A stretch of DNA of 64,000 nucleotides from Actinomycetota bacterium (GTDB lineage Bacteria; Actinomycetota; Thermoleophilia; Miltoncostaeales; Miltoncostaeaceae): NCBI GenBank assembly GCA_963169235.1, contig CAUJCX010000047.1, positions 62,001 through 126,000 of the forward strand. Reading direction: 5' to 3'. The notes below the pieces were generated by a model that had not been told where the DNA came from, made no database searches, and saw only the letters and a list, made by a program, of their open reading frames with translations. Numbering within the stretch: the first letter of the stretch is position 1; every line of letters begins with the position of its first letter. Shown here piece after piece: positions 1 to 64,000 of this stretch. The position numbers and the translations under genes are program-made.

Positions 1-95
1 CCGTCACCGAAACCCTGCTGTCGGACGCCACCCGCGGCGTCACCGGCCAGTCGATCCCCGTCGACCACGGATTCACCCATGCCCGCACCCTCTGA
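1..95 (+). CDS. SDR-family oxidoreductase, C-terminal end (partial)
   Basis: The window opens inside a reading frame that stops at the TGA at 93-95. The visible 30 residues include DATRGVTGQSIPVDHGF, which matches the C-terminal 'S-D-x-S-x-x-x-T-G-Q-x-x-x-V-D-G-G' signature of classical short-chain dehydrogenases and FabI/FabG-type reductases. The catalytic region lies outside the window, so the substrate is unknown. The stop codon falls 17 bases inside the next gene, which suggests translational coupling and a shared role in the sugar pathway that follows. Confidence 0.7.
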   Translation, partial: VTETLLSDATRGVTGQSIPVDHGFTHARTL

Positions 96-1152
96 CATCC
101 TCATCCACGCCCACGACGGCGACTACCGCGTGCGCGTCGGCGACGGGACGTTCACCGCGCTCATGGACGCGTCGGACGACCCGGTCATCGTCGACGCCGC
201 GCTGGTCGACGCGGTGGGGCATCCCGACCGGGTGATCCCGTTCGAGGCGGTCGAGTCGCGCAAGACGCTGGCGGGCGTCGAGGAGATCATCGAGGCACTG
301 CGCGACCGGGGCGTGACCCGGGGCCGGTCGCTGATCGCGGTGGGGGGCGGCATCGTGCAGGACGTGGCGACGGCCGCCGCGTCGCTGTACATGCGCGGCC
401 TCCCGTGGCGCTACGTGCCCACCACGGTGCTGGCGATGGTCGACTCGTGCATCGGGGGCAAGAGCTCGCTCAACGTCGGCCCGTACAAGAACCTGGCGGG
501 CAACTTCCATCCCCCGGCGGAGGTGGTGATCGACCCCCGGTTCATCGCCACGCTCGACGACGAGGCCCGCGCCGGCGGCCTGTGCGAGGCGATGAAGATC
601 ACGTTCTGCCGGGGCGACGGGGCGTACGCGCGCTATCTCGACCTGGTGGCGGCGATGCGCACCGACGGGGAGGGCGCCGCGCCGCTCATCGCGCACGCGC
701 TCGCCAGCAAGAAGTGGTTCATCGAGATCGACGAGTTCGACCAGGCCGAGCGCCGCCAGCTGAACTTCGGGCACACGTTCGCGCACGCCCTGGAGGCCGC
801 CACCGGCTTCGGCGTCAGCCACGGCATCGCGGTGGGCATCGGCACCGTGGCCGCCGAGCGCCTGGCCGTCGCGGTGGACGGGCCCGAGCACGCCCGGCCC
901 GAGCTGGTGGCCGAGGCCGTGCGGCTGGTGCGCCAGGCCGGCGACCTGCGCGCGCGCCTTGCGGCGCTCGACCGCGAGCGCTTCCGCACCGCGTTCCTGG
1001 CCGACAAGAAGCACGGCGCGGACGGGCTGCACGTCATCCTCCCCGCCCACGGGGGGACCACCCAGGAGCGCGTTCTGGCACGCTCCGACGTCACGTTGCG
1101 CACATTGGAGCAGGCATTGGATGAGGCGATCGCCATGATGGTGGACCCATGA
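79..1152 (+). CDS. 3-dehydroquinate synthase-like sugar-phosphate cyclase
   Basis: A 357-residue member of the AroB-type cyclase superfamily (NAD- and Zn-dependent). Visible features are the nucleotide-binding GGG at about 89-91, PTTVLAMVDSCIGGKSSLN at 115-133 with the conserved Lys, the metal-ligand Glu in CEAMK (about 170), HTFAH (232-236) and HG (248-249). The canonical HGEAV motif reads HGIAV, so it departs from true AroB. It sits in an operon-like run with a ThDP enzyme, an aldolase and an epimerase rather than with shikimate genes. I infer a cyclase or related enzyme for an unusual surface sugar; housekeeping dehydroquinate synthase is the less likely alternative. The ATG overlaps the preceding SDR gene, and the stop forms ATGA with the next start. 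Confidence 0.75.
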   Translation: MPAPSDILIHAHDGDYRVRVGDGTFTALMDASDDPVIVDAALVDAVGHPDRVIPFEAVESRKTLAGVEEIIEALRDRGVTRGRSLIAVGGGIVQDVATAAASLYMRGLPWRYVPTTVLAMVDSCIGGKSSLNVGPYKNLAGNFHPPAEVVIDPRFIATLDDEARAGGLCEAMKITFCRGDGAYARYLDLVAAMRTDGEGAAPLIAHALASKKWFIEIDEFDQAERRQLNFGHTFAHALEAATGFGVSHGIAVGIGTVAAERLAVAVDGPEHARPELVAEAVRLVRQAGDLRARLAALDRERFRTAFLADKKHGADGLHVILPAHGGTTQERVLARSDVTLRTLEQALDEAIAMMVDP

Positions 1153-2954
1153 AGTACGCCGACCTGGTCGTCGACTGGCTGAAGGACGAGGGCTACACGC
1201 ACTGCTTCTCGGTGGCGGGCGGAAACGCCATGCACCTGCTGGACGCCGTGCGCCGCACGATGGTGTGCGTGCCCGTCGTCCACGAGGTGGCGGCCGGCAT
1301 CGCCGTGGAGTACTTCAACGAGGCCGCCGACGACGGCCGCAAGGCGTTCGCCCTGGTGACGGCCGGGCCCGGGCTCACCAACATCGTCACCGCGCTGGGA
1401 GGCGCGTACCTCGAGAGCCGCGAGCTGCTGGTGCTGGGCGGCCAGGTGAAGACCAGCGACCTGGCCACCGGCGGCATCCGCCAGCGCGGCATCCAGGAGA
1501 TCGACGGCGTGTCGATCGTGCGTCCCGTCACCGTGCTGGCCGAGCGCGTCGACGCGCCCGTCGACCGCGAGCGCTTCCTCGGCATGGTGGAGGCCGGCCA
1601 CCGGGGACGTCCCGGGCCGGTGTTCATCGAGGTCTGCCTCGACGTCCAGGGCGCGCCGGTCGACCGCGAGGCACTGGAGGGTGGCGCCCGGGCAGCGGAC
1701 GCGTCCGCACCGGCGGGGCAGGTGCCGGGCCGCGACGCCGCAGCGGCGATCGCGGACGCGCTGAGCGACGCGGAGCGCCCGGTGCTGCTGCTGGGAGGCG
1801 GCGTGTCCCGGGCGGCCGCCGCCGAGCTGCGCCCGCGCCTCAACGAGATGGGCATCCCCGTGATGACCACGTGGAACGCCATGGACCGCCTCGACGCGGC
1901 CGACCGCGTGTACGCAGGGCGCCCCAACACGTGGGGCCAGCGGGCCGCCAACATCCTGCTGCAGCAGGCCGACGTCGTGGTGGCGCTCGGATCCCGTCTC
2001 GGGCTCCAGCAGTCGGGGTTCAACTGGCAGCAGTTCGTGCCCGCCGGGCGCGTGGTGCAGGTCGACATCGACCCCGCCGAGCTGTCGAAGGGCCACCCGC
2101 ACGTCGACGTGGCGCTGCAGGCCGACGCCGACGACACGCTGCGCGCGCTGTGCGCCCTGCCGCTGCCCGACCCCGCGGAGTGGATGGCGTTCTGCCGCGG
2201 CGTGCGCGCCGAGCTGGGCTACGACGACGACGCCAACGTGACCGCCCCCGGCTACCTGTCGCCGTACCGCTTCGTGATGGACCTGGCGCGCCTGGCGCAC
2301 GCCGACGACGTGGTGATCCCGTGCTCCAGCGGGGGCGCGTTCACCACCATGATGCAGGCGTTCGACCAGAAGGCCGGCCAGGTCGTCATCACCGACAAGG
2401 CGCTCGCCAGCATGGGGTACGGGCTGTCGGGGGCGCTGGGGGCCGCGTGCGCCCACCCGGGGCGGCGCGTGGTGCTGGTGGAGGGCGACGGAGGGTTCTC
2501 GCAGAACCTGCAGGAGCTCGCGACGGTGGCGGTCAACCGCCTGCCCCTGAAGATCTTCCTGTACGCGAACGAGGGGTACGCGTCCATCCGCATGACGCAG
2601 CGCAACTACTTCGGCGGCGAGTACCTGGGGTGCGACACGGCGACCGGGCTCGGGTTCGCCGACTGGCCCCGCCTGTTCGACGCGTTCGGCATCGACGTCA
2701 CCACGCTCGCGCCGGGCTGGACGGACGACCCCGAGGCGATGGCGCTGTGGAACTCCGACGGCCCGGCCGCGTTCGTGGTTCCCATCGACCCTGAGCAGAC
2801 ATACTTCCCCAAGATCTCCAGCAGGGTTGCCGCCGACGGTGGCATGGAGTCGAACCCCCTGCACCTGATGAGCCCGGATCTGCCGCCCGAGGTGGCCGAG
2901 CGGGTGTTCCGTTTCCTCGACCCGCGCATGTGGCGCATGGAGGTGTCCGGTTGA
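1149..2954 (+). CDS. ThDP-dependent acetolactate synthase-like enzyme
   Basis: A 601-residue protein with the three-domain layout of acetolactate synthase and pyruvate oxidase-type enzymes. The catalytic Glu is in VHEVAAG (Glu46), a central Rossmann-like domain spans roughly 190-330, and the C-terminal ThDP/Mg site is GDGG (446-449) followed about 28 residues later by NEGY. The family decarboxylates a 2-oxoacid and passes the two-carbon unit to an acceptor. In sugar clusters, relatives such as YerE build branched-chain sugars, so a carboligase acting on a sugar or cyclitol is a reasonable inference here. No regulatory small subunit (IlvH) is adjacent, which argues against branched-chain amino acid synthesis. 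It overlaps both neighbours by 4 bases. Confidence 0.8.
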
Positions 2955-3757
2955 ACAAGACCGAGCGAAAGATGGTGGAGCTGCTGCAGCGCGGCCGCGA
3001 CCACTACGGCTACGTGGCCGTGAAGGCCGAGTTCGAGGCGGAGGGCACGCGCGTCGACGAGCTGTTGCGACTGGTGGAGCTTGCGCACCGCGCGGGCCTG
3101 GGCCTGGCCGTGAAGATCGGCGGCTGTGAGGCCATCCGCGACCTGCTCGAGTCGAAGCAGATCGGCGTGCAGTACATCATCGCCCCGATGGTCGAGACCC
3201 CCTACGCGCTGTCGAAGTACGCGCTCGCCCGCGACAAGACGTTCGACGAGGACGAGCGCCAGGACACGGACTTCCTGTTCAACATGGAGACCATCACGGC
3301 GTTCGAGCACCGCGACGAGCTGGTGCGCGAGACGGCCGCGACGGGCCTCAACGGCGTCGTGTTCGGCCGCGTCGACTTCACCGGCTCGCTGGGCACGGGG
3401 CGCGACTCGATCAACGACAAGGAGATCACCGACTACGTGCTCACGATGGCCGGCCTGTGCAAGGACAACGGGCTCGACCTCGTGGTGGGCGGCGGCGTGT
3501 CGTCCGACTCGGTGGACGCGCTGCGGCAGATCCAGCAGGTGCACCTCACCCGCTTCGAGACCCGCAAGGTCATCTTCACGGGCGACGCGTGCGCCAACGA
3601 CGAGATCGGCGGCGGCCTGCTGAACGCGGTGCACTTCGAGCTCCTGTGGCTGCAGAACAAGCGTGACCACTACGGAGCGATCCACCGCGAGGACCAGGCC
3701 CGCATCGAGATGCTCGAGTCGCGCTGGGGCAAGCTGCGGGACGGCACCGTCCACTGA
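2951..3757 (+). CDS. HpcH/HpaI-type aldolase (citrate lyase beta fold)
   Basis: A 268-residue TIM-barrel protein of the HpcH/HpaI aldolase and citrate-lyase-beta superfamily, which makes or breaks C-C bonds on pyruvate-like enolates with a divalent metal. [10 protein letters not shown] supplies the conserved metal-binding Glu, and [13 protein letters not shown] corresponds to the family's G-x-N-D-L-S metal-Asp loop. The start chosen is TTG at 2951, because AGGAGGT-like GGAGGT lies at 2939-2944 with a 6-nt spacer and TTG overlaps the upstream stop as TTGA. An ATG at 2930 would lie upstream of that ribosome site. The substrate is unknown; context suggests a surface-sugar intermediate. Confidence 0.75.
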
Positions 3758-4710
3758 CCTCGTCCGGCCAGCCGCCTGCACGTGCGCTGCGCTACGCGGT
3801 CACGGGCGCGAGCGGCTGGCTGGGGATGGCCGCCGCGTCGGTGCTCGCCCGCTCGCTGGGCGACGACGCGCGCACGCGGCTGGCGCTGTTCGCGTCCCGC
3901 CGCCGGGAGCTCGACCTCGGCGACGGGACGCCGTGGGTGGCCGAGCCGCTCGAGCGCCTCCCGCTGACGCCGCACGACGTGCTGGTGCACTACGCGTACG
4001 TCACGGCGGAGTACGCCGCGACGATGGGCGTCGACGCGTACGTGCGGGCCAACACGCAGATCTCGGCCACCGTGGTGGACGCCATCGCACGTCAGCGTCC
4101 CGCCGCCGTCGTGGTCGCGTCGTCCGGCGCCGTGTACGGCCCCGGCCGGGCGCTGGTGAGCGACGTCGAGGCCTCCCCCTACGGGCTGCTGAAGCGGCTG
4201 GACGAGCTCACGCTGCGTACCGCCGCCCGCGACGCCGGGGCGCGCAGCCTCGTGCTGCGCGTGTTCAACGTCTCCGGGGCCTGGCTGCGCAAGCCGGACG
4301 CGTTCGCGATCGCCGACCTGCTGAGCCAGGCGGCGACGGGCGACGCGGTGCGCATCCGCGCCGACCGTCCGGTGCTGCGCTCGTACGTGGACGTGGAGGA
4401 CCTCGCGCGCGTGGCCGTCGGGTTCGGCGCCGACCCCGCGGCCGGGGACGACCTGGTGCTCGACACGGCGGGGGAGCGGGTGGTGGAGATGGACGACATC
4501 GCCCGCGCCGCGCGGGTCGCGGTGGGGCGTCCCGGGCTGCCGATCGCGCGCACGTGGGACCCGGATGCCGCGCCGTCGACGTACGTGGGCGACGGGGACG
4601 GGCTGCGTGCCCTGGCCGGGCGCGTCGGCGTCACGCTGCGTGACTTCGACGCCCAGGTCGCGGCGACCGCCGCGTGGATGGGCGTCGCCCGGGCCCCGCT
4701 CAGTCCCTGA
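3754..4710 (+). CDS. NAD-dependent epimerase/dehydratase-family protein
   Basis: An extended-SDR nucleotide-sugar enzyme. The N-terminal glycine motif is TGASGWLG, encoded at about 3802-3825, and the YxxxK active site is in SPYGLLK. The first ATG (3826) lies just after the glycine motif and would remove it. No ATG, GTG or TTG occurs in frame between the stop at 3664-3666 and 3826. The only plausible full-length start seen is CTG at 3754, overlapping the aldolase stop as CTGA, so the start is uncertain. The product probably modifies a nucleotide-linked sugar with the preceding genes. It converges on the next gene with an 11-base overlap of coding ends. Confidence 0.65.
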
Positions 4711-6496
4711 CGAAGGACAGCGAGCCGGGGTCGATGGCGCGCCCGGTGCGCGGCACCCGCAGCACCAGCGCATCGCCCCTGCGGCGGGGGGAGAGGCGGG
4801 CCACCGGGTGGCGGAACGCCGCCCCGAGGTCCAGCCCGGTGCGGTACCGACCCACGAGGATCGCTGCGTTCGGGTCGGCGAGCCCGGTCACCACCACCGT
4901 GTCGTAACCGCCGCGGGTCGGGTTGATGCACGCGAGGGCCGCGACGTGCACGCCGCTGGCCGGCGTCACCGCACCCGCCCAGCGCGCTCCCGACGCGGGG
5001 TTGCGGTTGCACGGGCCCGGGAAGCGCCGTTGCGCATCGACCCAGCCCTCGGCCGCCGCGACGGTGGGCCGCTGCGCGGCGACGGGGCGGCGCGCGTACT
5101 GGTAGTAGAACGCGGGCGGTGACAGCCACGGGGTCGGGATCATCGTGTCCAGGACGACGCCGTCCGGGGGAACCTCGGCCACGAGGCCGTCACGCAGCGC
5201 GCGCTCGGCCGCGGCGCGGGCATCCCTCTCGGGGGCGACGCCCCGCACCCAGTCGAGGTTGCGCTGCGCGGCCGTCGCGGTACCCGCCGCGATCACCAGG
5301 GCCATCACCGCCGCACCGGCGCGCCGGCCCAACGCCCGCGCCACCAGCGCCGCCAGGGCGGCGACGATGACGCCGAAGCCGAAGTACTGCGCGTAGGTCT
5401 GCACGTGCCCCTCATGCCACGTCAGCTCCACCTGGTAGCGGGCGGTCAGCGCGATCGGGCCCGCCATGAGGGCGCACCACACGAGGCCGCCCACGGGCAG
5501 CGCCCACGCACGGCGCGCCCCCGCCGCGGGCGTCGGTGCCGGCCCGGCCGGCCGCACCGGGTCACCGGTGCGCACGATGATCCACACCGTGACGGCGGCG
5601 GCCAGCAGCCCGAGCCCGAGCGCCCACGGCCCCAGGTTCGCCGCCGCGTCGACGGCCCCCGTCGCCGTGAGGGGAAGCGTCGTGAAGAGCTGCTTGGCGA
5701 AGGTCGTCACCGCGGCGCCGAGCTCGGGTGTCGCGGCGTACTCGCCACCACCGCCGGCCCTGTGGCGGCCCCAGAGCCCCAGCGCGATCCCCGCGACCAT
5801 GACGACGAGAAACGGGGCGGCGGCGCGCAGCGCGTCCCTCAGCCGGCGGCCCCCGGCCAGGGCGACCGCGACGAACATCAGGCCGACGAGGTGGGCGGAC
5901 TCGTAGGTGAGTGAGGCCGCGATGAACAGCACCAGCGAGACGCCCAGCAGCAGGCGCCGCCGGGTGCGCTGCCAGGCCGCGAACGCCGCCAGCGACAGGA
6001 ACAGCTGGGTGAGCAGGAACGGCATCAGGGCACCGAAGCCGAGGAGGCCGTCGCGGGCATGGACGAACGACGTGGTCGCGGTGACCGCCAGCACCGCGAG
6101 CGCCGTCGTGCGCGCCCCCACGCGCATCTGCCGCAGCATGACCGCGAACGACAGCGCCGCCACGATCGCGTACGCGAACTGGATCACCTTGTAGGCGACC
6201 ACGCTCGGGAACACCCAGAAGATGGCGTACCCGTGGATGTACGACAGGGGGAAGAAGCGCCCGTGGTTCGTCCACCACCCACGGATCCACAGCTCGGTGT
6301 ACGTCCAGTACGTGCCGTCGGACTCGAAATGGGCGTTGGCCCAGGCCAGCGAGTTGATGGTGTCGTCGCTGACGTACGGCGTGCGCAGTATGGGGCTCAC
6401 GGCCAGCCCGTACACCACCAGGGCGACACCCACCACCGCCCACCAGCGCCGAGCCTCCGCGCGGGACGAGCGCGCCGCCGGGGCCTCACCGTCCAC
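4700..6496 (-). CDS. polytopic membrane protein, possible GT-C-type glycosyltransferase
   Basis: About 598 residues with roughly ten hydrophobic segments, beginning with WWAVVGVALVVYGLAV and continuing through AFAVMLRQM-like helices to a soluble C-terminal third. Early acidic and aromatic loops (TPYVSDDTINSLAWANAHF) resemble the Asp-containing first loop of GT-C lipid-linked glycosyltransferases, but I cannot place the family firmly. Its location beside nucleotide-sugar genes supports a role in surface polysaccharide assembly. GTG at 6496 is the likely start; TTG at 6511 is an alternative. Longer readings run antisense through rplS and rnhB and were rejected. Confidence 0.6.
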   Translation of the reverse strand: MDGEAPAARSSRAEARRWWAVVGVALVVYGLAVSPILRTPYVSDDTINSLAWANAHFESDGTYWTYTELWIRGWWTNHGRFFPLSYIHGYAIFWVFPSVVAYKVIQFAYAIVAALSFAVMLRQMRVGARTTALAVLAVTATTSFVHARDGLLGFGALMPFLLTQLFLSLAAFAAWQRTRRRLLLGVSLVLFIAASLTYESAHLVGLMFVAVALAGGRRLRDALRAAAPFLVVMVAGIALGLWGRHRAGGGGEYAATPELGAAVTTFAKQLFTTLPLTATGAVDAAANLGPWALGLGLLAAAVTVWIIVRTGDPVRPAGPAPTPAAGARRAWALPVGGLVWCALMAGPIALTARYQVELTWHEGHVQTYAQYFGFGVIVAALAALVARALGRRAGAAVMALVIAAGTATAAQRNLDWVRGVAPERDARAAAERALRDGLVAEVPPDGVVLDTMIPTPWLSPPAFYYQYARRPVAAQRPTVAAAEGWVDAQRRFPGPCNRNPASGARWAGAVTPASGVHVAALACINPTRGGYDTVVVTGLADPNAAILVGRYRTGLDLGAAFRHPVARLSPRRRGDALVLRVPRTGRAIDPGSLSFVRD

Positions 6497-6628
6497 ATCT
6501 CCCGCGGTCAACGCGGCCGGGCGGCCACGACGGCGGCCGGCGGGGGATGGCGGGGCCTCATCGGCGCCAGTATATGGCGGCGCCGTGCCGCCGACGGCCC
6601 GGGCGTAGGACGTCGTCCGGAGGCGTGG

Positions 6629-6634
6629 TAGTAT
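6629..6634 (+). promoter_or_regulatory. possible -10 box of the rplS unit
   Basis: TAGTAT fits the TANNNT actinobacterial -10 pattern and lies 40 bases upstream of the rplS GTG, leaving room for a leader with the AGGAG site at 6662-6666. No convincing -35 is visible. Confidence 0.35.
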
Positions 6635-6673
6635 GGCCGTCGTTTTGCGTCGTGCCGGTAGAGGAGACCCAGG

Positions 6674-7033
6674 GTGAGCAGCATCATCGAGAGCATCGAG
6701 AAGATGCAGACGCGCGTGGACCTCCCGGTGTTCAAGGCGGGCGATACCGTGCGCGTGCATTTCCGGGTCATCGAGGGCAGCCGCCAGCGGATCCAGGTGT
6801 TCGAGGGCACGGTCATCAAGCGGCAGGGCGCCTCCAGCCGCGAGACGTTCACGGTGCGCAAGCAGAGCTTCGGCGTGGGCGTGGAGCGCACGTTCCCCGT
6901 GCACTCGCCCAAGATCGAGAAGATCGAGCGGGCGATGGAGGGCGATGTCCGCCGGGCCAAGCTGTACTACCTGCGCGGCAAGGTGGGCAAGAAGGCCCGC
7001 ATTCGCGAGAAGCGCGCGGCCGTCGGCGCCTAG
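6674..7033 (+). CDS. rplS: 50S ribosomal protein L19
   Basis: A 119-residue protein with clear L19 features: [25 protein letters not shown] near the N-terminus, [20 protein letters not shown] in the middle and a basic tail [15 protein letters not shown]19 sits at the interface of the two ribosomal subunits. Length is normal for the family. The GTG start is preceded by AGGAG at 6662-6666 with a 7-nt spacer. Unlike many genomes there is no trmD or rimM immediately upstream; a surface-sugar membrane gene reads away on the other strand. rnhB follows after 13 bases. Confidence 0.97.
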
Positions 7034-7046
7034 CCTGGGCGCGCCC

Positions 7047-7730
7047 GTGGGGCGCACCGTCACCCGTCGGCGCCGGGCGCCGGCGTCGCGCCGCCTGTTC
7101 GCGCACGACCGCGGGCTCGGGGTGCGGGTGGTCGCCGGCATCGACGAGGCGGGCCGCGGGTGCCTGGCCGGGCCGCTGGTGGTGGCCGGCGTGGCGATCG
7201 ACCTGGCCGCGCTGACCCCGCGGGCGCGGCGCGCCCTGACGATGCTGGACGACTCCAAGCGCCTCTCGTCCGACGTGCGCGACGCCGTGGCCGATGCCAT
7301 CGTGCGGCACCTCCCGGCCGTGGTGGTGGCCAGCGCGTCGCCCGCGACCATCGACCGCGACGGCCTGCACGTCACCAACCAGCGCCTCATGCGCGAGATC
7401 GCGTTCCGGCTGGCCCCGTGTGCGGATGCCGTGCTGGTGGACGGGCGGCCCGTGCCCGACCCCATGCCGGCACACCGCACGGTCGTCGGCGGCGACGGCA
7501 TCAGCGCGGCGATCGCCGCCGCGTCGGTGATCGCGAAGACCACCCGCGATCGCCTGATGCGGGGGCCGGCGGCCACCGCGCACCCCGCCTATGGCTTCCC
7601 CCGCCACGTGGGGTACGCGACGGGCGACCACCGGGTCGCCATCGACGCGCACGGCCCGTGCCGCCTGCACCGCATGTCGTACGTGACGTTCGCGCGCTTC
7701 TGCGGCGAGGGGGGTGGCGCCGGTGAGTGA
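7047..7730 (+). CDS. rnhB: ribonuclease HII
   Basis: About 227 residues. The N-terminal signature AGIDEAGRGCLAGPLVVAGV carries the Asp-Glu catalytic pair, DDSKRLS and the later VDG and KTTRD elements complete the type 2 RNase H active site. It removes ribonucleotides and RNA primers from RNA-DNA hybrids. The GTG at 7047, 13 bases after rplS, is preferred over a longer reading that starts inside rplS. The last eight bases overlap the following protease gene, so rplS-rnhB-protease are probably co-transcribed. Confidence 0.93.
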   Translation: MGRTVTRRRRAPASRRLFAHDRGLGVRVVAGIDEAGRGCLAGPLVVAGVAIDLAALTPRARRALTMLDDSKRLSSDVRDAVADAIVRHLPAVVVASASPATIDRDGLHVTNQRLMREIAFRLAPCADAVLVDGRPVPDPMPAHRTVVGGDGISAAIAAASVIAKTTRDRLMRGPAATAHPAYGFPRHVGYATGDHRVAIDAHGPCRLHRMSYVTFARFCGEGGGAGE

Positions 7731-8703
7731 CGAGATCCCGCACTGCGCGCTGCACCCGGGCCGGGAGACGCTTCTGTCGTGCTCGCGGTGCGAGCGCCCC
7801 ATGTGCCCCGACTGCCTGCGGCCCGCGGCGGTGGGGCTGCGGTGCGTGGCGTGCCTGCGCGACGAGCGTCGCGCCGACCCGAGCCTGGCGGCGAGCCGGT
7901 CGGGACGCCGCCCCGGATGGGTGTTCGCGGCCCTCGTCGCGGCGTTCGTCGCGCTGGGCGCCCTGCTGGCCGCCAAGCCCTTCTACGCCAACGTCGTGCG
8001 CCTGCCTGACGGCACGCCCGTGGGGCAGGTGGTCGCCGATTCGTCCACCAAGGCGCTGGCGATGGCCCTGGTGATCGTGGGCTGGATCGTGTCGCTGTGC
8101 CTGCACGAGTGGGCCCACGCCTACACCGCGTACCGCAGCGGCGACCTGTCGGTGGTGGACAAGGGGTACCTCACGCTGGACCCCCGCAAATACACCGACC
8201 CGATCCTGTCGCTGGTGCTGCCCCTGGTGTTCCTGGTCATCGGCGGCATCGGGCTGCCCGGTGGGGCGGTGTGGATCGACCACGGAGCCATCCGATCGCG
8301 CCACCGGGAGGCGCTGGTGTCGGCCGCCGGCCCGGCGGTGAACCTGGTGTTCGGGGCCGCGTGCCTGGGGTTGGTGGAGGTGCTGGCGACCGACGGCCCC
8401 ACGGCGCTCAGCAGCGCGCTGGCGTGGCTCGGGTGGCTGCAGTTCCTCACCGCGGCGCTCAACCTGCTGCCCATCCCCGGCCTCGACGGCTACGGCATCA
8501 TCGACCCGTACCTGCCGCGCGAGCTGCGGGCGAGCCTGTGGAACGCTGGACGGTACGGTCTGTTCATCGTGTTCTTTGTGGTCGTGTTCACGCCGGTGGG
8601 GCAGGGCCTGTTCTCGCTGGCCGACCGGATGGTGGAGGCGACGGGCGTGGACACGCTGAACGTGGTGATCGGCCAGGAGATCGCCCGGCCGCAGCTGAAG
8701 TAG
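7723..8703 (+). CDS. site-2 protease-like M50 metallopeptidase with N-terminal zinc finger
   Basis: About 326 residues. The N-terminus holds a B-box-like zinc finger (CALHPGRETLLSCSRC, then CPDC and CVAC). This is followed by several membrane helices with the intramembrane zinc motif HEWAH at about 128-132 and a second motif N-x-x-P-x-P-x-x-D-G at about 247-256 that supplies the Asp ligand. The family cuts transmembrane helices, for example of anti-sigma factors. The GTG at 7723 overlaps the rnhB stop; an in-frame GTG at 7714 is also possible. The same type of finger occurs on the rhomboid protease at 60892. Confidence 0.85.
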   Translation: MSDEIPHCALHPGRETLLSCSRCERPMCPDCLRPAAVGLRCVACLRDERRADPSLAASRSGRRPGWVFAALVAAFVALGALLAAKPFYANVVRLPDGTPVGQVVADSSTKALAMALVIVGWIVSLCLHEWAHAYTAYRSGDLSVVDKGYLTLDPRKYTDPILSLVLPLVFLVIGGIGLPGGAVWIDHGAIRSRHREALVSAAGPAVNLVFGAACLGLVEVLATDGPTALSSALAWLGWLQFLTAALNLLPIPGLDGYGIIDPYLPRELRASLWNAGRYGLFIVFFVVVFTPVGQGLFSLADRMVEATGVDTLNVVIGQEIARPQLK

Positions 8704-8708
8704 GGCGC

Positions 8709-9095
8709 TCACCACCGCACCGGGTTCCCCTCCGCCGGCATGGCGGCGTCGTCGGCGCCGAGGCCGCGGATGTGGCGCACGCGCCACCGGGGACCGCGGC
8801 CGGTCACCAGCAACACGTCGAAGCGGACGTCCGTGACGCTTCCCGGATGGCGCCGGGCGAACGCCCACGCCGCCCGCTGCACGCGCGTGAGCTGCCCCGG
8901 GTGACACGCGCCCGCGGCCCACGCGGGGTCGCGGCGGCCCTTGACCTCGACGAACACGGTGAGGCGGCCGCGCGTGGCGACCACGTCGATCTCACCGCCC
9001 CGCACCCTCCAGTTGCGCGCCACGATGCGGTAGCCACGGGTACGCAGCCACCAGCACGCGACGGTCTCAGCGGTGATGGTGCGGCGCAGCGGCAT
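8709..9095 (-). CDS. yraN: YraN/UPF0102 family nuclease-fold protein
   Basis: A 128-residue protein with the restriction-endonuclease-like core GGEIDVVATRGRLTVFVEVKGRR: the E-x-D and E-V-K residues are the PD-(D/E)XK-type site. The N-terminal 'A-x-x-W-L-x-x-x-G-Y-x-I-x-x-R-N-W-R' pattern is typical of the family. Its biochemical role is not established. It commonly lies between rnhB and comM, and here it is next to the protease gene but inverted relative to rnhB. Confidence 0.9.
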   Translation of the reverse strand: MPLRRTITAETVACWWLRTRGYRIVARNWRVRGGEIDVVATRGRLTVFVEVKGRRDPAWAAGACHPGQLTRVQRAAWAFARRHPGSVTDVRFDVLLVTGRGPRWRVRHIRGLGADDAAMPAEGNPVRW

Positions 9096-9151
9096 GCGCC
9101 CACTGCATCACGCCAGGCCGCACCGGGGTGTCACGACGTGTGACGCCGCCG

Positions 9152-9814
9152 TCACGCGGTCGTGCCGGCCGACGCACCGCTGCGGACGAGCGGGCGCGCG
9201 GGCACGCCCACCACGGTGATGCCGTCGGCGACGTCCCGCACCACCACCGCGCCCGCGCCCACGACGGCGTCACGGCCCACGCGCAGGCCCGGGAGCACCA
9301 CGGCGCCCGCCCCGAGGTCGGCGCCCTCACGGACGTCGACGCCGCCCGAGATGCGGGTACCCGGCGAGAGGTTGACGAAGCTGCCGATGCGCGCGTCGTG
9401 GCCGATGGTGCAGCCGGGGTTCAGCGACACGAAGTCGCCCACCTCGATGTCGGTGGTGAGCGACGTGAGGGGCAGCATCAGGCATCCCTCGCCCACGCGC
9501 ACGCGGGTGCCGATGCAGACGGTGGGGTGGATGAGCGTCGCGAACCGTCCGCCGTGCCGCCGCACGCCGGCGACGGCGCGGCGGCGCTGCGCGGGGCTGC
9601 CCATGGCGGGCACGGCCCGCACGTCGCGCGCCCCCGGCCGTGCGAACCACGACTCGTCCCCCAGCACCGGCAGGCCGGCGATGCGGTCGCCCGGATCCGC
9701 CGAGATGTCGATGAACCCCACGACCTCCACGTCGTTTCCATCCTCGGTCATCGCAGCCGCGACGGCCACGGCCTCGCGGGCGAGCCCGCTGGCGCCGAGG
9801 AGGGCCACCTTCAT
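9152..9814 (-). CDS. NeuD/PglD-like sialic-acid-type O/N-acetyltransferase
   Basis: About 220 residues. An N-terminal Rossmann-like segment (VALLGASGLAREAV) is followed by a left-handed beta-helix of hexapeptide repeats (HPTVCIGTRVRVGEGCLM through GAGAVVLPGLRVGRDAVVGAGAVV). The His in IHPTV and TIGHDA are typical of the PglD/NeuD active site. The family acetylates UDP-amino sugars. It overlaps the aminotransferase gene upstream by 4 bases (ATGA), so the pair probably installs and acetylates an amino group on one nucleotide sugar. Confidence 0.82.
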   Translation of the reverse strand: MKVALLGASGLAREAVAVAAAMTEDGNDVEVVGFIDISADPGDRIAGLPVLGDESWFARPGARDVRAVPAMGSPAQRRRAVAGVRRHGGRFATLIHPTVCIGTRVRVGEGCLMLPLTSLTTDIEVGDFVSLNPGCTIGHDARIGSFVNLSPGTRISGGVDVREGADLGAGAVVLPGLRVGRDAVVGAGAVVVRDVADGITVVGVPARPLVRSGASAGTTA

Positions 9815-10932
9815 GGCGTCGCGGACACGAACGCGGCGACTTCGCCCACGACGTCGTCCACGTCCTGCGACGTCATCTGGGCGAACAGGGGGACGTTGAG
9901 CACCTGCGACGCGCAGAGCTCGGCCGCCGGCAGTGGGTCCTGGTCGTGCCGGTACTCTGGGATCGGCTGGCGATACGTGGGGATGGGGTAGAGCGACCGC
10001 GTCTCGATGCCGGCGGACCGCAGATGCCGGGCGAGCCCGTCACGGTCGTCCACGAGGATCGGCAGCGAGAACCAGGCGGGGGTCGTCCCCTCGAGCGGCA
10101 CGGGAACGCGGACGCCGGGCATGCCGGCGAACGCCGCGTGGTACTGGTGCGCGTGCTGACGGCGCAACTCGCACAGGCGCGCCAGCTTCGTCATCTGCAC
10201 GACGCCGATGGCACCCTGGAAGTCGGTGATGCGGTGGTTGAAGCCCAGCGCGTCGTGCACGTACTTGCGCCCGGGGATCTCCCCCTGGCCGCGGTACCGG
10301 CGCGCACGCTCGGCCAGATCGTCGTTGTCGGTCAGCACCATGCCGCCCTCGCCGGTGGTGATGATCTTGGCCGAGTGGAAGCTGGTCGTCGCGAGCACGC
10401 CGACCTTCAGGGCCGAGCGCTCGCCGTGGAACGTGCCCAGCGACTGGGCCCCGTCGACGATGATGCTCACGCCGTTGTCGGCGCACGCCTTCTCGATGGG
10501 CGGGTAGTCGATGGCGAAACCGCAGTAGTCGGCCGCGACGTACGCCTTGGTACGCGGCGTGATGCGCGCCGCCAGGTCGGCCGGGTCGACGTTGAGCGTC
10601 TCGGGGTTCACGTCGCACCACACGGGACGGGCACCCGCCCGGACGATGCAGTTCACGGTGGCGATGTACGACAGCGCCGACACCAGCACCTCGTCGCCGG
10701 GTCCGATCTCCAGCAGCCTCATGGCGACCTCGAGCGCGTCGGTGCCGTTGGACACCGCGATGCCGTGACCGCGTCCGGTGTACGCCTCGACCGCCTGCTC
10801 GAACTCGCGGACGTTGCGCCCCATCGACAGGCGGCTGTCGGCGATGGCGCGGCGGGCCGCGTCGGCCTCCTCGTCGCCGACGGGCGGGACGGCCCATGGA
10901 ATCCGGATCGGGGAAAGGGCTTGCGAGCTCAA
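9811..10932 (-). CDS. DegT/DnrJ/EryC1/StrS-family PLP sugar aminotransferase
   Basis: A 373-residue aminotransferase fold type I protein. Conserved features are SNGTDALEVAMR, the PLP-contact DGAQSLG and the Schiff-base lysine in SFHSAKIITTGEGG. It transfers an amino group, usually from glutamate, to a keto-nucleotide sugar. The start chosen is TTG at 10932, in the only frame matching the family N-terminus; the ribosome site is weak. It is first of a pair with the acetyltransferase and separated by 100 bases from the glycosyltransferase block upstream. Confidence 0.87.
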   Translation of the reverse strand: MSSQALSPIRIPWAVPPVGDEEADAARRAIADSRLSMGRNVREFEQAVEAYTGRGHGIAVSNGTDALEVAMRLLEIGPGDEVLVSALSYIATVNCIVRAGARPVWCDVNPETLNVDPADLAARITPRTKAYVAADYCGFAIDYPPIEKACADNGVSIIVDGAQSLGTFHGERSALKVGVLATTSFHSAKIITTGEGGMVLTDNDDLAERARRYRGQGEIPGRKYVHDALGFNHRITDFQGAIGVVQMTKLARLCELRRQHAHQYHAAFAGMPGVRVPVPLEGTTPAWFSLPILVDDRDGLARHLRSAGIETRSLYPIPTYRQPIPEYRHDQDPLPAAELCASQVLNVPLFAQMTSQDVDDVVGEVAAFVSATP

Positions 10933-10949
10933 ACAGGCCTACCAGTGGA

Positions 10950-10966
10950 GGGGACGAGACGTCCCC
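10950..10966 (-). terminator. possible terminator or leader hairpin between glycosyltransferase and aminotransferase genes
   Basis: A 7-bp stem, GGGGACG paired with CGTCCCC, around a 3-base loop lies in the 100-base gap. No T-run follows. A TAGACT -10-like box lies at 10969-10974 on the - strand, so the hairpin could instead sit at the start of the aminotransferase transcript. Confidence 0.3.
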
Positions 10967-11032
10967 AGAGTCTAGCGGCGGCCACCCGTGAGCTTGGCCG
11001 GCGGCGAGATCTTGCGGCCGGGTACGGCGCGC

Positions 11033-12340
11033 CTACGCGTCGCCGGGAGGGCGCACGAAGCGCTCGAGCTGAGCGGCCGCCGTCGCGCACACGTCGAGCC
11101 CGCGCGTGGCCCCCAGCCCGTCGAGGGCACCGTTGACGCGCGAGGCGGTCTGCGCCGCGACGCGCTCGCCCGGCGCCCGCCGGGCCACCTGCACGATGTC
11201 CGCCGCGTACCGCTCGACCGTCTGCGTGGCGGCCCACGCCCGGCCCCGGGCCCCCACGCGTGGAAGGTCCTCCACGTGGGCGAGGGCGTCGCGCAGCGCG
11301 TCCCCCACGGCCTGAGGGGTGAACGCGGCCGCACGGATCGCCGCGTCGCCGGGCACCTCGGCGAAGATGCCGCGGTCGCCCACCAGCACGGGACGCGCGG
11401 ACGCCATCTGCTGCAGCAGCGACAGCGAACCGCCCTCCGTGCACGGGTTGCGCAGGTTCACGTGGAGGTCCGCCCAGTCGAACGTGTCGCTCAGCTCGTC
11501 GGCCGACACCCAGCCCGTCATCGTCACGCACTGCTCGAGCCGGTTCTGCACGATCAGATCGGTGAGGCGTCGGCCGTAGTGCGAGCGCAGGTCGATGGGG
11601 CCCGCGATGCGGTATTCGACGCGCCGCGCGAGGTCGGGGTCGAGGGCGAGCGCCTCGATGACCGTGTGGATCTGCTTGGGCTCGCCGACCCAGCCCAGCG
11701 ACAGCATGCGGACGCGCTCGCCCGGCGGCACCACCCGCACCGGGGCGGCGGGGACGCGGGTGTCGACCGTGGGCAGCCACAGGCGGCTCACCGGCCCGCC
11801 CCACTCGCCCGCCAGGCGTTCGCGCTGGGCCTCGCAGTGCACGACGACGGTGAGCGCCGCCCGCACCGCCTCGCCCAGCAGCGGGTAGCGGTCGGTGTCG
11901 TCCTGCGAGGGATAGCCGTTGGGCGACGTCTCGACGTCGGCCACGAGCCGGTCGGCGACCTCCGGGCCGTACCAGGTCTCGACCAGCCCGGCGTAGTCCT
12001 GCAGGTCGAACCGGTGGATGTTGAGGTAGGCGTGGTGGAGCGTGGAGTCGTGCAGGATCACGACGCCTGCGACCGCCCGCGCCACCGCGATGATGTCCTC
12101 GTGGAACTGGGCGGAGTTGCCGATGTTGAACACGCACACCGTGTCGTCGGTGATCTTCTCGGTCGGCAGGGACCAGCGCGTGAACCGCACGACGGGGACG
12201 TCGGTGGGCAGCAGCACGGGGCTGCTCGCATCGGTCCACACGGTGACGTCGACCTCGCGGGCGAGCTCGGCGACGATCTCGCGGCTGAGGGCGCCGATCG
12301 CGCTGTCGGGGCTGAACGGCGTGAACCAGGCGATCCTCAA
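11033..12340 (-). CDS. GT4-like glycosyltransferase
   Basis: About 435 residues. The C-terminal half has the GT-B nucleotide-sugar domain: LGWVGEPKQIHTVIEALAL, then TMTGWVSADELSDTFDWADLHVNLRNPCTEGGSLSLLQQMASARPVL, in which the E-x-x-x-x-x-x-x-E-like region (EGGSLSLLQ) contacts the donor. It transfers a sugar from a nucleotide donor during polysaccharide assembly; acceptor unknown. The start chosen is TTG at 12340: it overlaps the preceding stop as TTGA and has GAGGAG 8 bases upstream. GTG at 12370 is the longer alternative. Confidence 0.8.
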   Translation of the reverse strand: MRIAWFTPFSPDSAIGALSREIVAELAREVDVTVWTDASSPVLLPTDVPVVRFTRWSLPTEKITDDTVCVFNIGNSAQFHEDIIAVARAVAGVVILHDSTLHHAYLNIHRFDLQDYAGLVETWYGPEVADRLVADVETSPNGYPSQDDTDRYPLLGEAVRAALTVVVHCEAQRERLAGEWGGPVSRLWLPTVDTRVPAAPVRVVPPGERVRMLSLGWVGEPKQIHTVIEALALDPDLARRVEYRIAGPIDLRSHYGRRLTDLIVQNRLEQCVTMTGWVSADELSDTFDWADLHVNLRNPCTEGGSLSLLQQMASARPVLVGDRGIFAEVPGDAAIRAAAFTPQAVGDALRDALAHVEDLPRVGARGRAWAATQTVERYAADIVQVARRAPGERVAAQTASRVNGALDGLGATRGLDVCATAAAQLERFVRPPGDA

Positions 12341-13380
12341 CGCGTCAGCTCCTCGATCACGCGGTCCCACGAGATGCCGAGCTCCCGGGCCCGGTCCTGA
12401 CCGGCGGCCCCCATGTCGTGCGCCGTCGCCCGGCCGGCGGCGGCCCGGTCGAACGCCTCACCCAGCGCGCGCGCATCGGGCTCGGCCACCCAGCCCGTCT
12501 CACCGTCGGCCACCAGCGCCAGCACTCCCTTCCCGCTGTCGGTCAGCGAGACGACGGGCTTGCGTGACTGGTAGGCCTCCAGCGTCACGTAGCCGTACGA
12601 GTCCTCGTCCACCGGCAGGTACGCGCAGGCCAGGCAGTCCGCCATCCAGTCGGCCTTCTCGCGGTCGGTGATCCAGCGCGCGTGCACCTCGACGCGGTCG
12701 TGGAGACCGAGGCGGTCGACGGCCTCGTGCAGCACCCGCCCGTCGTGCTCGGAGTCGGGCGGGCCCGCGACCACGAGCCGCACGTCGGAGCGGACGTGGG
12801 CCATGGCCTCCACCGCCAGCAGCTGCCGCTTGGCCGCGGACAGGCGGCTGGGCATGAAGATGAAGTCCTGCGGCGGCCGGGTGGTGAACATGTCGGGGTC
12901 GGGCAGCGGGGCGTACAGCACCTCCGACGGGATGCCGTTGAACGTCATCAGCCGGTCGCGCGTCACCGGGGAGTTGGTGTAGATGCGACGCGCCTCGGGG
13001 AGGAACGCGTCGTCGGCGCGGCGCACGGCATCGCGCAGCGCGACCCCCCACGAGTCGTTGGCGAAGCCCTGCAGCGGCGTTCCCCACAGATCGTATGCCT
13101 GCCGGTACTGGTGCAGCATCCACAGCACCTTGTTGTCGTGGGGCACGTGGTAGGCGGGGAACTTCAGGGCGACCACGCGGTCGACGTGGTCGAGCCGCAT
13201 CAGCCGGGCGGCGAGGATGTGGTCGAGCAGGACCTCCGGCGGGTTCCACGCGGCCGGGATGTCGACCGCGAACGCGTCGATGCCGCGCTTGCGCAGCTGC
13301 TCCACCAGCGAGGCGGAGAGGATCTCGGCGCCGCCCCGCAGGAACGGCACGACGGCGTTGACGACGGCGACGGTGGTCAT
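12337..13380 (-). CDS. GT4-like glycosyltransferase
   Basis: A 347-residue GT-B protein. N-terminal VVPFLRGGAEILSASLVEQLRKRG is the acceptor-side glycine loop. The donor domain runs through FIFMPSRLSAAKRQLLAVEAM and ends with YVTLEAYQSRKPVVSLTDSG, holding the conserved Glu of the E-x7-E type site. ATG at 13380 overlaps the upstream gene as ATGA, and its own stop overlaps the next as TTGA, so three glycosyltransferase genes are translationally linked. It probably adds one residue of the surface glycan. Confidence 0.83.
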   Translation of the reverse strand: MTTVAVVNAVVPFLRGGAEILSASLVEQLRKRGIDAFAVDIPAAWNPPEVLLDHILAARLMRLDHVDRVVALKFPAYHVPHDNKVLWMLHQYRQAYDLWGTPLQGFANDSWGVALRDAVRRADDAFLPEARRIYTNSPVTRDRLMTFNGIPSEVLYAPLPDPDMFTTRPPQDFIFMPSRLSAAKRQLLAVEAMAHVRSDVRLVVAGPPDSEHDGRVLHEAVDRLGLHDRVEVHARWITDREKADWMADCLACAYLPVDEDSYGYVTLEAYQSRKPVVSLTDSGKGVLALVADGETGWVAEPDARALGEAFDRAAAGRATAHDMGAAGQDRARELGISWDRVIEELTR

Positions 13381-14366
13381 CGCAGCAGCTCCTCGGCGAC
13401 GTCGTGCCAGGTTCCCGTCCGGGCGGCGAGACCCGCACGGGCGGCCCCGCCCAGCGCGCGGGCGCGGGTGGGGGAGGCGACCAGCCCGCGGAGGGCGTCG
13501 GCCAGCGCGTCCGCGTCGGCGGCCACCACCAGACCGGTGGCGTCCGGGGCGATCGCGTCGGCGGCGGCCGTGTCGTCGAGGGCCACGCACGGCACCCCCA
13601 GCGACGCCGCCTCGTCGGCGATGCGGCCCGTCGCATCGCCGGGGACGGCCGCCACGGCTGCCACCGCCCCCGCCAGTGCCTCGCGGCGTTCACGCTCGTC
13701 GGCGGCGAAGCGCACCCGGTGACCGACCCCGTGCGCCTCGGCCTCCCGCTCGGCTTCCTCCCGCCACCGCGCACCCGGCGGCGGCGCACACACCAGCGTG
13801 GTGCCGGCCCCAAGCGTCGCCACGGCGTCGCACAGCAGCCCGGCGCGCGCCGCGGGCCATTCGGCGTAGAGGTGACCCGCCGGTGCGACGCCCGGCGGCG
13901 CGTCGGCCGCGTCCCACGGCAGGGACAGGACGGCGGGGACCACGTCGGGCGGGTCCGTCAGCAGCGCCGCCAGCCGGGGCGTGGCGGCGTACACCCGCCC
14001 CACCCATTGGAGGGCGCGGCCGGCGGCGGCCTGGGCGAACTCCACGGTGCGCCCGTGCGCCGACGCGACGTCCACTCGTGCCGGTGCCGCGGGTGGCCCG
14101 GTGAGGCACCATGCGACGTGGTCGGGATGCCGCAGCACGCAGGCGGGGAAACGCAGCGTGATGAGGCGATCGCTCGCATGGCCGATCTCCAGCAGCCGCA
14201 GCGCGAGGATCTCCTCCTGCAGGCGGGCGTCGTCCGCGCCCACGGGCAGCACCAGGGTGTCGACGTCGTGGCCCGCGTCGCGGACGGCCGCCGCGAGTGC
14301 GGCGACCTCACGGGGCGGCGTCGGTTCGCGACCGGCCGCGAACACCGAGGCGATGAGCACCTTCAT
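13377..14366 (-). CDS. divergent glycosyltransferase-like protein
   Basis: A 329-residue protein in line with two other glycosyltransferases. MKVLIASVFAAGREPTPPREVAALAAAVRDAGH resembles a GT-B N-terminal fold, and the tail DEAASLGVPCVALDDTAAADAI followed by ATGLVVAADADALADALRGL resembles the donor-site helix and loop. The central region is alanine-rich and less conserved, and the usual R/K of the donor site is not obvious, so activity is uncertain. It overlaps genes on both sides by 4 bases. Confidence 0.65.
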   Translation of the reverse strand: MKVLIASVFAAGREPTPPREVAALAAAVRDAGHDVDTLVLPVGADDARLQEEILALRLLEIGHASDRLITLRFPACVLRHPDHVAWCLTGPPAAPARVDVASAHGRTVEFAQAAAGRALQWVGRVYAATPRLAALLTDPPDVVPAVLSLPWDAADAPPGVAPAGHLYAEWPAARAGLLCDAVATLGAGTTLVCAPPPGARWREEAEREAEAHGVGHRVRFAADERERREALAGAVAAVAAVPGDATGRIADEAASLGVPCVALDDTAAADAIAPDATGLVVAADADALADALRGLVASPTRARALGGAARAGLAARTGTWHDVAEELLR

Positions 14367-15313
14367 GCGGGCTTCCGGCCCGTCACCAACGCGTCATCCG
14401 CTGCGGCGTCGTCCGCGCGCACCTCCACGTCGGCGAACCCGATGATGGTGAGGGCGTCGGCGAGAACGTCGGGGGGCAGCGGCCACCGGTCCTGGAACAG
14501 GGCATCCCCCGGCCGGGTCGTCCCCGTACGGGTCTCCAGCGCGACGCGACCGCCGGGGACGAGCGCCCGGACCACGGCGTCGAGCACCCGGCGCCGGTGC
14601 GCCCCCGGCAGGTCGTCGAGTGACGGCGGCACCACGATGCCGGCCACCGAACCGCGTCGCAGGTGAGCGAGGTAGGCGGGCCACGGCTCGACCCAGGCCT
14701 CGTGCCCCCGCGCCCGGCAGCGGAGGACGGCCGCGTGGTCGTCGTCGACGCCGATGCCCTCGATGCCGCGGTCCCGCAGGGCCGCGAGCAGCGCTCCGTC
14801 GCCGCAGCGCAGGTCCACCACGGGACCGGCGTCGAACAGCGTGGGCAGGTCGCCGAGGCGGGAACGCACCGATGCGGTGGTCACGGGATCGAGCTCGGCA
14901 CCGGACGGTCCCGCCGCTCCGTGCCCGGTGCGCCGCTGGAGGTCCTGCACGATGCGCTGCACGTCCCGGACCCGGGTCTCGAGGATCTGCGTGTCGTGGT
15001 CGTGGCGCAGGTGCATGCGCGTCGAGGCCGCCTGGAAGCCCTCGATGCGGCCCAGCAGCGGGAAGAGCAACTGGGCGATGCGTGCGCGCGCCGCCAGCAC
15101 CGGGCGCTTGCCCCCGCGGGTCCACGCCGTGTCGGTGACGCGGAACAGGCGCTCCAGGTCGGCGAGGTCGGACGTGCGCAGCGGGTCGTGCAGCACGCTG
15201 TCCGTCGCGCGCCGCGGGGCGCCGCGCCGCACCAGCGGCAGGTGCGACCTGATGCGATCGACCAGTGGCCCTCTGTGGGTCGCGGGGTATCCGTCCTGGC
15301 GGGGGCCGTTCAC
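14363..15313 (-). CDS. SAM-dependent methyltransferase of the glycan block
   Basis: About 316 residues. A class I methyltransferase core is visible: motif I VVDLRCGDGALLAALRDRG, an acidic residue after beta-2 (GIGVDDDH) and the SLDDLPGAHRRRVLDAVVRALVPGGRVALET segment. The N-terminal ~110 residues are basic and helical with QTILETRVRDVQRIVQDL-like coiled-coil character, seen in methyltransferases fused into glycan clusters. The start is uncertain: GTG at 15313 is the longest reasonable one. It is first of the four-gene block; promoter not identified. Confidence 0.7.
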   Translation of the reverse strand: MNGPRQDGYPATHRGPLVDRIRSHLPLVRRGAPRRATDSVLHDPLRTSDLADLERLFRVTDTAWTRGGKRPVLAARARIAQLLFPLLGRIEGFQAASTRMHLRHDHDTQILETRVRDVQRIVQDLQRRTGHGAAGPSGAELDPVTTASVRSRLGDLPTLFDAGPVVDLRCGDGALLAALRDRGIEGIGVDDDHAAVLRCRARGHEAWVEPWPAYLAHLRRGSVAGIVVPPSLDDLPGAHRRRVLDAVVRALVPGGRVALETRTGTTRPGDALFQDRWPLPPDVLADALTIIGFADVEVRADDAAADDALVTGRKPA

Positions 15314-15536
15314 GCGGTGGCACCGCTTGCCGGTGGTGCTGTCCGCGCCTGTGTCGTCCGCGCCATTCGCCTCCGTCTGACCTCGTCCACCGATCACCCG
15401 CAGCCCACGGCCGCTACGGGGTGCATACCAGACCGGTACCGGCGGGGACGTCGTCGCGGCGGCCGGTGCGCGCGTGTCACCGGCACGGCACAGTGCGCGA
15501 CACACGCGTGACGGTCTCGCCTGCAGCATCCCGGGC

Positions 15537-17063
15537 ATGGTTTTCACGATCCCGTCTCCCACCCTGGTGGGGCTCGACACGTCCACCGTGCAGGTGGAGG
15601 TCGACCTGCGCCCAGGCCTGCCGGCGTTCAGCATGGTGGGCCTGCCCGATGCGGCCGCGCGCGAGGCGCGTGAGCGCGTCCGCTCCGGCCTGGTCAACCA
15701 GGCGTACAGCGTGCCCGCACGCCGCATCGTCGCCAACCTGGCGCCCGCCGACCTGCGCAAGCAGGGACCGCAGTACGACCTGGCCATCGCGCTGTCCATC
15801 CTCGCCGCGTCGGGCCAGGTGCCCGTGGCGGCCCTCGAGGGCGTGGCCGCCGTCGGCGAGCTCGGTCTCGACGGTGCGGTGCGCCCCGTCCCCGGGGTGC
15901 TCGCCATGGCCGAGCACGCGAGCCAGCGGGGCTGGGCCCGGCTGCTGGTGCCCCACGCCAACGCCGCCGAGGCCGCCCTGGCCGGCGGCGACACCGAGAT
16001 CGTGCCGGTGCGCGACCTGCGCGACGCGGCCGAGACGCTGTGCGGGCGCCGCGAGCCCCGGCGCGTGGTGGCCGACGCCTCCGAACCCGGCGACGCGCGC
16101 GTCACCGTCGCCGACCTGGGCGACCTGCGCGGGCAGGCGACGGCGCGGCGCGCGCTCGAGATCGCCGCGGCGGGGTTGCACTCCATGCTCATGATCGGCC
16201 CGCCCGGCAGCGGCAAGACGATGCTGGCGCGCCGGCTGCCCGGCATCCTGCCGCCGCTTTCCCCACGCGAGGCGGTGGAGGTGACCCGCATCCATTCGGT
16301 GGTGGGCCTGCTCGACCCCGGCGCACCGCTGGTGCGGCGACGGCCGTTCCGGGCGCCGCACCACAGCATCTCGGTCTCGGGCCTGGTGGGAGGCGGGCGC
16401 ACGCCGCGCCCCGGTGAGGTGACGCTGGCCCACCGGGGGGTGCTGTTCCTGGACGAGGTGTGCGCGTTCGCCCCGTCGGTGCTCGACGCGCTGCGTCAGC
16501 CGCTCGAGCACGGCGTGGTCGACGTGGTACGCGCCAACACGTCCGTGCGCTTCCCCGCGCGTCCGCTGCTGGTGTGCGCGGGAAACCCATGTCCGTGCGG
16601 CTTCGCGGGGGACGCGGGAGGCCGGTGCACGTGCCCTCCGGGGCGGGCCGAGGCGTACCGGGCCCGCCTGTCGGGGCCGGTCGCCGACCGCATCGATCTA
16701 CGGGTCGACGTACCGCGCCTCAGCCGCGACGAGCTGATGGCCGAGGGCACCGGCGAGGCCAGCGTCGCCGTGCGCGCACGGGTGATGGCGGCCGACGCGC
16801 CCCGCGCGGCCCGCGAGCAGGGCGTTCCCAACGCCCACCTCGGCCCGGTGGAGACCCGGCGGGTGGCGCGCCTCGACGCGGCGGGGCGACGGGTGATGGA
16901 CGCTGCCGTCGACCGGCTGGGCCTGTCGGCACGCGGCTTCGACCGCGTGCTGCGCGTGGCCCGCACCATCGCCGACCTGGCGGGCAGCGAGCGGGTGGCC
17001 GACGAGCACCTGTGGGAGGCCATCGCGCTGCGCGCGCCGGGGGAGGGGGAGCGACGTGGCTAG
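15537..17063 (+). CDS. comM: YifB/ComM-type Mg chelatase-like AAA+ ATPase
   Basis: A 508-residue protein with the family layout: an N-terminal S5-like domain (SMVGLPDAAAREARERVR), the Walker A GPPGSGKTM around residues 221-229, Walker B LFLDE, the Mg-chelatase signature HHSISVSGLVGGG, a cysteine cluster (CAGNPCPCG, CTCPPG) and a C-terminal helical domain. ComM promotes branch migration when foreign DNA recombines during natural transformation. ATG at 15537 matches the family start. It overlaps dprA by 8 bases. Confidence 0.93.
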   Translation: MVFTIPSPTLVGLDTSTVQVEVDLRPGLPAFSMVGLPDAAAREARERVRSGLVNQAYSVPARRIVANLAPADLRKQGPQYDLAIALSILAASGQVPVAALEGVAAVGELGLDGAVRPVPGVLAMAEHASQRGWARLLVPHANAAEAALAGGDTEIVPVRDLRDAAETLCGRREPRRVVADASEPGDARVTVADLGDLRGQATARRALEIAAAGLHSMLMIGPPGSGKTMLARRLPGILPPLSPREAVEVTRIHSVVGLLDPGAPLVRRRPFRAPHHSISVSGLVGGGRTPRPGEVTLAHRGVLFLDEVCAFAPSVLDALRQPLEHGVVDVVRANTSVRFPARPLLVCAGNPCPCGFAGDAGGRCTCPPGRAEAYRARLSGPVADRIDLRVDVPRLSRDELMAEGTGEASVAVRARVMAADAPRAAREQGVPNAHLGPVETRRVARLDAAGRRVMDAAVDRLGLSARGFDRVLRVARTIADLAGSERVADEHLWEAIALRAPGEGERRG

Positions 17064-18162
17064 GCCCGCATCGGCGGACGAGGCCCTGGGGCTGGCGCTG
17101 CTGGCGCACGGGCTCAACCGCGACCTGCAGCGGGCGGCGCGCGCGGCCGGAGGGGCGGGCGCCCTGTGGCGCATGGGTCCCGCAGCCCAGGCCCGCCTGC
17201 TGCGCGTGGCCGAGGCCGACGTGCGGGCCGCGGCGACGCGCGACGCGCTCGCGGCGGCCCGCGGACGGCTTGAGGCCGCGGGCGTGTCGCTGGTGGCCGC
17301 GGGGGACGTGCCCGAACGGCTGCGCCAGGTCTTCGACCCGCCGTTCGGCCTGTTCGCGGAAGGCGACTGGGCCCGGGTGGCCGGCGCGCTCACCGAGCGT
17401 CCGGTGGTGGCCGTCGTGGGGACGCGGCGACCCACGGCGGCGGGCCGTCGCTTCGCGCTGGGGCTCGCGGCCGAGCTGGCCGCCCGCGGCGCGGTGATCG
17501 TCAGCGGCCTGGCCCTGGGCGTCGACGGGGCCGCGCACGAGGGGGCGCTGGAGGCCGGCGGCGACACGGTGGCGGTGCTCGGCTGCGGCCTCGATCACGA
17601 CTATCCCCGGGCCCACCGCGCGCTGCGCGCGCGCCTGCGTGAGCGGGGCGCGGTGATCAGCGAGTACTGGTGCGAGACGGCGCCGGCGCCGTGGCGGTTC
17701 CCGGCCCGCAACCGCATCGTGGCGGGCCTCGCCCACGCCACGGTGGTGGTGGAGGCGCGGGGGCGCAGCGGCGCGCTGATCACCGCCGACTTCGCGCTGG
17801 AGGCCGGCCGCGTGGCGCTGGCGGTGCCGGGCCCGCCGTGGGCCGATGCGTCGCAGGGATGCAACGAGCTCATCCGCGCGGGCGCGGGTGTGTGCACCGG
17901 GGCGCAGGACGTCGTGGACGAGCTCCCCCACGCCGCCTGGGGCGATACGCAGGCGGAGGCCGACGCGGTCGCCGCGCCCGTCGGAGACCGGGGCGTGCTC
18001 TATGGCCTGGTGCGGGCGGAGCCGATGCGTATCGACCAGCTGGCGGCGACGGCCCGCATCACCCCGGCGGCCACCGCGGCCGCGCTGGCCTCACTGGAGG
18101 TCGACGGGCTGGTGCTGCGCGGCGAGGGGCAGCGCTACTGGGCCGTGCGGCGGGCCACGTGA
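17056..18162 (+). CDS. dprA: DNA-processing protein DprA
   Basis: A 368-residue protein. The Rossmann-like DprA core is clear: VAVVGTRRPTAAGRRFALGLAAELAARGAVIVSGLALGVDGAAHEGAL, then GCGLDHDYPRAH, ISEYWCETAPAPWRFPARNRIVAGLA and VEARGRSGALITADFALE. The C-terminus has a winged-helix (MRIDQLAATARI). DprA loads RecA on incoming single-stranded DNA in transformation. It starts with GTG inside the comM end and shares an operon with it. Confidence 0.95.
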   Translation: MARPASADEALGLALLAHGLNRDLQRAARAAGGAGALWRMGPAAQARLLRVAEADVRAAATRDALAAARGRLEAAGVSLVAAGDVPERLRQVFDPPFGLFAEGDWARVAGALTERPVVAVVGTRRPTAAGRRFALGLAAELAARGAVIVSGLALGVDGAAHEGALEAGGDTVAVLGCGLDHDYPRAHRALRARLRERGAVISEYWCETAPAPWRFPARNRIVAGLAHATVVVEARGRSGALITADFALEAGRVALAVPGPPWADASQGCNELIRAGAGVCTGAQDVVDELPHAAWGDTQAEADAVAAPVGDRGVLYGLVRAEPMRIDQLAATARITPAATAAALASLEVDGLVLRGEGQRYWAVRRAT

Positions 18163-18989
18163 CGGGCGCGGAACGCGGCGTACCGGCTGTGATGGCGCGG
18201 CCCGGGCGCCGCGGTCGCCGTCGCCACCGTCACGGGCGCTGTCGTGCCGTCCCCGTCGAGGCCCAGGCTGATGCGGGGCGCGTGATCGCGCAGCACCCGC
18301 AACGCCAGGCCCACCAAGAGCACCAGGCCGCCGATCTCGAGGGCCTCCTCGACGGTGGTCATGAGGCCGTACACCGCATTGCGGGTGCTGCCGTCGTACG
18401 AGTCGAGGTATGCCCCCGCCACCACCTCCATGCCGAGCGCGCCCACCAGGTAGACGGCGATCGCCACGGCGAGTGCGCGCCGCAGGTCGCGGCCGAGCCG
18501 CGGGATCAGGCGTGCGTAGGCCAGCGCGACGACCGCGGCGGCCACGGCGTAGCCCGCCACCCACGTGAAGTGGGCGGGACCGCCCGCGTGGAGGCCGGCC
18601 CGCAGCGGCGCGGTGAGCAGCTCGTGGATGCCCGCGGCCTCGTCGACGGCCAGGAACCCCGCGATGGCGGCAAGGCCCCAGACCGCCCGGGCGTGGGGCA
18701 GGCCGCGACGCCCCCGCTCGCACGCCACCAGCGCCAGCAACACCGCGACGGTCAGCAGCAGCAGCGCCGAGAAGAACGCGGGCACGTTGCCTTCGCCATC
18801 CAGGTCGAACAGGGGCACCAGCCCCATCAGCCGGCCCCGGTCGAGCACGTGGCGCGTCAGCTCCGACGCGATGCCCGCACCGACCACGCAGGCGGCCGCC
18901 CACGCGACGGCCCGCACCAGGCGGCGGGGGCTCGTGCGCAGGCGCAGCGTCTCGGTGCTCGCGTCGCGTGGCGGGACCGGATCCGGCAT
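18135..18989 (-). CDS. polytopic membrane protein of unknown function
   Basis: About 284 residues and six or seven hydrophobic helices, starting with VAWAAACVVGAGIASELTRHV. Acidic residues inside or beside helices (FLAVDEAAGIHELL; TTVEEALEIGGLVLLVGLAL) are distinctive, but I do not recognise a family. ATG at 18989 fits a TTGTCA-17-TACGGT promoter that ends 6 nt before it. The coding end overlaps the end of dprA by 28 bases in convergent orientation. An in-frame upstream ATG at 19238 was rejected because the promoter lies between. Confidence 0.65.
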   Translation of the reverse strand: MPDPVPPRDASTETLRLRTSPRRLVRAVAWAAACVVGAGIASELTRHVLDRGRLMGLVPLFDLDGEGNVPAFFSALLLLTVAVLLALVACERGRRGLPHARAVWGLAAIAGFLAVDEAAGIHELLTAPLRAGLHAGGPAHFTWVAGYAVAAAVVALAYARLIPRLGRDLRRALAVAIAVYLVGALGMEVVAGAYLDSYDGSTRNAVYGLMTTVEEALEIGGLVLLVGLALRVLRDHAPRISLGLDGDGTTAPVTVATATAAPGPRHHSRYAAFRARHVARRTAQ

Positions 18990-18995
18990 GCGGGC

Positions 18996-19024
18996 ACCGT
19001 AACGATGTGACAAGTCTGTGACAA
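18996..19024 (-). promoter_or_regulatory. leaderless-type promoter of the membrane protein gene
   Basis: On the - strand TTGTCA (19019-19024) is followed after 17 bases by TACGGT (18996-19001), then 6 bases before the ATG at 18989. A second TTGTCA overlaps at 19008-19013, 11 bases away. Confidence 0.6.
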
Positions 19025-19386
19025 CCGGTGGCGCCGCGCCGGGAGGCCACTCGGTCGCGCGCGACGCGCGCGCGGAGGCGTTCGTCGCCGGGCCGCGCCC
19101 GGAGGACGGCGCCCGGGCGGGGGACGCATGCCGGTCAACGAGCGCGGTGAGGGCGTCGCGATGCCGCTCGCCGTGCGCCTCCAGCGCGTCGTTGAGCACC
19201 CGACGCGGCAGCGGGTCCCGCTCGGCCCGGCGCGCCATCGCCTCGTCCAGGCGCTCGGCCAGCGCCTCCCGCCGCCTCGCGGCGACCAGGGGCGGCGCGA
19301 GCGGTGGCGCGGCCGGGAGGACGGTGGCCGCGCACCCGCGAGCCCGCGTGGGGCGACGGCCTCATCACGCCGCGTCCGACGGTGCC

Positions 19387-19416
19387 GGCGGGCGCTTCGG
19401 GCGGGGAACGCCCGCC
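19387..19416 (-). terminator. possible pafBC terminator
   Basis: GGCGGGCG (19387-19394) pairs perfectly with CGCCCGCC (19409-19416) around a 14-base loop, 70 to 100 bases past the pafBC stop. There is no T-run. Confidence 0.35.
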
Positions 19417-19485
19417 CGGGGGACGAGGGGGGTGGTGGTGACGGGACGGTGCGAGCGGCCCCGGGCGGACGATGCCGCGGCCGCG

Positions 19486-21576
19486 TCAGCCCTTGGCGCC
19501 CGCGCCCACCCCGTAGCGGGCCCCCATGGCGGTCGCCAGGTCGGCGACGCGGCGCCGCAGCCCCTCGGGGCTCACCACGACGGCCTCGCCCTGCTGCTTG
19601 ATGATCTCCTTCACGATCCAGTCGTCGCCCACGTACGGGATCTCCACCAGGGCCGAACCGTCGGCGCGCCGCTCGCGGGTGGCGTGCTGCTCCACCATCC
19701 ACCGCGCCACGCGCGGTGAGCTCCACACCACCGCGGCCTGGCCCTCGGGCGACGACGGGGCGATGCCCAGCACCACGTCGGGCTCGGCCGCCACGATCTC
19801 GGGGCGGCGGGTGAAGCGCTCGTCGCGCACCGTCGCGCTGCGGATGCGGTCGAGCCGGAATGTGCGCTGGGCCGACGCCTCGCGGCAGTACGCCACCACG
19901 TACCAGGCCTCGCGGGAGTTGAGCAGCAGGTGGGGCTCGATGGCCCGCGCCCGCAGCTCGCCGCGCGACGGGTTCCAGTACTCCACGTCCAGCACGCGAT
20001 CCTGGCGGATGGCGGCGTTGATGGCGGCCGACACCTCGCTGGTGGCCACCGCCACGTGGCCGATCTCGACCTCGGGCAGGTTGTCGGTGCCGATGGCGGC
20101 CTCCACCTTGTGGCGGGCCGAGCGCAGCGCGTCGTCGGCCTCGGTGGGAAGGCGATCGCCGATGAACTCCAGCGCCCACAGGAGCGCCTTGGCCTCCAGC
20201 GGTGACAGCCGGGCCGGGCGCACGAACCGGTCGCCGTACGTCTCTTTCTGCACCACCACGTCGTCGCCCTCGACCTGCGCGTACAGCGTGTAGCAGCCGC
20301 CGCCGAAGTTGATGAGGTTGAGCAGCGTCAGGTCCTCGTCCAGCACCGCCGCGTCGATGTTGAGCTCGGCGCGGATGTCCGCCGCGGGCACGCGGGTCTC
20401 GAACGCGTCGCCGCACGCGGCCAGCAGCCGGGTCATCAGCGCCAGGAGGCGTGCGAACCGCTCGGCCGGCACCACCTTGTCGGGCGCAGGGGCGGGGCTC
20501 GCGGGCGCCTCGTCGTCGGGTGCGTCGCCCACGGCGGCGACGGCGTCGGCGGGCACGTCCTCACCCACGTGGCGGCGGCGCACGGAGTCGATGGCCGCGC
20601 CCACCGCGTCGCGCAGCGAGGCCGGCTCGATCACCTCGGCCTCGGCGCCCATGCCCAGCACCCACGTCACCAGCGCGCGGGCGCTGCCGTACCCGGTGGT
20701 GAACACGGTCGAGCCGTCGTCCCCGGCGCGGAACGTGCCGCTGGACGCGAACATCTGCTCGACCCACCACGCGATGTTGGCCGACAGCCGCACCGTGGCC
20801 TCGTCGGTGACGTCGTCGAACTGCCACGGCGGCCGCTCGCGGTAGCGGCTGAGGTCGAGGTCGGTGGGGGCCGGGAAGTCGTGCTCGGCCCGCGTCTTGA
20901 ACGTGATGCGCCCCTCGATGCGCGACAGCCGGAAGATGCGCAGCGATGCGCGCTCGTGGGCGAAGCCCACCATGTACCAGTTGCCGCCCAGGTACAGCAG
21001 GCTGTACGGGTCGACCTCGCGCTCGGAGCGCTCGTCGCGGCCGATGGAGTAGTAGGGGAAGCGGATCGTCTTGCGGCGGGTGATCGCCGACTCGATCTTC
21101 GACAGGTGGCCCGCCACCTCGGGCGAGTAGTCGCCACCCAGCAGGTTCACCGACACGGTCCGCGCCGCCCGGTCGTCCAGCGGGCTGGGCCGGCCCATGG
21201 TGAGGTGCTGCAGCGCCAGGCGCAGGGGCTCGGCGTACGCGAACTGGCCCTCTAGCAGGTACAGGCACGTCTGCAGCGCCGACAGCTCGCGGTCGGTGAA
21301 GTCGATCTGCGGCAGGTAGTAGTTCTCGGCCGGCAAGAGGTACAGGTCGCCCTGGAACGGGTCGTCGTTGGGGCGTTCCACGGCCAGCTTCAGGCCCATG
21401 GCCTCGATCTCGCCCCGGTCGGCGTAGAAGCGCCGCAGGAACGCCTGGTCGCTCATGCCGCCGTAGCCCTCGACCGCCTCGTGGATCTCGTCGGCGGTCA
21501 CGGGACGCTGCTGGGACATCAGGTAGGCGACCAGCGAAAGCTGGCGCACGAGCTTGTCGTCGTCCCTCATCGCCAT
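19486..21576 (-). CDS. pafBC: fused PafB-PafC WYL-domain DNA-damage response regulator
   Basis: About 696 residues built from two copies of the same unit: winged-helix (QLSLVAYLMSQQRPVTADEI) plus WYL domain (IRFPYYS to YLGGNWYMVGFAHERASLRIFRLSRI), then after a Pro/Ala-rich linker near residue 350 a second helix-turn-helix-like region and WYL domain (LDVEYWNPSRGELRARAIEPHLLLNSREAWYVVAYCREASAQRTFRLDRI). In mycobacteria PafB and PafC are separate proteins that activate the LexA-independent DNA-damage regulon; natural fusions are known in other actinobacteria. Starts at 21576 or 21570 are both possible. Here it is not next to proteasome genes. Confidence 0.85.
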   Translation of the reverse strand: MAMRDDDKLVRQLSLVAYLMSQQRPVTADEIHEAVEGYGGMSDQAFLRRFYADRGEIEAMGLKLAVERPNDDPFQGDLYLLPAENYYLPQIDFTDRELSALQTCLYLLEGQFAYAEPLRLALQHLTMGRPSPLDDRAARTVSVNLLGGDYSPEVAGHLSKIESAITRRKTIRFPYYSIGRDERSEREVDPYSLLYLGGNWYMVGFAHERASLRIFRLSRIEGRITFKTRAEHDFPAPTDLDLSRYRERPPWQFDDVTDEATVRLSANIAWWVEQMFASSGTFRAGDDGSTVFTTGYGSARALVTWVLGMGAEAEVIEPASLRDAVGAAIDSVRRRHVGEDVPADAVAAVGDAPDDEAPASPAPAPDKVVPAERFARLLALMTRLLAACGDAFETRVPAADIRAELNIDAAVLDEDLTLLNLINFGGGCYTLYAQVEGDDVVVQKETYGDRFVRPARLSPLEAKALLWALEFIGDRLPTEADDALRSARHKVEAAIGTDNLPEVEIGHVAVATSEVSAAINAAIRQDRVLDVEYWNPSRGELRARAIEPHLLLNSREAWYVVAYCREASAQRTFRLDRIRSATVRDERFTRRPEIVAAEPDVVLGIAPSSPEGQAAVVWSSPRVARWMVEQHATRERRADGSALVEIPYVGDDWIVKEIIKQQGEAVVVSPEGLRRRVADLATAMGARYGVGAGAKG

Positions 21577-21591
21577 GGGCGCGTCACGTCG

Positions 21592-21602
21592 TTTCGTCGA
21601 AA
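21592..21602. promoter_or_regulatory. 11-bp palindrome upstream of pafBC
   Basis: TTTCG-T-CGAAA is a perfect inverted repeat with one central base, 16 bases before the chosen pafBC start. It is AT-rich for this genome and could be an operator, but it does not match the actinobacterial LexA box. Confidence 0.35.
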
Positions 21603-21686
21603 GCGGGGGGCACCCGGCGATGATAGCCGCCATCGGTGGCCCGGCCCACCGGATGGGGGCGTTGCCGGGCGCGTGAACGCGGCTGA

Positions 21687-21692
21687 TACCCT
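21687..21692 (+). promoter_or_regulatory. leaderless-type -10 box
   Basis: TACCCT, preceded by TGA, lies 6 bases before the ATG at 21699. Confidence 0.55.
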
Positions 21693-21698
21693 CATGAC

Positions 21699-21944
21699 AT
21701 GAGCGTTCTCAACCACGTCTTCGACGTCCCCACCGACGAGGAACTGGCTGCCATCGTCGGCGCGGCCACCCCGCACTTCGCGCTGCAGTCCCTCATCCGC
21801 GTGAAGCTGTACCTCGACGCGCTGCCGCCCGACCATCCGCGGCGGGCCGCGGTGCAGGCGCAGGTCGAGCGGCTCGAGGGCCTGGCCGTGCGCGGCGAGC
21901 GCGCGGGTGACGGTCCCAGCGAACGCCCGCGGCTGATCCACTAA
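21699..21944 (+). CDS. small protein of unknown function
   Basis: An 81-residue protein, mostly helical by composition (DEELAAIVGAATPHFALQSLIRVKLYLDAL), with a charged C-terminal tail. No signal peptide, membrane helix or cysteine motif is seen and I do not recognise a family. The ATG is preceded by a good TANNNT box at leaderless distance, and there is no ribosome site, which supports it being expressed as its own unit. It is divergent from pafBC. Confidence 0.6.
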   Translation: MSVLNHVFDVPTDEELAAIVGAATPHFALQSLIRVKLYLDALPPDHPRRAAVQAQVERLEGLAVRGERAGDGPSERPRLIH

Positions 21945-21963
21945 CCCCCGCCTCCGCCCCCGG

Positions 21964-22560
21964 TCAGGCAGGGCCGCCCGCGGCGACGGCGCGGGAGAAC
22001 GCGCGCAGCACCACGCCGGTGGCGCCCCACACGTCCTCGCCGTCCAGGGGATAGCGCAGCTCGCGGCGCCCCGCGTCGGCCGGCAGCACCGCGTCGTGCT
22101 GGAGGATCTCGCGCACCGGCACCACCATGGCACGGTCGATCTCCGCGGGGTTCACGGTGACGGTGAACGGCCGGTCGGCGACGCCCACCACGGGGGTGAG
22201 GACGAACCCCGAGACCCACACGTGCACGTCGTCCAGCATGCCCAGCACGCGCACCGCGGCGGGCGGGATGCCCACCTCCTCGTGCGTCTCCCGCAGCGCG
22301 GTCGCGACCAGGTCGGCGTCGTCGGGCTCCCATCGTCCCCCCGGCAGGCTGATCTGCCCCGGGTGGTGCGGCAGGTCGGCGGAGCGCTTGGTCAGCAGCG
22401 TGTGCGGCGCGCCGTCGCGCTCGAACAGCAGCATCAGCACGGCCGACGGGCGGGCGTCCGCGTCCACCACCACGCGCGCGTGGGTCGCGAAACGTCGCTC
22501 AAGGCGCCGCTCGAGGTCGGCCAGGCTCTGCCCCGGCGGTGTCGCGGGCGTCGGTTCCAC
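21964..22560 (-). CDS. NUDIX hydrolase, CoA pyrophosphatase-like
   Basis: A 198-residue protein. The NUDIX box is G-x5-E-x7-R-E-x2-E-E-x-G: GGRWEPDDADLVATALRETHEEVG. The preceding LTKRSADLPHHPGQISLPGG matches the UPF0035 (NudL/CoA diphosphatase) pattern. It probably cleaves CoA or a related nucleotide to phosphopantetheine and ADP. GTG at 22560 was chosen because TAGAGT ends 7 bases upstream; GTG at 22599 is a longer option. Confidence 0.85.
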   Translation of the reverse strand: MEPTPATPPGQSLADLERRLERRFATHARVVVDADARPSAVLMLLFERDGAPHTLLTKRSADLPHHPGQISLPGGRWEPDDADLVATALRETHEEVGIPPAAVRVLGMLDDVHVWVSGFVLTPVVGVADRPFTVTVNPAEIDRAMVVPVREILQHDAVLPADAGRRELRYPLDGEDVWGATGVVLRAFSRAVAAGGPA

Positions 22561-22567
22561 CGGGACG

Positions 22568-22573
22568 ACTCTA
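22568..22573 (-). promoter_or_regulatory. leaderless-type -10 box of the NUDIX gene
   Basis: TAGAGT on the - strand, 7 bases before the GTG at 22560. It is divergent from the box at 22606. Confidence 0.5.
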
Positions 22574-22605
22574 CGCACCCCCGGCGCGGGGTGGGTCACC
22601 CTGCG

Positions 22606-22611
22606 TAGTGT
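22606..22611 (+). promoter_or_regulatory. leaderless-type -10 box
   Basis: TAGTGT, 7 bases before the GTG at 22619. Confidence 0.5.
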
Positions 22612-22618
22612 GGCGCCC

Positions 22619-23308
22619 GTGACACCGTCAGATCCCACGCCGGACCACCCGGACGTCGCCGCGCTGGTCGCCGAGCTGACGGACGCCGCCGCGGCCGTGG
22701 AGGCCCTCACCGGCGCCCCGCCCGCCGGCGTGCGGGCGGTCGAGATCACGCCCGGGCGGTCGGTGCACGTCTGCGCCGTGCCCCCGGACGGCGTCGCGCT
22801 GCTCGTCGACGGTCGGCTCGCCACCCGCCGCCGCGACGTGCACCAGGCGCTCACCGCCGTGCTGGTGGGCGAGCACCTGCTGCAGGTGATCGATCCCGAG
22901 GCCCTCGAGTACCTCATGGAGGCGGGCGGCCGGGCCATCGTCGCCCTCGACGGCGAGCCCGAGGTGGCCGATGCGATCGCGGCCGTGCTGCACGCGGTGC
23001 ACGGGCTTGTGGCGTGGCGGCAGGACCCGCTGCGCGAGCGCACGTCGCTTCCCGACGTCGACCACGGCGCCGCGCTGCAGGAGCGGGCGTGGCGCGCGTA
23101 CGGCGCGTTCGTGCGGCGCAGCGACGCGCTGGCCCAGGCGCAGGACGCGCTGACGCCGGAGCTGGTGTCCGCCCTGCGGGTGTGGGAGGAGGCCGCCGGC
23201 CGGGCGGGCGTCACCGAGCGTCTGGCCGACGGCATGGGCCAGGTGATGAAGGCGTGCGACGACGCCGCGGCCGAGCTGGTCGACCGGCACGTGACCCCGC
23301 TGACGTGA
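22619..23308 (+). CDS. conserved-looking hypothetical protein
   Basis: A 229-residue soluble protein, acidic and Ala-rich. A compact beta-rich first half (GVRAVEITPGRSVHVCAVPPDGVALLVDGRLATRRRDVHQALTAVL) is followed by a helical second half. No catalytic motif or known family is recognised. The stop overlaps the GTG of the next gene (GTGA), so the two are likely co-expressed. The GTG start fits the -10 box at 22606. Confidence 0.6.
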   Translation: MTPSDPTPDHPDVAALVAELTDAAAAVEALTGAPPAGVRAVEITPGRSVHVCAVPPDGVALLVDGRLATRRRDVHQALTAVLVGEHLLQVIDPEALEYLMEAGGRAIVALDGEPEVADAIAAVLHAVHGLVAWRQDPLRERTSLPDVDHGAALQERAWRAYGAFVRRSDALAQAQDALTPELVSALRVWEEAAGRAGVTERLADGMGQVMKACDDAAAELVDRHVTPLT

Positions 23309-23652
23309 CGCCGCGGGCCGCACGGTGGGTCGCGGCGCCGGCGGCGTTCGCCGGCGAGATCGTCCTGGCGGCGTGCGCGTACCTCGTGGCCCACGCGCTG
23401 GCCGGCGGCGGCATGCCGGGCGTGGCCGCGGGCGTCGCCGCCGTGGTGGCGTGGGTGGGCGCGTGGGCGGTCTGGATGGCGCCGCGGTCGTCCCGCCGCG
23501 TGCCCCGCGCCGCGCGCATCGCCGCGGTCGCCGTGGCGGGCCTGGCCCTGGCGGCCGTGCTGCTGGCCGCGGGCTCGTGGTGGACCGCCGGGCTGGCCGT
23601 GCTGGGCGCCGCCGCGTACGTCGTCGCCGCCTCGGTGGAGGCGACGGGCTGA
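23305..23652 (+). CDS. small four-helix membrane protein (YrdB/DUF2568-like)
   Basis: A 115-residue protein with about four hydrophobic segments (FAGEIVLAACAYLVAHAL, GVAAVVAWVGAWAVWMA, IAAVAVAGLALAAVLLAA, AGLAVLGAAAYVVAA). Size and helix pattern resemble the DUF2568/YrdB family, of unknown function, but this assignment is tentative. GTG at 23305 overlaps the preceding stop by 4 bases. Confidence 0.6.
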   Translation: MTPRAARWVAAPAAFAGEIVLAACAYLVAHALAGGGMPGVAAGVAAVVAWVGAWAVWMAPRSSRRVPRAARIAAVAVAGLALAAVLLAAGSWWTAGLAVLGAAAYVVAASVEATG

Positions 23653-23694
23653 CACCCCGCCGTCACGCCGTGCGGGAACCGGCGTCCCCGCGGC

Positions 23695-23700
23695 TATACT
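23695..23700 (+). promoter_or_regulatory. leaderless-type -10 box
   Basis: TATACT, close to the ideal -10 sequence, ends 7 bases before the ATG at 23708. Confidence 0.65.
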
Positions 23701-23707
23701 CGTGCGA

Positions 23708-24805
23708 ATGGACACACGCACACTCGTCGTCATGGAAGGCGACCAGACGGGGCAGGAACTGCTCGAAGAATCGCTGCGGGTCATCGACCCCGCCGTCACG
23801 GGACTCCCGCTCGAGATCGAGCGGTACGACCTCTCGCTCGAGAACCGCCGCAACACGCGCAACCAGGTGGTGTACGACGCCGCCGAGGCGATGAAGCGCC
23901 ACGGGTTCGGCCTCAAGGCCGCCACCATCACGCCGGAGGACCCCGGCGACGTGGGCAGCCCCAACGCCCTGCTGCGCGAGGCGGTCGACGGGCGGGTCAT
24001 CATCCGCACCGGCCGGCGGCTGCCGGGCGTGCGCCCCATCGGCGGCATCCACGCGCCCATCAGCATCGTGCGCATGGCCGTCGACGACGCGTACAACGCC
24101 CGCGAGTACCGCGAGGGCGAGGGCGACGACGAGACCGCCTGGCGCGTGGAGCACATCTCGCGCCGCACGTGCCGCGCGGTGGCCGAGTTCTCGTTCCTCC
24201 AGGCGCGCCGCATGCACGCCCAGGTGTACGGCGGGCCCAAGTGGACCGTGTCGCCGGTGTACGAGGGCATGCTCAAAGAGGAGCTCGACGCGGCCGCGCA
24301 GCGCTACCCCGACGTGCGCTACCGCCCCGTGCTGATCGACGCCGCGTACGCCGGCCTCATCACGCACACGGGCGACGCGCTGGTGGTGCCCGCGCTCAAC
24401 CGCGACGGCGACTGCCTGTCCGACATGGTGCTGCAGCTGTTCGGCTCCATCGCGGGCGCCGAGTCGCTGCTCTTGTCGTTCGGCGACGACTTCAAGCCGT
24501 CCACGGTGATGGCCGAGGCGCCGCACGGCACCGCGCCGACCCTCCAGGGCAAGAACATCGCCAACCCGCTCGCCATGATCCTTGCGTGCGGGGCGCTTCT
24601 GGGCTTCATGGGCGACGCGCACGCCTCCAGCGTGTCGCGGGCCATCTACGAGGCGTCGCTGGAGTGCGTCGCCGACGAGGAGACCCGCACCGCCGACATC
24701 GGCGGGCATTGCGGCACCGAGGAGTTCACGGGCGAGGTCATCAAGCGGCTGCGCACGAAGCTCGACGTGTGGAGCTCGCTGGGGGAGTCGACGCTGCACC
24801 ACTAG
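23708..24805 (+). CDS. isocitrate/isopropylmalate dehydrogenase-family protein
   Basis: A 365-residue beta-decarboxylating dehydrogenase. The N-terminus VVMEGDQTGQELLEESLRVID, the NRDGDCLSDMVLQLFGSIAGAESL metal-binding region and EAPHGTAPTLQGKNIANPLAMILACGALLGFMG match the family. Candidates are an NAD-dependent isocitrate dehydrogenase, isopropylmalate dehydrogenase or tartrate-type enzyme; the HGTAP variant and lone location (no leuC/leuD) leave the substrate open. ATG at 23708 is chosen for its -10 box; an in-frame GTG lies at 23702. A T-rich hairpin terminator follows. Confidence 0.82.
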   Translation: MDTRTLVVMEGDQTGQELLEESLRVIDPAVTGLPLEIERYDLSLENRRNTRNQVVYDAAEAMKRHGFGLKAATITPEDPGDVGSPNALLREAVDGRVIIRTGRRLPGVRPIGGIHAPISIVRMAVDDAYNAREYREGEGDDETAWRVEHISRRTCRAVAEFSFLQARRMHAQVYGGPKWTVSPVYEGMLKEELDAAAQRYPDVRYRPVLIDAAYAGLITHTGDALVVPALNRDGDCLSDMVLQLFGSIAGAESLLLSFGDDFKPSTVMAEAPHGTAPTLQGKNIANPLAMILACGALLGFMGDAHASSVSRAIYEASLECVADEETRTADIGGHCGTEEFTGEVIKRLRTKLDVWSSLGESTLHH

Positions 24806-24840
24806 CCGGGGCGTCTCCGTGCTACCCCCGGTGTGCACGT

Positions 24841-24865
24841 CGAAACCCCCGCCCGGGGGTTTTCG
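24841..24865 (+). terminator. rho-independent terminator after the dehydrogenase gene
   Basis: AAACCCCC (24843-24850) pairs with GGGGGTTT (24855-24862) around a 4-base loop and continues into TTTT. It lies about 40 bases past the stop at 24805. Confidence 0.7.
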
Positions 24866-24946
24866 CGGAGGGGAGCGATGGGATATCGCTTGGGGCGATG
24901 CTCCGTGCGCGTGCGCGGAGAGACCCCACCTCCAGGAGACGCCCAC

Positions 24947-25555
24947 ATGCTTCGCCCCGCCATCGACCACATCCGGCGCCAGCCGGTCGCATACGTGGCC
25001 CTGTTCTTCGCGCTTGCGGGAACCAGCTTCGCTGCGGCGCCCATGGTCACGGGCGCCAACGTCAAGAACAGCAGCCTGACCGGCGCCGACGTCAAGAACG
25101 GCAGCCTGACGGGCGCCGACATCAAGGCGCAGTCGCTGAAGGCCGCGAACTTCGCGCCCGGGCAGCTCCCCGCGGGACCGCAGGGCCCCATCGGCCGTAC
25201 CGGACCTGGCGGCCCGGCCGGCCCGGCCGGAGCGACCGGCGCGAACGGCGCAAACGGCGCGAACGGCGCCACCAACGTCGTGATGCGCTCCGGCGGTGTC
25301 GTGACCGTGGGGGCGAACAACTTCGTGAGGGCGGAGGTGTCGTGCGCCGCGGGCGAGCGTGCCACGGGTGGCGGGGTCTACAACGAGGAGCAGGTCAACA
25401 GCGTGTACGTCACCTCCAGCTACCCGACGCCCAACCCCACGACGGCTCCGTCCACGGGCAACGGCGCCACCCCGACGGGCTGGCGCGTGTGGGTCGCCAA
25501 CAAGCTCGCGACGCCCTACGCCGTGGAGGCCTACGTCATCTGCGCCAAGCCGTAG
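24947..25555 (+). CDS. secreted collagen-like repeat protein
   Basis: A 202-residue protein. The N-terminus (MLRPAIDHIRRQPVAYVAL, then FFALAGTSFAA) looks like a signal or anchor helix typical of Thermoleophilia surface proteins. Three ten-residue repeats (VKNSSLTGAD type) follow at about 33-65, then about ten Gly-X-Y triplets ending in a GAN run, then a compact C-terminal domain with two cysteines (VSCAAGERATGGGV and YVICAKP). It probably sits on or outside the cell; function unknown. AGGAG at 24934-24938 precedes ATG 24947 by 8 bases, which rejects the longer reading. Confidence 0.75.
   Translation: MLRPAIDHIRRQPVAYVALFFALAGTSFAAAPMVTGANVKNSSLTGADVKNGSLTGADIKAQSLKAANFAPGQLPAGPQGPIGRTGPGGPAGPAGATGANGANGANGATNVVMRSGGVVTVGANNFVRAEVSCAAGERATGGGVYNEEQVNSVYVTSSYPTPNPTTAPSTGNGATPTGWRVWVANKLATPYAVEAYVICAKP
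25052..25141 (+). repeat. three 30-bp in-frame tandem repeats
   Basis: Units begin with GGCGCC at 25052, 25082 and 25112. The first two are nearly identical and the third is diverged. They encode the ten-residue repeats of the collagen-like protein. Confidence 0.8.
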
Positions 25556-25563
25556 CGCGGGCG

Positions 25564-25598
25564 CGCGGGGCGCTTCCCCAAGAAGGCGGCGCCCCGCG
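25564..25598 (+). terminator. hairpin between convergent collagen-like and MFS genes
   Basis: CGCGGGGCGC (25564-25573) pairs perfectly with GCGCCCCGCG (25589-25598) around a 15-base loop. It can serve both converging genes. Confidence 0.55.
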
Positions 25599-25603
25599 GG
25601 TTC

Positions 25604-27082
25604 CTAGCCCTCCGCGTCCACCGCGGGCTCGGGCACGTCGTGGGCCCCGTGCGCCGCGTGGGCGCCGGCCCCGCGTCCCGACGGCAGCGTCGCCGCCAGC
25701 ACCAGCACGGTCAGCGAGATCAGCGCCGCCAGGCCGAAGGCCCAGCGCATCCCCCCGGCCATGGCGTCGAGGCCCGAGTGGCCCTCACGCACCAGGTCGC
25801 CGGCGTGCGATGACATCACGGTCACCACCAGCGCGGCGCCCGCGGCAGCCGCGAGCTGCTGCACCGTGCCCAGCAGCGAGCTGCCGTGGGAGTAGAGCTG
25901 TGCCGGCAACGCGCCCAGCCCCAGCGTGAACACCGGCGTGAACACGAACGACAGGCACACCAGCATCGCGGTGTAGTCGGCCAGGATCACCCAGTACGGC
26001 GTGTGCATGTCGACCCGCGCCAGCACGGCCAGAAGCAGCGTGCAGCCGATGGCCCCCGGCAGCACCAGCACCCGGGCGCCGTAGCGGTCGTACAGCTTGC
26101 CCACGGTCGGCCCCAGCAGGCCCATCGCGAGGCCGCCGGGCATCAGCATCAGGCCGGTGGCCAGCGTGCTGAGGCCGCGCACGTCCTGCAGGTACAAGGG
26201 CAGCAGGATCATCGCGCCCAGCATCGCCATGAACGCCGCGGCCATCAGGGCCAGCGCGTGGGTGTAGCGGGGGATGGCGAGCGTGGACAGGTTGAGAAGG
26301 GGCGAGCCCTCGCGCGCCAGGCGCACCTGGCGCCAGGCGAACACGGCGATCGCAGCCAGCCCACCGGCGACCATCCACCACGGATCCACCGGCAGCACGG
26401 CGTCGCCGGCGCCCAGCTGGCTGAGCCCGTACACCAGCCCGCCGAAGCCGACCGCGGCCAGCGGCACGGACACCCAGTCGAGGGGCAGCGCCCGCGGCTC
26501 ACCGACGTCGTCCAGGAAGCGCAGGCCCGCCGCGGTCACCACGACGGCGAACGGCAGCACCAGCAGGAAGATCCAGCGCCAGCTCATGAAGTCGAGCACC
26601 AGGCCGGACGCGGTCGGTCCCAGCGCCGGCGCCACCGAGATGGCCATGGTGACGTTGCCCATCACCTTGCCGCGCTCGTCGGCGGGCACGATGGACATCA
26701 GCGTCGTCATCAGCAGCGGCATCATGATCGCGGTGCCGCCCGCCTGCACCACGCGGGCCGCGACCAGCACGGGGAACGACCACGCGGCCGCGGCCAGCAC
26801 GGTGCCGCAGATGAAGATCGACATGGCGGTCAGGAACAGCGCCCGCGTGCGCACGCGCTGCAGCAGCCAGCCGGTGACGGGGATCACGACGGCCATCGCC
26901 AGCATGAACGCCGTCGACAGCCACTGGGCGGCCCGCGCGTCGACGTGGAAGTCGGCCATCAGGCGCGGGATCGCGTTGATCATGATGGTCTCGTTGAGGA
27001 AGACCGTGAACGTGGCGGCCACCAGCGCGGCGATGGTGCGACCGTACGGGCGCGAGGGCACGGGTGCGGGGGTATGGGGCAA
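25604..27082 (-). CDS. MFS exporter, DHA2 (14-helix drug:H+ antiporter) family
   Basis: A 492-residue integral membrane protein with 14 predicted helices. Family motifs are FLNETIMINAIPRLMADF (motif D1-like), AAQWLSTAFMLAMAVVIPVTGWLLQR (motif A) and AISVAPALGPTASGLVLDFMSWRWIFLL (motif C, antiporter signature). It likely exports drugs or metabolites with the proton gradient. TTG at 27082 is chosen with AGAGGA upstream. The start codon overlaps a copy of GCAAAACGGTTC, a word also found in the tandem repeats at 31026-31094. A winged-helix gene lies immediately upstream. Confidence 0.85.
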   Translation of the reverse strand: MPHTPAPVPSRPYGRTIAALVAATFTVFLNETIMINAIPRLMADFHVDARAAQWLSTAFMLAMAVVIPVTGWLLQRVRTRALFLTAMSIFICGTVLAAAAWSFPVLVAARVVQAGGTAIMMPLLMTTLMSIVPADERGKVMGNVTMAISVAPALGPTASGLVLDFMSWRWIFLLVLPFAVVVTAAGLRFLDDVGEPRALPLDWVSVPLAAVGFGGLVYGLSQLGAGDAVLPVDPWWMVAGGLAAIAVFAWRQVRLAREGSPLLNLSTLAIPRYTHALALMAAAFMAMLGAMILLPLYLQDVRGLSTLATGLMLMPGGLAMGLLGPTVGKLYDRYGARVLVLPGAIGCTLLLAVLARVDMHTPYWVILADYTAMLVCLSFVFTPVFTLGLGALPAQLYSHGSSLLGTVQQLAAAAGAALVVTVMSSHAGDLVREGHSGLDAMAGGMRWAFGLAALISLTVLVLAATLPSGRGAGAHAAHGAHDVPEPAVDAEG

Positions 27083-27232
27083 AACGGTTCCTCTCGAAGG
27101 CGACGGCGTGCGCCGCGCCGGCCGTCGGGCCGGGGCGCAGGGGATTCGTATGACCACCGTCGTCAGCGCATCGCCGCGGGATGGTAGCGATCGCCCTCCG
27201 GAAGGTCAACGGCCCGCCGGGGCCGGCCCGCG

Positions 27233-27679
27233 CTAGTTCTGGTCGTCGCCCGGGCCGGGGCCCTGGGCGATGAACTCCAGCAGGTCGTCCACCGTGAACC
27301 GCCCACCGCGCATCGACGCCACCAGGCCGTACACGGTGGCGGTGTGGGGCACCGACAGCACGTGCGCGCGGATGGCCTCGTCGGCCGCGTCGTCGGTGAC
27401 GCGCCGCTTCTGCGTGCCGGCGGCCGTGATGGCGACGCCGTTGGGCTTCACGTCCACCAGCCCGTCGTCCGACAGGCGCCGCAGCATCGCCGCCACGTCG
27501 TCGCCCTCGGCGCCCAGCGCCTCGGCCAGCTCGGTGACCGGCACGGGCCCGTCACCCGCGTCGTCGACGCCGCGCAACACCAGGTACGTGCCGGCCGAGA
27601 GCCCGTTGGCCGCCACCGACTGATCGAGCACCCCCAGGAACTCGGTCAAAAGGGCGATGTCGTCCTCGCTGCGGTACAC
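27233..27679 (-). CDS. winged-helix (MarR-like) protein
   Basis: A 148-residue protein with a plausible winged-helix core: GTYLVLRGVDD, then VPVTELAEALGAEGDDVAAMLRRLSDDGLVDVKPNGVAITAAGTQKRRVT, which has the MarR order of helix-turn-helix, wing and final strand. Helical ends could form a dimer interface. It may regulate the adjacent MFS exporter, a common pairing, but that is inference. GTG at 27679 is chosen, just past the stop of the upstream gene; it has no strong ribosome site. Confidence 0.65.
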   Translation of the reverse strand: MYRSEDDIALLTEFLGVLDQSVAANGLSAGTYLVLRGVDDAGDGPVPVTELAEALGAEGDDVAAMLRRLSDDGLVDVKPNGVAITAAGTQKRRVTDDAADEAIRAHVLSVPHTATVYGLVASMRGGRFTVDDLLEFIAQGPGPGDDQN

Positions 27680-27681
27680 GC

Positions 27682-28008
27682 CTAGGGTCCGTAGCGGTGC
27701 GCCGGGGCCGGCCGCTGCACGCTGGTGGCCGTGCCCGGCCACACGCGGGCGCCGATGCCCAGGTCGTCCAGCATCGCGAGGGCCGAGCGGACGACGCCGA
27801 CGGCCGATCCGCGGCCCTGCACGCGCGCCACCGTGATGGCGAAGTCGTGGTCGCCGGGCCCGAACAGCGGGCGGGGGTTGGTGCGCGCCAGCGCGACCCG
27901 GGCCTCGCCCAGGCGCAGGGAGTCCTCGAGCGCGATGTAGATCACGAGCAGCGACCAGTCGGACGGCAGCTCGCCGACGATGTCGTCGAAGGCGGTGACG
28001 TGGCTCAC
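27682..28008 (-). CDS. small protein of unknown function
   Basis: A 108-residue soluble protein, SHVTAFDDIVGELPSDWSLLVIYIALEDSLRLGEARVALART at the N-terminus, with a predicted alpha/beta fold and no cysteine or catalytic motif. I do not recognise the family. The GTG at 28008 follows a TAACGT box at leaderless spacing. It ends two bases before the start of the winged-helix gene, so the two are probably one unit. Confidence 0.6.
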   Translation of the reverse strand: MSHVTAFDDIVGELPSDWSLLVIYIALEDSLRLGEARVALARTNPRPLFGPGDHDFAITVARVQGRGSAVGVVRSALAMLDDLGIGARVWPGTATSVQRPAPAHRYGP

Positions 28009-28015
28009 GACGGCA

Positions 28016-28021
28016 ACGTTA
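28016..28021 (-). promoter_or_regulatory. leaderless-type -10 box
   Basis: TAACGT on the - strand, 7 bases before the GTG at 28008. Confidence 0.5.
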
Positions 28022-28047
28022 GCAAGCGCGGCGGCGCCGCCACGGGG

Positions 28048-28623
28048 TCACACGACCCCGGCGGGGAAGGGGGCGAGGGCGTCGCGGATGCGGGCGTCCG
28101 CGGCCGCGAACGCGTCGTCGTCCAGCACCGGCGTGCGCGCGCCCGCGACGATGCCGTCGGGCAGCGCGATCCAGCTGACGCAACCACCGTGCTCGGGCTG
28201 CACGTCGAGCACCGGCGGGGAGTCGAGGCGCCAGACCCGCAGCACGGCCGCCCACAGCGGGTGCTTGCGCCGCCATTTGAGGCGCTCGGCGGCATAGTCG
28301 GGCGTGAGGGTGTGCTCCGCGTCGATGGCGGCCAGCGCCTCGTCGTCGCGCAGCGCGTACGACGACCGCAGCTCGGCGTACAGCGCCAGGGGCAGGTGGG
28401 CGGGCTCCTCGCGGTGATCGAGCGACGCTGCGTACCGCGCGTGGAACTCGGGCTTCACCAGCTCGGGCCGCTGGTGCAGGTACGTGGGCATCAGGAAGAA
28501 CCGCGGATGGGGCAGATCGAAGCGCTTCTCGCCGATGCCGCCCTTGCGCACCACCAGCACCTGGTCGCCCGCTCCCAGGGCCTCACACGTGACGCCCCAC
28601 TCCTTCAACGCGAACTCGGTCAT
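28048..28623 (-). CDS. DUF1802 family protein
   Basis: A 191-residue protein beginning FALKEWGVTCEALGAGDQVL, then VVRKGGIGEKRF, and continuing with HPRFFLMPTYLHQRPELVKPE, which matches the DUF1802 family (A-L-K-E-W, R-K-G-G-I, F-x-x-x-P-T-x-x-H-Q). The function is unknown. ATG at 28623 lies 7 bases after a TACCAT box. The gene reads away from the acquired segment at 28654-29888, which has been placed between its promoter and that of mqnE. Confidence 0.8.
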   Translation of the reverse strand: MTEFALKEWGVTCEALGAGDQVLVVRKGGIGEKRFDLPHPRFFLMPTYLHQRPELVKPEFHARYAASLDHREEPAHLPLALYAELRSSYALRDDEALAAIDAEHTLTPDYAAERLKWRRKHPLWAAVLRVWRLDSPPVLDVQPEHGGCVSWIALPDGIVAGARTPVLDDDAFAAADARIRDALAPFPAGVV

Positions 28624-28630
28624 GGGGCCG

Positions 28631-28636
28631 ATGGTA
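28631..28636 (-). promoter_or_regulatory. leaderless-type -10 box of the DUF1802 gene
   Basis: TACCAT on the - strand, 7 bases before the ATG at 28623. Confidence 0.55.
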
Positions 28637-28653
28637 GACCAGCCGACGCGCAT

Positions 28654-28670
28654 CGGGCCGGTGCCGGGGG
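28654..28670 (+). repeat. left 17-bp direct repeat flanking the inserted gene
   Basis: CGGGCCGGTGCCGGGGG, identical to 29872-29888. It ends 2 bases before the stop codon of the lower-GC gene. Confidence 0.7.
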
Positions 28671-28672
28671 CC

Positions 28673-29821
28673 TCACGGGGCGACCAGCCAGGAGACTCCT
28701 GCGAAGACGACGCTTACTAGGAGACCGATGGCGAACGACAACCAGTCGGCTCGGGTGCGAGGGGGCCGTATCACGCAGAAGATCACGGTGAAGGTCGCGA
28801 TCACCATGGCGGCAGACGCTGCCAGGACGGACGTCACTACGTGAGAGTCGTACCGTCCGCCGGCCGACTGAGTCGCGCCCAGCACGGCGCCACCGAGCAG
28901 AGAGATAACCGCCGCAAACAATCCCAGCGTCATCATTTCGCTCCGCGTCGCGCCCTCGAGACGCTCCTCGCTCGTCTGGAGGCGGATCTCGAGGTCGCGT
29001 GCGGACTGTTCGAGATCAGCCCTGAGCGCCATCGCTTGCACGTCCCGAAGGCGCCGAGCGTGCGTCGACGATCCTGCCGGGGCCATGTCAAGAACGATCT
29101 GGGCGAGTCGCCGGGCCTCCTGGAAGTGGCCCAAGACAAGTTGACACCGCGCGCTGAGCATTAGGAAACCCGCGTCCTCGGGATCCAAGTCGACCAGCTC
29201 GGTCATCTCTGACGCGAGCGCGGTGTTGAGCTCTTGGTTCCGAGTGGAAGGGGATCGGGATTCCTGTTCGAGGAGTTGCAGCCGGACGAGCAACGCGCGC
29301 GGACCTACGTCTGGCGTGCCCGCCCCGCCCGTGGTCGATGCGCGTTGGATCGCCCGCCTCGCGTGGGTGATCGCACGCTGGCGCTCGCCCCTTGCATCGC
29401 AGATCTCTGCCTCCCAAACATCGACCAAATAGCCCCATTCCATGGCGCGAAGAGCCGACCAGCGTGCTTTAGACGCTGCGGCGTCACCGATTGCCATCGC
29501 CAACTCGTCCTCAGGGGCGTGACTCGTGGCAATGTCGTCACAGTGATCTAGCCATGCCTCGAGTTCTCGGAACGCGCGCTGTACGCGGTGCCAGCGAACA
29601 CCGATCCAGACGATTCCGAGCATCTCGTCCTCTGAAAGGCGGGGGGTGACGGCCTTCAGTAGGAGTTCGCGCTCCGCAGGTTCGAGCTGGAAGCGAGATT
29701 CAGCGTCCTTGATCCGGCGGAGATAGACCGGTCGGATCGTGCTCGGGGTCAGACCACCCAGCGCTGTGGCCAGTTCACCGAGCTGCCGCTGTAGGGCGTC
29801 GAGGTCTTCCGCGGTCTTCAC
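28673..29821 (-). CDS. helical protein with C-terminal membrane helices, in a lower-GC inserted segment
   Basis: About 382 residues. The first ~270 are soluble and helical, with TPR-like pairs (MLSARCQLVLGHFQEARRLAQIVLDMAP), then a short coiled coil (LEQSARDLEIRLQTSEERLE) and three hydrophobic segments near the end (MTLGLFAAVISLLGGAVLGA, VVTSVLAASAAMVIATFTVIF, WLSFAIGLLVSVVFAGVSWL). No family is recognised. Base composition is visibly lower in GC than its neighbours and codons such as TTA, ATA and CTA types appear. GTG 29821 has AAGGGA 7 bases upstream; TTG 29848 is the longer start. It is alone between two copies of a 17-bp repeat. Confidence 0.65.
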   Translation of the reverse strand: MKTAEDLDALQRQLGELATALGGLTPSTIRPVYLRRIKDAESRFQLEPAERELLLKAVTPRLSEDEMLGIVWIGVRWHRVQRAFRELEAWLDHCDDIATSHAPEDELAMAIGDAAASKARWSALRAMEWGYLVDVWEAEICDARGERQRAITHARRAIQRASTTGGAGTPDVGPRALLVRLQLLEQESRSPSTRNQELNTALASEMTELVDLDPEDAGFLMLSARCQLVLGHFQEARRLAQIVLDMAPAGSSTHARRLRDVQAMALRADLEQSARDLEIRLQTSEERLEGATRSEMMTLGLFAAVISLLGGAVLGATQSAGGRYDSHVVTSVLAASAAMVIATFTVIFCVIRPPRTRADWLSFAIGLLVSVVFAGVSWLVAP

Positions 29822-29871
29822 GTCCTCGTCCCTTCGCCCAAACGTCAAGATGCTCTACAACTACCCTACGC

Positions 29872-29888
29872 CGGGCCGGTGCCGGGGG
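29872..29888 (+). repeat. right 17-bp direct repeat flanking the inserted gene
   Basis: CGGGCCGGTGCCGGGGG, identical to 28654-28670. It lies upstream of the inserted gene and 19 bases before the mqnE -10 box. Confidence 0.7.
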
Positions 29889-29907
29889 GAGCGGCGTGAG
29901 CGCTTGA

Positions 29908-29913
29908 TACCCT
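29908..29913 (+). promoter_or_regulatory. leaderless-type -10 box of mqnE
   Basis: TACCCT preceded by TGA, 6 bases before the ATG at 29920. Confidence 0.6.
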
Positions 29914-29919
29914 GCGGGC

Positions 29920-31005
29920 ATGATCGATGCCATCCTTTCCCGCGCCGCCGACGGCGAGCGCATCACGCCCGACGAGGCCATCGCGCTGTACGAGCAGGCC
30001 CCCCTCAAGGATCTCGGCGCCGCCGCCGACGCCGTGACCCGGCGCCGCTACGGGGGTGACGTCACGTACAACGTCAACGCGCACCTCAACCCCACCAACA
30101 TCTGCGTGGTGGGCTGCGGGTTCTGCGCGTTCGCCGTGTGGACCGAGAACGACCCGCGGGCGTACGCCTACAGCGTCGATCAGCTGGTCGAGCGCGCGGG
30201 GCAGATGGTGGGGGAGGGCATCACCGAGCTCCACATCGTCGGCGGCATGACCAAGGAATACGACCTGCCGTACTACGAGGACCTGTTCCGCGAGCTGAAG
30301 GCCGCCTACCCGCAGGTGTCGCTGACGGCCCTCACCGCGGTGGAGATCGACTTCGTGGCCCGGGTGTCGAAGGTGTCGCACGCCGAGGCGCTCGAGCGCA
30401 CGCGCGCCGCGGGCCACGACACGATGCCGGGCGGCGGCGCTGAGGTGTTCGCCAAGCGCGTGCGCAAGATCATCGCCGACCGCAAGGTGCCCTCCGAGAC
30501 GTGGCTCGACGTGCACCGCGAGGCGCACGGGCAGGGCATGCGCACCAACGCCACCCTGCTGTTCGGCCACTTCGAGACGCCCGCCGAGCAGGTGGACCAC
30601 ATGCGCCAGCTGCGTGAGCTGCAGGACGACACCCAGGGGTTCCAGGCGTTCATCCCGCTGCCGTTCCTGCCGGGCAACACCGAGTTCGCGTACCTGCCGG
30701 GCCCCAACCGCGAGGAGAAGCTGCGCACCATCGCGACGGCGCGCCTGTTCCTCGACAACTTCCCCCACATCAAGGGCCACTGGGTGATGCTGGGCGAGGA
30801 GATCACCAGCGAGGCGCTGGGCTTCGGGCTGGACGACCTGTCCGGCACGCTGGGCGAGGAGCGCATCGCGCACGCCACCACGGTGCAGACGCCGCTGGGC
30901 CTGTCGCAGGAGCGCATCAGCGACCTGGTGCGCGCCGGGGGCAAGACCCCGGTGGAGCGCGACACGCTGTACAACCGGGTCGAGCGGGAGTCGGTCACCG
31001 CGTAG
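29920..31005 (+). CDS. mqnE: aminofutalosine synthase (radical SAM)
   Basis: A 361-residue radical SAM enzyme. The [4Fe-4S] cluster motif C-x3-C-x2-C is NICVVGCGFCAF near residue 60. LTALTAVEIDFVARVSKVSHAEALERTRAAGHDTMPGGGAEVF, WLDVHREAHGQGMRTNATLLFGHFET and GFQAFIPLPFLPGNTEF match MqnE rather than the related MqnC. It joins a chorismate-derived enolpyruvyl benzoate with adenosine in the futalosine route to menaquinone. No other mqn gene is in the window. Confidence 0.9.
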   Translation: MIDAILSRAADGERITPDEAIALYEQAPLKDLGAAADAVTRRRYGGDVTYNVNAHLNPTNICVVGCGFCAFAVWTENDPRAYAYSVDQLVERAGQMVGEGITELHIVGGMTKEYDLPYYEDLFRELKAAYPQVSLTALTAVEIDFVARVSKVSHAEALERTRAAGHDTMPGGGAEVFAKRVRKIIADRKVPSETWLDVHREAHGQGMRTNATLLFGHFETPAEQVDHMRQLRELQDDTQGFQAFIPLPFLPGNTEFAYLPGPNREEKLRTIATARLFLDNFPHIKGHWVMLGEEITSEALGFGLDDLSGTLGEERIAHATTVQTPLGLSQERISDLVRAGGKTPVERDTLYNRVERESVTA

Positions 31006-31025
31006 CCCGTTCGCGACGCGGTCCC

Positions 31026-31094
31026 GTGTGAGCCGACAAAACGGTTCCGTTTGAGCGTGCAAAACGGTTCTGTGTGAGCGTGCGAAACGGCTCC
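31026..31094. repeat. three tandem 23-bp repeats downstream of mqnE
   Basis: Units at 31026-31048, 31049-31071 and 31072-31094 share the frame GTnTGAGC followed by a core of AAAACGGTTC; the third is more diverged. Junctions create the palindrome AAACGG-TT-CCGTTT at 31039-31052. There are no unique spacers. Confidence 0.85.
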
Positions 31095-31109
31095 GCGGTG
31101 GCGGAGCCG
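31088..31109. terminator. hairpin between convergent mqnE and phosphoesterase genes
   Basis: CGGCTCCGC (31088-31096) pairs perfectly with GCGGAGCCG (31101-31109) around a 4-base loop. It overlaps the third tandem repeat and lacks a T-run. Confidence 0.55.
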
Positions 31110-31131
31110 AGACGCACGCGGGGCTGTCAGG

Positions 31132-31839
31132 TCAGGCGTACACCCGCTGGACGGTGACGCCGCCGTCGTCGGCCAGCTCCACGAGCTGCGCGCCGGTCCC
31201 GGTGGGCATGAACGTCCACTCCCGCCCGCGATGGCGCAGCGCGTAGAACACCCCCGGCCCGCCCAGAAGGCGCACCCGCCCGCCGGCCAGCGACGCGTCG
31301 TACACCTCGTGCGTGTGCCCGCTCAGCACCACCACGGGCTGCCCCGTGGCCGCCAGATCGGTCTCCGCGGCGGGGCCGTGCTCGAGCCGGAACCAGTGGT
31401 GCGCGCTGTGCGAGCGGATGGGGTGGTGCATCAGCACCAGCGTCGGTCCATCGAGGGCGGCGACCGCCTCGGCGAGCTCGTCGCAGCGACCCTCCACGTG
31501 CCCGGGGATGACGGTGTCGACACCCACCACGCGCCAGGGGCCCACGCGCGCGTCGGGGCGGCCGAAGACCCCGCGCACCACCGCGGGGTCGTCGTGGTTG
31601 CCCGGCACGGCGACGACGGGGCCCAGAGCCGCCAGCCGCTCGCGCACGGCCCGCACCGCGTGGGCCGAGCCGTCGTCGGCGACGTCGCCGGTGTGCACGA
31701 TCAGGTCGGGCGCGAAGTCCTCGGCCGCGACGGCGTCGAGCACGGCCTCCAGGCGCGCCGCGGTGTCGATCTCGGGGTGCTCCGACACGCTTCCGGGGGC
31801 CGTGAAGTGGGTGTCGGTGATGTGCAGGACGCGGTGCAT
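31132..31839 (-). CDS. calcineurin-like metallophosphoesterase
   Basis: A 235-residue two-metal phosphoesterase. The full motif set is present: DTHF near the N-terminus (D-x-H), HTGDVADDG (GD), VPGNHDD (GNHD), MHHPI and SGHTHE (GHTH). This arrangement resembles CpdA-like cyclic-nucleotide phosphodiesterases and Icc-family enzymes, but the substrate cannot be read from sequence. It ends downstream of the tandem repeats and starts 10 bases past the end of the ABC permease gene, so it is likely in the same transcript. Confidence 0.85.
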   Translation of the reverse strand: MHRVLHITDTHFTAPGSVSEHPEIDTAARLEAVLDAVAAEDFAPDLIVHTGDVADDGSAHAVRAVRERLAALGPVVAVPGNHDDPAVVRGVFGRPDARVGPWRVVGVDTVIPGHVEGRCDELAEAVAALDGPTLVLMHHPIRSHSAHHWFRLEHGPAAETDLAATGQPVVVLSGHTHEVYDASLAGGRVRLLGGPGVFYALRHRGREWTFMPTGTGAQLVELADDGGVTVQRVYA

Positions 31840-31849
31840 CGCAGCCCGC

Positions 31850-32668
31850 TCAGAGCTGGCGCCGGCCGAGGCCGACGGTGGTGAGCCACATCAGCGCCAC
31901 CAGCCACACCAGCGTCCACACCACGCTGAGCCAGTGCGACGCGGGCACGATGACCGGCAGGTTGTTGACCTCCAGGTGGGGGGCCGCGAGGCTTGTGATG
32001 CCGCGGCGCTGGTGGTCCTCCATCATGGGCGACACGATGCTGCGGGGAAGCGCGACGTAGAACGGCGTGATCAGGTGCGACTGGCTGGCCGCGATGGCGT
32101 GCTGGTCGAGCGCGGCCTTCAGGTTCACGAGCGCCTGGGCCGCGACGTACGCCATCACCCCGAACACCCCGGCCGCCACCGACCCGATGAGCGACGCCAT
32201 CAGCGCCGCGGCGCACAGGGCGAGGCCGGTGTTGAGGGTCATCGCGAGCGCGTGCCCGGTGAGGAGGGGGTCGTACCCCCATCCCAGCGTCACGGAGCCG
32301 ATCTCGAGCACCGCCCACCACAACAGCATGATCGCGGCCAGCGTCGCGAGGCGGGTCAGCACCCGCGCCACGGCGATGCCCGCGCGGCCGGCCCCGGCCA
32401 CCTGCAAGAGCCCCAGGTACCCGGAGTGCGCGTCGCGCGGGAACGCGGTGGCGCCCAGTGCCACGGCGGCGGCGAGGCCTCCCAGCAGCAGCAGCGACGC
32501 GCCGCCGGCCTGGAGGGCGTCCTGGCGGGCGATCACGCCGTCCCGCCCGTGGGCGAGCACCACGATCACCGTGGCCCAGGCGGCGCCGGCGGCCGCGATG
32601 AGCCACACCAGGCGCGACCGCAGCGCCAGCACGTCCTCGGCGCGCGCGAGGCTGACGAGGGCGCTCAT
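31850..32668 (-). CDS. ABC-2-like membrane protein
   Basis: A 272-residue protein with six predicted helices (for example LRSRLVWLIAAAGAAWATVIVVLA, LLLLGGLAAAVALGATAF, LALCAAALMASLIGSVAAGVFGVMAYVAAQAL, LSVVWTLVWLVALMWLTTVGL). The layout and partner gene fit an ABC-2 permease. GGAGGAGGGCGT directly precedes ATG 32668, a strong ribosome site overlapping the end of the ATP-binding-protein gene. Substrate unknown. Confidence 0.75.
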   Translation of the reverse strand: MSALVSLARAEDVLALRSRLVWLIAAAGAAWATVIVVLAHGRDGVIARQDALQAGGASLLLLGGLAAAVALGATAFPRDAHSGYLGLLQVAGAGRAGIAVARVLTRLATLAAIMLLWWAVLEIGSVTLGWGYDPLLTGHALAMTLNTGLALCAAALMASLIGSVAAGVFGVMAYVAAQALVNLKAALDQHAIAASQSHLITPFYVALPRSIVSPMMEDHQRRGITSLAAPHLEVNNLPVIVPASHWLSVVWTLVWLVALMWLTTVGLGRRQL

Positions 32669-33318
32669 ACGCCCTCCTCCTCGTCGGGCGCGCCGGGCAG
32701 GGTCACCAGCGGGCCCACCACGTCCGGGAAGCCGCCGGGGTCGGGGCTGGCCACCACCACGGTGGCGCCCCGCGCGCGGGCGGCACGCAGCGCGGCGACC
32801 GTCTCGGGGTACTCCCACGGATCGTCCAGCACCACGAGCTCGGGATCACCCACCAGCGCCACGGCGAGCGCCAGCCGGCGGACGTCGCCCAGCTCCAGGC
32901 CGCCCGTCTGCCGGCGGTCGCCCGGCTCGAGCCCGGCGGCGCGCAGGGCCCGGGCGGCGTCGTCGGGGCCCCGTCCCCGCAGGCGCGCCACCAAGAGCGC
33001 CGCCTCGGCCACGGTGAGGCGGCCCGGGAACGGGCGCCGGGCCGGCGCGTACCCCACCCGGCCGCGCAGGCCGGGATCGTCCGGGGCCAGGCCCAGCACC
33101 TCCACCGAGCCCGAGAACGGCTTCAGGAGGCCGGTGAGGGCGCGGGTGGCGGCTGCCAGGGCGGCGGCGCCGGGAGCCGTCAGCACCACGCCGCCCCCCA
33201 CGGGCACGCGCAGGCTGAACGCCTCCACCGACGGGGCCGGCGTGCCCGGAAACCGCAGCACGGCGTCCTCGACCATGACCGCCGCGTCCGGGGCGGCAAC
33301 GAGCGCGGTGTCCGTCAC
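32665..33318 (-). CDS. degenerate ABC ATP-binding-like protein
   Basis: About 217 residues with the fold of an ABC ATPase but key residues missing. The Walker A position reads TAPGAAALAAATRALTG, with no GK[S/T]. A signature-like segment (GGLELGDVRRLALAVALVGDPELVVLDDP) and Walker B-like VVLDDP remain, and Glu after Walker B is replaced. It therefore probably cannot hydrolyse ATP in the standard way and may act as a structural or regulatory subunit of the adjacent permease. It overlaps the phosphohexomutase gene (GTGA). Confidence 0.7.
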   Translation of the reverse strand: MTDTALVAAPDAAVMVEDAVLRFPGTPAPSVEAFSLRVPVGGGVVLTAPGAAALAAATRALTGLLKPFSGSVEVLGLAPDDPGLRGRVGYAPARRPFPGRLTVAEAALLVARLRGRGPDDAARALRAAGLEPGDRRQTGGLELGDVRRLALAVALVGDPELVVLDDPWEYPETVAALRAARARGATVVVASPDPGGFPDVVGPLVTLPGAPDEEEGV

Positions 33319-34682
33319 GCGTTGATGATCTCGAGCACCTCGTCGCGGCGTCGCTCCATGTCCGCCTCCGACACCAGGGACTCGAGGTTGAGGCGCAGGA
33401 GCGGCTCGGTGTTGGACGCGCGCACGTTGAAGTGCCACTCCGGGTACTGCACCGAGAGGCCGTCGAGCTCGGTCTGCGTGCCGTCCGAGAACCGCTCGCG
33501 CAGGCGCTCGATGGCGGCGGGGGCGTCGGCGACGGTGGAGTTGATCTCCCCCGAGATGTGGTACTTCTCGCGGAACCGCGCGATCAGCTGCGACAGCTTC
33601 GCACCGCGCTCGCCCAGCAGCTCGAGCACCAGCAGGGCCGGGACCAGGCCGGTGTCGGCGAACGAGAAGCGCTTGAAGTAGTAGTGGCCGCTGACCTCGC
33701 CCGCGAACAGCGCGTCGAGCTCACGCATGCGACGCTTGATGAACGCGTGGCCGACGCGGTTCTCGTACGGGGTGCCGCCCGCCGCCGTGATGGCGTCGCG
33801 CACGGCCCACGAGGCGCGCAGGTCGTAGACGATGGGGGCGGGGCCGTTGCGGGCCAGCAGGTGCTCGGCCAAGAGGGCGGTGAGGAAGTCGCCGGCCACG
33901 AAGCCGCCCTGGTCGTCGATGAAGAAGCAGCGGTCGGCGTCGCCGTCCCACGCGATGCCCAGGTCGGCGCCTTCCTCCACCACCTTGCCCTCGATGAACT
34001 CGCGGTTCTCGGGCAGCAGGGGGTTGGGCTCGTGGTGGGGGAAGCGCCCGTCGGGGTCGAGGAAGCACTCCACCGCGTCCAGCTCGAGGCGCCCCAGCAC
34101 CGGGGGCAGGTACACGCCGGCCATGCCGTTGGCGGCGTCCAGCACCACCCGCTGGCGGCCGATCACGGCGGGGTCGACGTACGTCATGCAGTGGTCGACG
34201 AAGCGCTCCAGCAGCGTCGTGTCGGTGTCGCGGCCGCCGCCGGGGGTGTCGCCGGGCACCGCGTCCATCGCCAGGCGGCCCACCTCGCCGATGCCGGTGT
34301 CGCCCGACAGCGGCACGGCGCCCGCAAGCACCAGCTTGGCGCCCGTGTACTGGGGCGGGTTGTGGCTGGCGGTGATGGCGGCCCCCGCGTCGAAACCGCC
34401 GTCGGCGACGGCGAAGTAGACCATCTCGGTGGCCGCCAGGCCGATCTCGGTGACCCGTGCGCCCGCGGCCGCCGCGCCGGAAGCGAACGCGTCGGCCATG
34501 GTGGGGGACGACAGGCGCACGTCGTGGCCCAGCGCGACGCGGGGGTTCACGACGCCGGGCGTCTGCTGGCGCACGACCTCCACGAACGCGCGGCCGATGC
34601 GCTCGGCGCCCGCCTCGTCCACCTCGTCGCCGTAGAGGCCCCGCACGTCGTAGGCCTTGAAGATCCCCGGTGTCACGGTCAT
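33315..34682 (-). CDS. phosphomannomutase/phosphoglucomutase
   Basis: A 455-residue alpha-D-phosphohexomutase. It has the four family sites: the phosphoserine loop TASHNPPQYTGAK, the metal-binding DGDADR (IAWDGDADRCFF), sugar-binding GEVSGHYYF and phosphate-binding RASNTEPLLRLN. It interconverts hexose 1- and 6-phosphates and would feed nucleotide-sugar synthesis for the glycan genes at the start of the window. ATG 34682 overlaps the HIT gene end by 4 bases. ManB-type activity is likely; glucosamine specificity (GlmM) is less likely. Confidence 0.92.
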   Translation of the reverse strand: MTVTPGIFKAYDVRGLYGDEVDEAGAERIGRAFVEVVRQQTPGVVNPRVALGHDVRLSSPTMADAFASGAAAAGARVTEIGLAATEMVYFAVADGGFDAGAAITASHNPPQYTGAKLVLAGAVPLSGDTGIGEVGRLAMDAVPGDTPGGGRDTDTTLLERFVDHCMTYVDPAVIGRQRVVLDAANGMAGVYLPPVLGRLELDAVECFLDPDGRFPHHEPNPLLPENREFIEGKVVEEGADLGIAWDGDADRCFFIDDQGGFVAGDFLTALLAEHLLARNGPAPIVYDLRASWAVRDAITAAGGTPYENRVGHAFIKRRMRELDALFAGEVSGHYYFKRFSFADTGLVPALLVLELLGERGAKLSQLIARFREKYHISGEINSTVADAPAAIERLRERFSDGTQTELDGLSVQYPEWHFNVRASNTEPLLRLNLESLVSEADMERRRDEVLEIINA

Positions 34683-35203
34683 GTGTCGAATCCCGGTCGC
34701 AGTAGGTCGTAGGTGTCCCGCAGGGCCTGCGGCATCACGCGGATCTGGCCGACCGTCGTGATGAAGTTGGTGTCCGCCGCCCAGCGCGGGACGACGTGCA
34801 GGTGCAGGTGCTGGGCGATGCCCGCCCCCGCGGCCGTGCCCTGGTTCATGCCCAGGTTGACGCCGTGGGGTGCCAGCGCGCCGTCGAGGACGGTCTGGGA
34901 GCGGCGCGCCAGGTCCATCATCTCGTGGGCCGTGGCGTCGTCGAGGTCGAGCAGCGATGGCACGTGGGCGTACGGGATCACCATCACGTGGCCGTTGTTG
35001 TACGGGTAGAGGTTCATCACCACGAAGCACGTCGCGCCGCGGTGAAGTACGTAGTCCTCATCATCGGTGTTGCGCGCGGCGATGGCGCAGAACACGCACG
35101 CGCGATCGGCGTCGTGCGCACCCGCGTGCTCGTCGCCCAGGTAGCTCATGCGCCATGGAGCCCAGACGATGCGCCGCCCGTGCGGTGTGGTGTCCCCGCT
35201 CAC
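34679..35203 (-). CDS. HIT-family (Ap4A phosphorylase-like) hydrolase
   Basis: A 174-residue HIT protein. The catalytic triad motif is HLHLHVVPRW (H-x-H-x-H), the N-terminus carries WAPWRMSYL and the zinc-ligand pair CVFC seen in actinobacterial Ap4A phosphorylase-like proteins. It cleaves dinucleoside polyphosphates or nucleotide phosphoramidates. GTG at 35203 lies 9 bases after the stop of the VOC gene, and its stop overlaps the mutase gene, so the VOC-HIT-mutase genes may be one unit. Confidence 0.88.
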   Translation of the reverse strand: MSGDTTPHGRRIVWAPWRMSYLGDEHAGAHDADRACVFCAIAARNTDDEDYVLHRGATCFVVMNLYPYNNGHVMVIPYAHVPSLLDLDDATAHEMMDLARRSQTVLDGALAPHGVNLGMNQGTAAGAGIAQHLHLHVVPRWAADTNFITTVGQIRVMPQALRDTYDLLRPGFDT

Positions 35204-35212
35204 CCCGTGAGC

Positions 35213-35605
35213 CTACCGAGGCGCGGGCGGTGCGAGCCGGGCGTCCGGCGCCGGGTCGTGGCAGACGGCCTCCACGTTGTTGCCGTCCGGGTCCCGCACG
35301 AACGCGCCGTAGTAGTGCGGGTGGTACTGCGGGCGCGGTCCCGGGGCGCCGTTGTCGGCGGCGCCCGCCGCCAGCGCCGCGGCGTGGAACGCGTCGCACG
35401 CCGCCCGGTCGGGCGCGCGGAACGCCACGTGCACCGCGGCCGTGGGCGCGCGATCGGCCAGGAAGAAGAACGGGGAGCCGTCGCCGAAGCCCACGTAGCC
35501 CTCGTGGTCCAGCACGACCCGCAACCCCAGCGGCGCCAGCGCCCGCGCGTAGAAGGCCCGCGCCGCGGCCATGTCGGCCACGCCGATCACGACGTGGTCG
35601 ATCAC
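35213..35605 (-). CDS. VOC/glyoxalase-fold protein
   Basis: A 130-residue vicinal-oxygen-chelate protein. Paired beta-alpha-beta-beta units are visible: DHVVIGVADMAAARAFYARALAPLGLRVV at the N-terminus and YYGAFVRDPDGNNVEAVCHD at the C-terminus, giving metal-ligand candidates His4 and the Glu of NNVEAV. The family includes glyoxalase I, dioxygenases and antibiotic-binding proteins; the specific role is unknown. It starts one base after the corA stop. Confidence 0.85.
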   Translation of the reverse strand: MIDHVVIGVADMAAARAFYARALAPLGLRVVLDHEGYVGFGDGSPFFFLADRAPTAAVHVAFRAPDRAACDAFHAAALAAGAADNGAPGPRPQYHPHYYGAFVRDPDGNNVEAVCHDPAPDARLAPPAPR

Positions 35606-35606
35606 G

Positions 35607-36611
35607 TCAGATCCACTTCTTGTGGCGGAACCACCCCAGGAGGCCCGTCGCCGTGCCGGCCATCACCACCAGCACGAACGCCACCGACAGCCACCCGTGG
35701 TGGGCGAACATCAGCGCGTCGATGTTCATGCCGTAGAAGCCGGTGATGAGCGTGAGCGGCAGCATCAGCGCCGACAGGATGGTGAGGAGGCGGATGATCT
35801 CGTTGGAGCGGTGCGTGATCACCGACTCGTTGGTGGCCTCGAGCGCCTCGGCCACCTCCTTGTAGCCCTCCAGCAGGTCCCAGATGCGTTCGTTCTTGTC
35901 GACGATGTCGTCGAAGTAGATCTCGAGGTCCTGCGGTGCGTACTCCTGCACCTCGCGCTCCAGCCGGCGCAGGGTGGGGCGCTGCGGCTGGATGATGCGG
36001 CGGTAGTTGATGATCTCCTGCTTGACGTTGGAGATGTCGCGCACGATGTCCTCGCCGCCGCCCTCGAAGATCTCATCCTCCAGCGCGTCCAGCTTGAAGC
36101 CGATCTTGTCGAGGATGGGAAAGCAGTAGTCGAACATCGCATCGACGATGGCGTACAGCAGGTAGCCGGACCCGCGGCCCATGAACTCGTGGCGCGTCTC
36201 CTCGCGTGACACGCACCGCGAGAACATCGCCGACAGCGCCTTCATGTGCTCGTTCGGCAGCGTGATCACCAGGTTGCGCGCCACGAACAGGTTCAGCTCG
36301 GCGGCCTGCAGGCGCTGCGTGCGCTTATCGAAGCGCGGGAAGTGCAGCACGATGAACACGTAGTCGTCGTACTCGTCGATCTTCGCGCGCTGACGCCGGC
36401 GGGAGAGCACGTCCTCCAGGTCGAGGGCGTGGAACTCGTAGTTCTCGGCCAGCCAGGCCGCCTCGATCTCGGTGGGCGACTCGATGTTCAGCCAGGTGAG
36501 GCCGTGCGCCTCGAGGCGCTGGATGTCGGGCTCGCGGGTGGCCGGGGCCTCGCCGTCAGCGCCGGAGGCGGACCGGCCCGCGGCGCGACGGATCCTCGGT
36601 AGGCTCGGCAT
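35607..36611 (-). CDS. corA: CorA-family Mg2+/Co2+ transporter
   Basis: A 334-residue protein with a long cytosolic domain followed by two C-terminal helices joined by the signature loop GFYGMNIDAL (GMN selectivity motif). The last helix ends in basic RHKKWI, as expected. It forms pentameric divalent cation channels. The start at 36611 has AGGTGG 6 bases upstream. The C-terminal acidic loop after GMN is short (IDALMFAHHG). Confidence 0.93.
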   Translation of the reverse strand: MPSLPRIRRAAGRSASGADGEAPATREPDIQRLEAHGLTWLNIESPTEIEAAWLAENYEFHALDLEDVLSRRRQRAKIDEYDDYVFIVLHFPRFDKRTQRLQAAELNLFVARNLVITLPNEHMKALSAMFSRCVSREETRHEFMGRGSGYLLYAIVDAMFDYCFPILDKIGFKLDALEDEIFEGGGEDIVRDISNVKQEIINYRRIIQPQRPTLRRLEREVQEYAPQDLEIYFDDIVDKNERIWDLLEGYKEVAEALEATNESVITHRSNEIIRLLTILSALMLPLTLITGFYGMNIDALMFAHHGWLSVAFVLVVMAGTATGLLGWFRHKKWI

Positions 36612-36719
36612 CGTCGCCCACCTGGCTCGCTACGGTGCTGTCGGTCGCGGTGTCCACGCGACGGATGGTAGCGGACGCGGCCACGCGGGCGGTCGCGACC
36701 CCGCCGCCGGGGTCGCCTG

Positions 36720-37376
36720 TCAGTCGATCAGGTTGTTGCGGTACGCGTACCGCGTCGCCTCGGTGCGGTTGCCCACGCCCAGCTTGCGGTAGATGTTCGA
36801 CAGGTGGAACTTCACGGTCTGCTCCGTGACGTACAGCTTGCTGGCGATGTCGAGGTTGGACAGGCCCTCGGCCACCAGCTTCAGGATGGCCAGCTCACGC
36901 TCGGTGAGCCCACCCGGGTTCTGCTGCTGCGTCGTGCGCGGGGCCTCGCCGGCGGGCGGGCCGGACCGCGTGATGACCGTGCCCTCGACGGCCTGGCGGA
37001 TGGCCGAGGCGAGGTCGAGCGGGTTGATCGACTTCACCACGTACCCGGAGGCGCCCTGGTCGAGGGCCTGGTTGATGTGCTCGGGGTCCTCGAACATCGA
37101 CAGGATGATGACCTTGACGTCCGGGTGGCTCTTCTTGATCTTCGACAGCGTGGTGAGGCCGTCGCCCTTGGGCATGCGCATGTCGAGGATGACGACGTCG
37201 GGGTTGACGCGCGGCACCAGCGTCAGCATCTCGTCGCCGCTCATGGCCTCGCCCACCACGGTGATGTCGGGCGCGGTCTCGAGCGCGCGCTTGATGCCGT
37301 CGAGCATCAGCCGGTGGTCGTCGGCGATCGCGACCTTCAACCGGGGCTTCTCGAGGCTGTTTGCGTCGTCAGGCAT
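36720..37376 (-). CDS. NarL/FixJ-type response regulator
   Basis: A 218-residue two-domain regulator. The receiver domain has DDHR acidic residues, the phospho-acceptor Asp in VVILDMRMPKGDG and a conserved Lys in the VVKSINPLDL region. The LuxR-type helix-turn-helix is LTERELAILKLVAEGLSNLDIASKLYVTEQTVKFHLSNIYRKLGV. It most likely pairs with the soluble HisKA_3 kinase at 38182, which belongs to the same system class. It is separated by 156 bases from the second, receiver-only protein. Confidence 0.9.
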   Translation of the reverse strand: MPDDANSLEKPRLKVAIADDHRLMLDGIKRALETAPDITVVGEAMSGDEMLTLVPRVNPDVVILDMRMPKGDGLTTLSKIKKSHPDVKVIILSMFEDPEHINQALDQGASGYVVKSINPLDLASAIRQAVEGTVITRSGPPAGEAPRTTQQQNPGGLTERELAILKLVAEGLSNLDIASKLYVTEQTVKFHLSNIYRKLGVGNRTEATRYAYRNNLID

Positions 37377-37532
37377 TCAAGGCGGCTTCCACGGAAGAGG
37401 GGGGACACCGAACAGGCCCGGGGCACTCCGTGCCACAGGCTCGTCCGCACGCGGTCTGTGCGCCAGAATACCGCCCCCGCCCGCTGTTCGTCACAGGAAA
37501 CGGGGCCGAGGCCCCTCCGGGAGGCCGATTTC

Positions 37533-37973
37533 TCAGGCGTACTCCGGGCCGTGGCGCTTGATGGCGGCGACGATCTCGGACGCCGGGGTGCCCTTCACCA
37601 GGTACTCGGACGCCCCGCCCGCCAGGCCGGCGGCGATCTCGTGCTCCTTGTCGGCCACCGACAGCATCAGCACCGTGACGTTGGGCACCTTCTGCTTCAG
37701 CGCCAGCGTCGCCTCGAGGCCGTCGAGCCCGGGCATCGACAGGTCCATGAGCACCACGTCGGGTCGCAGCTCGACCGCGCGCTCGAGTGCCTCGGCTCCG
37801 TCGCCGGCCTCGCCGACCACGCGGATGCCGCGCTCACGCTCGAGCAGGCGGCGCAAGAGCTCGCGGAAGCGCCGGTTGTCGTCGGCGAGCAGGACGCGCA
37901 CCTCGGTGACCTCTGCGCCGGCCGGCGCGGTGGTCTCGGGAGCACGGGCGAAGCGTGAGCGACTGCCGGTCAC
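37533..37973 (-). CDS. receiver-domain-only response regulator
   Basis: A 146-residue protein with a ~30-residue Ala/Thr/Pro-rich leader and a complete receiver domain: LLADDNRRF (acidic pair), VVLMDLSMPGLDG (phospho-Asp), LMLSVAD and EYLVKGTPASEIVAAIKR (Lys). No output domain follows, so it may relay a phosphate or act by protein contact. GTG 37973 with GGAG 7 bases upstream is chosen; an in-frame GTG at 38048 would add a non-conserved leader. Confidence 0.8.
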   Translation of the reverse strand: MTGSRSRFARAPETTAPAGAEVTEVRVLLADDNRRFRELLRRLLERERGIRVVGEAGDGAEALERAVELRPDVVLMDLSMPGLDGLEATLALKQKVPNVTVLMLSVADKEHEIAAGLAGGASEYLVKGTPASEIVAAIKRHGPEYA

Positions 37974-38181
37974 CGGGCGTCTCCGTCGCGGCCCCCGTGG
38001 GCACGGGGCGTTGCCGATGGGGTGTAAGCATTCATGTGTGGGGCACACTAAGGGCTGCGGACGGCAATGGAACCTAGACCGATCGCTAGTTGGTGAGACC
38101 GAGAGGTATAGGAACGCGGTGCGCGTGGCAAGCGCTAACAGCTAGCATTCAGCCCCGAACGCCCGACCCGCGCGAAGATTC

Positions 38182-39309
38182 TTGCCAGAACCCTCACTTT
38201 CCGCCATCAACGCCCTGCTGGACTGCCCGGTCACCCACACCGGACCCTGGCCTGATCTCGCACCTCTTCTGGAGGTGGTGGAGCGCGCGACGGGCGCCGA
38301 CGCGGTGGTGCTGGCCGTCGGGGGCCAGCCGGTCGAGCGTTCGCTGGTGGCCAGCACCGGGCTGCCGCCCGCCCAGGCCCACGCGCTGTCGGCCGACGCG
38401 CGCAAGCTCTTGGCCGCGGCCGCCGACGTGCCCACCGACCTCGACGGCACCCACCTGGGCGCCGCCCACCCCCTGCCGGGCCGTACCGAGGGCGCCATCG
38501 TGCTGGTGGGCGAGCCCCAGGGGGCCCACGTGGCCACCATCCTGCGGGTCGCCGCCGAGCGCGTGGCGGGGGCGCTGGAAGCCGGGCGACTGCGCTCCGA
38601 CCTCGAGCGCGCCATGGCGCAGATCCTCGAGAGCGACGAGCGCCTGCTGGGCCGCATCGGCCTGGACATCCACGACGGCCCCACCCAGCACCTGTCCGTC
38701 GCCCTGCTCGAGCTGCAGCTGCTGGACGGCGACCTGGCCGACGTCGACACCGACACGCTGCCGCCCAGCCTGAAGCCGGCCCTCGAGCGCATCTACGAGA
38801 CGCTGGGCGGGGCGCTGACCGAGATGCGTGAGCTCATCGGGCACCTGCGCCCGGCGCAGTTCGAGGACCGCCGCCTGGTGGACATCCTGCGCGACGCGAT
38901 CACGGGCTTCGAGGCCCGCAGCGGCGCCACCGTCACCACCGACATGCGCGGCGAGTTCGCCGTCAACGGCGTGTCCATCACCCAGCGCATCACGCTGTAC
39001 CGCATCCTGCAGGAGGCCCTCGGCAACGCGTACCGCCACGGCCGCTCCCAGAACGCCCACGTGACGGTGGTGGAGGACGAGCAGGGCATCGCGATGGAGG
39101 TGCGCGACGACGGGGCCGGGTTCGACGCGGAGGCCGCCCTCAAGCCGCGCAGCGGCGCGCCGATCGCGCGCTTCGGCCTGCACGGCATGCGCGACCGCTC
39201 GCAGGTGCTGGGCGGCACGTTCTCGGTCACCAGCGTGATCGACGAGGGCACCACGGTGCGGGTGTTCCTGCCGCGCTGGCTGCCGCCGCAGCCCGACGAC
39301 AACCGGTGA
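38182..39309 (+). CDS. soluble HisKA_3-type sensor histidine kinase
   Basis: A 375-residue protein with no membrane helix. The first ~130 residues look GAF-like. The HisKA_3 phospho-acceptor is GLDIHDGPTQHLSVALLELQ, the ATP-binding domain has the N-box LYRILQEALGNAYRHG and the G-box DDGAGF. It likely senses an internal signal and phosphorylates the divergently encoded regulators at 36720 and 37533. TTG start at 38182 is used; a GAAG ribosome site is weak. The stop overlaps trpF (GTGA). Confidence 0.85.
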   Translation: MPEPSLSAINALLDCPVTHTGPWPDLAPLLEVVERATGADAVVLAVGGQPVERSLVASTGLPPAQAHALSADARKLLAAAADVPTDLDGTHLGAAHPLPGRTEGAIVLVGEPQGAHVATILRVAAERVAGALEAGRLRSDLERAMAQILESDERLLGRIGLDIHDGPTQHLSVALLELQLLDGDLADVDTDTLPPSLKPALERIYETLGGALTEMRELIGHLRPAQFEDRRLVDILRDAITGFEARSGATVTTDMRGEFAVNGVSITQRITLYRILQEALGNAYRHGRSQNAHVTVVEDEQGIAMEVRDDGAGFDAEAALKPRSGAPIARFGLHGMRDRSQVLGGTFSVTSVIDEGTTVRVFLPRWLPPQPDDNR

Positions 39310-39943
39310 CGGGGGCGGTCCGCGTCAAGATCTGCGGGCTGCGCACGTCTCAGGCGGCCCGCGCGGCCGCCGCGGGGGGTGCGTGGGCCGTGGGCGTGGT
39401 GTTCGCCGACGGGCCCCGCCGGGTGGACGTCCCCACGGCCGCCCGCGTGCTGGACGGCCTGCCCGACCACGTGGCCCGCGTCGGGGTGTTCGTCGACCCG
39501 ACGCTGGACGAGCTGGCGGCGGCGGTGGCGGGTGCGGGCCTGACCCACGTGCAACTGCACGCCAGCGGCCTCAGGTCGGCGCGGGTGCGCGACGCGCTGG
39601 GCTGCGGCGTCATCCGCGGCGTCCGGTTCACGGGGCCCGAGGCCGCGGCGGGCGACCCCGACGCCTGCGTGGTGCTGTACGACGCGGCCGTGCCGGGCCT
39701 CCACGGCGGCACGGGCGTCGCGCTCGACTGGGCGGCCCTCGCGGCGGCGGCTCCGGCGCGGCCGTTCGGGGTCGCCGGCGGCCTTCATCCCGGTAACGTG
39801 GCCCGGGCCATCGCGGCGCTCGCCCCCGACGTCGTGGACGTGTCGTCCGGGGTCGAGTCGGCGCCGGGAGTGAAGGACGTCGCGTTGGTAGAGCAGTTCC
39901 TGGCCGCGGCCGCCGCCGCGTCCTCGTCCCCGCAAGGAGCCGC

Positions 39944-39947
<4 letters not shown>
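39306..39947 (+). CDS. trpF: phosphoribosylanthranilate isomerase
   Basis: A 213-residue TIM-barrel enzyme. The catalytic Cys is in VKICGLRT, the general acid Asp is in [15 protein letters not shown], and the phosphate-binding ends [11 protein letters not shown] and DVSSGVES are typical. It converts phosphoribosylanthranilate to CdRP in tryptophan synthesis. GTG 39306 overlaps the kinase stop and its stop overlaps trpB, so translation is coupled along the run. trpC, trpD and trpE are not in the window. Confidence 0.9.
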
Positions 39948-41120
<1,173 letters not shown>

Positions 41121-41128
<8 letters not shown>

Positions 41129-41903
41129 CGGGGCGACGAGGCTCAAGCGGGCGTTCGCGGAGGCCGGCCGGCCCCTGCTGGTGCCGTACATGATGGGCGG
41201 CTTCCCGTCGCTCGCCGACAGCCGCGACGTCGCGCGGGCCCTCCAGCCCGCCGCGGACATCCTGGAGATCGGCATCGCGTTCTCGGATCCCCTGGCCGAC
41301 GGCCCCACGGTGCAGGCGGCGGGCCAGGCCGCGCTCGACCAGGGCGTCACGCCCGCCGACGTCATCGCGCTGGCCGGTGAGCTGCGCGACGGCCCGCCCG
41401 TGGTGCTGATGACGTGCGTCAACCTGGTGCTGGCGGCCGGGCCCGAGGCGTTCTTCCGGGACGCCGCCGCCGCGGGCGTCGCGGGCCTCATCATCAGCGA
41501 CCTGCCGTGCGACGAGGGCGACGACATCCGGGCCGCCGCGCGCGCGGCGGGCGTGGCGATCATCGCGCTGGTGGCGCCCACCACGTCGGACGAGCGCCTG
41601 CGTGAGGTGGCGCGGGTCGCCGAGGGCTTCGTGTACTGCGTGTCGGTGGCGGGCGTGACCGGAGGCGCGGTCAGCGTCGACGACGACCTGCGGTCGTTCG
41701 TGGCGCGCGTGAAGGCCGCCATCCCGCTGCCCGCCGTGGTGGGGTTCGGGGTGCAGACCCCGGGCCACGCCGGCACCATCGGCGAGTTCGCCGACGGCGT
41801 GGTGGTGGGCAGCCAGCTGGTGCGCACCATCGAGGCGGACGGGGCCGCCGCGGCCGCCGCGCTGGCGGCCGAGATGCGCGCCGCCCTCACCGGCGACGCC
41901 TGA
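41121..41903 (+). CDS. trpA: tryptophan synthase alpha subunit
   Basis: A 260-residue TIM barrel. Catalytic Glu and Asp are in [17 protein letters not shown], and the phosphate-binding VAGVTGG and [10 protein letters not shown] loops are present. It releases indole from indole-3-glycerol phosphate for TrpB. Family length is normal. It overlaps trpB by 8 bases and ends the HK-trpFBA run. Confidence 0.95.
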
Positions 41904-41940
41904 GCGCCGTCCGGGTCTATCCCCGGGCGCCGCGCGGGGG

Positions 41941-41970
41941 TACGATCTCGGCGTCCCCGCCCCGGGGACG
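41941..41970 (+). promoter_or_regulatory. possible cold-shock gene promoter and leader hairpin
   Basis: TACGAT (41941-41946) is a -10-like box about 100 bases before the cold-shock ATG. Just downstream CGTCCCC (41952-41958) pairs with GGGGACG (41964-41970). A long structured leader fits cold-shock genes. Confidence 0.4.
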
Positions 41971-42046
41971 TGACAACGCTCGCGGTCGCCTCCCCGCGTT
42001 ACCCACGCCGGGACCGGCGCGCCGCACCGGATCGGGAGAACGAAAG

Positions 42047-42250
42047 ATGGCGCAGGGCGTCGTGAAGTGGTTCAACGCCGAGAAGGGGTACGGCTTCATC
42101 CGTCCCGACGACGGCGGCAAGGACCTGTTCGTCCACTTCTCGGAGATCCAGGGCAGCGGCTACCGCTCGCTCGACGAGGGCCAGAAGGTGGAGTTCGAGG
42201 CGCAGGAGGGAGACAAGGGCCCCCAGGCCGCGAACGTCACCGTCATCTAG
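42047..42250 (+). CDS. cold-shock protein (CspA family)
   Basis: A 67-residue single cold-shock domain. RNP1 is [11 protein letters not shown] and RNP2 is [26 protein letters not shown] is the usual start. It binds single-stranded RNA and DNA and loosens mRNA structure. GGGAGAACG lies upstream of ATG 42047 as ribosome site, and a leader of about 90 bases with a hairpin precedes it, consistent with post-transcriptional control. Confidence 0.95.
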
Positions 42251-42254
42251 CGGT

Positions 42255-42797
42255 TCACGACGACCACAGGCGGCGCAGACGCGAGGTCACGCCGCCGACG
42301 AACTGCCCCGTGGGGTAGTCGTCGTTCAACGGCGGGGTGTCATGCCCGCCGCGCCCCAGCGCGCGGGCGATGCCCTTCCAGAAGAGCGTCAGCGCCACGT
42401 CGCCGAGCGTGCGGGGCGCGATGAAGAAGATGGCGTGCAGGGCGCTGGTGCCGCGGTTTCCGGCCTGGTCGGGCTTCCTGGGCGGCTGCATCTGGTTGAG
42501 CACCACCACCCCGTGCTGCCCGTCCTGCTCCACCACCTGCTGCTGTTCGTCGGGGTGCGGCCCCTTCACCAGCGACCGGTGCGGCTCTCCGCCGCGCAGG
42601 TACGCGATGCCGTCGATGGCCGACAACAGCAGGCCGAGCACGGTGAACGAGCGCACGAGGCTGCTGGTGAGCACCTCCACCGACCACGTGAACGCCAGCT
42701 GCAGCACCGCCAGCCACAGGCAGAAGCCCACGAGCCAGCTGGCCAGCCACCACACGGTCATGGGCGACTTGGGCTTCTCGGTGTCGACCAGGGCCAC
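42255..42797 (-). CDS. membrane protein of unknown function
   Basis: A 180-residue protein. Two clear helices (TVWWLASWLVGFCLWLAVLQLAF and LVRSFTVLGLLLSAIDGIAYL) lie in the first half. The second half is polar (HPDEQQQVVEQDGQHGVVVLNQ), followed by a weaker amphipathic stretch ALHAIFFIAPRTLGDVALTLFWKGIAR. I do not recognise a family. It begins 15 bases after the end of the small membrane protein gene at 42812, with which it probably shares a transcript. Confidence 0.6.
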   Translation of the reverse strand: MALVDTEKPKSPMTVWWLASWLVGFCLWLAVLQLAFTWSVEVLTSSLVRSFTVLGLLLSAIDGIAYLRGGEPHRSLVKGPHPDEQQQVVEQDGQHGVVVLNQMQPPRKPDQAGNRGTSALHAIFFIAPRTLGDVALTLFWKGIARALGRGGHDTPPLNDDYPTGQFVGGVTSRLRRLWSS

Positions 42798-42811
42798 GCG
42801 CCCGCTCCCGG

Positions 42812-42985
42812 CTAGCGGCGTTCGACGGAGATTTGCTTCGTCTGGCCGCTGTCGACCGACACCCCGGTGCCCGTTGAGTAGATACAGCCGATGCTTCGCA
42901 CGCAGAGGGCGCCGCCGATGATGCCGTTGGAGAACAGCAGCACGAGCAGCACCAACGCGCCGATCCAGTAAACCCAGTTCTTCAT
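42812..42985 (-). CDS. 57-residue single-pass membrane protein
   Basis: MKNWVYWIGALVLLVLLFSN begins a single hydrophobic helix; the remainder (GGALCVRSIGCIYSTGTG, then VSVDSGQTKQISVERR) has two cysteines about 6 residues apart and probably lies outside the membrane. GAAGGGG precedes ATG 42985 and a TTGTCA/GATAAA promoter lies upstream, supporting expression. Longer in-frame readings to 43294 run antisense to the aminotransferase and are rejected. No family recognised. Confidence 0.65.
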   Translation of the reverse strand: MKNWVYWIGALVLLVLLFSNGIIGGALCVRSIGCIYSTGTGVSVDSGQTKQISVERR

Positions 42986-43017
42986 GCGCGACCCCTTCTG
43001 CGCGGGCGGGGCGAATC

Positions 43018-43048
43018 CTTTATCGCAGCCCGCCCACTGCTGTGACAA
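43018..43048 (-). promoter_or_regulatory. promoter of the small membrane protein pair
   Basis: On the - strand TTGTCA (43043-43048) is followed about 18 bases later by GATAAA at about 43019-43024, roughly 35 bases before the ATG at 42985. Confidence 0.45.
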
Positions 43049-43058
43049 CCTCCCGGGC

Positions 43059-44222
43059 GTGACAGGCCTGCGACAACCCGCGCGGCTCCGCACGATCACG
43101 CCGTTCGAGGTGATGGAGGTGCTGGACGCCGCCCAGCGCCTCGAGCGCGCGGGACACGACGTCATCCACCTGGAGGTGGGGGAGCCCGACTTCCCGACCC
43201 CCGGGCCCATCGTGGAGGCCGCCCGCGCGGCCCTCGACGACGCCGGCCTGGGGTACACCCCCGCCCTGGGTCTGCCGCCGCTGCGCGAGGCCATCGCGGG
43301 GCACTACCGCGACGCGTTCGGCGTCGATGTGGACCCCGCCCGGGTGGTGGTGACGCCGGGCTCGAGCGCCGCGCTGCTGCTGGCCATGGGCATGTACGCC
43401 GATGCCGGCGATCGTGTGCTGATGGCCGACCCCACGTACCCGTGCAACCGCCACTTCGCGACGTTCGTGGGCGGCGTGCCGGGCCTGGTGCCGACGGGAG
43501 CCGAGACCGGCTACCAGCTCACGCGCGCGCTCTTGGAGGACGCGTGGACACCCGACGTGTCGGCGGTGATCGTGGCGTCGCCGTCCAACCCCACCGGCAC
43601 GTGCGTGGATGCCGGCGAGGTGCGCGCCATCGCCGAGCTGTGCCGCCAACGGGGGGCCGCGCTGATCGTGGACGAGATCTACCAGGGGCTCGTGTACGGC
43701 CGGGACCCCGAGACCGCCCTCGCGGTGGCCCCCGACGCCGTGGTCATCTCGAGCTTCTCGAAGTACTTCCAGATGACGGGGTGGCGCCTGGGCTGGATGG
43801 TGGTGCCCGAGGACGCCGTGCGGGACGTCGAGAAGCTGGCGCAGAACCTTTACATCTGCGCGCCCACACCCGCGCAGCACGCCGCGCTGGCCGCGTTCGC
43901 GCCCGGGACCCTGGCGATCCTGGAGGAGCGCCGCGGCATCCTGGCCCAGCGTCGCGACGTGCTGCTGGACGCGCTGCCATCGACGGGCTTCCGCGTGCGC
44001 GTGCGCCCGGACGGGGCGTTCTACGTCTATTGCGACGTGTCCGGGGTGTGCGACGACAGCTTCGCGCTGGCCCACCGGCTGCTGCACGAGGCCCACGTGG
44101 CCCTCACGCCCGGGCGGGACTTCGGGTTCAACCGCCCCGGCGAGCACGTGCGCATCGCGTACACGCAGGACATCCCGCGCCTGCGCGAGGCGTGTGCCCG
44201 CATCCGGGCCGCGCTTGCGTAG
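43059..44222 (+). CDS. class I/II pyridoxal-phosphate aminotransferase
   Basis: A 387-residue fold type I aminotransferase. Signature segments are LEVGEPDFPTPGPI, GSSAALLLAM, VASPSNPTGT with the cofactor Asn, VDEIYQGL with Asp, and the PLP lysine in SSFSKYFQMTGWRLGW. The C-terminal Arg in EHVRIAYT binds the substrate carboxylate. It is aspartate-aminotransferase-like; preferred amino acid cannot be told. GTG at 43059 aligns with the family start; the longer reading from 42984 overlaps the divergent gene. Confidence 0.87.
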   Translation: MTGLRQPARLRTITPFEVMEVLDAAQRLERAGHDVIHLEVGEPDFPTPGPIVEAARAALDDAGLGYTPALGLPPLREAIAGHYRDAFGVDVDPARVVVTPGSSAALLLAMGMYADAGDRVLMADPTYPCNRHFATFVGGVPGLVPTGAETGYQLTRALLEDAWTPDVSAVIVASPSNPTGTCVDAGEVRAIAELCRQRGAALIVDEIYQGLVYGRDPETALAVAPDAVVISSFSKYFQMTGWRLGWMVVPEDAVRDVEKLAQNLYICAPTPAQHAALAAFAPGTLAILEERRGILAQRRDVLLDALPSTGFRVRVRPDGAFYVYCDVSGVCDDSFALAHRLLHEAHVALTPGRDFGFNRPGEHVRIAYTQDIPRLREACARIRAALA

Positions 44223-44264
44223 ATTCCCGCTCGTGACCATTCGGGCCAGGACGCAGAGGGGACG

Positions 44265-45230
44265 ATGACCGACACGGTACGCACCGCCGTCATCACGGGC
44301 TGGGGGGAGGCGCCGAGCGTGCACGACCTGCCGGCGCCGCACGAGGCGCCGGGACGCTCGCTGGTGCGGCTGGTCGCCGCCGCCGTCAACCCCGTGGACC
44401 TCGCGATCGGTTCGGGGCGCTTCTACATGCCCCTGCCCGAGCCGCCGTTCACCGCGGGGGTGGAGGCCGTCGGCCACGTCGTGCAGTCGCACACGCTTGC
44501 GCCCGGCAGCCTGGTGTGGTGCCTGCGCCCGGACGCCGGGTGCTGGGCCGAGACGTTCAGCGCGCCCGACGACGCCCTGGTGCCCGTCGCGTCCGACGTC
44601 GACCCCGTCACCGCGGCCGCGATGGGCGTCGCGGGGCTGGCCGGGTGGATGCCGGTGGTGACGCGCGGCGGCCTGGCGATGGGCGAGACCGTGGTGGTGC
44701 TGGGCGCCACCGGCGTGGCGGGGCAGGTGGCGCTGCAGGCCGCGCGCGCCCGCGGCGCGGGCCGGGTGGTGGCAGTGGGCCGCAACGCCGAGCGCCTTGA
44801 GGGCCTGCGGCGCTTCGGCGTGGACGACATCCTGGCCATCGACGACGGCGACGACCTGGCGGGCCGCATCTCGGCCGCGTGCCCCGAGCGGGTCAACCTG
44901 GTGATCGACATGCTGTGGGGCGAGGCGGTGGCGGCCTGCATCCCCGCGATGGCGGTGGGTGGCCGCATCGTGCAGGTGGGCAGCGCGTCCGGTCAGACCG
45001 CCGTGCTGCCAGGCGGGCCGCTGCGGGGCGGGCGCCTCGACATCCGCGGCTTCAGCGTGTTCTCCGAGCACGCCACCAGCGTCGCCATCGCCCACGCCGA
45101 CCTCACCCGGGCGGCGGCGGAGGGCGCCGTGGGCGTGCCGGTGCGCGAGATCGCGTTCGACGACGTGACCGAGGCCTGGGAGGAGCAGCGGGCCGGGACG
45201 GCGGGCGTCAAACTGGTGCTGACGGCGTAG
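44265..45230 (+). CDS. zinc-independent quinone-oxidoreductase-like MDR protein
   Basis: A 321-residue medium-chain dehydrogenase/reductase. N-terminal GroES-like domain (VRLVAAAVNPVDLAIGSG) and a Rossmann domain with VVVLGATGVAGQVALQAARARGAGRVVAVGR are clear. The structural and catalytic zinc cysteines of alcohol dehydrogenases are absent, so an NADPH:quinone or enoyl reductase type is likely. GAGGGG lies 3 bases before ATG 44265. A strong hairpin follows the stop. Confidence 0.83.
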   Translation: MTDTVRTAVITGWGEAPSVHDLPAPHEAPGRSLVRLVAAAVNPVDLAIGSGRFYMPLPEPPFTAGVEAVGHVVQSHTLAPGSLVWCLRPDAGCWAETFSAPDDALVPVASDVDPVTAAAMGVAGLAGWMPVVTRGGLAMGETVVVLGATGVAGQVALQAARARGAGRVVAVGRNAERLEGLRRFGVDDILAIDDGDDLAGRISAACPERVNLVIDMLWGEAVAACIPAMAVGGRIVQVGSASGQTAVLPGGPLRGGRLDIRGFSVFSEHATSVAIAHADLTRAAAEGAVGVPVREIAFDDVTEAWEEQRAGTAGVKLVLTA

Positions 45231-45252
45231 GGCGGGCGGCCCGCAGAACGCG

Positions 45253-45288
45253 TGAGGGCCCGGCGTCGCGGTGGACGCCGGGCCCTCA
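45253..45288. terminator. bidirectional hairpin terminator
   Basis: TGAGGGCCCGGCGTC (45253-45267) pairs perfectly over 15 bp with GACGCCGGGCCCTCA (45274-45288), with a 6-base loop. It lies between the end of the oxidoreductase gene and the 3' end of the tRNA. No T-run, as often in actinobacteria. Confidence 0.8.
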
Positions 45289-45290
45289 TA

Positions 45291-45362
45291 CTCCTCGGGT
45301 AGGACTCGAACCTACAACCCCTCGGTTAACAGCCGAGTGCTCTACCATTGAGCTACCGAGGA
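45291..45362 (-). tRNA. tRNA-Asn (anticodon GTT)
   Basis: Read on the - strand it folds as a cloverleaf of 72 nt. The acceptor TCCTCGG pairs with CCGAGGA, the D arm is GCTC/GAGC, the anticodon stem CTCGG/CCGAG encloses loop CTGTTAA with anticodon GTT, and the T arm is GTAGG/CCTAC with TTCGAGT. Discriminator G. CCA is not encoded. A 15-bp hairpin follows its 3' end. Confidence 0.95.
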
Positions 45363-45417
45363 TCGCTCCGGGCAGTCTATCGGACGGCACCCGGTCGGGA
45401 TCAAGTGCCGGGGCACG

Positions 45418-46083
45418 TCACCCGGCGCGGCGCACGAACGCGTGGCGGTGGATCTCGCTTCCCCGCTCGTCGGGACGCCCCTCGAAACGCACGCTCTCGC
45501 GCGCGTGGCGCCAGCCGGTCTCGGTCATCTCGGCCACCAGCTCGCCGGCGGCGGGTCGCCGCGGGTCGGTGATGACGACGCGCCCGCCGGGGGCGGCGAG
45601 GCGGGCGATCAGGGGAGCCAGCTGCCGGGGGTGGCGGTTCTCGTAGAGGATGTCGGCGCCCATCACCAGGTCGAACGGGCCCCGCTCAAAGAGCTCCGGC
45701 GGGGGACAGGACCAGTCGGCCACCATGGTGTCCAGCTCCCCGGCGCCCGCGTCGCGGGCGTTGGCCCGGGCGAACGCGAGGGCGTCGGGGTACCAGTCGG
45801 TGGCCAGCACGTGCGCGCCGCCCGCGAGGGCCACCAGCGACGGCAGGGCCAGGCCGGCGCCCAGCTCGACCACCCGCAGACCCGCGAGGTCTTCCCCGGC
45901 GCACCACTCGGCCAGCATGCGGCCGCTGGGCCACAGGTCGGCCCAGTACGGCAGGCGCTCGTCGCGCGCGTACTCGTCCTCGTCGATGAGGTCCTCGGCC
46001 GAGCGCGGGTGGGTCACCGCGACGGTGAGCCCGCCCACGGCGATGCGCTCGGTGATCACGTCGTATCCGTCGGGCAGCGGCAT
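45418..46083 (-). CDS. class I SAM-dependent methyltransferase, METTL16-20/21-like (protein lysine type)
   Basis: A 221-residue methyltransferase. LPYWADLWPSGRMLAEW precedes motif I VVELGAGLALPSLVALAGGAHVLATDW, then MVADWSCP and DLVMGADILYENRH. The P-Y-W-x-x-L-W-x-S pattern and D-I-L-Y-E are shared with ETF-beta lysine methyltransferase and nicotinamide-type relatives, so a protein substrate is plausible, not proven. ATG 46083 is chosen; GTG 46095 is possible. A TAACGT box lies 10 bases upstream. Confidence 0.75.
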   Translation of the reverse strand: MPLPDGYDVITERIAVGGLTVAVTHPRSAEDLIDEDEYARDERLPYWADLWPSGRMLAEWCAGEDLAGLRVVELGAGLALPSLVALAGGAHVLATDWYPDALAFARANARDAGAGELDTMVADWSCPPPELFERGPFDLVMGADILYENRHPRQLAPLIARLAAPGGRVVITDPRRPAAGELVAEMTETGWRHARESVRFEGRPDERGSEIHRHAFVRRAG

Positions 46084-46177
46084 CGGCGTCCGCACGTTAG
46101 CGACGAGGCTCGACCCGGGGCCTCGGGATTGCTAGCCTCCACCGGTCGCCGACAGAGCTGCACGCGAGGAGTGAGAG

Positions 46178-46528
46178 ATGGCCGACGAGGTCGAGGAAGT
46201 CACCGAGGTCGACGAGAGCGTCGCCGAAGAGGTGGAGGAAGGCGCCCCCAACGCGCCGGACGACCTGGCCGATGCCGGCGAGGTCGACATCACCGCCACC
46301 GCGGTGGAGGCGCCCCCCGGCGCGCGCGTGGCGAAGGTGTACCTGTGCGAGCGCGGTCACCGCACCATGACCCTGTGGGGCAAGGTGCCCGAGGTGTGCC
46401 AGGCGCGCCCGACCCGCCACGGTGGCGTCTGCGGCCTGCCGATCTACCACATGACCGAGCTGCCCGAGCAGGTGCAGAAGGCGCTCAACCCGCTGAAGGC
46501 GTCCAAAAAGAAGGCCGGCAAGAAGTAG
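46178..46528 (+). CDS. small acidic protein with a Cys/His motif
   Basis: A 116-residue protein in three parts: an acidic N-terminus of ~50 residues (DEVEEVTEVDESVAEEVEEG), a possible zinc knuckle (YLCERGHRTMTLWGKVPEVC, later GGVCGLP) and a Lys-rich tail (ASKKKAGKK). The C-x3-H...C...C spacing faintly recalls RbpA-type RNA-polymerase-binding proteins, but I am not confident. GAGGAG lies 6 bases before ATG 46178, a good ribosome site. A hairpin terminator follows. Confidence 0.65.
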   Translation: MADEVEEVTEVDESVAEEVEEGAPNAPDDLADAGEVDITATAVEAPPGARVAKVYLCERGHRTMTLWGKVPEVCQARPTRHGGVCGLPIYHMTELPEQVQKALNPLKASKKKAGKK

Positions 46529-46554
46529 GCGGCCCCGCCATCGCACGTTCGCCC

Positions 46555-46581
46555 CGAGGGCCCGCATCGCGCGGGCCCTCG
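46555..46581 (+). terminator. hairpin terminator
   Basis: CGAGGGCCCGC (46555-46565) pairs perfectly with GCGGGCCCTCG (46571-46581) around a 5-base loop, 26 bases after the stop at 46528. Confidence 0.65.
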
Positions 46582-46625
46582 GCGTTTGACGGGACCGTCT
46601 CCCCCCGACGAGGAGTGCACCAGGC

Positions 46626-46919
46626 ATGCTGCGCGTCGACGTGACGGGTGATTGCCCGCGGGGGCTCGCGTTCGACCCGACGGGCGAGCTGGACGCTCGA
46701 GCGCGCGCGGACGGGCTGTGGGAGGGCGATCCGGACTACGGACCTTCGGACGTAGGTGAAGGCCCGAGCGTCAGCATCACGCTGATCGTTCCCCCCGCGG
46801 CAGGCGCGAACGGCGCCGACCGCGAGGCATTCGCGTGGCGGTGGCTCCTCACGACCCTCGATGACATGGGCATCGACACTGCTGGTGCCGCCCTCTGGCG
46901 TTTCGGGGACGCCCACTGA
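46626..46919 (+). CDS. hypothetical 97-residue protein
   Basis: A 97-residue acidic protein, MLRVDVTGDCPRGLAFDPTG at the start and FAWRWLLTTLDDMGIDTAGAALWRFG near the end. It has no membrane helix and no recognised family. AGGAG lies 10 bases before the ATG, longer than ideal. Base composition is slightly less GC-rich than neighbours. The region after it, to 47209, holds no gene I can support. Confidence 0.5.
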   Translation: MLRVDVTGDCPRGLAFDPTGELDARARADGLWEGDPDYGPSDVGEGPSVSITLIVPPAAGANGADREAFAWRWLLTTLDDMGIDTAGAALWRFGDAH

Positions 46920-47209
46920 CCGACCGCGCCCGCGGGCACCGCACCCCCGCCGAATACGAACATGACACCGTCAGTGCCGCATGACCGTGTGTCCACCCGA
47001 AGGGGGCAGCTGCCAGGTGCTCCGTAAGGCTTCGGCGTATCTGTCGCAGGCGAACCTGCGCCTGGGTGGCTCCCCAAAGTGACCTACCCACTCGTCCGGA
47101 TCGTGACGGCGTTCTCGACCGCGGGTTGGGCTCGTTTTGCGTCTCGGTGGTGCGGGGTCGTGCCCAGCGGGCACTGCCCGTTGGTGGTGCCGAGGGGTGT
47201 GCTTACCAC

Positions 47210-49000
47210 CTACGCGGAGGCCTCCGCGATCATCCGCTCCATCTCGGCGAACCCGGCGTCCCAGGCGTCCGGCGCGGCGATGTCGACGCCCAGGGGTGCC
47301 AGCAGCTCGGCGGGCGCGCCGGAGCCGCCGCGGCCCAGGAACTGCATGTAGCGGGCCCCGAACTCGGGACCCTCCTGGCGGTAGCGGGCGTACAAGGCCA
47401 GGGTCACCAGGTGCGCGAACACGTACGCGTACGTATAGAAGCGGGTCGAGATGAAGTGGGGGATGTACGACCAGCCCAGGCGGTACCCGTCGGGCAGGTC
47501 CATGGCGTCGCCGTAGTACGCCCGGTTGCACTCCATCCAGATCTCCGACAGGCGATCCGCGGTCAGCGTCTGCCCCTCGGCGCGTGCCGCGTACGCCCGC
47601 TGCTCATACCGGGCGAGCACGGTCTGGCGGAACACCGTGGCGAACGCGCCCTCCACGCGCTCGCACACCAGGGCCCGGCGGGTGCCCGCGTCGGTCTCGG
47701 TGGCAAGCAGATGATCGAACGTCACCAGCTCGGCGAACGTCGACGGCACCTCCGCCAACGCCAGCCCCGTGTGGGTCGACAGCGCGGTCTGGTCGCGGTT
47801 GGACAGCGTGAAGTGCATGCCGTGGCCAAGCTCGTGGGCCAGCGTCATGACGTCGTTCATCTGGTCGGTGTAGTTCATCAGCACGTACGGGCGGGCGTCC
47901 TGGGCCACCGACGCGCAGAACGCCCCGCCCCGCTTTCCGGCGCGCGGCTCGGCGTCCACCCGGCGCTCGTCGAAGAACCCGCGGGCGATGCCCGCGATGT
48001 CGGGCGAGAAGCGCCCGAACGACGTGTCGATGATGCGCTGCGCCTCGTCGTAGCGCACGGCGCGGGCATCGCCGAGGGGGGCGTACTGGTCCCACAGCTC
48101 CAGGCGGTCGAGCCCCAGCAGCGTCGCCTTGGCACGGAACCAGCGCTGCGCCAGGTCGTAGTGGCGCTCCACCGCGGCCATCATGTTGCCCACCACGTCT
48201 CGGTCGAGCTCGTTGCGCAGGTGCGTCGGATCCATCGGGTCGCCGTGGCCCCGCAGGCGGTCCATCGCCAGGCGGTCGCCCACCAGCGTGTCGTAGCAGT
48301 GCGCCAGCGTCGGCGTGTGCGGCTCGAGCGCCGCGTACAGCGTCTCAAGCGCCCGGCGGCGCACCGCGCGATCGTCGTTGCGCACGTACGCCAGCAGCCG
48401 GTCGACGGTGTGCGGGGTCTCGCCGTCGCCGGGGTCGAACGGCACCTCCAGGGTGGAGACCACCTGCGAGAAGAGCGTCTGCCACGCCGACGCCGCGGCC
48501 GGGCTGCGCTCGGACAGCATGCGCTCCTCGGGCTCCGACAGCGTGAACGGCGCGAACCGGCGCAGCGACACGAGGTGATGTCGGTCGCGGGCCACCTCCG
48601 GCGCGTCCGCCACGGCCTGGGCCTTGGCGTCGTCCACGTCGAGCCACTCCAGCTCGAAGAATCGCAACAGGTTGCCGGCCTCCACCATGCCCTGGTCCAT
48701 CGCCGTCGACAGGTCGCGGTTCTCCTCGGCCGTCACGTCCACCGACTCGCGCAGGTGCGCGTACGAGCCCACGCGCGACAGCAGGTTGTCGATGCCGGCC
48801 AGCTCGGCCAGCGCCGCGGCCATCGCGGGTCCGTCCAGGTCGGCCACGCGGCCGCGGTAGCGCTCGGCGAACGCGCGGCAGCGGTCGAGGCCCTCGGCCA
48901 GCCCGGCACGGGCGGCGGCGGCGTCGGCGGCCAGGGGGGAGAGATCCCAGTGCACCCCGGCGGCGTTGGGTTCGTTGGTGGTGGAGGCGTCGGTCGTCAT
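47210..49000 (-). CDS. pepF: oligoendopeptidase F (M3 family)
   Basis: A 596-residue zinc metallopeptidase. The active-site motif is TLAHELGHGMHF (H-E-x-x-H), with the distal Glu in LAEVPSTFAEL about 30 residues on, and the C-terminal YIPHFISTRFYTYAYVFAHLVTLALY matches the PepF substrate-binding region. It cleaves oligopeptides in the cytoplasm. Length is normal for the family. It starts 35 bases after the end of the PHP gene. Confidence 0.95.
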   Translation of the reverse strand: MTTDASTTNEPNAAGVHWDLSPLAADAAAARAGLAEGLDRCRAFAERYRGRVADLDGPAMAAALAELAGIDNLLSRVGSYAHLRESVDVTAEENRDLSTAMDQGMVEAGNLLRFFELEWLDVDDAKAQAVADAPEVARDRHHLVSLRRFAPFTLSEPEERMLSERSPAAASAWQTLFSQVVSTLEVPFDPGDGETPHTVDRLLAYVRNDDRAVRRRALETLYAALEPHTPTLAHCYDTLVGDRLAMDRLRGHGDPMDPTHLRNELDRDVVGNMMAAVERHYDLAQRWFRAKATLLGLDRLELWDQYAPLGDARAVRYDEAQRIIDTSFGRFSPDIAGIARGFFDERRVDAEPRAGKRGGAFCASVAQDARPYVLMNYTDQMNDVMTLAHELGHGMHFTLSNRDQTALSTHTGLALAEVPSTFAELVTFDHLLATETDAGTRRALVCERVEGAFATVFRQTVLARYEQRAYAARAEGQTLTADRLSEIWMECNRAYYGDAMDLPDGYRLGWSYIPHFISTRFYTYAYVFAHLVTLALYARYRQEGPEFGARYMQFLGRGGSGAPAELLAPLGVDIAAPDAWDAGFAEMERMIAEASA

Positions 49001-49035
49001 GCCCCGAGCCTACCGCGCGGCGCCGGGGGTGACGG

Positions 49036-49866
49036 CTACGCGGGGATGCGCTCGAGCAGCGCGTCGGCGGCGTCGGGGTCGAGCGGCGGATCGCCCGTGT
49101 CGCCGGGCTCCACGCCGTCGCCGGGCCGGTGGTAGTCGGACCCGCCGCAGGCCACCAGCCCGAACGCCCGGGCCAGGCGCGCGTACTCGCGCCGGCGCAC
49201 CGCGTCGTGCTCGGGCCGGTGCACCTCGATGCCCGCAAGGCCGCGCGCGGCCAGCCGCTGCACGGCCGACGTCAGGTGCCGCGCGGGCAGGCCCATCGAC
49301 GCGGGATGCGCCAGCACGGCGGCCCCGCCCGAGTCGCGGATGAGGGCCAGCGCCTCGGTGGGCGTGGGGGCGTCGTAGCCCACGTACGCGGGCCCGTGGT
49401 CGCCGAGGTACTGGTCGAACGCCTGGCGGCGGCTGGAGCAATGGCCGGCGGCGACGAGCGCGTCGGCGATGTGGGGGCGGCCCACGTTGCCCCCCGCACG
49501 GGCCATCACGTCGCCCAGGTCGATGGGCGCGCCCAGCTCGGCGAGCGCGTCCACGATGCGGGCGGCGCGGTCGGTGCGTGCCGCCCGTGCGGCGGCCAGG
49601 TGCTCGCCCAGGGGCTGTGGGGAGGGGGACGGGAAGTACGCCAGCATGTGCAGGCTGCCGCGGGGCACGCGCACGCTCAGCTCGACCCCGGGGACCACGC
49701 GCACCCCGGCCTCCTGTCCGGCGGCCATGGCCTCGGCCACCCCGTCCATGGTGTCGTGGTCGGTGAGCGCCAGCACCCGCACGCCCCGCGCGGCGGCCCG
49801 GCGCACCAGCTCGGCGGGGGCGTGGTCGCCGTCGGACGCCGTGGAGTGCGTGTGGAGGTCGATCAC
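49036..49866 (-). CDS. PHP-domain phosphoesterase (YciV/RNase AM-like)
   Basis: A 276-residue PHP-domain protein. Metal motifs are DLHTHSTASDG at the N-terminus (H-x-H), LTDHDTMDG, VPGVELSV and C-terminal GSDYHRPG. This pattern matches YciV-type 3',5'-nucleoside bisphosphate phosphatases and 5'-3' exoribonucleases, so RNA or nucleotide turnover is likely. GTG 49866 overlaps the YbaN-like gene by 4 bases. Confidence 0.87.
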   Translation of the reverse strand: MIDLHTHSTASDGDHAPAELVRRAAARGVRVLALTDHDTMDGVAEAMAAGQEAGVRVVPGVELSVRVPRGSLHMLAYFPSPSPQPLGEHLAAARAARTDRAARIVDALAELGAPIDLGDVMARAGGNVGRPHIADALVAAGHCSSRRQAFDQYLGDHGPAYVGYDAPTPTEALALIRDSGGAAVLAHPASMGLPARHLTSAVQRLAARGLAGIEVHRPEHDAVRRREYARLARAFGLVACGGSDYHRPGDGVEPGDTGDPPLDPDAADALLERIPA

Positions 49867-50297
49867 CCCGCGACGGTGCGCGCGGGGGCCACCTCGGGCC
49901 GGGGTTCGGGGCGCGTGACGATCCACACGGCGCACGCCGCGGTGACGATCAGCGCGATCACCGCCCCGGCGCGCGGCGCCTGCCACCACGCCACCGCGTC
50001 CGACGCGGCCATGGTGGCCACCGCCAGCGCCTTGGTGGGACGCGACACGGCGCGCTCGGTCTGCCACCGCACGATGACGGGGCCAAGCACGCGGTGCGAC
50101 ACGATGCGCTGGTGCAGCGCGGCCGACCCGCGGGCCGCGCAGAACACGGCGGCCAGCGCGAACGGCGTGGTGGGGAGCAGCGGCACGAACACGCCGACGA
50201 GGGCGATCACCAGCAGCACGTGCGCGGCGGCCCACCACACCAGGCGCACCGAGCGGCGCGCGCTCACCCGCGGCGGGGGCGCAACGTCAGCCGACAC
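49863..50297 (-). CDS. YbaN/DUF454 family membrane protein
   Basis: A 144-residue protein with about three or four hydrophobic segments. LVWWAAAHVLLVIALVGVFVPLLPTTPFALAAVFCAARGS matches the DUF454 signature (G-x-x-G-x-x-L-P-x-L-P-T-T-P-F). The function is unknown. It overlaps the cysH end by 11 bases and the PHP gene start by 4, so the three are probably co-transcribed. Confidence 0.85.
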   Translation of the reverse strand: MSADVAPPPRVSARRSVRLVWWAAAHVLLVIALVGVFVPLLPTTPFALAAVFCAARGSAALHQRIVSHRVLGPVIVRWQTERAVSRPTKALAVATMAASDAVAWWQAPRAGAVIALIVTAACAVWIVTRPEPRPEVAPARTVAG

Positions 50298-50997
50298 GGG
50301 GAAGGTGCAGGCCGCACTCGGTCTTGGCGGTGCCGGCCCAGCGGCCGCTGCGGGGATCGTCGCCCGGCGCGACGGGGCTCGTGCACGGCACGCAGCCGAT
50401 GGACGGGTAGCCCTGGTCGTGCAGCGGGTTGTACGGGATGTCGTGCGCGAACAGGTAGCCCTTCACGTCCTCGTCGCTCCACGCCACCAACGGCTGCACC
50501 TTCACGATGCCGCGGGCCTCGTCCCACTCCACCGCCCGCGCGCCCTCGCGGGTGGCGCTCTGGGCGCGGCGGATGCCGGTGATCCAGGCGTCCGACCCCT
50601 CCAACGCACGCTCAAGCGGCAGCACCTTGCGCAGAAAACAGCAGCGGTCGGGGTCGCGCTCCCACAGCGCAGGACCCTCGGCGGCCTCCTGCTGGGCGGG
50701 CGTGTGCTCGGCCCGGAAGCTCTCTAGCGTGAGGCCGTACCGCTCCACCAGGCGGTCGCGCGTGGCGTACGTCTCGGGGAACAGCAGCTCGGTGTCGAGC
50801 TCGACCACGCGCACCGCATCGGCGTGCGGACGCGTCATGTGGATGAGCACCGACGACTGCTGCTGCCACGAGCACGTCAGCACCAAGCGGCCCGCGAACT
50901 GCTCGGCCGCCCAGGCCAGCACGTCTTCCGCCGGCGCGCCGTCCAGCCGGTCGGCCGCGGCGCGTACATCGTCGGGAGTCATGACCGCGCGTGCCAT
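50287..50997 (-). CDS. cysH: assimilatory adenylyl-sulfate (APS/PAPS) reductase
   Basis: A 236-residue protein. The [4Fe-4S]-type cysteines are a CC pair in DRCCFLRKVLPL and a C-x2-C in GCVPCTSP, plus the catalytic C-terminal ECGLHLP. The CC...CxxC pattern indicates an iron-sulfur APS reductase rather than the cluster-free PAPS type. WITGIRRAQSATR is the nucleotide-binding loop. It reduces activated sulfate to sulfite. No other sulfate genes are adjacent. ATG 50997 has a TAACGT box 6 bases upstream. Confidence 0.9.
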   Translation of the reverse strand: MARAVMTPDDVRAAADRLDGAPAEDVLAWAAEQFAGRLVLTCSWQQQSSVLIHMTRPHADAVRVVELDTELLFPETYATRDRLVERYGLTLESFRAEHTPAQQEAAEGPALWERDPDRCCFLRKVLPLERALEGSDAWITGIRRAQSATREGARAVEWDEARGIVKVQPLVAWSDEDVKGYLFAHDIPYNPLHDQGYPSIGCVPCTSPVAPGDDPRSGRWAGTAKTECGLHLPRVG

Positions 50998-51003
50998 GAA
51001 CCC

Positions 51004-51009
51004 ACGTTA
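51004..51009 (-). promoter_or_regulatory. leaderless-type -10 box of cysH
   Basis: TAACGT on the - strand, 6 bases before the cysH ATG. It overlaps the + strand box at 51008 by 2 bases. Confidence 0.55.
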
Positions 51010-51013
51010 TCAT
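51008..51013 (+). promoter_or_regulatory. leaderless-type -10 box of the SUI1-like gene
   Basis: TATCAT, 8 bases before the GTG at 51022. It overlaps the cysH box on the other strand. Confidence 0.5.
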
Positions 51014-51021
51014 CGGTATCC

Positions 51022-51357
51022 GTGATGCCGTCCTCCCGCCGCCACGACGACGTGTCCCGCGTCTACAGCACCGACGGCGGACGGGTGCGCGACGAGCCCC
51101 AGGCGCGGGCCGCGACGCCCGCGGGCGACGGCATCGTGCGGGTGTCGCGCACGTCGGCGGGGCGCAAGGGCAAGACCGTCACGCTGGTCACCGGGCTTCC
51201 CCGCGCCGACGTCGACCGCGTGGCCAAGGAGCTGAAGCGGCTGTGCGGCGCCGGCGGTGCGGTGAAGGACGGCGTCGTCGAGATCCAAGGCGACCACCGC
51301 GACCAGGTGCAGGCGCGCCTGGAGCGCGACTACCGGGTCAAGCGCTCCGGGGGCTGA
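51022..51357 (+). CDS. SUI1/YciH-type translation initiation factor
   Basis: A 111-residue protein of the eIF1/SUI1 superfamily. The conserved core is RTSAGRKGKTVTLVTGLPRADVDRVAKELKRLCGAGGAVKDGVVEIQGDHRDQVQARL, including the 'K-G-K-x-V-T' and 'G-G-x-V-K-x-G-x-I-x-x-Q-G-D' motifs. In bacteria YciH influences start-codon fidelity, but is dispensable. GTG 51022 or ATG 51025 are both possible. It converges on the ppx gene with a 20-base overlap. Confidence 0.9.
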   Translation: MMPSSRRHDDVSRVYSTDGGRVRDEPQARAATPAGDGIVRVSRTSAGRKGKTVTLVTGLPRADVDRVAKELKRLCGAGGAVKDGVVEIQGDHRDQVQARLERDYRVKRSGG

Positions 51358-52891
51358 GGGCCTCGAGCTGCAGCCGCAGGCCGAACGCGCTGAGGATCGC
51401 GTCCTCTTCGCGCGCGGCCGACCACAGGGCCAGCGTCGGGTCGCCGTCGCACCTGAGGCCCACCACCAGCGCGTCGCCGTCGACGCGCATCCCCAGGCCC
51501 GTGACCTCGCCGGTGCGGGAGCGGTCGAGCTGCTCGGCCAGGCGCAGCATCGCCGCGCACACGGTGATCACCTGGTCGTCGCCGCGGCGCAGCACCGGGG
51601 CGTAGGCGCCCGGCTGGGGCATGCTCTTGCGGTGGCCGCGCACGAGCGTGGCGACGATGGCCATCTCGCGGTGGTCGAAGCCCGGCAGGCCCGAGTTCAG
51701 CACCAGGTACTCGGAGTGGCGCTGGTGGGCGCTGTAGTCCACCAGCACGCCCACGTCGTGCAGCATCGCGGCCGCCCACAAGAGCTCGCGGTCGTTGGGG
51801 TCGCCCGGGTGCAGGTCGAGCGCCGCGGTCTCGTCGAACGCGGCGAGCGCCAGGCGCGCGACGTGCTGGGAGTGGTCGCGCATGTACCCGAACCGCTCGG
51901 CGGCGTTGATCACCGACGTGCGGCGCACGTCCACCAGCGGGGCCGGTGCGCCCGCCATGTAGTGCTCGTACATCACGCCCTCGCGCAGGCCGTGCGCGCA
52001 CACCTCCACGGCCTCGGCCCCGGTGGCGTCCAGCACCTCGTCGACGGCCAGCACGGCGGCCAGGATGATGTCGGCGCGGTCGGTCTTGAGCCCCGGGATG
52101 CGGTCGCGCTGGGGCGCGGGCAGCGTCAGTACGTCGGCCGTGATCTCGGCCAGATCGGACCGGCTGAGGCGATACCCCTGCGGGTCGTAGAGGGGATGGG
52201 CGCGGCGCCGCTGGTGCATCACCGCGAGCGTGCGCACCGCGCCCCCGACGCCCACCAGCCGCCCGCCGCGGGGGCGGATCCAGCGTGCCTCGGCCAGTGC
52301 CTCCCGCACGTGCGCGCGCAGCGCCTTCACCTCGTCCTTGGCCCGCTGATCGCCGGTCAGGAACGCCTCCGTCAGCCGCACCGCGCCCAGCGGGCGGCTC
52401 ATCGAGCGCACCAGCTCCCGGGCCCGCACGTCGCCCACCTGCAGGCTGCCGCCGCCGATGTCGAGGAACCAGCCGTCCTCCAGCGTGGTGGCGTTGACGG
52501 CCCCCAGGAAGCCGTAGTGGGCCTCGTCGGCGGTCGATAGCACCCGCACCGGAAGGGTGCCCCCGGCGCGGACGGCCTCCAGGGCCTCGTCCTGGTTCTC
52601 GGCGTCGCGGATGGCGCTGGTGGCCACCGCGGCGATGTCATCGACGCCGGTGGTGCGGCAGTACGACGCGTACAGCTCCGCGGCGCGTGCCGCGCGGGCC
52701 AGGGCGCGCCGGCGCAGGCGCCCGTTGCGGACCCCCTCGCTGAGGCGCACCGGCTCGCGGATCTCGTCCACCAGGCGGAACCACTGGCCGGGGACGTAGT
52801 GGAAGACCACCAGCCGGAAGCTGTTGGAGCCCATGTCGATGACGGCCAGATGCCGCTCGCCCGGCTCGTCGCGGGGCGCGCCGCTGCTCAT
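51338..52891 (-). CDS. Ppx/GppA exopolyphosphatase/pppGpp phosphohydrolase with HD domain
   Basis: A 517-residue protein. An actin-like phosphatase fold comes first (LAVIDMGSNSFRLVVFHY, DIGGGSLQVGDV, GVGGAVRTLAVMHQ), followed from ~330 by an HD-type domain (DHSQHVARLALAAFDE, AAAMLHDVGVLVDYSAHQRHSEYLV). It degrades polyphosphate or pppGpp. The 517-residue length matches the HD-carrying group. Convergent with the SUI1-like gene. Confidence 0.92.
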   Translation of the reverse strand: MSSGAPRDEPGERHLAVIDMGSNSFRLVVFHYVPGQWFRLVDEIREPVRLSEGVRNGRLRRRALARAARAAELYASYCRTTGVDDIAAVATSAIRDAENQDEALEAVRAGGTLPVRVLSTADEAHYGFLGAVNATTLEDGWFLDIGGGSLQVGDVRARELVRSMSRPLGAVRLTEAFLTGDQRAKDEVKALRAHVREALAEARWIRPRGGRLVGVGGAVRTLAVMHQRRRAHPLYDPQGYRLSRSDLAEITADVLTLPAPQRDRIPGLKTDRADIILAAVLAVDEVLDATGAEAVEVCAHGLREGVMYEHYMAGAPAPLVDVRRTSVINAAERFGYMRDHSQHVARLALAAFDETAALDLHPGDPNDRELLWAAAMLHDVGVLVDYSAHQRHSEYLVLNSGLPGFDHREMAIVATLVRGHRKSMPQPGAYAPVLRRGDDQVITVCAAMLRLAEQLDRSRTGEVTGLGMRVDGDALVVGLRCDGDPTLALWSAAREEDAILSAFGLRLQLEALSPRSA

Positions 52892-52996
52892 GCGCCCACC
52901 GCTTTGCCGGGCACTAACGACGGGGAAACCCGCCCGCCACGAACGCCCGAAAGTATGCCGCCATCAGACGACCACCACCAAGGAGATCGACCCACG

Positions 52997-53161
52997 ATGT
53001 CTGTCATGAACCTCAGCGAGACCCGTGAGCTGCGCCGCATCGCCGCACTGCTCGACCGCATGGACCCGACGCCCGCACCGTGCACCGTGCCCGGCTGCGT
53101 GCACCAGCACGACCACGCCGCCGCTGTAGCGCACGCACCACACGCGCTCGCGGTCGCGTAA
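52997..53161 (+). CDS. 54-residue Cys/His-containing protein
   Basis: MSVMNLSETRELRRIAALLD precedes a C-terminal stretch CTVPGCVHQHDH plus further His (VAHAPHALAVA), a possible metal site. AGGAG lies 11 bases upstream of ATG 52997, a somewhat long spacer. A 13-bp perfect hairpin follows directly after the stop, which supports it as a short transcript. No family recognised. Confidence 0.55.
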   Translation: MSVMNLSETRELRRIAALLDRMDPTPAPCTVPGCVHQHDHAAAVAHAPHALAVA

Positions 53162-53166
53162 CCCGC

Positions 53167-53198
53167 GGGCGGGGCGGCGGTCACGCGCCGCCCCGCCC
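53167..53198. terminator. hairpin terminator between the small Cys/His gene and rnd
   Basis: GGGCGGGGCGGCG (53167-53179) pairs perfectly with CGCCGCCCCGCCC (53186-53198) around a 6-base loop. It is between two converging genes. Confidence 0.7.
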
Positions 53199-53219
53199 AT
53201 TCGCGTGTGACGCGCACGC

Positions 53220-54401
53220 TCAGGGCAGCGGGATTTCGCGCAGGAACGGTCGCGAGTCACCCGCCGCCAAGGCAAGCCGGCCCGAGGCCAGGTCGGCCAG
53301 CGCCGCCCCGACCAGCTCGTGGCGCCAGCCGGCCGCCAATGGCGAGTCGGACCCGTCGCCCACGATGACGCCCGCGAGATAACGCTCGACGTCGTCGCGG
53401 GTGGCCAGCAGGCTCGGCGCCAGGTTCACCCCGGCGGCGCGGCCGGCCACCAGCACCTGCCCCAGCGGCCCGAGCGAGTCGAGCCGGTGGGCGACCTCCG
53501 ACGGCGGGGGAGGCGGAAGCGTGATGGCCGGGGCCGCGCGCCCGGCGGCCACCGCGGCCAGGATGCCGTCGATGTCGGGGCGGCGCATGCGCTCCGGCAG
53601 TCCCCGCTCGCGCTGCAGGGTGGCCTCGTCGTCGGGCTTGCGGCGGGCGATCTCGAGCAGGGTGCGGTCGGGGCAGATCCACTGCGTGGGCCGGTCGCGC
53701 TCGGCCGCCGCGCGCTCGCGCCACGCCGTCAGCTCCTTCAGCACGGCCCGGTCGGCGGGCGCCAGCTTCGCCTGCCCCTTCACCTTGCGCCACGCCTCCT
53801 CGGGCTGCGGCGCCAGGCGGGCGTCGGGTCCGTAGCGGCGCTCGTGCTCCTCCCACACCCACTGCTCGCGGCCCTGGGAGCGGGCGCGCTCGAGCAGCCG
53901 GTCGTGCAGTTCGTCGAGGTGCTCGACGTCGGCCGCGGCGTACACCAGCTGCTTGGAGGTCAGCGGGCGGCGGCTCCAGTCGGTGTACTGCTCGCCCTTG
54001 TCGAGCCGCACCTTCAGCACGCGCTCCAGCAGCACCGACAGGCCCTGGCCCGCGCCGAGGCCGACGAATCCCGCCATCAGCTGCACGTCGTGGAGGTTCT
54101 GGGGGCGCACGCCCAGGTGCAGGGCCAAAAGCGTGAGGTCGGCGGACGGCGCGTGCATGATCACCAGCACGTCCGGGTCGGCCACCAGCTCGCCCAGCGG
54201 CCCCAGCGGCGCGCCCTCGACGGGGTCGATCAGGTGCACCTCGCCCGCCACGGCCACCTGCGCCAGGCACGGCATCGGCGCGTACGTCTTCTCCCACAGG
54301 AACTCGAAGTCCATCGTGACGCGCCCCACCTGCCGCGCATGCCGGGCCACGGCGTCGACGCCGGCGGCATCGCGTATGACTGCGAGCGAGGTTCGTGCCA
54401 C
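53220..54401 (-). CDS. rnd: ribonuclease D
   Basis: A 393-residue 3'-5' exoribonuclease. The DEDD site is visible: TMDFEFLW (D-x-E), IMHAPSADLTLL (Asp) and LVYAAADVEHL (Y-x3-D). A first HRDC-type region begins near WRERAAAERDRPTQWICPDRTLLEIA, and a second helical region follows. It trims tRNA 3' ends. GTG 54401 is chosen for its TATCGT box; an in-frame GTG at 54410 is longer. Confidence 0.9.
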   Translation of the reverse strand: MARTSLAVIRDAAGVDAVARHARQVGRVTMDFEFLWEKTYAPMPCLAQVAVAGEVHLIDPVEGAPLGPLGELVADPDVLVIMHAPSADLTLLALHLGVRPQNLHDVQLMAGFVGLGAGQGLSVLLERVLKVRLDKGEQYTDWSRRPLTSKQLVYAAADVEHLDELHDRLLERARSQGREQWVWEEHERRYGPDARLAPQPEEAWRKVKGQAKLAPADRAVLKELTAWRERAAAERDRPTQWICPDRTLLEIARRKPDDEATLQRERGLPERMRRPDIDGILAAVAAGRAAPAITLPPPPPSEVAHRLDSLGPLGQVLVAGRAAGVNLAPSLLATRDDVERYLAGVIVGDGSDSPLAAGWRHELVGAALADLASGRLALAAGDSRPFLREIPLP

Positions 54402-54408
54402 GGCTGTC

Positions 54409-54414
54409 ACGATA
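54409..54414 (-). promoter_or_regulatory. leaderless-type -10 box of rnd
   Basis: TATCGT on the - strand, 7 bases before the GTG at 54401. Confidence 0.55.
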
Positions 54415-54462
54415 GTGACGCGCGCGGACGCGGGCCCGCGGGTGGCGCGCGGCCAGGCTCGC

Positions 54463-54468
54463 TACCCT
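54463..54468 (+). promoter_or_regulatory. leaderless-type -10 box of the ABC-F gene
   Basis: TACCCT, 8 bases before the GTG at 54477. Confidence 0.5.
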
Positions 54469-54476
54469 TGTCCGTC

Positions 54477-56438
<1,962 letters not shown>

Positions 56439-56476
56439 GGCCCGGCACCCGGTCGCCGCGGGGCGCCCGGGGGTGA

Positions 56477-56890
56477 TCAGGCGGGCCTGGGTCCCGCGAA
56501 ACGGGGCAGGCCGTCGTCGGGGACGGGGTCCCACGGCGGGGCGTCGGCGGTGAACTGGCGGAACGTGGGCCGCACCCCCGGGTCGCCGTCGACGAAGCCG
56601 AAGCGGACGAACACGGTGTCGCTGTCGGCCGTGCGCTGGGACATGATCTGCGACCCGCACACGCCGCAGAACACCTTCTGGCTTCCGTCCGGCGGCGACC
56701 AGGCCCGCATCGCGTCGGCTCCCTCGAAGTCGACGTGCGCCCGGGCGATGGCCGCCGACGCGCTGGAGCCCATGCCGGTGCGGCGCCGGCAGCGGCTGCA
56801 ATGGCAGTAGCCCGCCGCGCCGAACGGGCGGCGGAACACGGCGCGCACCGCGCCGCAGTTGCATCCGCCCGTGCGCGGCGCCCTGGTCAC
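56477..56890 (-). CDS. GFA-family (glutathione-dependent formaldehyde-activating fold) protein
   Basis: A 137-residue zinc protein with the GFA pattern: GGCNCGAVRAVF (C-x-C-G), YCHCSRCRRRTG (C-x-C-x2-C) and VFCGVCGSQI (C-x2-C). Formaldehyde activity is established only for a few members, so the true substrate is unknown. It is last in the transporter run, and its GTG (56890) overlaps the binding-protein stop by 4 bases. Confidence 0.85.
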   Translation of the reverse strand: MTRAPRTGGCNCGAVRAVFRRPFGAAGYCHCSRCRRRTGMGSSASAAIARAHVDFEGADAMRAWSPPDGSQKVFCGVCGSQIMSQRTADSDTVFVRFGFVDGDPGVRPTFRQFTADAPPWDPVPDDGLPRFAGPRPA

Positions 56891-57837
56891 TTCGACCCGA
56901 GGCCCAGGCCGTCCACGAACTCGGCGGCGACGTCCTCCGGGTCCTCCTTGTCGAGGTCGACGGCCGCGTTGAGCTCCTGGATCTTCTCCTGCGAGAGCCC
57001 GGCGTCGACGGCGTTGAGCGCCTTCTCCACGGCGGCCTTCTGCTCGGCCGTCAGCCCGTCCAGCCACTTCGTGTTGACCAGCGGCACGGTGCGGAACGGC
57101 ACGCTGCCCGAGAACGTGCCCTTGTCGTCCTGGATCAGCTCCAACGGCAGCTTCGCGAGCTTCGGGTCGGTGCCGAACGCGTAGACGCACTGGGCGGAGC
57201 CGTCCTCGATGGGGCGGTAGCGCAGGCTGATGGTGACGCTGATGACCTTCTTGAAGCGCACGCCGTAGGCCTTCTTCAGAAGCGGCAGCCCGTCGGCGCG
57301 GGTGAGGTGCTCGGCGTTGGCCGAGTAGACGAGCTTCGGGGACTGCTTGCCCAGGGCCGTCAGGTTGTTGATGCCGTACTTCGCGACGGCGTCCTTGGTG
57401 CAGGCCACCTCGTTGCCGTTGTTGTACGGGGTGGGCTCCAGCACGGTGACGCCGTCCTTCGCCACCGCCGCGCGCACGGTCTTCAGCACGGCGTCGGGGC
57501 CGCCGGTGGCGTCGGCGGGCGACTTCTTCAGGATGTTGAGGAACAGGGTGCCGTCGTACTCGGGGTACACCTGCACCTTGCCGGTCTTGGCGGCCGGGAA
57601 CGCCAGCTCGGTGCTGTCGAGGCTGGTCACCTTGACGTCGAAGCCCTCGGCACGCAGCGCGTCGGCGTAGGCGTTGGCCACGATGGCGCTCTCGGTGAAA
57701 CCCTTGTCGGCGACGGTCACGCTGACCCCGCGCCCCACGCCACCGCTGGACGTGGTGCCGTCGTCGCCGCAGGCGGCGAGCGTGGCGGCGGCGGCGACGG
57801 ATGCCAGGATGGCGAGCGCTCGGTGGTGGGTCGTCAC
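56887..57837 (-). CDS. glycine betaine/choline-type ABC substrate-binding lipoprotein
   Basis: A 316-residue OpuAC/OsmF-type binding protein. The signal peptide ends in the lipobox LAAC (Cys23), so it is a lipoprotein. SVTVADKGFTESAIVANAYADALRAEGFDV is the classic 'K-x-F-x-E' N-terminus, and VQVYPEYDGTLF and RFKKVISV follow. It delivers betaine, choline or related osmolytes to the permeases. It overlaps the permease gene by 4 bases. Confidence 0.88.
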   Translation of the reverse strand: MTTHHRALAILASVAAAATLAACGDDGTTSSGGVGRGVSVTVADKGFTESAIVANAYADALRAEGFDVKVTSLDSTELAFPAAKTGKVQVYPEYDGTLFLNILKKSPADATGGPDAVLKTVRAAVAKDGVTVLEPTPYNNGNEVACTKDAVAKYGINNLTALGKQSPKLVYSANAEHLTRADGLPLLKKAYGVRFKKVISVTISLRYRPIEDGSAQCVYAFGTDPKLAKLPLELIQDDKGTFSGSVPFRTVPLVNTKWLDGLTAEQKAAVEKALNAVDAGLSQEKIQELNAAVDLDKEDPEDVAAEFVDGLGLGSK

Positions 57838-58553
57838 GATGAGGGATCCTCCTCGGTGGGAGACGGGGACGGCGTGGACGGTGCACGCAGGTGGGCGGCG
57901 AAGCGGGGACGGAGCCCGCGGGGCGTCAGTATGAACTGGGCGATGGTCAGCACGGCGCCGAACGAGATGGCGAGAACCGCCGTGGGGATGGCTCCCGCCA
58001 GCAGGATGTCATCGTCGCCGTTGGCGAGGCCGGACAGGATCAGCACGCCCAGGCCCCCCGCGCCGACGGCGGCGGCCAGCACCGCGGTCGCGACGATCTG
58101 CACGGCGCTGATGCGGATGCCGGCGAAGATGAGGGGCAGCGACAGCGGCAGCTCGACCCGGGTCAGCACGCCCGCGGGCGTGAAGCCCATGCCCCGGGCC
58201 GCGTCGACGACGCCGGGGTCCACGCCCCGCACCCCGGCGTACGTGTTCAGCAGCACCGGCGGCACGCCCAGGGCGGTGAGCGCCCACAGCGCCGGTCCGC
58301 GCCCGTACGTGGTGAGCGCCACCACCAGCGCCATCAGCGCGAACGTCGGCACGGTGCGGCCGAGGTTCGACACCATCACCACCGTGAACGCGGCGAAGCG
58401 CCGCCGCGACCGGGCGGCCACGACGCCCGCCGCGACGCCCACCACGGAGGCGGCGCCCAGCGCGATGAGCGACAGCTGCACGTGCGTCCACAGCTGCCCC
58501 GGCCCGTCCAGGTTGGGGTCGTTGAACGCGGCGCGGATGCCGTCGATGCTCAT
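57834..58553 (-). CDS. betaine/choline-type ABC permease
   Basis: A 239-residue integral membrane subunit with about five helices. The EAA loop, contacting the ATPase, is GVDPGVVDAARGMGFTPAGVLTRVELPLSLPLIFAGI. The C-terminal ~25 residues are Pro/Ser/Glu-rich and predicted cytosolic. It overlaps both neighbouring genes by 4 bases, within a four-gene importer. Confidence 0.87.
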   Translation of the reverse strand: MSIDGIRAAFNDPNLDGPGQLWTHVQLSLIALGAASVVGVAAGVVAARSRRRFAAFTVVMVSNLGRTVPTFALMALVVALTTYGRGPALWALTALGVPPVLLNTYAGVRGVDPGVVDAARGMGFTPAGVLTRVELPLSLPLIFAGIRISAVQIVATAVLAAAVGAGGLGVLILSGLANGDDDILLAGAIPTAVLAISFGAVLTIAQFILTPRGLRPRFAAHLRAPSTPSPSPTEEDPSS

Positions 58554-59206
58554 GCGCGCCCCCGGCGCGTCCAGGGCGTCAGCAGGCGTTCGACGCCCAG
58601 GAGTGCGGCGTCCAGCACCACGGCCAGAAGGGTGGTGAGCACCGTCCCCGCGACGATGGGGGTGAGGAAGAGGTCACGCTGGATGCCGTCGTTCCAGATC
58701 AGCTCTCCCAGCCCGCCGCCGCCGACGAACGCCGCGATGGTCGCGATGCCGACGGTACTCACGGTCGCCAGGCGCACGCCGGTGATGACGGCGGGCAACG
58801 CGAGCGGCAGCTCGACCCGCCACAGCAGCTGGCGCGGGGTCATGCCGACGCCGCGGGCGGCGTCCTTCACCGCCGCCGGGACCCCCTGCAGCCCCACCAC
58901 CGCGTTGCGCAGCAGCATCGTGAGGGCGTAGGCCGCCAGGCCGATGACGGCGGGCGCCCGCCCGATGCCCAGGTACGGCAGCAGCAGGGCGAACAGGGCC
59001 AGGCTGGGGATGGTGTACAGCACGTCCGCGACGCCGCCGGCGACGGCGAACGGAATCCGTCGCCCCCGCACCGCGAACGCCACGGGCAGGGCCACGGCCA
59101 GCGCGATGCCCATCGCGGCGCCGGTCAGCGCCAGGTGCTCCACCGTCAGGCGGGTGATGTCGTCGGCGTGGCGGCCGAGCCAGTCCCAGCGGATGCCCTC
59201 AGCCAT
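58550..59206 (-). CDS. betaine/choline-type ABC permease
   Basis: A 218-residue permease with about five helices. The EAA loop is GVPAAVKDAARGVGMTPRQLLWRVELPLALPAVITGVRLATVSTVGIATIAAFVGGGGLG, which matches ProW/OpuCB-type subunits. Two different permeases with one ATPase suggest a heterodimeric channel, as in OpuC. It starts 8 bases inside the ATPase gene. Confidence 0.88.
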   Translation of the reverse strand: MAEGIRWDWLGRHADDITRLTVEHLALTGAAMGIALAVALPVAFAVRGRRIPFAVAGGVADVLYTIPSLALFALLLPYLGIGRAPAVIGLAAYALTMLLRNAVVGLQGVPAAVKDAARGVGMTPRQLLWRVELPLALPAVITGVRLATVSTVGIATIAAFVGGGGLGELIWNDGIQRDLFLTPIVAGTVLTTLLAVVLDAALLGVERLLTPWTRRGRA

Positions 59207-60362
59207 CGGCGCCCGCCGCCTGCTCGGCCGGGGTGCTCAGGCCGCCCGCGATGGCGTCCACGCCCACCAGGCCGATGGGACGGCGGAAGCGGTCGACGAC
59301 GACGCCGAACCCGGCGCCGGTCTCGAACAGCGCCGCCAGCGCGTCGCGCAGGGTGGCCACCGCCGGCAGCACGGGTTCCAGCCGGCCGGGGGTGGCGTCC
59401 AGACGTGAGCCCACGGACTCGAGGGCGACCCAGCGCAGCGGCCGTCCCCGGGCGTCGACGGCCAGCAGCGCCCCGTCGACGGGGACGAGGTCGCCGGCGG
59501 CGATGCGCCGCTCGATGGCCTCGCGCTCGGCGCCCACCTCCACCACCGGGGCGGGGCGCAGGTCGATGTCCTCCAGGCGGGTCAGCGCCAGCCCCTTGAG
59601 CGCGCGGTCGGCGCCCACGAAGTCGGCCACGAACGCGTCCGCAGGGTTGGCCAACAGCTCGGCGGGCGGGGCGATCTGCACCAGCGCCCCGTCGCGCATG
59701 ACGGCGATCAGGTCGGCCATCTTGACGGCCTCGTCGATGTCGTGGCTGACGAACAGCACCGTCTTGGGCTCGGCGCGGTGAAGCAGCAGGAAGTCGTTCT
59801 GCAGGCGCTCGCGGGTGATGGGATCGACGGCCGAGAACGGCTCGTCCATCAGCATCAGCGGCGGATCGCCGGCCAGGGCCCGGGCCAGGCCCACCCGCTG
59901 CTGCTGACCCCCCGACAGCTCCCCCGGATAGCGTCGGCCGTACGTGTCGGGTGCGAGCCCCACCAGGGTCAGCAGCTGGCGGACCCGCGCGTCGATGCGC
60001 TCCCGGTCCCATCCCAGGAGGCGCGGGACGGCTCCGACGTTCGCGGCGATGGTGAGGTGGGGCAGCAGGCCGACCTGCTGGATGACGTAGCCGATTTCGC
60101 GGCGTAGCAGCGCGGGCTTGCGCGTGCGCACGTCGACGTCGTCCAGCAGCACGCTGCCCGAGGTCGGCTCCACCAGGCGGTTGACCATGCGCAGCGCCGT
60201 GGTCTTGCCGCAGCCCGACGGGCCGATGAGCACGCACACCTTGCCCGCCGGGACGGTGAACGACAGCGCGTCGACGGCGGCGGGGCCGGCTCCGTACCGC
60301 TTGGTGACCTCGTTCAACGTGAGCACGCCTGCCCGGACGGTGCTGGGCGCGGCAGGCGGCAT
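59199..60362 (-). CDS. betaine/choline-type ABC ATPase with CBS domains
   Basis: A 387-residue protein. Walker A is GPSGCGKTT, the signature LSGGQQQRVGLARAL, Walker B LMLMDEPFSAVD and the switch His in FVSHDIDEA. From ~260 the C-terminus forms two CBS-like units, which in OpuA/OpuC sense ionic strength or a nucleotide. It is first of four genes. ATG 60362 follows a TAATGT box by 6 bases. Confidence 0.92.
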   Translation of the reverse strand: MPPAAPSTVRAGVLTLNEVTKRYGAGPAAVDALSFTVPAGKVCVLIGPSGCGKTTALRMVNRLVEPTSGSVLLDDVDVRTRKPALLRREIGYVIQQVGLLPHLTIAANVGAVPRLLGWDRERIDARVRQLLTLVGLAPDTYGRRYPGELSGGQQQRVGLARALAGDPPLMLMDEPFSAVDPITRERLQNDFLLLHRAEPKTVLFVSHDIDEAVKMADLIAVMRDGALVQIAPPAELLANPADAFVADFVGADRALKGLALTRLEDIDLRPAPVVEVGAEREAIERRIAAGDLVPVDGALLAVDARGRPLRWVALESVGSRLDATPGRLEPVLPAVATLRDALAALFETGAGFGVVVDRFRRPIGLVGVDAIAGGLSTPAEQAAGADG

Positions 60363-60368
60363 TGGGCG

Positions 60369-60374
60369 ACATTA
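60369..60374 (-). promoter_or_regulatory. leaderless-type -10 box of the importer operon
   Basis: TAATGT on the - strand, 6 bases before the ATG at 60362. It probably drives the ATPase, two permeases, binding protein and GFA gene. Confidence 0.55.
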
Positions 60375-60407
60375 CACCGGCACGGGTCGCGTCCGCATCG
60401 TGGTCCG

Positions 60408-60881
60408 GTGCGGGCGCCGGCGCTCAAGTCGGCGACCGTGGCGGCCGATCGACGGGGCGTCGTGGGCATCGCGCAGCTGACAGAGACCGAGTACCTCACC
60501 GTGGCCGGCGTGGCCGAGCGGGAGCAGTGGCCCGACCTCTCGGACCCGCCGCTGGCCGGCGCGTCGCCGCGTTCGCTCGCCGAGCAGGCCGCCATCGCCC
60601 GTTTCATCGCGGCGATGGGTGACGCCCGCGCGCCGCGCCGCCGCGAGCTCGACCCGCGCCTGGTGCGCGCCGTCATGGTGGCCGCGCTGGTCATCGGGCT
60701 CGGCGCGTGCTGGGTCGTGAGCCCGGGACGCACCGCGCTGGGGCTCATCGTCAGCGGCGTCTTCTGCCTCTGGGCACTGCGGCGTCAGCGGCGCAACGCC
60801 GTGCCCGGCGTGCGCGACCGGCGCCGGGGCAAGGTGCCGGGCGTCCCCGCGTGGGGCGGTTGGGGGGGACGCGGCCGGTAG
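60408..60881 (+). CDS. small membrane protein of unknown function
   Basis: A 157-residue protein. The first half is soluble (IAQLTETEYLTVAGVAEREQWPDL), the second has two short hydrophobic segments (AVMVAALVIGLGACWVV, ALGLIVSGVFCLWALRR) and a basic Gly-rich tail. I do not recognise the family. GTG 60408 has no ribosome site; GTG 60462 is a reasonable shorter start. It ends 10 bases before the rhomboid gene. Confidence 0.55.
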   Translation: MRAPALKSATVAADRRGVVGIAQLTETEYLTVAGVAEREQWPDLSDPPLAGASPRSLAEQAAIARFIAAMGDARAPRRRELDPRLVRAVMVAALVIGLGACWVVSPGRTALGLIVSGVFCLWALRRQRRNAVPGVRDRRRGKVPGVPAWGGWGGRGR

Positions 60882-60884
60882 CAT
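60879..60884 (+). promoter_or_regulatory. leaderless-type -10 box of the rhomboid gene
   Basis: TAGCAT overlaps the stop of the preceding gene and lies 7 bases before the GTG at 60892. Confidence 0.5.
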
Positions 60885-60891
60885 TGCCGGC

Positions 60892-61827
60892 GTGACCTTC
60901 CCGCCGCAGGACGACGGCCTCACGGCTGAACGCTGTTACCGCCATCCCGACCGCGAGACGCTGTTGCGGTGCGGATCGTGCGAGCGCCCCATCTGCACCG
61001 ACTGTGCGGTGGTGACGCCGGTCGGCGCCCGCTGCCACGAGTGCGCGGGCGTGCCCACCGGCGCGGCCCGCGTGGTGGCGGGAGCGCGCTCCGGGGTGGG
61101 CATCTCGTTGACCATCGCGCTCATCGTCGTCAACGTCGTGGCGTTCATCTTCGAGTACATCAGGGCCGGCAACGGCCCCATCGACACCCAGCTGCTGTTC
61201 GACATGGGCGGCATGTTCGGGCCCGCCGTCGCCGACGGCGAGTGGTGGCGGCTCATCACGGCCGGGTTCCTGCACGGCGGCACCATCCACATCGCGCTGA
61301 ACATGCTGGCGCTGTGGTTCGTGGGCACGGCGCTCGAGGACGGCATCGGCGCGCTGCCCATGGCCGTGGTGTACCTGTCGTCGGTGCTGTGGGGCTCGGC
61401 GGGGGCCGTGCTGCTCGACCCCATGGCCGTCACCGTGGGCGCGTCCGGCGGCGTGTTCGGGCTGATGGGGGCCCTGGTCGTGGTGGCCCGGCAACGCGGC
61501 CTGCACGAGGTGACCCGCTCGGTGCTGGTGGTGGTGGGCCTCAACCTGGTGTTCACGTTCGCGGTGCCGGGCATCTCGGTGGGCGGCCACATCGGGGGCC
61601 TCCTGGGCGGGGCGGTGGCCGCGTTCGCGCTGATGGACGGCGGGCGCGTGCGCCGGGTGACGGCACCGGCGACGGCGGCGGCCGTGGTGCTGGTACTCGG
61701 GGCCGCGGTGGCGGTGGGCCTCTACTTCGCGTCCCATCCCCTCGAGTCGCGCGTCGCGGCCGTCGCGGGGCACGCCGACACGGCGTTTGTCGCGTCCGCA
61801 CCGGGGGTGCGTCATGGAGATCGGTAG
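60892..61827 (+). CDS. rhomboid-family intramembrane serine protease with N-terminal zinc finger
   Basis: A 311-residue protein. The first 45 residues are a B-box-like finger (CYRHPDRETLLRCGSC, CTDC, CHEC). Membrane helices follow, with the catalytic Ser in GASGGVFG (about 185), the partner His in GGHIGG (about 233) and the conserved HIALNMLALW on the second helix. It cleaves membrane proteins. The finger closely resembles that of the site-2 protease at 7723. GTG 60892 follows a TAGCAT box. Confidence 0.9.
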   Translation: MTFPPQDDGLTAERCYRHPDRETLLRCGSCERPICTDCAVVTPVGARCHECAGVPTGAARVVAGARSGVGISLTIALIVVNVVAFIFEYIRAGNGPIDTQLLFDMGGMFGPAVADGEWWRLITAGFLHGGTIHIALNMLALWFVGTALEDGIGALPMAVVYLSSVLWGSAGAVLLDPMAVTVGASGGVFGLMGALVVVARQRGLHEVTRSVLVVVGLNLVFTFAVPGISVGGHIGGLLGGAVAAFALMDGGRVRRVTAPATAAAVVLVLGAAVAVGLYFASHPLESRVAAVAGHADTAFVASAPGVRHGDR

Positions 61828-62593
61828 CCGGCTGCGCGACGCGCGGCGCGCCGCCGACGCCGACCTGTCCGACTGTGAGGCGTCCACCAAGATCCGGGCG
61901 AAGTACCTGATGGCGCTGGAGGAGGAGGACTTCTCCATCCTGCCGGAGCCGGTGTTCGTGCGCGGCATGCTGCGCACGTACGCGCAGTGGCTGGGGCTCG
62001 ATCCGGCGCCGCTGCTGGAGGCGTACTCGGAACGCATCGGCGAGCCGGTACGCCCCGCGGCGGGTCCTCCCGCCCCGTCGGTGCCGTCGGGGCGCCCGCG
62101 GCCGACGTTCGTGTCGCTGCCGCGCGTCGACCGGCGGCGTGCCCGCCGTCGCGACGGGCGGCTGGTGGCGTTCGTCATCGGCGGCCTGCTGGTGGTGGCG
62201 GGCCTGGTGTGGCTGGGTTCGCGGGCGCGCGACGACGACGGCATGCGCCAGCGCACCGTGCCCGCGGCGGCCGGCGGCCCCAGCGTCAGCACGGTGCCCG
62301 TCGTCACCGGCGAGGGCGACGGGCCCGCCGCGGCGGCGCCCGTGCTGGTCATCATGGGCACGTCTCCCGCGGGAGCCGTCGTGCAGGTGCACCGGGTCGA
62401 CGCCGAGGGTCCGCTGGTGTTCAAGGGCACGCTCACCCAGGGGCAGCGCCGGCGCATCGTCGTGCGCGGGCCGCTGTGGGTGCACGTCGCGCCCGGCGGC
62501 ACCGTCGCGGCGCGCCTGGGCGGCCGCGGCGTGCGCCTGCCCAGCGGGGACGCGGGGGCGGTGGTCGATGTGGACGGGGTCCGCACGTCCTGA
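61814..62593 (+). CDS. RodZ-like helix-turn-helix membrane protein
   Basis: A 259-residue protein with the RodZ layout: an N-terminal HTH (MEIGSRLRDARRAADADLSD, then KIRAKYLMALEEEDFSILPEPVFVRGMLRTYAQWLGLD), a basic Pro/Arg linker, one membrane helix (LVAFVIGGLLVVAGLVWLG) and a C-terminal beta domain. In rods RodZ links MreB to the membrane, but in other lineages it is a generic regulator. ATG 61814 overlaps the rhomboid stop by 14 bases. Confidence 0.83.
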   Translation: MEIGSRLRDARRAADADLSDCEASTKIRAKYLMALEEEDFSILPEPVFVRGMLRTYAQWLGLDPAPLLEAYSERIGEPVRPAAGPPAPSVPSGRPRPTFVSLPRVDRRRARRRDGRLVAFVIGGLLVVAGLVWLGSRARDDDGMRQRTVPAAAGGPSVSTVPVVTGEGDGPAAAAPVLVIMGTSPAGAVVQVHRVDAEGPLVFKGTLTQGQRRRIVVRGPLWVHVAPGGTVAARLGGRGVRLPSGDAGAVVDVDGVRTS

Positions 62594-62597
62594 CCCG

Positions 62598-62625
62598 GCC
62601 CGGGCTGCACCTGCGTCAGCCGGGC
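62598..62625. terminator. possible hairpin between RodZ-like and M42 genes
   Basis: GCCCGGGCTG (62598-62607) pairs with CAGCCGGGC (62617-62625) with one bulged base. It overlaps the end of the convergent M42 gene. Confidence 0.35.
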
Positions 62626-63650
62626 GCGGTCTCCAGCTGGTCGATACACTCGATGACGCCTGCCAGCAGGGCGATGGCGGCCTCGGCGTCGCCGGGGTGG
62701 ACGGCCTCCACGCTCGAGTGGCCGTACCGCTGGGGGATGGAGATGCACCCGGCGATCGCGCCGGTGCCCGCCAGCTGAAGGGCCTGCGTGTCGGTGCCCC
62801 CCTTCCCGGAGGCGTGGAACTGGTGGGGGATGCCGCGGTCGCGGGCCACCTGCTCCATCAGGGCCACCAGACCCGTGTGGCCGATGGCCGACGCGTCCAT
62901 CACGCGGATGGCGGCCCCGTCGCCCAGACGGGTGCCTCCCCCGGTCATGCCCGGGCCGTCACCCGACGGGCACGTGTCGATGGCGATGCCGACCGCCGGG
63001 GCCACGCGGTGCGCCACGGTGCGTGCGCCGCGCAGGCCGACCTCCTCCTGCACGGTGGCCGCGGCCACCAGCGTCCACGGGCACGGGCCGGCCGCGCGCA
63101 GCCCCTCCAGCATCACGAACACGCCCACGCGGTCGTCGAGCGCCTTGCCGGTCACCAGGTCGCCGATGCGCCGAAGCGGGCGGTCGCGGGTGACCACGTC
63201 GCCCACGCGCACCAGGGCGCGGACGTCGTCGGCGCCGAGGCCCACGTCGATGACCAGCTCCTCGATGAGGGGTGCCCGCCGCCGGTCGGCGTCGCTCAAG
63301 ACGTGCACGGGCGGGGTGCCCACCACGCCCGGCACGGTGGTGCGGCCGTGCACCAGCACGGGCTGGCTGATGAGCGTGCGCGGGTCCCATCCGCCCAGGG
63401 GCAGCACGCGCAGGAACCCGGTGTCCTCGATGGCGGTGACCATGAGGCCCAGCTCGTCCATGTGGGCGGCCAGCAGCAGGCGGGGGGCGTCGTCCGCGGC
63501 GTCGCGGAAGCCCATCAGCGAGCCCATGGGGTCGCCGGCGACGCGGTCGCACAGGTCCTCCAGCTGCGGCCGCACCACGTCGGCGACGGCCTGCTCGCGT
63601 CCCGACGGGCCGTGGGCGTCCACCAGGCGTTCCAACAGCGTCAGGTCCAT
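62616..63650 (-). CDS. M42-family aminopeptidase/endoglucanase-like metallopeptidase
   Basis: A 344-residue dizinc peptidase. Motifs are LLLAAHMDELGLMV (H-x-D), GKALDDRVGVFV (Asp), VQEEVGLRGA (catalytic Glu-Glu) and DTCPSGD (Asp), with a late His in PQRYGHSSVE. The family forms TET-type complexes that trim peptides. ATG 63650 is chosen because TAAGGT lies 7 bases upstream and the sequence AAGGTGG also gives a ribosome-like site; GTG 63659 is less likely. Confidence 0.9.
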   Translation of the reverse strand: MDLTLLERLVDAHGPSGREQAVADVVRPQLEDLCDRVAGDPMGSLMGFRDAADDAPRLLLAAHMDELGLMVTAIEDTGFLRVLPLGGWDPRTLISQPVLVHGRTTVPGVVGTPPVHVLSDADRRRAPLIEELVIDVGLGADDVRALVRVGDVVTRDRPLRRIGDLVTGKALDDRVGVFVMLEGLRAAGPCPWTLVAAATVQEEVGLRGARTVAHRVAPAVGIAIDTCPSGDGPGMTGGGTRLGDGAAIRVMDASAIGHTGLVALMEQVARDRGIPHQFHASGKGGTDTQALQLAGTGAIAGCISIPQRYGHSSVEAVHPGDAEAAIALLAGVIECIDQLETAPG

Positions 63651-63657
63651 GCGGGCC

Positions 63658-63663
63658 ACCTTA
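63658..63663 (-). promoter_or_regulatory. leaderless-type -10 box of the M42 gene
   Basis: TAAGGT on the - strand, 7 bases before the ATG at 63650. Confidence 0.5.
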
Positions 63664-63687
63664 GCGGCCCGGGCCCCGCGCCATGGG

Positions 63688-64000
63688 TCAGCCGACGGGG
63701 CTGGGCGGCCGGGTGGCGGCCAGCAGCGGCCGCGGGTTGATGGTGCCCTCGCCGCGGCGCCACGTGATGGACAGCGCGCCCGTGGAGTTGCCCAGCGCCT
63801 GCCCGGGCACCACGGCCGTGCCGGCCTGCACGCCCGGGGCGTACGCGGCCAGCGGGCCGTACCCGATGCGGTCGCCCGCCGCGGTCACGATCCAGAACCC
63901 GACGCCCGCACGCTGCTCGTCGGCGCTGGCACCCGCCAGCGTGCCGGCCGTCGCCGCGACCACGGTGGCCATGGGGGCCGACTCCAGCGGCGTCGCGCAC
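63688..64000 (-). CDS. M23-like (LytM-fold) protein, C-terminal part (truncated by window edge)
   Basis: About 104 residues are visible, and the frame is open at the window end. CATPLESAPMATVVAATAGTLAG followed by GDRIGYGPLAAYAPGVQAGTAVVPGQALGNSTGALSITWRRGEGTINPRPLLAA follows the M23 peptidase fold. The H-x-H zinc ligands of active LytM enzymes are absent (ITWRR where LHFE is expected), so it is probably a non-catalytic or degenerate relative. The N-terminus and any signal peptide are outside the window. Confidence 0.6.
   Translation of the reverse strand, partial: CATPLESAPMATVVAATAGTLAGASADEQRAGVGFWIVTAAGDRIGYGPLAAYAPGVQAGTAVVPGQALGNSTGALSITWRRGEGTINPRPLLAATRPPSPVG

Follow-up and report, generated by a model that had tools for sequence, protein, structure and literature searches.

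A single foreign gene bordered by a 17-bp direct repeat in the DUF1802-mqnE spacer of a Miltoncostaeaceae genome

Genes and promoters at the locus

In the 64-kb stretch of DNA analysed here (the window), a single gene lies between two divergent genes, DUF1802 on the left and an mqnE-like radical SAM gene on the right. The DUF1802 gene occupies 28048..28653 on the minus strand (Pfam PF08819, E 1.3e-46), and its conserved start is probably the ATG at 28621-28623, which would be leaderless. The mqnE-like gene occupies 29920..31005 on the plus strand, matches the Pfam families Radical_SAM and CofH_C, and takes its name from its best NCBIfam match, TIGR03700 (MqnE), whose score of 413.9 bits is just under the cut-off of 434.55. 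In relatives, TAnnnT-type boxes are conserved 6-8 nt upstream of both starts, and the window has TACCAT at 28631..28636 on the minus strand, the probable -10 box of DUF1802, and TACCCT at 29908..29913 on the plus strand, the probable -10 box of a leaderless mqnE. These boxes support the divergent leaderless promoters that the original prediction had placed at this locus.

The gene in between runs over 28673..29848 on the minus strand and was characterised from its open reading frame, its codon usage, the hydrophobic segments of its product and a remote protein family. Two starts may be considered, TTG 29848 (391 aa) and GTG 29821 (382 aa), and the latter is preceded by a purine-rich, SD-like stretch. 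We regard the gene as coding because it has a long open frame in which both GC1 and GC3 exceed GC2. The lower GC noticed earlier was borne out when GC and codon bias were computed for each gene: the inserted gene has a GC of 0.645 against 0.738 +/- 0.030 for the 53 other window genes, called by codon statistics (mean and s.d.), and a GC3 of 0.742 against 0.944 +/- 0.033, and it alone among the genes called in the window has a negative codon-usage score, the codon statistics being taken from these window genes. By its codon usage, the inserted gene is foreign and un-ameliorated.

The direct repeat and the spacer in relatives

Two exact copies of the 17-mer CGGGCCGGTGCCGGGGG border the gene, the left at 28654..28670 and the right at 29872..29888, both given on the plus strand. 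Both positions are exactly those predicted, as is the tight fit on the left, where the stop codon lies 2 bases from the end of the repeat copy. The concern that the 17-mer might be frequent across the genome was not borne out, since the whole 2.94-Mb genome holds only these two perfect copies, with three single-mismatch sites elsewhere. The length of the repeat is unremarkable in itself because five exact repeats of at least 17 bp within 3 kb occur in the window, where about 0.35 are expected under a first-order Markov model; its position, hugging one gene, is remarkable. A hairpin or terminator role of the 17-mer was also considered and found unsupported, with a fold z of +1.6 and no terminator-like site.

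Considering that the window contains other exact repeats of 17-20 bp and that the spacers of the family are GC-rich, the 17-mer could be a chance repeat, in which case the ends of the insertion would be blunt or unrelated to it. However, composition-matched flanks of 50 bp share a word of at least 12 bases with a P of only ~0.0007, and nine other indel sites seen when the window is aligned to the sister species show a border background of 7-9 bp, as opposed to 17 bp at this junction. The join that retains one copy also fits a relative better than the join that retains none, as described below. We therefore hold a chance repeat to be very unlikely.

DUF1802 and mqnE are divergent neighbours across Miltoncostaeaceae (Thermoleophilia). 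The spacer between them is 39-103 bp long in nearly all family members examined, the junction being otherwise conserved and the segment absent, and in a second genome collection the same range holds in 27 loci, every one except the sister species. These short spacers agree with the earlier view that the gene separates two genes that would otherwise be adjacent. The spacer in the window measures 1296 bp, and subtracting the 1218-bp repeat period, that is, the gene with one repeat copy, leaves 78 bp. This one-copy join can be aligned from end to end with the 87-bp spacer of G006, a member of another genus, at a score of 58, whereas the score falls to 32.4 when both copies are removed.

Judged from this alignment, one repeat copy is probably ancestral. 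The evidence is moderate because shuffled or random 17-mers swapped into the join match the G006 score in 3-5% of trials, and the GC richness of the spacers makes the one-copy alignment only moderately convincing. The pre-insertion sequence is reconstructed here, the only congener compared bearing an insertion of its own in the spacer. The original prediction had expected an empty site with one 17-mer; empty short spacers were found nearly family-wide, but the 17-mer itself is favoured only at the 3-5% level.

Relatives of the inserted gene left no trace in the Miltoncostaeaceae genomes, and its absence from all relatives goes against a gene always carried here and inherited vertically. Short repeats are known to mediate deletion of the DNA between them (PMC2884548), and an old insertion in the ancestor of the genus or family could have been lost from the relatives in this way, through slippage between the repeat copies. 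On the other hand, the foreign, un-ameliorated codon usage, the lack of any trace of the gene in family genomes and the short spacer in nearly all genera argue against such an old insertion, and we give it very little credence. Two further spacers differ in length. In G012 (L015), a unit of ~35 bp repeated in tandem has expanded the spacer to 172 bp, and in G011 (L025/L038) a spacer of 826 bp shows a coding signature in no frame and is possibly a decayed insertion.

In the sister species, G001 (JAGQUM010000031.1), the DUF1802-mqnE spacer is occupied by another single gene, unrelated to that in the window, which lies in mqnE orientation (L008:456-1226) and encodes a 256-aa class I SAM methyltransferase. 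The border repeats of that insertion are 8 bp long, not above background, and the 17-mer alone aligns to the right flank in G001 no better than shuffled sequence. The insertions in the window and in G001 look independent, and the spacer holds different genes in the two sister species. In this genus it may be permissive, and we withhold the label of a hotspot because two species are too few. A more far-reaching reading, in which the spacer is a recurrent capture site where unrecognised machinery inserts one-gene fragments with promoter-sparing duplications, and in which the gene taken up represents a novel family of membrane signalling or defence proteins, seems to us quite unlikely.

Three other segments of the window also differ from the sister species. 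A 6.4-kb segment at 9098-15523, in place of which the sister species has 385 bp, resembles a polysaccharide cassette in its gene content: a DegT-type aminotransferase, a hexapeptide transferase whose N-terminus is PglD-like, and two glycosyltransferases. A gene of 367 aa at 18135-19238 has no Pfam match and is missing from the sister species (62 bp versus 1366), and a gene of 97 aa at 46626-46919, with a depressed GC3 (0.81) and likewise no Pfam match, is also missing there.

Acquisition of the gene

We propose a lineage-specific, duplicating insertion of one foreign gene into the spacer by illegitimate integration, the product being a membrane signalling scaffold, and we consider this explanation as a whole to be likely. 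A foreign fragment of ~1.2 kb with one complete gene would have integrated into the short DUF1802-mqnE spacer in the lineage of this species, and a 17-bp target stretch would have been left on both sides of it. The most likely process would be illegitimate integration through short homology or Ku end-joining. We infer two possible recombination routes. On the one hand, a crossover may have passed through 17 bp common to the spacer and a circular donor; on the other hand, the fragment may have been captured at a break with staggered ends, the 17-nt overhangs then being filled in. At 17 bp, the exact repeat is below the homology threshold of RecA (about 30 bp). The genome encodes Ku, and capture of the fragment by end joining at staggered ends could therefore have occurred. 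With a repeat copy left on either side of the gene, neither resident promoter is parted from its own upstream sequence. The foreign codons, the absence from relatives, the empty sites and the one-copy join together uphold the original proposal of a one-gene cargo gained by recombination or site duplication.

The compact cargo and the exact 17-bp duplication that hugs the gene, 2 bp from its stop, would also suit an unrecognised non-autonomous element, mobilised in trans and leaving a target-site duplication, as would the fact that the sister species has a one-gene insertion of its own, with a different gene, in this spacer. However, ORF and Pfam analysis revealed no transposase or integrase adjoining the gene, and no terminal inverted repeats were found at the insertion, which confirms at this locus what had been stated from the sequence, and attC is lacking as well. 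Furthermore, the insertion in the sister species shows only the 8-bp background repeats, and both the gene and the repeat pair are present in a single copy in the genome. Accordingly, we consider cargo of a mobile element to be unlikely.

Two known kinds of element were compared with the locus and set aside. The lack of inverted repeats and of an adjacent transposase does not fit a transposon with target-site duplication. An integron gene cassette is alike in that one compact, promoter-poor gene is inserted as a unit, but the window locus has neither a 3' attC nor an integrase and is flanked by a direct repeat instead; core-site-like heptamers number only two per type, both within coding sequence and none at the 3' end.

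The genome is a metagenome-derived draft of 65 contigs and the gene is compositionally foreign, as would be expected if a foreign contig had been joined into a native one during assembly. But the DNA on both sides is native and keeps its synteny with the sister species, and assembly would be unlikely to misjoin twice, each time precisely at an end of the gene and over a seam of 17 bp, less than the usual assembly word. An assembly artefact is thus extremely improbable.

The proposed insertion with duplication can be compared with small variable segments described elsewhere. In the species studied by Touzain et al. (2010), 10-18% of such segments are repeat-flanked, mostly by repeats of <30 bp, and the authors ascribe them to illegitimate recombination (PMC2884548). 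These microdiversity loci resemble the window locus in being small, lineage-specific segments with no known mobile element and a repeat of <30 bp, and alternative contents have also been described at them (PMC2884548). They differ in that strains were compared there, with results that mostly point to deletion between the repeats (PMC2884548), whereas here species are compared, the host encodes Ku, and the sites found empty across the family favour insertion with duplication. In homology-facilitated illegitimate recombination (PMC2884548; PMC3240628, E. coli), the foreign DNA likewise has little homology, or none, to the chromosome at one of its two joins. That process, in contrast, depends on more extensive homology at one end, and resident DNA is as a rule replaced, whereas nothing resident was apparently lost here and the 17-bp stretch was duplicated. 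The event neatly illustrates a known process, the gain of a small variable segment, and the gene it brought in is under-described. It also offers a clean case of single-gene gain with no recognisable mobile element and with both neighbouring promoters intact.

The encoded protein and a remote actinomycete family

The product is predicted to consist of TPR-like helices, a coiled coil (~261-298) and three C-terminal membrane helices, the latter corresponding to hydrophobic segments at ~305-323, 342-360 and 372-390. Pfam gave only sub-threshold TPR matches, the PHROGs and NCBIfam searches gave nothing significant, and PADLOC matched nothing up to an E of 1. About 1,200 genome searches with the protein, some genomes being counted more than once, yielded no close homologue, and neither did collections of genome contigs, plasmids, phages and viruses. 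A structure model from the single sequence was poor (pLDDT 51) and all-helical and adds little; with this model, Foldseek returned only non-significant TPR-like resemblances, as did a sequence search of the PDB. Six weak matches (L039, L040, L086, L087, L088, L100) proved on inspection to be chance or likely chance, involving out-of-frame or antisense ORFs, membrane stretches and proteins of no relation, a type II topoisomerase subunit and a Gfo/Idh-type oxidoreductase among them. The statement that the product matches nothing thus held for close relatives but not for remote ones, since the searches did turn up one remote family that shares its architecture.

This family (L099/L101-L105) has no Pfam name and is rare in one actinomycete family, where 7 of the 151 genomes matched and 2 of the 7 matches were spurious. 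Residues ~141-391 of the window protein align with L101-L105 at 23-26% identity. A single hhalign comparison of the two gave a probability of 93% and an E of 3.3e-7. In Smith-Waterman alignments, z was 6-8 and none of 400 local-composition shuffles reached the score; for the soluble part alone, none of 300 local shuffles did so. We consider that the C-terminal ~240 residues are probably a remote homologue of this actinomycete TPR-coil-3TM family, at the limit of what sequence comparison can resolve. The homology is probable rather than certain because the profile of the remote family alone did not pick up the window gene in its own genome; the same profile found nothing in 396 genomes of the phylum. 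Two matches obtained with an actinomycete relative as query (L106, L107) were chance matches in carbamate-kinase-like proteins.

The predicted order of TPR-like helical domain, coiled coil and three C-terminal membrane helices, already recognised in the original prediction, is common to the window protein and L101-L105, and it suggests a membrane-anchored signalling scaffold. In the three remote-family loci read (L108, L109, L110), genes for a PP2C-like phosphatase (PP2C_2) and a TauD-like dioxygenase adjoin the family gene, and two of these loci also have a Nudix gene. In one genome, the remote-family cluster lies just downstream of a PglX gene.

By analogy with these relatives beside a PP2C-like phosphatase, the product is probably a membrane-anchored scaffold and signalling partner, and both its membrane topology and its signalling role are predictions. 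A membrane-linked defence protein, which had been raised as a possibility, is not supported: direct support for a defence role is lacking, PADLOC having no match, the remote clusters look like signalling, and no neighbour tested was a convincing defence gene. The window protein also differs from L101-L105 in that its N-terminal 140 residues are unrelated or unalignable, and its gene, from another bacterial class, has DUF1802 and mqnE as neighbours instead of the phosphatase and dioxygenase. Accepting the probable homology, the protein would extend a rare, undescribed TPR-coil-membrane family to another bacterial class.
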